Source of the DNA: a virus
Reading direction: 5' to 3' (one strand)
Virus record (IMG/VR): IMGVR_UViG_3300007734_000529
Coordinates: 1-26,820 of that record
DNA: 26,820 nt
Shown: positions 1 to 26,820 of the stretch, piece after piece
Layout: each line of letters starts with the position of its first letter
How positions within the stretch are numbered: the stretch's first letter is position 1
The notes under the pieces: generated by a model
Database searches by the model: none
What the model was told of the DNA's origin: nothing
What the model saw: the letters and a program-made list of their open reading frames with translations, nothing else
Program-made: the position numbers and the translations under genes

Positions 1-1110
1 ACCGCCGCCGCCGCCAGTCTTTGGCTTGTTTGCCCCTGACGGCGGTTGAGTGGCTAGATAGTTCTGCTCGTCAAACTGTTGTTCAAGGTTGGCTCTTGCA
101 GTGAGCAAAGTCTCGCGTTGCTGGTTCTCGACCGTCCCGAGCTGATAGCGTTCTGCGATTGTCTTTTCATAGACCTTGTTCTCAGCTTCATGCACTTGAG
201 CCATGAACTTGCCATCTTTCTCAACGCTGACAATCGCTCGCTGACGAGCCTCCTCCATGGTGAGGTAGTAGCCCGACTGCTCAGCTCCAATGCGAAGAGA
301 AGCCGCTATGCGCTCAACCATCGGAGCCATCATTTCTTCGCGCTTGCGCGCCATAGCTATCTCGCCCTCTATAGATGCTCTGTTGCGGGCGCCTTGCTCA
401 ATGCTAGCAATTCCAGCATCAATGTTAGCCAGCTGCTCTTGCTGACTCATGATGACGATTTGTTGCTTGGTAAATAGCACCGTTTTCAACGACTCAATCA
501 ACTTATCAACAGATGTCTTGTTGAGTTCATTGGCTGTTGTCACAAAGTCGATTTGCTCTTTGAACAGCTTTTCTTGCTTGATTGCCTCGGCCGCCGTGAT
601 GCCTAGCGTTACATAGGCATCGCTTGACAGCCGGATGGCCTCACTTACTGACGAGATGGGAGTGAGCAACGCATCAAACACATCCTTGGCAATCCTCAAT
701 GTTGCAATGACAGTGTCGGTTGCTTCGTCTAAATCGTCGGTGCCTACTACTGCCTCGAACAGAGAGCCCTTAAGGTCGTCCATCGCTTGATTGATGGAGG
801 CCATGGCAGCAGCGCCCTTGTCACCCTGCGCATTGTAGAACGAGTCCATGCTAGCGCCGACGGCATCAAGGGCCTTGCCAACCCCAGCAAAAGCAATGCC
901 GACGCCGCCAATGGCAGTGATAGCGCCAGGACCACCAATCTTGCTGATGAGGTTGCCGGCAGCAACATCAGCCTGGTCGGCCACATCACGCAGCTGGTCG
1001 GTGAGCTTCTTGCCTTGAGCACCTAGCTTGACCATCCCCTGCGCGCCTTTGTCGAGCGCGCTGACTAGGCCACTGCTGTCGCCATCAATCTCTGCAACCG
1101 TCTTAGCCAT
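1..1110 (-). CDS. Tail tape measure protein, N-terminal part (runs off left edge)
   Basis: An open frame of 370 codons starts at the ATG whose complement is at 1108-1110 and continues past base 1. The product begins MAKTVAEIDGDSSGLVSALD, then has a Gly/Ala-rich hydrophobic stretch (about residues 52-80) and long charged helices, and reaches a poly-Gly linker at the edge. Tape measure proteins set tail length and are usually 700 or more residues, so only the front is here. Its place directly after the frameshifting chaperone pair is the classic position. The sequence itself carries no diagnostic motif, so the call rests mainly on gene order and helical composition. Part of the gene (about 360-760) is clearly poorer in GC than its neighbours. 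Confidence 0.8.
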   Translation of the reverse strand, partial: MAKTVAEIDGDSSGLVSALDKGAQGMVKLGAQGKKLTDQLRDVADQADVAAGNLISKIGGPGAITAIGGVGIAFAGVGKALDAVGASMDSFYNAQGDKGAAAMASINQAMDDLKGSLFEAVVGTDDLDEATDTVIATLRIAKDVFDALLTPISSVSEAIRLSSDAYVTLGITAAEAIKQEKLFKEQIDFVTTANELNKTSVDKLIESLKTVLFTKQQIVIMSQQEQLANIDAGIASIEQGARNRASIEGEIAMARKREEMMAPMVERIAASLRIGAEQSGYYLTMEEARQRAIVSVEKDGKFMAQVHEAENKVYEKTIAERYQLGTVENQQRETLLTARANLEQQFDEQNYLATQPPSGANKPKTGGGGG

Positions 1111-1114
1111 GAGG

Positions 1115-1839
1115 TCAGCCCTTGCCGAATAGTTGTGCTATACGCTCGGCCGACTTGCGCTTGCGCTCCTCGTACCGACGACCACCCTCCTGCAGCTCGT
1201 ACTGCACAAAGGTAGCCAGCTCAAGTTGCGAATGAGTCAGGTCCCGGGCCGTGACCGCAGGCGTGCCGCGCTCAAGCCACTTGCCGATGCGGTTGGCCTC
1301 CCAGAAGCCGCTAGGCTCGGTCGTGAGCACAAGGCAGGTTGTCGGCTTGGCCTCCATCTCCTCGTGACCTAGACCCTGCCTATATCCCATCGTGCAGCCT
1401 CTCTCATGCCGTGTTGCGTCTGGACACTCCCAGCATCGAAAGCCATGCGACATCGTCAGCCGGGCAAAGTCCCGCCACGCCACACGGCTTAGGTTTTTGG
1501 GTAGCCGGCCGTCGCCACCGCCGATGCGATGTTGCCGAGGTCCGTCCAGGGTATCTTGACCAGCCATGCCGACCTTGCTGCCGGCGTGGCCTCCTTGTCG
1601 AGCTCCTGGGCAAACCCCTCGGAGGCAGACACACATGCCGTCAACAACGTGATGTGCAGCTGCACCAAAGCCTCGAGCGCAGTCTCGTCGGCATCCTCGG
1701 CACGCAGCCGGCCGCGCACCTTGTCGAGAGCACCGTAGTACCTGGCACCCTCGAGCGCGTTAGGCTCACGCACCAAGAGCCGACCCTTCTGGCCCTTGAC
1801 CTCTACCTCAATCCACAGATTCTCGTTGAACTCAATCAT
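1115..1839 (-). CDS. Tail assembly chaperone, long form made by -1 frameshift (gpGT-like)
   Basis: If ribosomes slip back one base at the heptamer 1501-1495, translation leaves the short chaperone after its Lys-115 codon (AAA, 1497-1495) and continues in the -1 frame from AAC (1495-1493) to a stop at 1117-1115. The fused product is 115 + 126 = 241 residues. The added part begins NLSRVAWRDFARLTMSHGF, has a Cys pair (CWEC) and ends in a basic helix. The extension frame has no well-placed start of its own, which supports expression by frameshift. In lambda-like phages the G and GT forms bind the tape measure protein and tail tube respectively. The gene ends 4 bases before the tape measure start. 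Confidence 0.78.
1489..1839 (-). CDS. Tail assembly chaperone, short form (gpG-like)
   Basis: This 116-residue protein starts MIEFNENLWIEVEVKGQKG and lies just downstream of the tail tube gene (21-base gap). Its size, acidic helical nature and position between tail tube and tape measure genes match the G-type tail assembly chaperone that keeps tape measure protein soluble during tail assembly. Its last codons read TAC CCA AAA ACC TAA, placing a canonical -1 slippery heptamer just before the stop. Family assignment is by context and by the frameshift, not by a recognised domain. Confidence 0.8.
   Translation of the reverse strand: MIEFNENLWIEVEVKGQKGRLLVREPNALEGARYYGALDKVRGRLRAEDADETALEALVQLHITLLTACVSASEGFAQELDKEATPAARSAWLVKIPWTDLGNIASAVATAGYPKT
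1495..1501 (-). promoter_or_regulatory. Programmed -1 ribosomal frameshift slippery site CCCAAAA
   Basis: On the minus strand the heptamer C CCA AAA has the X XXY YYZ form, in frame with the short chaperone and one codon before its stop (1491-1489). The -1 frame is open from there to 1115. This is the arrangement known in tail chaperone genes of many long-tailed phages. Confidence 0.85.
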
Positions 1840-1860
1840 CCCATCCCCCTTGGTGGCCGA

Positions 1861-2907
1861 CTATGCGTCGGGCGAGTAGAAACCAATCGAACCAATTTCG
1901 GTGTCGCTGTCGGCATTGACGATGCCAGCGAACTTGAGCCCGATGTTGCGGTACCCGTTGCTCTCACCCGGTGTCGGCCACTGGATGAGCTGCGGCGCAG
2001 TCAGGCTAAAGCTCACTGACGTGTTAGCAGCAATGACCAGATTGACACTGAAAGCCGAGCCAGCAACCGTGTTGGCCTGCGCAGTGCCCCAGTCCGGCTG
2101 CGTGCCCTCAGCAAGGTCAGCAACCTCGAGCTCAATCGACGGTGAGCTGGTCAGCGAAATCATCGCGATGCCCATGCCGTAGGTCTGTTGCGCGTCCATG
2201 ACATCCGACAGCGCATAGCCCGGGTCGTAAGACACCTTGGCAAGAGCCGAGGTGTAAGAGCCAATCGGTGCAACAGCCGCCAGCGTGGCGTTGATGCCAA
2301 TCAGAGGGGCTGTGTAGGTGTAGGTGGGCACCAGCGGCGTGCTGGTCGTGACCGGCCGCCACAGGCCCTTGATGGACCACTCCACCGTAATCTTGCCGCC
2401 AGCCTCAAACGAGAACTTGGGAATGCAGACGCAGCCGCTTGCCTCGTACCGCTTGCCGCCAATCTCCTCGTAGGCAATCGAGAAAGTCGCGCACTGGTTG
2501 TTGGCACTACTGCGAGTAGCAGCGACATCAAAGATAGCCTGGCTGATGAACTTGAAGTCGTTGGTGCCGCCGCTGGCAATCGTGAACGGGCAGCACCGGA
2601 ACAGCGCGTAGAGCACCGTGTTCGTGCCAGTCGGGTTGGCCGTGAACGCATTGGCTCCAAAGTTCCAGTAGAGCTCGGTCGTGATGCTGATGTCCCAGCC
2701 GATGCCGCCAGTCTTGGCCGCGAGCTCACCACCGTAGGGCGTCATCACATCAGCGCGACGGATGATGCCAGCGCCGCGAGGAGTGAACTTGGGCGTGCCG
2801 ACGACAGGCACAAAGTCACTGCCATCAGGAGCAGACCAAGTGCCGGGGTTGGACTCGAGATTGATGTATACGCCGCTTGTGTTACTTGCATTAAGTACTT
2901 GAGCCAT
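1861..2907 (-). CDS. Major tail tube protein
   Basis: 348 residues, beginning MAQVLNASNTSGVYINLES. The protein is rich in Thr, Ser, Gly and Ala with beta-type spacing, as expected for a tube subunit. It lies between neck genes and the chaperones, where tail tube genes normally sit. The start has a good ribosome site (GAGGT about 5 bases upstream) and follows the previous gene by 3 bases. Length is on the large side for a lambda gpV-type subunit, so it may carry an extra surface domain. Assignment is by position and composition; no catalytic motif is expected. Confidence 0.75.
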   Translation of the reverse strand: MAQVLNASNTSGVYINLESNPGTWSAPDGSDFVPVVGTPKFTPRGAGIIRRADVMTPYGGELAAKTGGIGWDISITTELYWNFGANAFTANPTGTNTVLYALFRCCPFTIASGGTNDFKFISQAIFDVAATRSSANNQCATFSIAYEEIGGKRYEASGCVCIPKFSFEAGGKITVEWSIKGLWRPVTTSTPLVPTYTYTAPLIGINATLAAVAPIGSYTSALAKVSYDPGYALSDVMDAQQTYGMGIAMISLTSSPSIELEVADLAEGTQPDWGTAQANTVAGSAFSVNLVIAANTSVSFSLTAPQLIQWPTPGESNGYRNIGLKFAGIVNADSDTEIGSIGFYSPDA

Positions 2908-2910
2908 GGT

Positions 2911-3525
2911 CTACCTCGCTATGCCCCGTCGCTGGTGGACGAGTATTGTTGCTCGAACGGTTTGCTGTATCACTGTCTGCCCAGTGTCATCGAGGCCGAC
3001 AGCAAAGTCGGTCGGTGTCACGCCTGAGCCGGGCAAGCAGTTGAAGATGCCCGTTTGCACAAAGCCTACGGTGTTCTGGTTGCGAGCATCGTAGTTGACT
3101 AGGCCATACACAGGCGAGGTCAAGATGAGCAGGATGCCTTCGATGTAGGTACGCAGGCAGGTCTCGTAGACCTCCTCTGTAAACGGGTGCGTGCTCGTCA
3201 GAGGCTGCGCTGCACCGTTGCTGTCGTAGTAGCCCCAATCGGCATTCACCGACACCTCGAGCTCGTGCAGCTGGTCCATCGCGCCGAGAGCGTCGATTAT
3301 CTCGCTCGTCGTGCGAACCACCGTCAAGCCAAAGGCAGGCTGCTGCTCGGCCGTCCACTGAGCACGACGGCTCGTGTAGATGTTGGCCGTAGCAGGCGCT
3401 GGCAGCCCCGGCACGCCCATGCCTGTCAGATAGCCAGAGGAGCACACCGTCGACCAGTTGGCCACCACCAGAGAGCGCGCTGTGTTGCTCACTATCTGTG
3501 GACCCCAGTAGAGCTCAGCACTCAT
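2911..3525 (-). CDS. Tail terminator / neck protein candidate
   Basis: 204 residues, start MSAELYWGPQIVSNTARSLV, overlapping the previous gene's stop by ATGA (3522-3525). It sits between a virion-morphogenesis-like protein and the tail tube gene, the slot that usually encodes a tail terminator or tail completion protein. The central part (ELEVSVNADWGYYD and the TEEVYETCLRTYIEGILLIL helix) suggests an alpha/beta fold. I do not recognise a specific family, so the role is inferred from position. Confidence 0.55.
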   Translation of the reverse strand: MSAELYWGPQIVSNTARSLVVANWSTVCSSGYLTGMGVPGLPAPATANIYTSRRAQWTAEQQPAFGLTVVRTTSEIIDALGAMDQLHELEVSVNADWGYYDSNGAAQPLTSTHPFTEEVYETCLRTYIEGILLILTSPVYGLVNYDARNQNTVGFVQTGIFNCLPGSGVTPTDFAVGLDDTGQTVIQQTVRATILVHQRRGIAR

Positions 3526-4178
3526 GGCCGACCTCCGACGCTCATCAAATAGCGAGCACCAAGGTCGTTGCTCGTGATACCTACCTTGGCCCCCGAGCCC
3601 TGCATCATAGCCAGGCTCCTCATCGCATCTCGCACCGCGTCGATGAAGGGGTCGCCAAAGCGCACCAAAGGCCGCTTAGGTGTAGGCACCGTAACCACGC
3701 CACTCTTCTTGCGTGAGGTGCGGCGCGTGTAGGCTCCAACGCCCTTGTCGTGGTTGGCAGCATAAGCCACATTGCTGCCCATCTCGACATGGTTGCCGGT
3801 CACCTTGTAGATGTAGTTCGGGTCGTTGGTCAGGCAGAAGCTCGGCCAGAGCACCTCTTTGCCGCTCTTGGTGCTGCTCTGTGGCCGCGCACTCCAACGC
3901 AGGATGCCGCCTGGCTGTATCTTCTTGACCCCGAGTGACCACCGCTTGATGGGCAGCCAGTACCGCTGCTCCTGCCGAGTGTAGCCCGGCCACTTAGGAC
4001 CGGTGCTGCTGCCCTGCGTCGCAAACATCACCTTGCGAGACTCGGCCCATGCCTGGCTCAAGGTGCCGTCCTTGTCCTGCCAGAACTTCGTCCAGTCCTT
4101 GGCATTACGGATGGCCGCCTCGAGCTGGTAGATGCCCTCGTGGCTGTTGTCTTTCATGGTTATCTTGAAGCTGCTCAT
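3522..4178 (-). CDS. Neck / virion morphogenesis protein (tail completion-like)
   Basis: 218 residues, start MSSFKITMKDNSHEGIYQ. The pattern WPGYTRQEQ, followed by a basic central segment, a short AYAANHDKGVGAYTRR stretch and RPLVRFGDPFIDAVRDAM, resembles phage virion morphogenesis proteins (Mu gpG / P2 gpS tail completion type), in which a late 'R-x-F-G ... D' segment precedes the terminal helix. Such proteins join head and tail. It is 2 bases from the upstream connector gene and translationally coupled (ATGA) to the downstream gene. The family match is by eye. Confidence 0.6.
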   Translation of the reverse strand: MSSFKITMKDNSHEGIYQLEAAIRNAKDWTKFWQDKDGTLSQAWAESRKVMFATQGSSTGPKWPGYTRQEQRYWLPIKRWSLGVKKIQPGGILRWSARPQSSTKSGKEVLWPSFCLTNDPNYIYKVTGNHVEMGSNVAYAANHDKGVGAYTRRTSRKKSGVVTVPTPKRPLVRFGDPFIDAVRDAMRSLAMMQGSGAKVGITSNDLGARYLMSVGGRP

Positions 4179-4180
4179 GC

Positions 4181-4660
4181 CTACATCTTATCGGTGTTGG
4201 CATTCACTGCAAGACGAGAACCACTGTTGATGCTCTTGAGGCTAATCTCGGACACATAGTCGGCATTGCTGTGCAGGATGTTGGGCGCGCCAGAGCCAAC
4301 AGGACGCGTCGGGCCCATGTCGCCCGGCAGCTTGCGCAGACGCTCCATCAGGTCGTATGCCTGCTTGTCCCATTCATCAGCAGCCGTGTTGCTGTTCTGG
4401 TTACGCATGCGCACCACATCAGCAGCGAACTTGAGCAGGATGTAGCGACCGGCCATCCGATACATCGGCACCGTCGGCTGTGCATCGAGCCCCTGGGGAG
4501 ACACACCCATGCCGACCAAGAAGCCGTTGATGTCGGCTGCGTGGTCCTCGATGATGCTGTCTGCCTGTGCCGAGGTAGGCGTGCTGTCGTTGGCAAACGC
4601 AATCTTGGGCAGAAGCCTGCCGAGGTCAGCGCGCACGATGCCAAAAGTGTAGATAGCCAT
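4181..4660 (-). CDS. Head-tail connector/adaptor candidate
   Basis: 159 residues, start MAIYTFGIVRADLGRLLPKI, behind a strong ribosome site (AAGGAGGAG, minus strand). Small helical proteins located right after the major capsid gene are usually head-tail connectors or adaptors (HK97 gp6-like or Mu gp36-like), which sit under the portal. The helical segments ADSIIEDHAADINGFLVGMG and YILLKFAADVVRMRNQ fit that picture. No signature motif was identified, so the call is from gene order and size. Confidence 0.55.
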   Translation of the reverse strand: MAIYTFGIVRADLGRLLPKIAFANDSTPTSAQADSIIEDHAADINGFLVGMGVSPQGLDAQPTVPMYRMAGRYILLKFAADVVRMRNQNSNTAADEWDKQAYDLMERLRKLPGDMGPTRPVGSGAPNILHSNADYVSEISLKSINSGSRLAVNANTDKM

Positions 4661-4720
4661 GGTGCACTCCTCCTTGAGTAGAACTGGGCGGGGGGATGAG
4701 CACCCAGCCCTACTCGAGAA

Positions 4721-4740
4721 GGGCGAGCCGAAGCCCGCCC
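4721..4740 (-). terminator. Hairpin with C(UUCG)G loop after the capsid gene
   Basis: On the minus strand, 13 bases after the capsid stop, an 8-pair stem GGGCGGGC / GCTCGCCC (one G-U pair) closes a TTCG tetraloop. C(UUCG)G loops are exceptionally stable. There is no run of T after it, so it may be a partial terminator or an RNA-stabilising element that separates high capsid expression from the connector gene. Confidence 0.55.
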
Positions 4741-4753
4741 CTTACTCAGTGGC

Positions 4754-5779
4754 CTACGAGAGACCGGTGGCCAGACGGGCCCACTTGTTGGCCGTGCCGC
4801 CGAGGACGGTCACGCCAAAGTCAGACTCGACATACATGCCCACGCCAGCCGGGTTGAACGCCGAGTAGCTGAAGAGCTGGCCGAGCGCCGCGTTGGGCTC
4901 GGGCGTCATCGTCTGAAGGAAGCCCGAGTCGCCATAGGCCTCGGCAACCTTGAAGAGCGCGACATTGCCGGTGGTCATGACAACCGAGCCAGTCTGAGTG
5001 GCGATGGTCGGCAGGTACTGCGGCATAATCTTGAGCTCGAGCGGCACGATGAGCTTGGTCGCGAAGAACGCGTTGAGCTGGCTCATGTCGGAAGCGCCAG
5101 CGCGGTACTGTGCAGAGCCGTCCGACTTGGACGCGATGCCGTAGCCCATCTGGAACACTTCGTTCTTCTGCATCAGGATGTTGGCAGTTGCAAGGTTGCA
5201 AACTGCAACCCAGCGGCCGCTCTCGATGTCGCAGCCGTCAGCAGCCGACGCAAGAAGGAAGTCGTTAAAGTCCTTCTGAAGCGTCGCAGCAGCCGTGCCG
5301 CCGCCGGTGATGGCACCGTTGGACGCGTAGTTGGCCGTGTCGTTGAGGGCAGCGCCGACAACAGCAGCATGGAGCTGGGCACCCTGCACCGCGAGCTTCT
5401 CAGCGTAGCGTGCCTGGATGTCCTCGCCACGACGGGCGAACTCCTCAATCTGCTTGAGCGTCAGAATCTGGTGGCCCCAGCGGTACAGCGAGCTGTTGTA
5501 CGCGGCCGAAGTCACACGAAGGCCGCCGGGCATAGCCGGGGTGTCGTAGTTGACCGGCTGCGGCACCTGGTTGCTGACCTGAGCGGCGCCGGCCTGAAGC
5601 AGCGCGTCGTTCTCAGCGAAGTAGTGGTAGTAGCCCTGACGCGTCTCGACCTTGACGACCGGCGAGAGCTCGGCTGCGACCTTAGAGGACGAGCCGGTGC
5701 GGAAGAGGCTGATGCGCTGGAGAATACCAGGACGCAATCCACCGGTGTTAACACCAACTGACGGGAAAGCATAAGCCAT
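4754..5779 (-). CDS. Major capsid protein
   Basis: 341 residues, start MAYAFPSVGVNTGGLRPGIL. Size, position after protease-scaffold and decoration genes, and composition (few Cys, many Ala/Gly, mixed alpha/beta) fit a HK97-fold major capsid subunit. A long helix is suggested by ILTLKQIEEFARRGEDIQAR followed by YAEKLAVQGAQLHAAVVGAA, a usual feature of the capsid spine helix. The ribosome site is GAGGT about 7 bases upstream, and the leader contains two palindromes (5786-5795 and 5799-5812). The HK97 fold is inferred, not demonstrated. Confidence 0.82.
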   Translation of the reverse strand: MAYAFPSVGVNTGGLRPGILQRISLFRTGSSSKVAAELSPVVKVETRQGYYHYFAENDALLQAGAAQVSNQVPQPVNYDTPAMPGGLRVTSAAYNSSLYRWGHQILTLKQIEEFARRGEDIQARYAEKLAVQGAQLHAAVVGAALNDTANYASNGAITGGGTAAATLQKDFNDFLLASAADGCDIESGRWVAVCNLATANILMQKNEVFQMGYGIASKSDGSAQYRAGASDMSQLNAFFATKLIVPLELKIMPQYLPTIATQTGSVVMTTGNVALFKVAEAYGDSGFLQTMTPEPNAALGQLFSYSAFNPAGVGMYVESDFGVTVLGGTANKWARLATGLS

Positions 5780-5785
5780 GACGAG

Positions 5786-5812
5786 ACCTCGAGGTTGCGC
5801 ACCCTAGGGTGC
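5786..5812. promoter_or_regulatory. Two palindromes in the capsid gene leader
   Basis: ACCTCGAGGT (5786-5795) and the 14-base perfect palindrome GCACCCTAGGGTGC (5799-5812) lie in the 40-base gap upstream of the capsid start. The first includes the likely ribosome site. A half copy, AGGGTGC, recurs at 5822-5828 at the end of the upstream gene. They could form RNA hairpins that control capsid translation, or be a protein-binding site. Confidence 0.45.
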
Positions 5813-5819
5813 AGAGTTG

Positions 5820-6275
5820 TTAGGGTGCGACGTACTGCTGAACATACGGCTGAAAGCGCATCAGGCACTGCTGGCTTGGGTCAGCATCGGTCAGGGCATA
5901 GCCCCATACCCAATCGCCAGCCGCCGCTGTTTGATTGCTAGTGCTCGTAAAGGTGCCATCGGCGTCGCTTGCGTCAATGAGCAAGAAGTCACCTGCGACA
6001 ACGCCACCGTTGGCGCTGATGAGGACCTGCACGACGCAGCCAATCTGGTCCACCAGCTCAAGCGCAGCGTCACCAATCGCAGACGGGTAGGTGCCAGGCG
6101 TCAGACTGTCAGTGCCCGTCACGATGATGCCGTAAGGAGGGGCCTGTGTCACGTTGGCAAAGTCAACGCGGTTGGCGCTGTAGAGGTACACACCGCAACC
6201 CTCCTTGGCAGTCATGTTACTGCCAATCAGGTTGATGATGTTAGGTGTCTTGTATGTCGTTGCGCCGAGAGCCAT
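5820..6275 (-). CDS. Capsid decoration-like protein, copy 1
   Basis: 151 residues, start MALGATTYKTPNIINLIGSN. It is homologous to the next gene upstream (6279-6713): both share MALG..TYKTP, EGCGV, PYGI, TPGTYPS, GCV.QV, WVWGYALT and a C-terminal LMRFQPY. Small beta-rich proteins between protease-scaffold and capsid genes commonly are head decoration (cement) proteins that bind the outside of the shell. The cement role is inferred from position; no motif proves it. The two genes are 3 bases apart and must be co-translated. Confidence 0.62.
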   Translation of the reverse strand: MALGATTYKTPNIINLIGSNMTAKEGCGVYLYSANRVDFANVTQAPPYGIIVTGTDSLTPGTYPSAIGDAALELVDQIGCVVQVLISANGGVVAGDFLLIDASDADGTFTSTSNQTAAAGDWVWGYALTDADPSQQCLMRFQPYVQQYVAP

Positions 6276-6278
6276 GGC

Positions 6279-6713
6279 TTAAGCCTGCTTCGTGTAGGGC
6301 TGGAAACGCATAAGAAACTGACCACCGGCAGGCGCGGCAGTGAGGGCATAGCCCCACACCCACTGGCCCGTCGTAATTGACGCTGCCGTGATGAACGCGC
6401 CCGAGCCGTTGACGGTGAGCGCAAGGCCGACCGTGATAGCGCCCGCGCCGGCCTGGACCTGCGCAACGCAACCAGTGGCGTCGACAATCTCAAGCGCGCC
6501 GGCAGCAACCTGCGAAGGGTAGGTGCCGGGGGTGACGCTGTCGGCACCGACAACGACGATGCCATACGGAAGGTCGCCAGCCGAGTTGGCAAGCTCAATG
6601 CAACCCTGCGTCGCAGTCGTCAGCGTGACGCCGCAGCCCTCGCTGCCAGTGAGGTCAGCAGAAACCTGGGTGATTTGAGCGGGGGTCTTGTAAGTAAGAG
6701 GTCCGAGAGCCAT
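6279..6713 (-). CDS. Capsid decoration-like protein, copy 2
   Basis: 144 residues, start MALGPLTYKTPAQITQVSAD, the paralogue of the gene at 5820-6275. By eye somewhat under half of the positions are identical, concentrated at the N-terminus, the TPGTYPS turn and the WVWGYALT...LMRFQPY end, while the middle loop diverges. This implies an old tandem duplication with both copies kept. It lies 35 bases after the protease-scaffold gene. Probable role: decoration or stabilisation of the capsid. Confidence 0.62.
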   Translation of the reverse strand: MALGPLTYKTPAQITQVSADLTGSEGCGVTLTTATQGCIELANSAGDLPYGIVVVGADSVTPGTYPSQVAAGALEIVDATGCVAQVQAGAGAITVGLALTVNGSGAFITAASITTGQWVWGYALTAAPAGGQFLMRFQPYTKQA

Positions 6714-6748
6714 GGTCAGTCTCCTTGCCCGTCAAAGGCAGTTGGTTG

Positions 6749-7450
6749 TTAGTTGCTACCGCGAGTAGACTTCATCTCGAGGACCGAGTCAGGCGTGCGG
6801 CCCATCGAGAGCCAGGACGCCGCGAGGCCGACCGAGATGTTCTCCTTGGTCGCAAGCTGCGTGATGAGCGACCACTGGTCGTCGTCAGACAGGTTGGCGA
6901 AGTGCTTGCTGCCCGGCTTGAGAGCCTCACCGAGATTGGCCTCACGCGAGCCAACGCCAACCGGCGCAATCGTGCGAGCCGTGGCAACCGACGGCTTGAC
7001 GGAAGCGGCAGGCGCGATGTCAGCGAGCAGAGCCTCGAACTTGCCCTTGCCGGCAACGAACGCGTCAGCGAGCATCGACTCGGTGGCCGAGCTCACCTTG
7101 CGGTTGCCGAGCGCCGAGCGAACGGAAGCCAGAGCAGCCGAACGCTTGGCAACGGCCAGCTCACGCTTGAGCTTGATGACCTCAGAGAGCAGGGCCTCGT
7201 CGTCTTTGGGCTCCTCCTCCTCGACCTCGCCCTTGACCTCGTCAACGGCCTCCTCGATGCCCTTGGCCTTTTCGAGCTCGGCAATTGCCGCAGCCTCGAT
7301 GGCCTCCGGGTCTTCGGCCAAATCGGGGTTGGCAGCGTGAGCCTCGGTGTGCAGCTCGGGAAAGAGCTTGGCAATGAGAGCCGTGACGGCACCTTCATCC
7401 ATTCCAATCTCGGCACAGTAGGCAGCGCAATCTTCTTTGGTCATCGCCAT
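6749..7450 (-). CDS. Nested scaffold protein (internal start of protease gene)
   Basis: In the same frame as the protease, an ATG at codon 188 (complement of 7448-7450) is preceded by AGAGGG at 7 bases spacing, an unusually good internal ribosome site. The product would be 233 residues beginning MAMTKEDCAAYCAEIGMDEG, comprising the coiled-coil scaffold alone. Mu and lambda use the same trick (Mu gpZ inside gpI; lambda Nu3 inside C). The site is seen; actual use is inferred. Confidence 0.55.
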   Translation of the reverse strand: MAMTKEDCAAYCAEIGMDEGAVTALIAKLFPELHTEAHAANPDLAEDPEAIEAAAIAELEKAKGIEEAVDEVKGEVEEEEPKDDEALLSEVIKLKRELAVAKRSAALASVRSALGNRKVSSATESMLADAFVAGKGKFEALLADIAPAASVKPSVATARTIAPVGVGSREANLGEALKPGSKHFANLSDDDQWSLITQLATKENISVGLAASWLSMGRTPDSVLEMKSTRGSN

Positions 7451-8011
7451 GTCAGCACCCTCTGAAAGTGATACTCCGCGCATGTCTGCAACGGGCACCT
7501 GTTGTGACTTGATTTGCGGGATGGTCACGAAACTGACCTCACCGATAGCAAACGGGTAGCTCGGGCTGTCGTCCAGCTCCGTGCCTGCCCATGCCCTGAT
7601 GTTGGGTGACACATAGGGCACCTCACCAGCATCGAACGCCGCCGCCCACTTAGGGCTCGTGATGTCGAGGCCGCCATAAATCATCCGCGAGCTGGGCTGC
7701 TTGATGCCGTGCGTTGCAGCCTCGGCCTTGGTCAGCACCACAATGCGACGCAGGTAGCCAGCTGCCGTGCCGTCCTTGTTGTGCTCTACCGCAATCGCAG
7801 GAGCATAGTCGGACAGCCAACGCTCGAGAGACTCGACCGCGTCATCGAACCGGAACTGCAGCTTGTCGGCATCCGTCTCGGCTGCGTCAAAGCGCCAGGT
7901 GGTACCATGCGCATTGATGCTGCCCTCGGGCAACAGTGACACCCAGCGAAGCCCGGTATCGTCACCGAGGTTCACCTGCTGGGTCTTGAGCTTGAGACGG
8001 GATGCACGCAT
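6749..8011 (-). CDS. Mu gpI-like head maturation protease fused to scaffold
   Basis: 420 residues, start MRASRLKLKTQQVNLGDDTG behind GAGAGGGG. Residues 1 to about 180 resemble the phage I-like protease family: an AVEHNKDGTAAGYLRRI segment, GGLDITSPKWAAAFDAG, VPYVSPNI and GEVSFVTIPQI occur in the order known for Mu gpI-type proteins. From about residue 188 the protein becomes an acidic, coiled-coil scaffold (residues 235-300 rich in E, D, A and K), ending in a short folded C-terminus. The protease would cleave the scaffold and itself during head maturation. A second start inside the gene can give the scaffold alone. Confidence 0.75.
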   Translation of the reverse strand: MRASRLKLKTQQVNLGDDTGLRWVSLLPEGSINAHGTTWRFDAAETDADKLQFRFDDAVESLERWLSDYAPAIAVEHNKDGTAAGYLRRIVVLTKAEAATHGIKQPSSRMIYGGLDITSPKWAAAFDAGEVPYVSPNIRAWAGTELDDSPSYPFAIGEVSFVTIPQIKSQQVPVADMRGVSLSEGADMAMTKEDCAAYCAEIGMDEGAVTALIAKLFPELHTEAHAANPDLAEDPEAIEAAAIAELEKAKGIEEAVDEVKGEVEEEEPKDDEALLSEVIKLKRELAVAKRSAALASVRSALGNRKVSSATESMLADAFVAGKGKFEALLADIAPAASVKPSVATARTIAPVGVGSREANLGEALKPGSKHFANLSDDDQWSLITQLATKENISVGLAASWLSMGRTPDSVLEMKSTRGSN

Positions 8012-8056
8012 GCCCCTCTCTTTGCACCGTATCTGAGGCCACTTCTAGACCCTTGC

Positions 8057-8104
8057 AGTGCGGTCGCGCTGTGCTAGTGCGGCAACCGCTGCGCTAGTGC
8101 GGCA
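8057..8104. repeat. Repeats with 19-20 base period upstream of the winged-helix gene
   Basis: A 17-base unit GCTG(T/C)GCTAGTGCGGCA occurs at 8068-8084 and 8088-8104 (one mismatch, period 20). Its core AGTGCGG is also at 8057-8063. Copies are therefore spaced about two helical turns apart, on one face of the DNA, in the gap between divergent genes at 8011 and 8128. This suggests an operator array, possibly bound by the adjacent regulator. Confidence 0.6.
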
Positions 8105-8127
8105 CCATCGACACGGGCGGTATTCTT

Positions 8128-8385
8128 TTGGCTACTCTTACCAGACGACAACGCATGGTCCTCGACGCTCTACTCATCTGCCACCAGAAGCCACTCATGC
8201 ACCCCTCGCCTCGGTGGCTTGCCAACCACATCGAGCACTGGGGTGAGAAGGCCGTCAGAGCCGACATTGCCAACCTTATCGCCCTTGGACTAATCGAGGA
8301 TGTCGAGGTCGGCACCGGCTCGGCCGCATCCAAGTACAAGCTCGCCCACTGCACCTGCACCTACTGCACCTCGAGGTCGTCATGA
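8128..8385 (+). CDS. LexA-type winged-helix DNA-binding protein
   Basis: 85 residues from a TTG start. LTRRQRMVLDALLICHQ, then PSPRWLANHIEHWGEKAVR and ADIANLIALGLIEDVEVG follow the N-terminal winged helix-turn-helix of LexA-like repressors (a 'LTxRQ' opening, a recognition helix, then L-x-x-L-x-x-x-G-x-I). No protease or dimerisation domain follows. The TTG start keeps the whole first helix; the next ATG (8155) would cut it. It is oriented against the surrounding late operon and overlaps the next gene by ATGA. It probably represses something local, with the repeats at 8057-8104 as a candidate operator. Confidence 0.6.
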   Translation: MATLTRRQRMVLDALLICHQKPLMHPSPRWLANHIEHWGEKAVRADIANLIALGLIEDVEVGTGSAASKYKLAHCTCTYCTSRSS

Positions 8386-8600
8386 GTAACACACCTGCAA
8401 AGCCATGGGGTCTCCCTCTGTCGCCAGAGGCCAAGGCCGAGGCCATCACCCGCATCAACCAGAGGCACCTCACCCTCATGGCTGTTGGCCCTGTCGCCTT
8501 TGCCAAGATGGGCCGAGACGACAAAGAGCGGTACAAGGCCATCCAGCTGCTTAGCCGAGGCTACGAGGTCCACATCACCGATGAGCCCGCGCCCGACTAG
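8382..8600 (+). CDS. Small hypothetical protein
   Basis: 72 residues, start MSNTPAKPWGLPLSPEAKAE, coupled to the winged-helix gene by ATGA (8382-8385). The segment EAKAEAITRINQRH resembles the N-terminal AIARI motif of two early proteins (20854 and 24841). Function unknown. Its TAG stop (8598-8600) shares the palindrome CTAG with the stop of the portal gene on the other strand, so the two genes meet exactly end to end. Confidence 0.5.
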   Translation: MSNTPAKPWGLPLSPEAKAEAITRINQRHLTLMAVGPVAFAKMGRDDKERYKAIQLLSRGYEVHITDEPAPD

Positions 8601-11461
8601 CGGCTGTAGATGGCAAACCAACCGCAACGACACCGGCCAGCACCGCCGAGGCAGTTAGGGTCCGGCAGCGGTGGCAGCTCGAGGCCAACACCAGGCGTGA
8701 CATAGTCGGCTACCTTTACACGCTCGCCGGTGTCTGCAGCTGCACAGATGCTGCAGCGGTTGCCGTCGGGGATGCTCGAGCGAACCACGAAGGTAGGCAC
8801 CGCACCCACTGCCGTCGGAGCCTGTGCATACCCGCCGATGCGTGACGCTGCCTCTACCATGTTGCGGCTGTCTCTGGCCGAGTCGACCAAGCCGAGGGGC
8901 GTGATGCGGCTAACCCATGAGGCAGGGTCAGCACCAGCAAGCAGCGCGTTCTCTACCTCGGTCTGCACCCGGTTGCAGATGGTCTCTGCTGCCGTCTGTG
9001 TCAGTGCCGCCGCTTGAGCCGACTGCGCATTGGCTGCAGCTGCAAAAGCATCGCTTGCTCCAACCACAGCGTCGGGTGACATCGTGGACGCAGGTGCATC
9101 AGGCAGCGACTTGGCCGCCTCGTCAAACACATCGTCAAACACCGACTTACGCAGCTTGGCCGCGCTGGCCGCCAGAGCAAGCTCGTACTTCTTCAGGTAC
9201 TGAGCATAAATGGCATCGCGCTCGCCTGCCTGCCACCCGTTCTTGAGTGCATCTCTCACTGCGTTGCGATGCTCAACAGCTATTGCCTCGAGCACAATCG
9301 ACAGCTGCATGTCCAGGTCGTAGCGCGACTCGGCCATCGTCACCCAGCCGACCACGAGCTCCTCGGGCCGCAGCTCACGAGGGGCCAAGAACTCCTTGCC
9401 GTCGCCTCCGACTACAAGGACCCCTTCTCCCTCCTTGTCGCCGAGGTCGCCACTGCCCTCGGTGCAGCCGCAGCCGCCGCCGTCGTTGAGCCGGGCCGCT
9501 CGATGATGTGCTGCCGAGGCATAAGCCATCATCAGACCACGCACCCACTGCTTGGCCTCGTTGCCGCCTCGCAGCTGGTACGAGTGCCAAGACGCGCCCT
9601 TGTCCGAAAACGACTTCGTGCTGGCTACCCTCGGCAGCGTTGCACTAAACCACTCTGCCAGGCGCATCACACGAGACCATGCCAACCGCTTGCCGGCTGC
9701 GAGGTCACGCGCAATCAGCAGCGCCTCGGTGTCTGAGGTCTTGCCCTTGCTAATCGACCGGTGTGCCTCGAGCGCCGCTGCAGCTGCAGCCCGAACCGAG
9801 TCAGGCACCACCACATCGGGCCGCTCGGCCAACGACGCTGACAGGATGGTGGCAGCCTCGGCCATGGCCGTCTCTGCACCAGCCGTCGTCACAGGCGCGA
9901 ACGCTGCGCTGTCGCCAATCGTGGCGGGCACCTCGATGTTTTCGCTCACCTGCACCTGAGGCACAGCCGCTGCTGCCGTCTCAGGCGACGCAGGTGCCGC
10001 GCCAGCGACAGGTGCAGCCATTGGTGCAGGCATAGCCAGCTGGGCTGCAATCATCGCGTCTGCCGTCGCGCGGCTCATGCCTGCCGACACAAGCAGCAGC
10101 ACCGCTGCCTCGGGAGCCAACGGTGCCGGGTTGGTCGGTGTCGCCACTAGCATGCCGAGCACCTGCTGCGCAATCTGAAGCGAGCCGACCAGAAGCGGCG
10201 CCGGTGTCTCGGCTGTGACCTCAACCGTCTCTTGGGGCGGCAGGTCAGGCGCGCCAATCACCTTGCGAGCCCATGCCTCGTCACCAGCTGCACGCGTGAT
10301 GAGACCCGCCTGGACACCTTGCACATAGGCTGCCCATCCGTCCATGCCCGTCGTCAGCTCGGCCGACTGCACCTGCACCCGAGGCAGCTTGCCAGTGTAC
10401 CCGACATCCTTGGCCAGCCACTGGAACATGCCCCGGCTTGCACGGTCAAAGACATTGTTGAGCCATGCCTTGGCCTTGCGACCTGCTGCACCGTCCAAAG
10501 TCTCGGCCATCGCACGAGAGCCAAACTGAGCAATGCCGGCCAGAGGAGCGTTGAGCTTCTTCTCAATCTGCCGGTCCCAGTACTCGAGCTGCTCGATGAT
10601 GGCAGGGGGCGTGCCGCTCGGGTAGCGCATCTCAACATCGACCTGCTTGGGCCGCAGCAGGTACTTGCGCTGGCCGTCAGAGAACTGCTGGCCAAAGGTG
10701 TTGAACGCGTCGATGTCGTCCTCGGTGACGCTCGGCTCGTAGGCGATGTCCAAGAAGCCCCAGCTCAGCTGGTTGTAGATGCCTGCGTTGATGGCAATCT
10801 GTTTCCACAGCTCGAACGGCTGCAGGCAGTCACGCAGCATCGACCGACCCTCGAACTCCATTGCGCCGGCAGTGCCGTAGACAGTGTGCACCAGCTGGCT
10901 TGCATCGAGGTCGTCATAGCCGTTGGGTGTCGAGAACCGAGCACCGCCAAAGAGGTGACCGTCAGGCCGCCACAGCATGACCGCATTGTGCGCGACTGGG
11001 TACCACTCAATCTGCGTGTCGTTGAGCCGACGAGGAAACATGAGGCCGAACCCCATGAAGGTGTCGAGCAGCGGGTAAGACCACAGCGCCGAGCCGCCCT
11101 CAATCATGCCCTCGTAGACGACCGCATCCTCGATGGTTGCAGCCCGGCACAGGTCCATGAACGCCAGCTCCTCGGTGCCCGGGTCGCGATGGTGCGTCCA
11201 CACCACCTCCTTGGGCAGAGCCGAGCCCTCGTTGATTGCCCAATAGACCGCAGCTGCGATGCCAACATGCGTCTGCATCATCTCCTGGTACTTGCCCGGC
11301 AGGCCGCCAACACCTCGGCGGTCCATCGGCAGGAATGTCAGATTCGGGTCGGCATCAGGCAGGCCACCTCGAGCGTTACGAGCGCCAGACATGTTGACGC
11401 GCGCGCTTGCCTGCGCTGCCGTCATCGGAATCACACCGTTAGCCAGTACCGGCTTTACCAT
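8597..11461 (-). CDS. Portal protein fused to MuF-like minor head protein
   Basis: 954 residues, start MVKPVLANGVIPMTAAQASA behind AGAGG. Roughly residues 35-450 look like a Mu gp29/DUF935-type portal, the dodecameric channel for DNA. An Ala/Pro linker (about 440-530) follows. The C-terminal part, up to residue 954, ends in a MuF-type module: IPDGNRCSICAAADTGERV, then NCLGGAGRCRC, giving a CxxC ... C ... CxC cluster (Cys 903, 906, 937, 944, 946), probably a metal site. Between them a segment with SWHSYQLRGGNEAKQWVRG resembles a short module found in other phage head proteins. In most phages portal and MuF are separate genes. It overlaps the terminase gene by 7 bases. Confidence 0.78.
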   Translation of the reverse strand: MVKPVLANGVIPMTAAQASARVNMSGARNARGGLPDADPNLTFLPMDRRGVGGLPGKYQEMMQTHVGIAAAVYWAINEGSALPKEVVWTHHRDPGTEELAFMDLCRAATIEDAVVYEGMIEGGSALWSYPLLDTFMGFGLMFPRRLNDTQIEWYPVAHNAVMLWRPDGHLFGGARFSTPNGYDDLDASQLVHTVYGTAGAMEFEGRSMLRDCLQPFELWKQIAINAGIYNQLSWGFLDIAYEPSVTEDDIDAFNTFGQQFSDGQRKYLLRPKQVDVEMRYPSGTPPAIIEQLEYWDRQIEKKLNAPLAGIAQFGSRAMAETLDGAAGRKAKAWLNNVFDRASRGMFQWLAKDVGYTGKLPRVQVQSAELTTGMDGWAAYVQGVQAGLITRAAGDEAWARKVIGAPDLPPQETVEVTAETPAPLLVGSLQIAQQVLGMLVATPTNPAPLAPEAAVLLLVSAGMSRATADAMIAAQLAMPAPMAAPVAGAAPASPETAAAAVPQVQVSENIEVPATIGDSAAFAPVTTAGAETAMAEAATILSASLAERPDVVVPDSVRAAAAAALEAHRSISKGKTSDTEALLIARDLAAGKRLAWSRVMRLAEWFSATLPRVASTKSFSDKGASWHSYQLRGGNEAKQWVRGLMMAYASAAHHRAARLNDGGGCGCTEGSGDLGDKEGEGVLVVGGDGKEFLAPRELRPEELVVGWVTMAESRYDLDMQLSIVLEAIAVEHRNAVRDALKNGWQAGERDAIYAQYLKKYELALAASAAKLRKSVFDDVFDEAAKSLPDAPASTMSPDAVVGASDAFAAAANAQSAQAAALTQTAAETICNRVQTEVENALLAGADPASWVSRITPLGLVDSARDSRNMVEAASRIGGYAQAPTAVGAVPTFVVRSSIPDGNRCSICAAADTGERVKVADYVTPGVGLELPPLPDPNCLGGAGRCRCGWFAIYSR

Positions 11462-12717
11462 GTCGTGCCTCTATTCGTGGTTGCCACCGCGCTGCCCATG
11501 TAGGCACGCCGTGTTTGCGCTGTTACTCCCATCCGCTCGGCACCGTACCACGCCAAAGCGTGAGCACACACCGTGTCGTCGTGCACACCGCTCGGCGCGC
11601 CATACACTACTCGGCCCTGCTTTACATCATACTCGAACGCTTCGAGCTCGGCGCGGTGCGGGCCGTCGAGCACGCTCGTTCTACCTTGTTGCAGCGCCAG
11701 TGCAAGCCCCTCCATCAACCCCTGCTTGCTAGCCGAGCTGAAGATGAACGCCTCGCACCACAGCCTGGACGACACCAGCTGCTCGCCAACCGCGTCGCCA
11801 ACACCCGTCGCATCGTAGAACAGGCACGACTTGCTGCCGGCACCCACGATGCGCGTCACCTCGGCCACCAGCGACGAGTAGCTCAAGCCGTGCCAGCGGT
11901 GCATCACCGAGACATGCCGGTTACTGTCGAGGCCCATCAGCACCGCGTAGTCGCGCTTGCGTGCTATGTCTAAACCCCATACCCGAACGGGGTTGCCAGT
12001 CGGCTGCCCGTTGTTGAGCTCAGCGCAGGCCCGTACCGAGTCGATGCCAAACGGATTGCCCCCGTCGTCGGCGGGCTCGCAGTAGTACAGCTCCCGGAAC
12101 ACAGCCGCAGGCAGCGAACGCCGAGCCATCTCGAGGTCGGACTCAGAGAACAGCCCGCCGGCAATCGCGTCGTCGGCCGTCAGTCGGTGGTAGGCAAAGC
12201 CCGGCTCACCCGACTCACCCTTGCGCGACCACTGGTAGTGACGGTTGGCTCGTCCTCGCACATTGCCACACAGCCGCAGCTTGCCTCGGGTCTTGGTGGT
12301 GGTCGAGTAGACCGCGTCAACCGCGTCGTCCTTCATGCGGCTGGCCTCGTCCAAGACCGCGCTGGTCACTGCAGAGCCATAGAGGTTGTCAGGCTTGTCT
12401 GCCGAGCGGAACGACCACCGCCGGTCACCTGGTGCGATGATTGCCTTGTCGGCCAACGCCTGCCTAAACCCCGGCTTGCCTCGCAGCAAGGACCATGCGA
12501 CGCGGTAGGCCATCATGCTCTGCTCGTACACCGGCGCCACCCACCAGTGCTCAGCGTCGGGCGGGCCCTCGAGCAGCTGCTTGATTTGCCAGACGATGGC
12601 CGAGGTGGTCTTGCCGCTCTTGGTCGTGCTCTCGATGCAGACGATGCGGCTCGGGTCGTTGATGGCATCCCATTGCTTTGCATACAGGGCCGGAAGGATG
12701 ACCTCGGCGTTAGCCAC
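11455..12717 (-). CDS. terL: Terminase large subunit
   Basis: 420 residues from a GTG start (TAGTG overlap with the small subunit stop). The ATPase half shows a Walker A-like STTKSGKTT (residues 30-38) and a Walker B VLDEAS (121-126). The nuclease half shows GLDIARKRDY (Asp-250), YDATGVGD (301-308) and HDD (379-381), the three acidic sites of the RNase H-like packaging nuclease. The motor cuts concatemeric DNA and pumps it through the portal. Walker A has Thr-Lys-Ser-Gly-Lys instead of the usual G-x-x-G spacing, as in other phage terminases. Confidence 0.9.
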   Translation of the reverse strand: MANAEVILPALYAKQWDAINDPSRIVCIESTTKSGKTTSAIVWQIKQLLEGPPDAEHWWVAPVYEQSMMAYRVAWSLLRGKPGFRQALADKAIIAPGDRRWSFRSADKPDNLYGSAVTSAVLDEASRMKDDAVDAVYSTTTKTRGKLRLCGNVRGRANRHYQWSRKGESGEPGFAYHRLTADDAIAGGLFSESDLEMARRSLPAAVFRELYYCEPADDGGNPFGIDSVRACAELNNGQPTGNPVRVWGLDIARKRDYAVLMGLDSNRHVSVMHRWHGLSYSSLVAEVTRIVGAGSKSCLFYDATGVGDAVGEQLVSSRLWCEAFIFSSASKQGLMEGLALALQQGRTSVLDGPHRAELEAFEYDVKQGRVVYGAPSGVHDDTVCAHALAWYGAERMGVTAQTRRAYMGSAVATTNRGTTW

Positions 12718-13130
12718 TACTCACCCTCATCAACACGCATGACACGCGGTATCGTGACCGTGAACTTGATGGGCTCGCCACCGCTGGTCAGGTCGAGAGC
12801 CGACTTGGTCACAGCGTCGAGGCCGTTGAGCTTGGCCCGCCGCTCCTCGATGCTAAGCACCGTGCTCACTGCCTTGAGGTCTCCCTCCTTGGCCTGCGTC
12901 CACACCGAGCGCAGCAGAGCATCGAGCCGCTCGGCAGCCTCTTTCCGCTCCTCGGTCGCACTCGCCAGGACATACTCCTCGACCTCTTTGCGGTGCTGGG
13001 TCAGCAGCTCGGTCACCACCTTGCGACTCAGGCCGAGCTTCTGCCCGATGTCATTGTGAGACCATCCACCCAGCCGCAGCTCCCATGCCTGTCGCACGAG
13101 CTCGGCTCGCTGTTCGTTACTCAGTGCCAT
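12717..13130 (-). CDS. terS: Terminase small subunit candidate
   Basis: 137 residues from the ATG at 13130 (MALSNEQRAELVRQAWELRL). GGWSHNDIGQKLGLSRKVVTELLTQH is a helix-turn-helix, followed by a long acidic/basic coiled segment and a short C-terminal beta region, the general plan of small terminases that recognise the packaging site and regulate the large subunit. A TTG 12 codons upstream is a less likely start. It is the first gene of the late operon and directly adjoins the origin-like repeat region, so it may bind there. The ribosome site is weak. Confidence 0.72.
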   Translation of the reverse strand: MALSNEQRAELVRQAWELRLGGWSHNDIGQKLGLSRKVVTELLTQHRKEVEEYVLASATEERKEAAERLDALLRSVWTQAKEGDLKAVSTVLSIEERRAKLNGLDAVTKSALDLTSGGEPIKFTVTIPRVMRVDEGE

Positions 13131-13323
13131 GGAGCCGATTGTGGCACCGGTGGCTTGGCAGGTCAAGTGGCAGCTTTAAGGCCAGCGGTAACATGGTAAC
13201 ATCGGGCTTGTTACCGCAAAACCGCCGCAACCCCTTGAACTGACTAACGAATTTGGAGCGGTAACATAGTAACACGATTTTTGCATATACCATGTGTAAA
13301 TCGAGAGGAGCCTCCTTGTGCAG

Positions 13324-13350
13324 GTGCGCGTGCCCGCGCGCGCGCGTATA
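13324..13350. other. Alternating purine-pyrimidine tract
   Basis: GTGCGCGTGC (13324-13333) is followed by six CG steps and TATA (13335-13350). Such alternation favours Z-DNA or easy opening under supercoiling. It lies in the middle of the octamer array, near the AT-rich stretch. Confidence 0.45.
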
Positions 13351-13381
13351 GGTGCTTGTTTTGGATGTTACTCATGTTACC

Positions 13382-13425
13382 GTATCAAAAACTAACTACT
13401 ATCTATAAACAAAACAAGGACATAA
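13382..13425. other. AT-rich stretch, possible unwinding element
   Basis: A 44-base run of low GC (mostly A with T and C on this strand), unlike the GC-rich surroundings, sits between inverted octamers at 13365-13381 and direct octamers at 13426-13458. In iteron-type origins the DNA-melting element has this position. Confidence 0.5.
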
Positions 13426-13612
13426 GCGGTAACATCAGCGGTAACATCCGAGTAACATGCTATGTTACCGCAAATCGGCTAAGTCGTTGAAACCTCGTTG
13501 GGGGTCCTCGGCGCGGCCGTCCAAAGCTCTCAAAACCGGTCATCCTCGCGTGCGCGAAGGGGCCGAGGCCAGTGCACCGTGAGCCGTCATCAGCACCCCA
13601 GCCCAAAAGACA

Positions 13613-13659
13613 TCGAGGCCCTCTCACTTGATGCCACGACAGCAGTGAGAGGACCTCGA
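13613..13659. repeat. Long inverted repeat (15 of 16 pairs)
   Basis: TCGAGG-c-CCTCTCACT (13613-13628) pairs with AGTGAGAGG-a-CCTCGA (13644-13659), with one C/A mismatch and a 15-base loop. No T run follows, so it is not an ordinary terminator. It ends 11 bases before the promoter-like TTGACA. Possible roles: primosome or single-strand initiation site, terminator of upstream transcription, or small RNA. Confidence 0.6.
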
Positions 13660-13669
13660 CTAGCTACTC

Positions 13670-13698
13670 TTGACAGGAGGTAGTCAGAGCGGCATAAG
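13670..13698 (+). promoter_or_regulatory. Promoter-like site for the early block
   Basis: A perfect TTGACA (13670-13675) is followed by a 17-base spacer and CATAAG (13693-13698, 4 of 6 to the consensus). Predicted transcription would start near 13705, placing a CGACAA hairpin at the very 5' end of the mRNA. Confidence 0.5.
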
Positions 13699-13705
13699 GG
13701 TCAGC

Positions 13706-13723
13706 GAGCCGCGACAACGGCTC
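13706..13723 (+). promoter_or_regulatory. CGACAA-loop hairpin 1 (primase leader)
   Basis: GAGCCG (13706-13711), loop CGACAA, CGGCTC (13718-13723): six perfect pairs. The same hexaloop on different stems recurs at 16663-16680 and 18576-18591. A second hairpin, CCTCGG-tatac-CCGAGG, lies at 13738-13754 between this one and the gene. Confidence 0.6.
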
Positions 13724-13786
13724 ATCAACCTGATGGGCCTCGGTATACCCGAGGTGCCTAGTTTTTGCAAGCCCCCACGAGGTATC

Positions 13787-16582
13787 ATGCAAGATGTATT
13801 GAGTTTGTTTGCTCAAGCCGCAGAGGCCGAGCGCGGTCTCCTATTCCCCGACGGCGTGATAGCCAATGGCGAGCACCACCGCGTGCCGACCGTGTCGAAG
13901 CCCGACAAGAAGAACGGCTGGTATGTGGTCCACCTCAACGACGGCCCCGGCCAGAGTGGAGTAGTGGTGGGTGTGTTCAACGACCTTGCAGCTGGTCAGC
14001 CGGATGTGAAGTGGTCGAGCTCGGCCAACAAGCGTCCCGAGGTGAGCATCGAGGAGGCAACGGCTGCGATGAAGAAGAAGATAGCCGAGGCCGCCAAGGT
14101 GAAGGTGGACAAGGCCGAGGCAGCCATCAACGAGGTGACGGCCGAGATAGCCAAGGCAAAGCCGGTGCAGGTGGCGTTTGGCTACCTCGAGCACAAGGGT
14201 GTCGGGTCGGTGCCTGGACTGTATCGCAACGGCAGCACGCTGGTGGTGCCGCTGAAGGACGACAAGCAGCGTGTGGTGAACATGCAGCGCATCTGGCAGG
14301 ACAAAGATGGCGTGTGGCAGAAGCGGTATCAGAAGAACGCGACACGGGTGGGCACCTACTTTGCCATCAAGGCCAGCAGCGACACGGTGGCGATTTGCGA
14401 GGGGTTGGCGACAGGCATCAGTATCTATGAGGCAACAGGTTGGACGGTGCTTGCAGCTGGTGACACGACGCAGCTGATGGCGGTAGCCAAGATGGCTCGT
14501 CGGATGATGCCAGGTAGCCAAATCATCTTGTGCGCTGACGATGACCGCATGACAGAGGGCAACCCGGGCTTGACCAAGGCTCGAGAGGCAGCCGAGGCAG
14601 TGAGGGGCGAGGTTCGGTGGCCGGTGTTTGACGACCTCGACAGCATGGGCACGGACTTCAACGACCTGCACCAGGAGCAGGGGTTAGCCGAGGTGAAGCT
14701 GCAGCTGGAGGCCAAGCGAGAGGTGGTGGACGATGTGCCTTTGCCTGAGGAGGCCCCTTACTACGAGGAGGAGCTTGGCACCGAGAAGCCGGCAGGTGAG
14801 GAGGCATGGGTGCCCAAGGGCTACGAGTTCACGAAGAGCGGTGCAGTGGTGCGCTTGCCTGCCGACAGCAAGAAGGAGCCGACGCTGGTGAGCTTGCAGC
14901 CATTGTGGGTGGCAGGTGTGCGCGTGGACGCGGTTGAGGGCACTCGGTCGATGCTGGTGAAGTGGTGCACACCTCGAGCAGGTGAGTTCGGGCGGTTCGA
15001 TAAGCCGCAGCAGGTCATCGTGGACCGAGGCACGCTGCTGAATGCTCGTGGCATTGTGGCGCTGGCAAGCAGTGGGTTTCCGGTAGACTCGACATGCGCC
15101 AGCGAGGTGGTGTTGTACCTTCGCAAGGCAGAGACGCAGTACCTTGCCTCGACGGTGCGAGCGGCGCAAGAGATGGTGGCAAGCGTGACGGGCTGGCATG
15201 GGGCGCTTGACTGGACTGCCCCCAGCTTCTTGATAGGCGAGAAGCAGGCCGGCGTGGGTTGCCCGACATTCGAGAACCTCAACCCTGAGTTAGCTAGGCA
15301 TGTGGGCTTGTTCACTGTGAGCGGTGAGGCATCGAAGCAGCTGGTGGTGCTGCGAGACATCGTGGACCAGCACCCCGACATGGCGACGGTGGTTGCGATG
15401 GCGCTTGCGTCGCCTTTGATGCGGATAGTGTCAGCGCCGGTGTTTGTCCTGGACATCGCGTGCGAGTCGAGCCGAGGCAAGACCAAGGCACTGCTGGTGG
15501 CAGCGTCGGTGTATGGCTCGCCGCAGACGATGCGCAGCTGGGACACCACCAAGTTCGCGCTCGAGATAGTAGCCAATGCGCAGCGAGGGCTGCCGCTGCT
15601 GCTGGACGAGACGCAGCGAGCGAGCAAGCCCGAGATGGTGCAGCCGATGGTGTACGACCTCTGCAATGCCGAGGGCAAGATGCGAGGCAAGGCCGACGGT
15701 GGCGTGCGTGCTGTGTCTCGGTACGAGTCGCTGGTCATCAGCACAGGCGAGCAGAGCATCTCGGCGTTTGGCGACGCAGGTGGTGCCAGAGCGCGAATCC
15801 TGACGATTCAAGGCAGCCCATGGCGGTTGCCTATGGCAAAGCCTACCCCCGAGGCAATCAGGGCCTTGACGGTGTACCAGAGCGCGAGCCTCGACACGCT
15901 GTCAGACCACTACGGGCACGCGGGTCGGATGTTTGCCGAGAAGGTGGCGTTGCTGACTGAGGACGAGCGCCGGGAGCTGCGAGCTCGTTACCGTGAGCTG
16001 GTGCACGCTCGGTCGTTGTCGGTAGAGGAGCTGAGCCCCAGCCACCCGATTGGGTCTCGGCTGTCGACCTATGCCGCTCTGATTGACCTTGCCGGCGAGC
16101 TGGCCGAGCGGTGGCTTGAGATGAAGCCAGCAGCGTGGCTGTGCCATGAGCGGTGGTGCGCTATGCTCGGTGCCGGCCGTCCTGCCGATGTGGCGACGCA
16201 GGCGATGGAGCGGCTGATTGCATGGGGCTGGTCTAGGTCAGCGCAGCTGCACGGACATGGCGACGCGACCAAGACTTTGGGCCGAGACGCTATCGGGACC
16301 TTCTCGGTAGATGCGGTGACAGGCAGGCCCAAGCTGCAGTTTGTGATGGCAACGGCCAACGACATGCTGCGCTCGGCAGGCTACCAGCCGGGAGCCGTGG
16401 CAGCGACATGGGCCTCACGCGGTTGGCTTGTCGGTGACAAGGGGTCAAATACTTCTAAAGTGGTTAGTGTGTCGGGGTTTAAGGTGCGCATGTACGACTT
16501 GAGCACGGTAGTGCACGCGCTGCATGTGTGGCCTAGCGAGGACGCGGCACCCAACATCTTTGGTGATGATGTGCCGTTCTGA
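13787..16582 (+). CDS. Primase-helicase (Toprim plus DUF927-like ATPase)
   Basis: 931 residues from the ATG at 13787 (MQDVLSLFAQAAEAERGLLF), which has GAGGT 4 bases upstream. An upstream TTG at 13670 in frame would overlap the promoter-like site and hairpins, so it was not chosen. Residues 1-200 resemble the primase front of P4-type proteins. A Toprim domain follows (ICEGLATG 203-210, ADDD 250-253, GTDFND 288-293). Residues 340-640 form a DUF927-like helicase with Walker A ESSRGKTK (560-567) and Walker B LPLLLDE (602-608). It would unwind and prime phage DNA at the adjacent origin. The C-terminus GDDVPF resembles the tip of single-strand binding protein. Confidence 0.85.
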   Translation: MQDVLSLFAQAAEAERGLLFPDGVIANGEHHRVPTVSKPDKKNGWYVVHLNDGPGQSGVVVGVFNDLAAGQPDVKWSSSANKRPEVSIEEATAAMKKKIAEAAKVKVDKAEAAINEVTAEIAKAKPVQVAFGYLEHKGVGSVPGLYRNGSTLVVPLKDDKQRVVNMQRIWQDKDGVWQKRYQKNATRVGTYFAIKASSDTVAICEGLATGISIYEATGWTVLAAGDTTQLMAVAKMARRMMPGSQIILCADDDRMTEGNPGLTKAREAAEAVRGEVRWPVFDDLDSMGTDFNDLHQEQGLAEVKLQLEAKREVVDDVPLPEEAPYYEEELGTEKPAGEEAWVPKGYEFTKSGAVVRLPADSKKEPTLVSLQPLWVAGVRVDAVEGTRSMLVKWCTPRAGEFGRFDKPQQVIVDRGTLLNARGIVALASSGFPVDSTCASEVVLYLRKAETQYLASTVRAAQEMVASVTGWHGALDWTAPSFLIGEKQAGVGCPTFENLNPELARHVGLFTVSGEASKQLVVLRDIVDQHPDMATVVAMALASPLMRIVSAPVFVLDIACESSRGKTKALLVAASVYGSPQTMRSWDTTKFALEIVANAQRGLPLLLDETQRASKPEMVQPMVYDLCNAEGKMRGKADGGVRAVSRYESLVISTGEQSISAFGDAGGARARILTIQGSPWRLPMAKPTPEAIRALTVYQSASLDTLSDHYGHAGRMFAEKVALLTEDERRELRARYRELVHARSLSVEELSPSHPIGSRLSTYAALIDLAGELAERWLEMKPAAWLCHERWCAMLGAGRPADVATQAMERLIAWGWSRSAQLHGHGDATKTLGRDAIGTFSVDAVTGRPKLQFVMATANDMLRSAGYQPGAVAATWASRGWLVGDKGSNTSKVVSVSGFKVRMYDLSTVVHALHVWPSEDAAPNIFGDDVPF

Positions 16583-16586
16583 GTAG

Positions 16587-16653
16587 AAATCGACATCGGT
16601 GGGCAAAAATCGACATCGAAGGAGTTGACGGCAGGTGAATACCTGTTAGGACC
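16587..16653 (+). promoter_or_regulatory. Regulated promoter-like region with direct and inverted repeats
   Basis: AAATCGACATCG occurs at 16587-16598 and 16607-16618, period 20. Next comes TTGACG (16625-16630), then CAGGTgaatACCTG (16632-16645), a 5-base inverted repeat inside the spacer. The matching -10 box is weak (TAGGAC near 16647). The layout suggests an activator site upstream and a repressor site in the spacer. Confidence 0.45.
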
Positions 16654-16662
16654 TCTTCTCAC

Positions 16663-16680
16663 CGGCAGCGACAACTGCCG
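16663..16680 (+). promoter_or_regulatory. CGACAA-loop hairpin 2 (leader of the 16732 gene)
   Basis: CGGCAG (16663-16668), loop CGACAA, CTGCCG (16675-16680). It starts 38 bases after the start of the TTGACG box; hairpin 1 starts 36 bases after its TTGACA. A further hairpin GCCTC-gctta-GAGGC is at 16699-16713, before the ribosome site AGGAG. Confidence 0.58.
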
Positions 16681-16731
16681 ACCCTACATAGTCACCCCGC
16701 CTCGCTTAGAGGCACACCCAGGAGAGAAGCC

Positions 16732-17148
16732 ATGAGGCTTACCATCGACAACGCGTCTGAGACTTTCGTCCACCTCGTCAACACCATCACCGGAGGCAAC
16801 TTCGAGCAGAGCAAGACCTGCGTGATTGGCGACACCCGCTGCGCAAGCGTCATCTACAACGCTGCCAACCGTACCTCGGTTGACTACAGCTTCACGCTGG
16901 CCCTCATCGAGACGGGCAAGGATGCATCTGGCGAGCTGGTCCACGACATGCGCGTGATTGCCAACCGCACGGTCAACCTGCCTTGGTCGCAGGGCAACCG
17001 CACGAGCATCACCTCGGTTGCTATCTCTGACCAGTCGCCCATCGACCTCAACAACCTTGGGCTTGCCATCGAGGGCTGCATCGACCGCCTCAGCGAGCAG
17101 GCCGACCTGCTTAGCCAGCATGTGCGCAGCGAGGTGGCCTATGTCTAA
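16732..17148 (+). CDS. Hypothetical early protein
   Basis: 138 residues, start MRLTIDNASETFVHLVNTIT behind AGGAGAGAAG. The protein is acidic to neutral, with two Cys near residues 30 and 37, a beta-rich middle (YSFTLALIETG, RTVNLPWSQGNRTSITSVAI) and a C-terminal helix. It is unrecognised. It is the first gene of a recombination operon, overlaps the YqaJ gene by 8 bases (ATGTCTAA) and has an elaborate leader with repeats and hairpins, so it may be a small accessory or host-takeover protein made early. Confidence 0.7.
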   Translation: MRLTIDNASETFVHLVNTITGGNFEQSKTCVIGDTRCASVIYNAANRTSVDYSFTLALIETGKDASGELVHDMRVIANRTVNLPWSQGNRTSITSVAISDQSPIDLNNLGLAIEGCIDRLSEQADLLSQHVRSEVAYV

Positions 17149-18190
17149 GGTCAACTACCCCAACGCGGTGCGTCAGATTCCGGTGCACGAGCACGGCAGC
17201 AAGGCATGGCTCATCGAGCGTGCCAACACCCTCGGCGCTTCTGAGCTGGGCAAGGCGCTCGGTGTCTCGCCTTACGGTGGCCTGCTGTCTCTGGTCATCG
17301 ACAAGCGCCAGGCACTTGCCGGCAACCCCGAGGTCATCAGCTCCGATGCGATGCAGGACGGGCAGGATGCAGAGGACACGGTGCTGCGCATGGCATGGCG
17401 TCGGCTGCAGCAGCTCGCTGGCGGTGCCTACTACAGCACGCCCCAGCCTGAGATGGTCAAGGGCACGGCCATCGCCCTCGGCGCTGTGTCGGCTACCCCT
17501 GATGCGCTCATCATCGACCAAGAGACGGGCAACGCGGTTAGTCTTATTGAGGCAAAGCTCGACCGGTCACGCAATACCGATTGGGCCGAGGTGCTCGAGA
17601 ACGGCTTTGGCCACTTGAGCGGGCAGGACCTGCGGTTGAACTACTGGTGGCAGGTGCAGACCCAGCTGTATGTGACTGGCATCTCGGTTGGTTACCTCGC
17701 AGTGTGGACGGTGTTCTCGTTCTACCTCATCGAGATTGAGGCAGACGAAGCCGCAGCCGATGTGATTGCCCAGGTTGGCCCGACGGTCATGGCATGGGTT
17801 ACCGACTCGGCCGACAGGTTGCCGGCACCGACCGACGCTGACGGGCTGCGCACCATCGCAAGCACGGTGCGTCCTGCCTCTGAGGGCCCCATTGAGGTGG
17901 AGGGCGAGGTTGCCGAGGCCCTTGCTGCCTATGTCTCGCTGGGCAAGCAGATTGACGGCCTTGAGGAGCAGCGTGACGCAGCCAAGCGCATCATTCTGAC
18001 GGCTCACAATGCCGGTGCCAAGCTGGCCTCGGCCGACGGCATCAAGAGCAGCTTCATCGCAGCGTCGGAGCGCATGAGCCTCGACACCAAGAAGCTCGAG
18101 ACTGACCACCCGGCACTGGTGGCAGACTACCGCAAGGTGACGCAGGTGTCGGCCTCGTGCCGCGTGACCGCGCCGCGTAGCAAGGGCTAA
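17141..18190 (+). CDS. YqaJ-type viral recombinase (5'-3' exonuclease)
   Basis: 349 residues from the ATG at 17141, overlapping the previous stop. GSKAWLIERANTLGASELGK and ALGVSPYGGLLSLVIDKR match the opening of YqaJ-like exonucleases (lambda Exo fold). The nuclease core is PDALI (Asp-121), LIEAK (Glu-137, Lys-139) and YWWQVQTQLYVTG (Gln-171 helix), the PD-(D/E)xK layout. The C-terminal 100 residues add a coiled-coil (VSLGKQIDGLEEQRDAAKRI) seen in many phage members. It would resect DNA ends for the RecT annealase encoded at 19291. An earlier in-frame start at 16958 overlaps the previous gene and is rejected. Confidence 0.85.
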   Translation: MSKVNYPNAVRQIPVHEHGSKAWLIERANTLGASELGKALGVSPYGGLLSLVIDKRQALAGNPEVISSDAMQDGQDAEDTVLRMAWRRLQQLAGGAYYSTPQPEMVKGTAIALGAVSATPDALIIDQETGNAVSLIEAKLDRSRNTDWAEVLENGFGHLSGQDLRLNYWWQVQTQLYVTGISVGYLAVWTVFSFYLIEIEADEAAADVIAQVGPTVMAWVTDSADRLPAPTDADGLRTIASTVRPASEGPIEVEGEVAEALAAYVSLGKQIDGLEEQRDAAKRIILTAHNAGAKLASADGIKSSFIAASERMSLDTKKLETDHPALVADYRKVTQVSASCRVTAPRSKG

Positions 18191-18242
18191 GCCCGGTGGC
18201 AGGTGCAACCCCTGCCATGCTGCCTACCGCCCAATGTCGGGC
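18191..18242 (+). ncRNA. Structured leader element A (T-loop-like hairpin)
   Basis: Right after the TAA stop comes GCCCG, then a 7-pair stem TGGCAGG / CCTGCCA (18197-18203 and 18211-18217) with 7-base loop TGCAACC. GCCCG (18191-18195) can pair with CGGGC (18238-18242) as an outer stem. Element B (18536) has the same plan with a different stem. It is probably an RNA element in the leader of the gene at 18260. Confidence 0.55.
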
Positions 18243-18259
18243 AAGCCAGGAGAGAGACG

Positions 18260-18535
18260 ATGAGTGACCCACTGAAGATTGAGATTGTGATGTTGGCTGT
18301 GCAGCGCCGCGTGTTGCCTTTGCAGGGTGAGACAGCAATTGAGCACGCGGTGCGGCTCTACAAGATTGCCGGTGACTGCATGGCTGCGCTCGAGGCCAAG
18401 GTTGAGGCCGAGGAGCCGGCGCCTGCAACCCCTGTCGCTGTGGCTGACATCGGTGTTTGGAGCAAGGGTGACATCTTCGTTTGGGAGGTGCCCAAGGGTA
18501 AGCGAGTGACAATCAGCAAGCAGCGCCGGGACTAA
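18260..18535 (+). CDS. Small hypothetical protein
   Basis: 91 residues from the ATG at 18260 (MSDPLKIEIVMLAVQRRVLP), behind AGGAGAGAGACG. An amphipathic helical first half (AVRLYKIAGDCMAALEAKVE) is followed by a Pro/Ala linker and a beta-like tail (GVWSKGDIFVWEVPKGKRVT). Unrecognised. It sits between two structured elements of similar sequence, A before and B after, suggesting shared control with the YqaJ and 18611 genes. Confidence 0.7.
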   Translation: MSDPLKIEIVMLAVQRRVLPLQGETAIEHAVRLYKIAGDCMAALEAKVEAEEPAPATPVAVADIGVWSKGDIFVWEVPKGKRVTISKQRRD

Positions 18536-18591
18536 GCCCGCTGCTGGGTGCAAGCCCCAGCACGCCGCCTCACCCGCTGCCGACAAGCAGC
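18536..18591 (+). ncRNA. Structured leader element B (T-loop-like hairpin plus CGACAA hairpin 3)
   Basis: After the TAA stop: GCCCG (18536-18540), then stem TGCTGGG / CCCAGCA (18542-18548, 18556-18562) with loop TGCAAGC. Distances match element A exactly, while the stem bases differ but still pair. A second hairpin follows: GCTGC (18576-18580), loop CGACAA, GCAGC (18587-18591). Leader of the gene at 18611. Confidence 0.58.
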
Positions 18592-18610
18592 ATTTTGAGA
18601 GGAGGATGAG

Positions 18611-19255
18611 ATGAGCCAGATGAGATTGATTACCGAAAGCCGTGACGAGTGGACCGTGAAGGAGCTGGTAGAGACGCTGCACGCCAAGGTTGACGACCTC
18701 GAGCGGAAGCTCGATGCGCAGCTCAAGCGCAATGAGGCCATCAGCTGGCAGCTGCACGCCATCATCCTGCACCTCACCGGCGACCGCGCTGCGCTGACTG
18801 CCTTTGTGATGGCGTCCGAGCCTACGGTGGTGCCCAACGAGGACGAGGCCATGCCTGTCCTGGCATCCTGCCCCTGCTGTGAGCATAAGGAAGCGAGCAC
18901 TGCCGAGCAGGTTGAGGAGCTGTTCGGCTACCGCACCATGGCAGACGGCAAGACCATCGTGCAGAGCTGGTGCCGTGAGTGCCGTGGCCTCGAGGGCAAG
19001 ACCAGCCCGCGCAAGAAGCAGCGCCTGCCTGACGATGTGCGTGAGCTCGGCATCCTCGGCCGGCAGTTTCTCAAGATGGCTGCTGCCAAGCGTGACGAGC
19101 GCGCCAAGGTGCTCGAGGCCAGCAGCGGCCGTGAGACCAGGGAGAGCCTGGCACTGCTGCGTGAGGAGCAGGACCTGACCACGAAGGGCATGGCAGAGCT
19201 CTCTGGCTACGACACCAAGCGCGCCATCATCCGCAAGACCAACGGCAACAAGTAA
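18611..19255 (+). CDS. Hypothetical protein with Cys4/His-type zinc motif
   Basis: 214 residues, start MSQMRLITESRDEWTVKELV behind GAGGAGGATGAG. A coiled-coil N-terminus (residues 15-45) is followed by a Cys/His cluster, CPCCEH near residues 87-92 and CREC near 118-121, which could bind one zinc ion. The remainder is basic (TSPRKKQRLPDDVRELG, FLKMAAAKRDERAKV). Such features suggest a DNA- or RNA-binding accessory protein of the recombination operon. The family is not recognised. Confidence 0.68.
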   Translation: MSQMRLITESRDEWTVKELVETLHAKVDDLERKLDAQLKRNEAISWQLHAIILHLTGDRAALTAFVMASEPTVVPNEDEAMPVLASCPCCEHKEASTAEQVEELFGYRTMADGKTIVQSWCRECRGLEGKTSPRKKQRLPDDVRELGILGRQFLKMAAAKRDERAKVLEASSGRETRESLALLREEQDLTTKGMAELSGYDTKRAIIRKTNGNK

Positions 19256-19290
19256 CCCAACCCCTACCCCCGCAAGAGAGAGAGACCCCC

Positions 19291-20136
19291 ATGAGCATGC
19301 AGATTAGCAAGAACCAACATCCGGTCGAGGGCTGGCTCGCCAACCCCGAGAACTTTGCCAAGGTCGCCAACGCGCTGCCGACGCACCTCAATGCCGAGCG
19401 CATGCGCCGGCTCTACCTCACGGTGTTCAACAACAGCCCGGCACTCAAGGCGTGCAGCCCTGCCTCGGTCATCGGCTGCCTCCTCAAGTCTGCCCAGCTC
19501 GGCCTCGAGCCGGACGGTGGCAAGCTCTACCTCATCCCTCGAGGTGGCGACTGCACGCTGCAGATTGGCTATCAGGGCTACATCGAGCTGGCCCGCCGCT
19601 CTGGTCAGATTGCCGCCATCGAGGCCAACATCGTCTACGAGAGTGACGACTTCTCGATTGCCTACCACCTCGATAGCAAGTTCGAGCACCGGCCCAACCT
19701 GCGTCGGGCTGCCGACGACAAGGTGCTCGGCGTCTACTGCTATGCCAAGCTGACCTCTGGTGAGCGGCTGTTCACATGGATGAGCCATGCCGATGTAGAG
19801 CATGTGCGTCGCACGAGCTCAGGCAACAGCAGCACCTGGACAAAGCACTGGGGCGAGATGGCCAAGAAGACGGTGCTCAAGCGTGCCGCCAAGATGCTGC
19901 CCAGCTCGATTGAGATGGCTACCGCGCTCGAGGCCGAGGCCGAGCACGAGGGCTACCAGGTGGAAGCGCCGGTAGTGTCTCATCAGGTGGTGACGACCCC
20001 GACTGCGGTAGGTGGTGCGCGTCTGCCTGCCCCGCCGCCGCCTGTCGAGGTGACGGCCGAGGAGGTCGAGGTCGAGGACCTGTCTGCAACCGAGGCTGCC
20101 AGCGAGCCTCTCAACCTTGACGAGGTGCCGTTTTGA
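19291..20136 (+). CDS. recT: RecT single-strand annealing protein
   Basis: 281 residues, start MSMQISKNQHPVEGWLANPE. The conserved RecT core is clear: SVIGCLLKSAQLGLEPDGGKLYL, then IPRGGDCTLQIGYQGYIELARRSGQI, and TWMSHADVEHVRRTSS with a KTVLKRAAKMLP helix. RecT anneals complementary strands exposed by the partner exonuclease at 17141. A Pro-rich acidic tail (about residues 225-281) ends LNLDEVPF, resembling the C-terminal tip of single-strand binding protein, like the end of the primase-helicase. The next gene starts inside the stop (TTGA). Confidence 0.9.
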   Translation: MSMQISKNQHPVEGWLANPENFAKVANALPTHLNAERMRRLYLTVFNNSPALKACSPASVIGCLLKSAQLGLEPDGGKLYLIPRGGDCTLQIGYQGYIELARRSGQIAAIEANIVYESDDFSIAYHLDSKFEHRPNLRRAADDKVLGVYCYAKLTSGERLFTWMSHADVEHVRRTSSGNSSTWTKHWGEMAKKTVLKRAAKMLPSSIEMATALEAEAEHEGYQVEAPVVSHQVVTTPTAVGGARLPAPPPPVEVTAEEVEVEDLSATEAASEPLNLDEVPF

Positions 20137-20453
20137 GCCAGCCCTACCCCCACGCTCGAGATGTGTTGGCAGCACGCATCGTGCAGCTGCACGGAACGCA
20201 GCGCAGATTGTCTGACCTGCTCGGCATCAGCCGGCAGCTGTTGCTGCAGCGCCAAAAGGTTGCATGCGAGACTGAGACGGTGCATCCATGGTGGTGCAAC
20301 CTGCTCATCATGGAGTCGTCCTGGCTGCATGAGCCGCCGGCAGGTTGGTCGATGCCTAACCCGATGCTGGTGACGGCAGCGGTTGAGCTCAACCAGAGGA
20401 CTTACGACCAGTACCGCCGAGTGCGTGGACCCAAGAAGCAGGCAAAGCCATGA
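20133..20453 (+). CDS. Small protein with helix-turn-helix-like segment
   Basis: 106 residues from a TTG start that overlaps the RecT stop (20133-20136), with GAGG 8 bases upstream. HGTQRRLSDLLGISRQLLLQRQ has the look of a Cro-like helix-turn-helix (a Ser/Arg-rich recognition helix after GIS). The rest is unrecognised. Possible DNA-binding regulator. Coupled to the next gene by ATGA (20450-20453). Confidence 0.6.
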   Translation: MSQPYPHARDVLAARIVQLHGTQRRLSDLLGISRQLLLQRQKVACETETVHPWWCNLLIMESSWLHEPPAGWSMPNPMLVTAAVELNQRTYDQYRRVRGPKKQAKP

Positions 20454-20857
20454 CCACCGAACAGTTAGAAGTTCTCGAACAGTTGGCCGGCCGAGCCGTT
20501 GCCTGCAAGCGGTGGCAGTGGATGCCCGGAATGCGGTCTGAGAAGGGCCTGCGCATCGTGCGGCGCGACGACGACGGCTATGTCATCGGCTACTACGACA
20601 ACCAGTGGTACATGAGCGAGTGCGTGCCCGGCTCTCTGCCCGACCTTTCCGACCCTGCGACCCTCGGCTGCCTGCTGGCTCTGGTGCGTAAGGCATGGGG
20701 CCCCGAGGCTACCGTGTCGGTCAACATCAGCGGCTTTTGGGCTGTTGGTGGTGCACGCATCCAGAAGGGCAAGAGCGCCGGTCACACCATCAACCTGGGC
20801 ATCTGGAAGGCAACCGAGCTCGAGGCCCTTGTTGCCGCGCTCGAGGTCGCACCATGA
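20450..20857 (+). CDS. Hypothetical phage protein
   Basis: 135 residues, start MTTEQLEVLEQLAGRAVACK. Motifs such as RWQWMPGMR, LPDLSDPATLGCLLALVRKAWG and a C-terminal ATELEALVAALEVA helix recur in small phage proteins of unknown role found in replication regions. The mixed alpha/beta composition suggests a compact soluble protein. It is translationally coupled on both sides (ATGA at each end). Confidence 0.72.
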   Translation: MTTEQLEVLEQLAGRAVACKRWQWMPGMRSEKGLRIVRRDDDGYVIGYYDNQWYMSECVPGSLPDLSDPATLGCLLALVRKAWGPEATVSVNISGFWAVGGARIQKGKSAGHTINLGIWKATELEALVAALEVAP

Positions 20858-21438
20858 CCAAGATGCACGACCAGCGCGCCGAGGCCATCGCTCGCATCAC
20901 TGCCGTGCGTGACGAGGTGCTGGCACGAGAGGCAGCCAAGCCGCAGCCCAAGCCCAAGGTGGCCAAGCACAAGGTTGTCCAGGAGCTGCCGATGGACGAG
21001 GCCAGCGTCAAGAAGCGTGAGCAGCGCCGTAAGAAGACTGCCAAGCGTGATGAGAGGAGACGCCAGAGATGCGCTGCTGACCCTGTGTATGCGGAGAAAC
21101 TGCGGCAGCAGCGTCGGCAGCAGTACCTCAACCGCAAGGAGCGGCTTGGTTCAGACACGCTGAACCAGAAAGCCAAGGAGTCGATTGCACGCGTGAGGGT
21201 GATTGACCCCGAGGGCTGGGTGCAGAGGCAGCGTGAGTACCAGCGGCAAAGCAGAGAGCGCAAAAAGGCACGCATGGCAGTCGACCCGGACTATGCCAAG
21301 CAAGTGCGAGCCAAGCGCCAAGCCAAGAAGAAGGAGCGTAACCAGCGACAGGCCGCAGAGCTCCGCGAGCTACGGGCACTGAGAGCGCAGCTCAAGGCCA
21401 ACCCACCGGATAGTCCGGATAGTTGCCGCCAGTCGTAA
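20854..21438 (+). CDS. Very basic coiled protein, possible nucleic-acid binder
   Basis: 194 residues from the ATG at 20854 (MTKMHDQRAEAIARITAVRD), coupled by ATGA. From residue 50 the sequence is dominated by Lys and Arg. Two related units, RRRQRCAADPVYAEKLRQQ and KKARMAVDPDYAKQVRAKR, form an internal repeat (a basic helix, then D-P-x-Y-A). An arginine-rich stretch KKREQRRKKTAKRDERRR could bind RNA or DNA, as arginine-rich peptides of N-type antiterminators do. Its N-terminus is shared with the 24841 gene (QRA[ED]AIARITAV). Role unknown. Confidence 0.7.
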   Translation: MTKMHDQRAEAIARITAVRDEVLAREAAKPQPKPKVAKHKVVQELPMDEASVKKREQRRKKTAKRDERRRQRCAADPVYAEKLRQQRRQQYLNRKERLGSDTLNQKAKESIARVRVIDPEGWVQRQREYQRQSRERKKARMAVDPDYAKQVRAKRQAKKKERNQRQAAELRELRALRAQLKANPPDSPDSCRQS

Positions 21439-21540
21439 AGTGTGGCTTTACACCTGAGTGGTTTCCAAAATGGAAACATGTCGTCGGACCCAACGATATG
21501 ATGCATCGCTCATAACCGCGCATTACCGCGCATAACCGTG
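21435..21540 (+). promoter_or_regulatory. Control region before the second early operon
   Basis: It contains the hairpin GTAAAG-tgtgg-CTTTAC (21435-21451, starting just before the stop of the previous gene), the palindrome GTTTCCA-aaa-TGGAAAC (21461-21477), a -10-like TATGAT (21497-21502) with poor -35, and three tandem 10-base units CATAACCGCG / CATTACCGCG / CATAACCGTG (21511-21540). The unit shares TTACCGC with the octamer array of the origin region. This suggests a regulated promoter for the operon from 21550. Confidence 0.5.
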
Positions 21541-21549
21541 AGACCCCGC

Positions 21550-22161
21550 ATGAGTGAGAAGTACGAACTGTTGAACAACGCCTGGGGCAGCAAGGCCGCT
21601 GCGCTCGAGCACATCTACCGCATCCGTGAGACCGTGAAGAACGGCCAGCGCATCGAGGGCATGAACGCCCTGCTGCTGGTGGCTGCCACCAACCTGCACG
21701 CAGAGGCCGAGCAAAAGCGCGGCTGTGGCATCAGCCACTTCACGGTCGAGCAGGCCGGCAAGGACCGTTGCTTCTGGCTGCACCGCATGGACGGCACCAG
21801 CACCGACATCAGCTTCCGGCACATCTTCGATAGCCCTGCCAAGAGGCAGCGCGAGGACCGGCTCAAGGCACTGCGTCAGGCCATCGAGCCGCAAGTGGCC
21901 TGTTTGCGCAAGCCTGGCTTTCATGTTCACCATGTGAAGCCGAGCTTTAAGGAGCTAGTGGACAGCTGGCTTGGTGCTCGAGGTCTGACCCTTGACGAGA
22001 TTGAGGTGTTGCCGACGGCCGACAAAGAGCTGCGCTGTGAGATGGCAGATGCTGAGCTCAAGGATGATTGGGCTATCTACCACGACGAGCACGCTGGGTA
22101 TCAGGTGCTGCCCATTGTTGAGCATCAAGCGTTGCACAGTGCAAAGAAGAGGAAGCCATGA
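21550..22161 (+). CDS. DUF3223 (DCL-like)-type protein
   Basis: 203 residues from the ATG at 21550; a GTG four codons earlier is in frame. The C-terminal half (DISFRHIFDSPAKRQREDRL, then KALRQAIEPQVACLRKPGFH, VHHVKPSFKELVDSWLGARG, and terminal EHQALH) resembles DUF3223-type phage proteins, where an H-x-H-H motif precedes an F-x-x-L-V helix; some members may be degenerate HNH-fold enzymes. The usual Cys knuckle is not visible, so any nuclease activity is doubtful. First gene of a coupled operon (ATGA overlap with the resolvase gene). Confidence 0.55.
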   Translation: MSEKYELLNNAWGSKAAALEHIYRIRETVKNGQRIEGMNALLLVAATNLHAEAEQKRGCGISHFTVEQAGKDRCFWLHRMDGTSTDISFRHIFDSPAKRQREDRLKALRQAIEPQVACLRKPGFHVHHVKPSFKELVDSWLGARGLTLDEIEVLPTADKELRCEMADAELKDDWAIYHDEHAGYQVLPIVEHQALHSAKKRKP

Positions 22162-22649
22162 CCTTCATCGTCTACACCGGCGTGGACCCGGGCAAGAGCG
22201 GAGCCATCGCCTCTGTGGACGCAGACGGCACCATCCTCAAGGTGTCGCGTTTCAACCAAGCAGACACCGAGGGGCGCATCGCCCTCATCATCGGTGACCA
22301 CCTAGCCGAGCTGGGTGACGACATCCACGCAGCAACCATCGAGCGCGTTGGAGCCATGCCCAAGCAGGGCCTGAGCAGCACCTTTACCTTTGGCCGCGTC
22401 TATGGCGAGGCATGGGCCGGTCTCATCCTAAGCAAGGCCCGCGTGTCGAGCGTGACGCCTGGCACATGGCAGTCCGACATGAAGCTGCCCAAGAAGGTGG
22501 AGTACGCAACACACAAGCGAGCCATCAAGCAAGCAGCCGAGTCGCGCTGGGGCCGCACCTTTACGCTCGACCAGGTGGACGCCATCTGGATAGCCGAGTG
22601 GGCAAGACTCAAGGGGCCGTGGTCACGCGGCGCAACAGACGGAGGCTAA
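22158..22649 (+). CDS. RuvC-like Holliday junction resolvase
   Basis: 163 residues, start MTFIVYTGVDPGKSGAIASV. The RNase H-like nuclease core is present: GVDPGKSGA (Asp-10), IERVGAMPKQG (Glu-62) and DQVDAIWIAEWA (Asp-138 and Asp-141), the order typical of phage RuvC-like resolvases. FTFGRVYGEAWAGLIL is also a usual phage RuvC segment. It would resolve branched DNA produced by recombination or replication before packaging. Coupled to the previous gene by ATGA. Confidence 0.85.
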   Translation: MTFIVYTGVDPGKSGAIASVDADGTILKVSRFNQADTEGRIALIIGDHLAELGDDIHAATIERVGAMPKQGLSSTFTFGRVYGEAWAGLILSKARVSSVTPGTWQSDMKLPKKVEYATHKRAIKQAAESRWGRTFTLDQVDAIWIAEWARLKGPWSRGATDGG

Positions 22650-22650
22650 G

Positions 22651-23049
22651 ATGACCGAGGAATGGGAGAGACCGTTGATGCCTACCAAGGCTCTGCTCGA
22701 GCTTCACTTTGGTGGCGACTGGCACGCCGTCAGTGAGGGGCGAGTCTACACCCTCGGCTCTCACACCCCGGTGCCGTGGACCATGCATCTGACATCGCTC
22801 TACGGCATGCTGCGCATGAACCTGCGATTGAGCGAAGGTGGCCTCTTTATTGCCAGCCTCACTTACGACGACATGGACGAGCCCATCACGGTCTCGGCAG
22901 GGGCCGTCTTTACCGAGGCAATCAGCAGCGTGGTACGAGCCTACCGCAACACAGCTCTGAGCCTGCCTGCCCCTGTTACCGAGGCCACCAGCGAGCGCGG
23001 CGCCTACTACCGACAACACCTCACACTTAGACGGAGACAAGCCAAATGA
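22651..23049 (+). CDS. Hypothetical protein
   Basis: 132 residues, start MTEEWERPLMPTKALLELHF, one base after the resolvase stop. Beta-rich, with WHAVSEGRVYTLG, MLRMNLRLSEGGLFIASLTY and a C-terminal basic end (LTLRRRQAK). Unrecognised. It overlaps the next gene by ATGA (23046-23049), so the set is translated as one coupled unit. Confidence 0.65.
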   Translation: MTEEWERPLMPTKALLELHFGGDWHAVSEGRVYTLGSHTPVPWTMHLTSLYGMLRMNLRLSEGGLFIASLTYDDMDEPITVSAGAVFTEAISSVVRAYRNTALSLPAPVTEATSERGAYYRQHLTLRRRQAK

Positions 23050-23333
23050 GAACCGACAACATTGACGACCTGTCTGCCCTTGGGCAGCGCATCTGGATTC
23101 TGAATGCCTTGCAGCGCGATACCGGGCTGCGAGCTGTCTACACCGAGACCACGCACCGAGACCAGTACGGCCGGCTGACCTACCGCTTGCGGCCGGTGTC
23201 GATTGACGAGTGTGAGTTTTGGGCATGGCACGCCACCGTGTCGACGCTGTCGGCCAACCCCGTCGCGCTCGCCCTCGAGGTCCGGCAGTTGTGGGCAGAG
23301 TGGCAGCGCCGTGTTGCTCGAGGTGCTCGGTGA
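23046..23333 (+). CDS. Hypothetical protein
   Basis: 95 residues, start MRTDNIDDLSALGQRIWILN. The sequence suggests an alpha-helical protein with a C-terminal ALALEVRQLWAEWQRRVARG helix that is amphipathic and basic. Unrecognised. The end overlaps the GTG start of the next small membrane protein (GTGA, 23330-23333). Confidence 0.62.
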   Translation: MRTDNIDDLSALGQRIWILNALQRDTGLRAVYTETTHRDQYGRLTYRLRPVSIDECEFWAWHATVSTLSANPVALALEVRQLWAEWQRRVARGAR

Positions 23334-23482
23334 GCTCGGCCTACTGCTACCTCGTTGCCGGCGTTCGCATGGTGCCAGAGGAGCGCAAGGTGCAGCCCGA
23401 CATCCTGCTGGCCTGCTTTGTCGTGATGTTCTTTGGCTACCTCGCATGGCTGCTGATGAGCAACCTGGACCGTGAGCCGTGA
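23330..23482 (+). CDS. Small membrane protein (50 residues)
   Basis: The GTG start at 23330 overlaps the previous stop (GTGA) and has GAGG 7 bases upstream. The product VSSAYCYLVAGVRMVPEERK... has a hydrophobic segment DILLACFVVMFFGYLAWLLM long enough to cross the membrane once, flanked by charged ends. Function unknown; as an early gene it is unlikely to be the holin and may be an inner-membrane accessory or exclusion peptide. A longer in-frame start at 23219 overlaps the previous gene and is rejected. Confidence 0.6.
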   Translation: MSSAYCYLVAGVRMVPEERKVQPDILLACFVVMFFGYLAWLLMSNLDREP

Positions 23483-23592
23483 GCGCCATGGTGAGCACCC
23501 TTGTGGACATCGTGATGCGTGACCCTGTCATCGTGGTCATGGGCATCATCCTTCTTATCTCTGTTTACGCTGACGAAATCGACCGCTGGTGA
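23479..23592 (+). CDS. Tiny membrane peptide (37 residues)
   Basis: A GTG at 23479 overlaps the previous TGA (GTGA), with an alternative ATG three codons later (23488). The product continues MVSTLVDIVMRDPVIVVMGI and ends YADEIDRW, with one membrane span (VIVVMGIILLISVY). It ends 4 bases before the next start, so it fits exactly into the coupled chain. The tight fit on both sides is the main support. Confidence 0.5.
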   Translation: MSAMVSTLVDIVMRDPVIVVMGIILLISVYADEIDRW

Positions 23593-23596
23593 CCCG

Positions 23597-24844
23597 ATGG
23601 AATTGATTGATGCAAAGCAAATGCGGCGCAAGCCGACTGATGATGAGGGCGACATCGCCCGACCCGACAGGCTCGAGGCCCTCGCCATGCGTCGGCTGGT
23701 TGCAGCTCGTGGCTACTGGTTGTCACCCATGCACCGAGACACGCCGGTGCCGAGGCTTGAGGGCAAGGAGCTGATGCTCGACATTAGCCAGGCACACAGC
23801 ACGGCTCCCATCGTGTCGAAGTTCGAGTCGTGCTTGAGCGTGCTCGAGCGCATCGACAACCCCGGGCAGAAGCGCGCGCCAAACCAGAAGCGCAGCAGCA
23901 TCAGCAGCTACGACACGCAGGTCAACCAGAGGGCTCTTGCCAGCCATGAGCGCCTGACCTCGACCGAGCGCGATGCGATGGAGCGCAACAAAGAGGAGCG
24001 GCGCAAGGCCGAGATTGAGGACAAGGCGCGGCGCATGCGTGAGATGGAGGCCGAGCTGCTGCCCCAGCTCAGCGAAGAGGACAAGGCGCGCAACCTTGCC
24101 AAGGCCAAGCGCATTAGAGCCAAGGCAGCTGCTCATGCAGCCGAGCAGGACCGGCTCAAGGCCAAGCGTGAGGCAGCCATCGAAGCCAAGCGCGGCATGA
24201 CCCCAGCGCAGCGTGAGGAGGCCGACCTGCGGCGCAAGCGTGAGCAGAGCCGAGAGCGTCGTGCCAAGGCCAAGGCAGCCCTTGAGGCCGAGCGCGCCCT
24301 TGTGCCTGCCCCTGCCCCTGCCCCCGTCGTGGTCGAGGTGGTCACCAAGCAGACTACCAAGCGAGGTCGGCCGAGGGCACTGGCACCGCTCAACCTTGAG
24401 CCCTCTGTTCAGCTGGTGCCGGCCATCGACGAGGCATACGCAACGCCCCTGCATGACATCATCGCCAAGTGCGTTCACGAGCGCATGGTGGCGTGGCGCA
24501 TCTACGAGCGCAAGGTAGGCAGGACCATCACCGAGCAGGCCGAGGCAGAGGCCCGGCAGGACATTGAAGCCAGCATCATGGCTAAGTCTAACGAGGAGCC
24601 CGACTACCTCTACAAGTGGATGGAACGCCGCATCATCCATGCTCGCACCGCCACCATCATCCGTCGTGAGAAGAGACGCGGCAACATCAACGATGACACG
24701 GCCATGCAGGTCAGAGCAGCCATCAACCCACTGACGGCCAAGCGCCTGGCTATCGAGCAGCTCACACCCGAGCAGCAGGCAGACCGCCGCCGAGCCAAGC
24801 AGGCCGAATACAAGCGCAACCGCCGCAACAAGGGCAAGGCATGA
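23597..24844 (+). CDS. Large charged coiled-coil protein, function unknown
   Basis: 415 residues from the ATG at 23597 (MELIDAKQMRRKPTDDEGDI); a GTG at 23519 in frame would overlap the small membrane peptide. Residues about 100-250 are an Arg/Lys/Glu/Ala-rich coiled-coil (DKARRMREMEAELLPQLSEE and AKREAAIEAKRGMTPAQREE). A Pro/Ala linker follows, then a KRGRPRALAP segment (AT-hook-like GRPR) and a folded C-terminus with basic ends. It probably binds DNA or organises a complex. Unrecognised. Coupled to the next gene by ATGA. Confidence 0.65.
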   Translation: MELIDAKQMRRKPTDDEGDIARPDRLEALAMRRLVAARGYWLSPMHRDTPVPRLEGKELMLDISQAHSTAPIVSKFESCLSVLERIDNPGQKRAPNQKRSSISSYDTQVNQRALASHERLTSTERDAMERNKEERRKAEIEDKARRMREMEAELLPQLSEEDKARNLAKAKRIRAKAAAHAAEQDRLKAKREAAIEAKRGMTPAQREEADLRRKREQSRERRAKAKAALEAERALVPAPAPAPVVVEVVTKQTTKRGRPRALAPLNLEPSVQLVPAIDEAYATPLHDIIAKCVHERMVAWRIYERKVGRTITEQAEAEARQDIEASIMAKSNEEPDYLYKWMERRIIHARTATIIRREKRRGNINDDTAMQVRAAINPLTAKRLAIEQLTPEQQADRRRAKQAEYKRNRRNKGKA

Positions 24845-25122
24845 AGCAGATGACACCAGAGCAGCGGGCTGATGCTATCGCCCGCATCACAGCCGTTGTA
24901 GAGGCCAAGCGCGCCGAGGATGATGCGGCCGCCGAGGTGGTGGCTAAGGTAGCCAAGGTCAAGACCGAGAAGCGCCGGGCAGCCTGCAACGAGTACACCA
25001 AGCGGTGGAAGGCCAAGTGCAAAGCCGAGCGTGATGCCGACCCTGCCAAGCGTGAAGCCTACCTCGAGCAGCAGCGCATCAAAGACAGAGCCTACTACCA
25101 CCAAAGGAAAGCCAGACAATGA
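24841..25122 (+). CDS. Small basic protein, paralogue of the 20854 product at its N-terminus
   Basis: 93 residues, start MKQMTPEQRADAIARITAVV, coupled by ATGA at both ends. The N-terminus repeats QRADAIARITAV found as QRAEAIARITAV in the 20854 gene. The C-terminal half is Lys/Arg-rich with a D-P-A-K-R-E-A-Y motif similar to the D-P-x-Y-A units of that protein. It could be a shortened relative, perhaps a nucleic-acid-binding regulator. No known family recognised. Confidence 0.65.
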   Translation: MKQMTPEQRADAIARITAVVEAKRAEDDAAAEVVAKVAKVKTEKRRAACNEYTKRWKAKCKAERDADPAKREAYLEQQRIKDRAYYHQRKARQ

Positions 25123-25568
25123 GCACCGCGTCCTACAAGCGAGACCCCATTGAGTACCGCCGCGAGGTGATGATGAGGACCGTGGCAGCAGCCACCGGCT
25201 ACTCTTGGTCGTTGGCCTCGCAGCCGTTTGCCGACTTCATCCTAACCAAGCGAGGCACCAGTCGTAACTACTTCATCTTGGTCAAGGTCTACGAGTGCAT
25301 GAGCCCGGGCACAGGTGACCTCTGCATCGACGCTGCCGAGTGGGCCGCGGGTACGGTAGCAGCGCAGGCCCTCGGCTGTGCCTTTGCCGTGCTCAGACGC
25401 ACGCCAGACGGTGTGCAGATGATGGTGCATGGCGTCGACAACGACAACCACAAGCCCGACCTCGAGGTGTCGAGCGGCTTTGTCGAGGTGCGCGTCCAGG
25501 CTGACTGGTTTGGCCCCAACGTGCAGCTGCCGAACGGCCAGACATGGCAGCACCTCAAGGCAGACTAG
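25119..25568 (+). CDS. PD-(D/E)xK-like protein, probably degenerate
   Basis: 149 residues, start MSTASYKRDPIEYRREVMMR. FADFILTKRG then NYFILVKVYECM has the beta-strand pattern of PD-(D/E)xK nucleases (Asp, then E-V-K), followed by a helix DLCIDAAEWAAGTVAAQALG and a strand, as in that fold. However the position where a catalytic Glu is expected before V-K is Leu, so it may be inactive or a non-catalytic relative. Last gene of the early block; its TAG stop is next to a structured intergenic element. Confidence 0.5.
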   Translation: MSTASYKRDPIEYRREVMMRTVAAATGYSWSLASQPFADFILTKRGTSRNYFILVKVYECMSPGTGDLCIDAAEWAAGTVAAQALGCAFAVLRRTPDGVQMMVHGVDNDNHKPDLEVSSGFVEVRVQADWFGPNVQLPNGQTWQHLKAD

Positions 25569-25569
25569 G

Positions 25570-25619
25570 TGGTGTGACCGGCCCCGTAAGGACCCGCATC
25601 CTGCAAACCGGCCACACCA
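25570..25619. terminator. Large inverted repeat between convergent operons
   Basis: TGGTGTGaCCGG (25570-25581) pairs with CCGGcCACACCA (25608-25619): 11 of 12 positions, A/C mismatch in the middle, loop of 26 bases holding a smaller AGGA / TCCT hairpin. It separates the early rightward and lysis leftward genes. No T run is present on either side, so it may be a Rho-type or bidirectional partial terminator. Confidence 0.45.
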
Positions 25620-25624
25620 TAAGT

Positions 25625-26011
25625 CTAAGCCTCTGGCTGCTGCTCCGGCTTGTCGCTGCTGCGGCTGCCGCCTGACCTGCCATCGAAGACGTTGGCCATG
25701 GCAGAGCCAAGGATACCAGAGAGTACCAAGAGGATGTCCTTGCTGGTCTGAAAGAAGGATGCACCAACCCCGTCCTTATCGACGGCCTCTGGCAGTGACC
25801 AGTTGATGACCACGAGGATGCCGAGAAAGCACATGAGGGCAGTGATGCCGGTGAAGATGAGACGCAGGATGCTTATCTTGTGCCTGACCTTCTGGTCTGC
25901 CTTGTGTGCCTCGGCCTCAATCTCCTGCTGCAGCCGCGCGAGCTCACGCTCGGCCGTAGCAGCACGGGCAAGGGCCTCGACCAAGTCGGCTTGAGGGTCG
26001 GTGGCAATCAT
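25625..26011 (-). CDS. Holin candidate with two membrane spans
   Basis: 128 residues from the ATG at 26011 (MIATDPQADLVEALARAATA), overlapping the upstream stop by ATGA. An N-terminal coiled coil (ERELARLQQEIEAEAHKADQ) is followed by two hydrophobic segments: ILRLIFTGITALMCFLGILV and DILLVLSGILGSAMANVF, and a charged C-terminal tail. Two-span proteins in a lysis cassette are candidate holins that open the inner membrane. The endolysin lies two genes upstream. Function inferred. Confidence 0.5.
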   Translation of the reverse strand: MIATDPQADLVEALARAATAERELARLQQEIEAEAHKADQKVRHKISILRLIFTGITALMCFLGILVVINWSLPEAVDKDGVGASFFQTSKDILLVLSGILGSAMANVFDGRSGGSRSSDKPEQQPEA

Positions 26012-26316
26012 TCGTCCCAGTGGTTGACTTGGTTCTCGAGCCGACCAACGCGCCTGCCGAGGTCCTGGACATCGTCGGCCAGTCGGTTGAGGGTAGCCGC
26101 ATCGGGCATCTCCTCGAGCCTGCTGCGCATCTCCTTGACCTCGGTGCGCAGCTCCTTCCACTCCTCGCGCACGAGGTTGAAGGCAACGGTGCCAAGCAAG
26201 AGGATGACGGTCGAGGCAAGAGAGCCTATGACGGTGACGACGCGCCACATGGTCGGCAGGCCGACGACGGCCCTGGACGCAAGAGACTCTACCGAGCCGG
26301 TGGGGTTAGCCCCCAT
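26008..26316 (-). CDS. Spanin-like protein (membrane anchor plus coiled coil)
   Basis: 102 residues from the ATG at 26316 (MGANPTGSVESLASRAVVGL). One membrane span (VVTVIGSLASTVILLLGTVA) is followed by a long coiled coil (EEWKELRTEVKEMRSRLEEM and later RLADDVQDLGRRVGRLENQV). That plan, N-terminal anchor then periplasmic coiled coil, is typical of inner-membrane spanins such as Rz. No lipobox partner (o-spanin) was seen in the window. A phage hemolysin-like or holin-associated protein is an alternative. Overlaps the upstream gene by 11 bases and the downstream gene by ATGA. Confidence 0.45.
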   Translation of the reverse strand: MGANPTGSVESLASRAVVGLPTMWRVVTVIGSLASTVILLLGTVAFNLVREEWKELRTEVKEMRSRLEEMPDAATLNRLADDVQDLGRRVGRLENQVNHWDE

Positions 26317-26557
26317 TGGTATCAACGCTCGTCTTGGCTGCGTCTGCATCGAGAGCGCGCTCAACGGGAGTCTTGAGCTCGACATTGCCGGCAGCAAGGG
26401 CCGAGATGCCAGAGGCAAGGGCAATCCACATAGGCGCGGTGACAGCACCCATGCCAGCGGTGGCAACGGTGACAATGGCGGGCACCACAGTGCCCATGAG
26501 ACCACCGATGACGAGGCCCCAATTGAGCTTGCCCTTGCTGTTTGTCAATTTCACCAT
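26306..26557 (-). CDS. Small membrane protein, holin-like
   Basis: 83 residues from the ATG at 26557 (MVKLTNSKGKLNWGLVIGGL), with AGAGG 5 bases upstream. Two hydrophobic segments, LVIGGLMGTVVPAIVTVATA and MWIALASGISALAAG, are separated by a short loop. The N-terminus is basic and the C-terminus acidic. This may be a holin (two-span, short) acting with the endolysin directly upstream. Starts 8 bases after the endolysin stop. Confidence 0.48.
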   Translation of the reverse strand: MVKLTNSKGKLNWGLVIGGLMGTVVPAIVTVATAGMGAVTAPMWIALASGISALAAGNVELKTPVERALDADAAKTSVDTNGG

Positions 26558-26565
26558 GTTGCCTC

Positions 26566-26820
26566 TTAGACTGTTGCAGGGTCGAACCATCCGACCGTCT
26601 TGCCGATGAGCTCGGCGTCGGACCACTTGTGCAGCTTGCGATAGACACCGTCGCCCTCACGCGAGCCAGCAGCGTTAGTGTTACCCTCGATGGTGTGGAA
26701 GCCTACCGCATCGACGGCGACCACGATGCCGGTGTGACCTTGGCACCAGGAGCCCTTGCGAGCTGCAGCTGCAGCCGTGGCATCCTGAGCTCGTGACCAG
26801 ATGTAGCCCGGCTTGACCTT
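26566..26820 (-). CDS. Endolysin, C-terminal part (runs off right edge)
   Basis: An open frame of 84 residues plus stop (TAA at 26566-26568) enters from the right edge. The sequence GSWCQGHTGIVVAVDAVGFH, then IEGNTNAAGSREGDGVYRK is characteristic of the C-terminal half of NlpC/P60 or CHAP-type cell-wall peptidases (His, then E-G-N-T). The catalytic Cys would lie upstream, outside the window. It would cut host peptidoglycan at the end of infection. First gene seen of the leftward lysis module. Confidence 0.65.
   Translation of the reverse strand, partial: KVKPGYIWSRAQDATAAAAARKGSWCQGHTGIVVAVDAVGFHTIEGNTNAAGSREGDGVYRKLHKWSDAELIGKTVGWFDPATV

Follow-up and report, generated by a model that had tools for sequence, protein, structure and literature searches.

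A hairpin with a CNACAA loop at the predicted 5' ends of early transcripts in several phage lineages

The DNA analyzed here, referred to as the window, is a stretch of 26,820 nucleotides from an IMG/VR virus record, and the phage is termed freshwater-type. Its rightward early genes begin with a DNA primase/helicase identified by its Toprim_3 and DUF927 domains (positions 13787 to 16582, plus strand), followed by a 138-amino-acid protein, a RecE-like exonuclease, and RecT. The terminase genes are carried on the opposite strand. The sequence predicts that the primase-helicase transcript starts near 13703, from a promoter, P1 (13670 to 13698, plus strand), with a -35 box TTGACA at 13670, a spacer of 17 nt, and CATAAG at 13693; relatives keep the -35 box and the spacer. 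A second predicted promoter, P2 (16625 to 16652, plus strand), has TTGACG at 16625 and an extended -10 element, TGtTAGGAC, at 16644, with a predicted start near 16661, and its TGTTAGGAC is kept in relatives.

The divergent region between the terminase and early genes (13190 to 13470) contains a set of operator-like or origin-like repeats, in which GGTAACA(T) or its complement recurs many times; relatives conserve them. Immediately 5' of the P1 -35 box lies a long inverted repeat (CGAGGCCCTCTCAC ... GTGAGAGGACCTCG, 13614 to 13659), which relatives keep with changed arms and whose loop holds a constant GCCACGACA. On the minus strand, a candidate leftward promoter (TTGACC, 17 nt, CACAAT; 13125 to 13170) is placed about 7 nt before the conserved ATG of a small-terminase-like gene. 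The position of the promoter end suggests that this gene is expressed from a leaderless mRNA.

The preliminary description of this DNA reported three hairpins with the loop CGACAA, and all three were found to have Watson-Crick stems at the positions given. Hairpin 1 (GAGCCG-CGACAA-CGGCTC, 13706 to 13723, plus strand) and hairpin 2 (CGGCAG-CGACAA-CTGCCG, 16663 to 16680, plus strand) have perfect 6-bp stems, and hairpin 3 (GCTGC-CGACAA-GCAGC, 18576 to 18591, plus strand) has a perfect 5-bp stem. The stems of hairpins 1 and 2 begin about 3 to 4 nt after the predicted starts of P1 and P2 (approximately +3 to +5), each near the predicted start of a TTGAC-type promoter, and this supports the original placement of both at or close to the beginning of early messages. 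A promoter-plus-hairpin model gave two matches in the whole window, the P1 and P2 sites, both rightward; it matched nowhere on the leftward strand, which carries the terminase genes. The plus strand of the window has 34 perfect hairpins with a 6-nt loop and a stem 5 bp or longer. CGACAA was the only loop listed repeatedly (3 of 34), and it is found in two of the six whose stems reach 6 bp or more. In 300 dinucleotide shuffles, no loop occurred in three hairpins of which two had stems this long, and CGACAA hairpins occurred at a mean of 0.02 per shuffle, so the set in the window stands above background. As a bare hexamer, CGACAA is itself overrepresented in the window (34 sites versus 11 expected); therefore, the signal is the hairpin context and not the hexamer.

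The window and five other contigs with the same early region (six records) make up the family in which conservation was assessed. The CGACAA loop of hairpin 1 was unchanged in all six records. Its stem is GAGCCG/CGGCTC in the window, L002, and L003 and GGCAG/CTGCC in L004 and L005 (primase 78 to 79% identical); compared with the window, L004 and L005 have two base pairs altered on both sides, with CGACAA intact. The hairpin 1 stem of G001 (L021) is weak, being shortened to 4 bp. Hairpin 2 was found in 6 of 6 records, with a constant stem core and varying outer pairs. Hairpins 1 and 2 are a real, conserved RNA element. Hairpin 3 had been counted in the same family, a membership that the relatives contradict: it has no promoter, and at this position they carry GCCCC/GGGGC arms around the loop GCCTA or GATTA. 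Because the hairpin of the relatives at this site has different loops and resembles the one that precedes the ribosome-binding site in leader 2, hairpin 3 is a separate pre-RBS element, and its CGACAA loop is a coincidental match in this phage.

The pre-RBS hairpin of leader 2 (GCCTC-GCTTA-GAGGC, 16699 to 16713, plus strand) varies in its stem with pairing kept (GCCCC/GGGGC in L002 and L003, GCTCC/GGAGC in L004, and GCCTC/GAGGC in L005). The rest of leader 1 is a nearly invariant 57-nt element (13727 to 13783, plus strand), with 2 differences between the window and L004, compared with 77.7% identity in the coding sequence that follows. A terminator-like hairpin occupies 13737 to 13755 and is followed by TAGTTTTT. 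A possible fold pairs ACCU (13728 to 13731) with AGGU (13780 to 13783) over the ribosome-binding site. The second hairpins differ among the P1 leader, the P2 leader, and the leaders of other phages. Elsewhere, intergenic hairpins at 18196 to 18218 and 18542 to 18562 directly follow stop codons and have a T-loop-like 7-nt loop (TGCAACC or TGCAAGC); with relatives included, their stems (GGCAGG/CCTGCC, GCTGGG/CCCAGC, and GCCGGG/CCCGGC) vary and stay paired.

We observed the same promoter-proximal hairpin in phages outside the family. A pattern scan of IMG/VR (TTGAC, 28 to 44 nt, GGCAGCGACAACTGCC) recovered L024, L025, L028, L035, and L029 beyond the family, with flanks unrelated to the window. 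In a relaxed scan, which put no constraint on the second base of the loop or on the outer pairs of the stem and so serves as its own control, every promoter-like noncoding match was fully paired, with a TTGAC-hairpin spacing of 32 to 35 nt, and mismatched stems were confined to open reading frames. The promoter-associated matches had either GGCAG/CTGCC stems with CGACAA or GCCAG/CTGGC stems with CCACAA. The relaxed scan added the lineages L058 and L061/L073; other members are L042, L044, L048, L050, and the named Leptolyngbya phage Lbo-JY16, and L046 has a variant form in which the loop is shifted. At least six phage lineages thus carry the hairpin 32 to 35 nt after TTGAC. Its loop is CCACAA in L042, L044, L048, L050, L058, L061, L073, and Lbo-JY16, giving the consensus CNACAA, closed by a G-C pair. 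In a 13-sequence alignment, 91% of cells were paired, whereas slid structures reached no more than 49%, and 4 of the 6 pairs had changes on both sides; few distinct stems stand behind these counts. Orthologues and separate lineages alike show compensatory changes in the stem, which supports the earlier proposal that RNA shape is under selection while the loop stays fixed. Matches in L043, L045, L047, and L049 fell in apparent coding sequence and were discounted as chance occurrences.

A separate observation concerns L029, in which approximately 135 nt of distal early leader (11486 to 11620) is conserved in the F116-type Pseudomonas phage LKA5 (L036, 2501 to 2632). The F116-type phages LKA5 and CF24a have this distal leader in common with L029 and lack the CNACAA hairpin. 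Such a leader is modular, long, and structured.

In most leaders of the unrelated carriers, the next feature is a short GGC-GAAA-GCC hairpin. The canonical boxA sequence GCTCTTTA is present in the leaders of L025, L028, L035, L042, L044, L046, L048, L050, and Lbo-JY16, located 30 to 37 nt from the hairpin start in the leaders checked; L042, L044, L048, and L050 were first found by a pattern that included boxA and were recovered by the relaxed scan without it. L029, L058, and L061 have the hairpin and no boxA, and no boxA (YGCTCTTWA) was found within 200 nt of hairpin 1 or 2 in the window and its five relatives. In most of the other phages, a strong terminator was not found close behind the hairpin. 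The strong terminator-like site of L081 lies inside apparent coding sequence and was discarded as evidence.

Judged by their sequences and predicted positions, hairpins 1 and 2 represent two occurrences of a single cis-acting RNA element with which both early transcripts begin, and this element is probably a start-of-message signal that alters early-gene transcription or protection. Our best guess, in which we place slightly less than even confidence, is a cis-acting early-leader processivity (antitermination) signal. That the loop is fixed while the stem varies points to loop recognition, the position at the early transcript start and the boxA companions point to a signal for elongation control, and the conserved terminator-like hairpin of leader 1 would offer a target for a processivity signal. 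The emerging hairpin would be read by the elongation machinery, whether RNA polymerase itself, Nus factors, or a phage protein, and would act in the manner of nut, put, or an rrn leader, allowing polymerase to read through terminators, for example the terminator-like hairpin approximately 36 nt downstream in leader 1. In leaders with the GGC-GAAA-GCC hairpin and boxA, recruitment of NusB/S10 would be included, and the window family would manage without boxA.

In favor of a processivity signal, we counted the conservation and covariation within the family and between lineages, the recurrence of fully paired promoter-associated stems at a constant spacing from TTGAC, the boxA companions with their rrn-like order of hairpin and then boxA, the terminator-like hairpin after hairpin 1, and the leftward strand free of promoter-hairpin matches. 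Counted against it were the lack of boxA in the window family, L029, L058, and L061 and the lack of an N-like protein common to all carriers. Terminator-like sites were not enriched in the early region (6 found versus 7.6 expected), and the scarcity of strong terminators close behind the hairpin in other phages also weighs against it, as does the P2 copy 3 kb farther on, which would be superfluous if polymerase from P1 were already modified; the starts are, moreover, predicted ones. The antitermination-type role first suggested for the hairpins therefore stands in part: boxA lies just downstream of the +1 hairpin in other phages that carry it, but not in the window family.

The main rival, which we regard as a serious though distinctly less probable reading, is protection of the 5' ends of early mRNAs. 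Here, approximately 2 to 4 unpaired nucleotides before a stable stem would hinder pyrophosphohydrolase and 5'-end-dependent RNase E, as in ompA and papA, and stabilization of mRNA by 5'-terminal stem-loops is documented according to references cited in PMC3997798. Hairpins 1 and 2 and all cross-lineage copies start a few nucleotides from the predicted start, and each early transcript start would need its own copy, which would explain two copies 3 kb apart. However, protection requires a stem and no particular loop, yet CNACAA is fixed and the stems are variable, and it leaves the boxA companions unexplained.

We consider it rather unlikely that the hairpin is the site of an N-type phage RNA-binding protein (a genuine nut/boxB whose N has diverged) or of a translational regulator. 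Small basic proteins are encoded in the early operon. A fixed loop on a variable stem would suit such a protein, and N peptides recognize hairpin loops that include a hexaloop as well as a pentaloop (CUAACC in phi21 and GACAA in P22; PMC12550061). However, no protein common to the window family and the other carriers was found, except RecT in two phages, although N proteins diverge fast and one may have escaped this comparison. The early proteins 20854 and 24841, named in the preliminary description as candidates for binding, were rejected as dedicated partners because they are not conserved alongside the hairpins: 24841 is missing from L004 and L005, both of which keep hairpins 1 and 2, and 20854 has only weak, partial matches. 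The loop G is not conserved either. The analogy once drawn with P22 boxB fails in detail, given that several lineages have C in place of the G of GACAA, that the window family has no boxA, and that no shared N-like protein was found; the CCACAA loops likewise rule out a P22-like GNRA pentaloop as a requirement. As for a translational regulator, hairpins 1 and 2 lie approximately 50 to 65 nt upstream of the start codons, away from the ribosome-binding site.

A DNA-level dyad, acting as an operator or an initial-transcribed-region element and not as RNA, would fit the location at the promoter start, and a dyad is a DNA feature too, but we judge it very improbable, as the arm changes preserve pairing and variable arms around a fixed asymmetric center are the reverse of a dimer operator. 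Resemblance by chance, or recent common descent with no function, might account for the identical GGCAG/CTGCC stem in several lineages but is scarcely credible, since the flanks are unrelated between lineages, none of the shuffles equaled the hairpin family of the window, and the same pattern gave 3 matches in 85,000 bacterial and archaeal genomes (257 billion bases), all chance-like and without promoter context (open reading frames are listed for L041).

Most known early antitermination signals stem from coliphages. The present hairpin, at the early transcript start of unrelated and mostly uncultured phages and in some of them joined to boxA, provides a searchable signature for early promoters and a system in which antitermination that lacks an obvious N protein could be tested. 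No Rfam covariance model matched the window, L025, or L029 above its gathering score, and a lax threshold gave weak chance matches. The open-access papers searched gave no description of the element and no occurrence of the hairpin sequence apart from one unrelated match of primer type.

Like the nut sites of the lambda type (lambda, P22, and phi21), the element is a fixed-loop hairpin near the early transcript start, with boxA in some carriers. In lambda nut sites, boxA precedes boxB; here, in contrast, the hairpin is 5' of boxA and at the very 5' end, no N was found, the hexaloop CNACAA lacks the G that is conserved in GNRA-like boxB loops (GNRNA), and the window is without boxA. The put sites of HK022 (putL and putR), whose RNA acts without a protein, resemble it in lying at the start of the early transcript, in consisting of hairpins, and in that no shared phage protein was found. 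As described, however, put RNA is approximately 70 nt long and combines two long stems with a triplex (PMC9378689), and this description sets it apart from a single hairpin of 16 to 18 nt that is the sole common part. In rrn leaders, the 5'-to-3' order is boxB, boxA, boxC (PMC10250234), and leaders of the L025, L048, L044, and Lbo-JY16 type have the same order of hairpin and then boxA; unlike rrn leaders, they serve phage early genes, the hairpin lies at predicted +3 to +5, and the window family lacks boxA. The 5' stem-loops of ompA and papA also begin a few nucleotides from the mRNA 5' end, as the phage stems are predicted to do, but in the phage hairpins the loop sequence is conserved. Phage early-leader RNA signals are known as a kind; the 5'-terminal CNACAA hairpin would be a further variety of them, with a modest chance of forming a class of its own. 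Tentatively, and as a possibility well short of probable, the CNACAA hairpin may be a previously undescribed 5'-terminal signal of unrelated phage lineages that is read by a host factor or RNA polymerase, with boxA optional, and that would constitute a new processivity class between nut and put.
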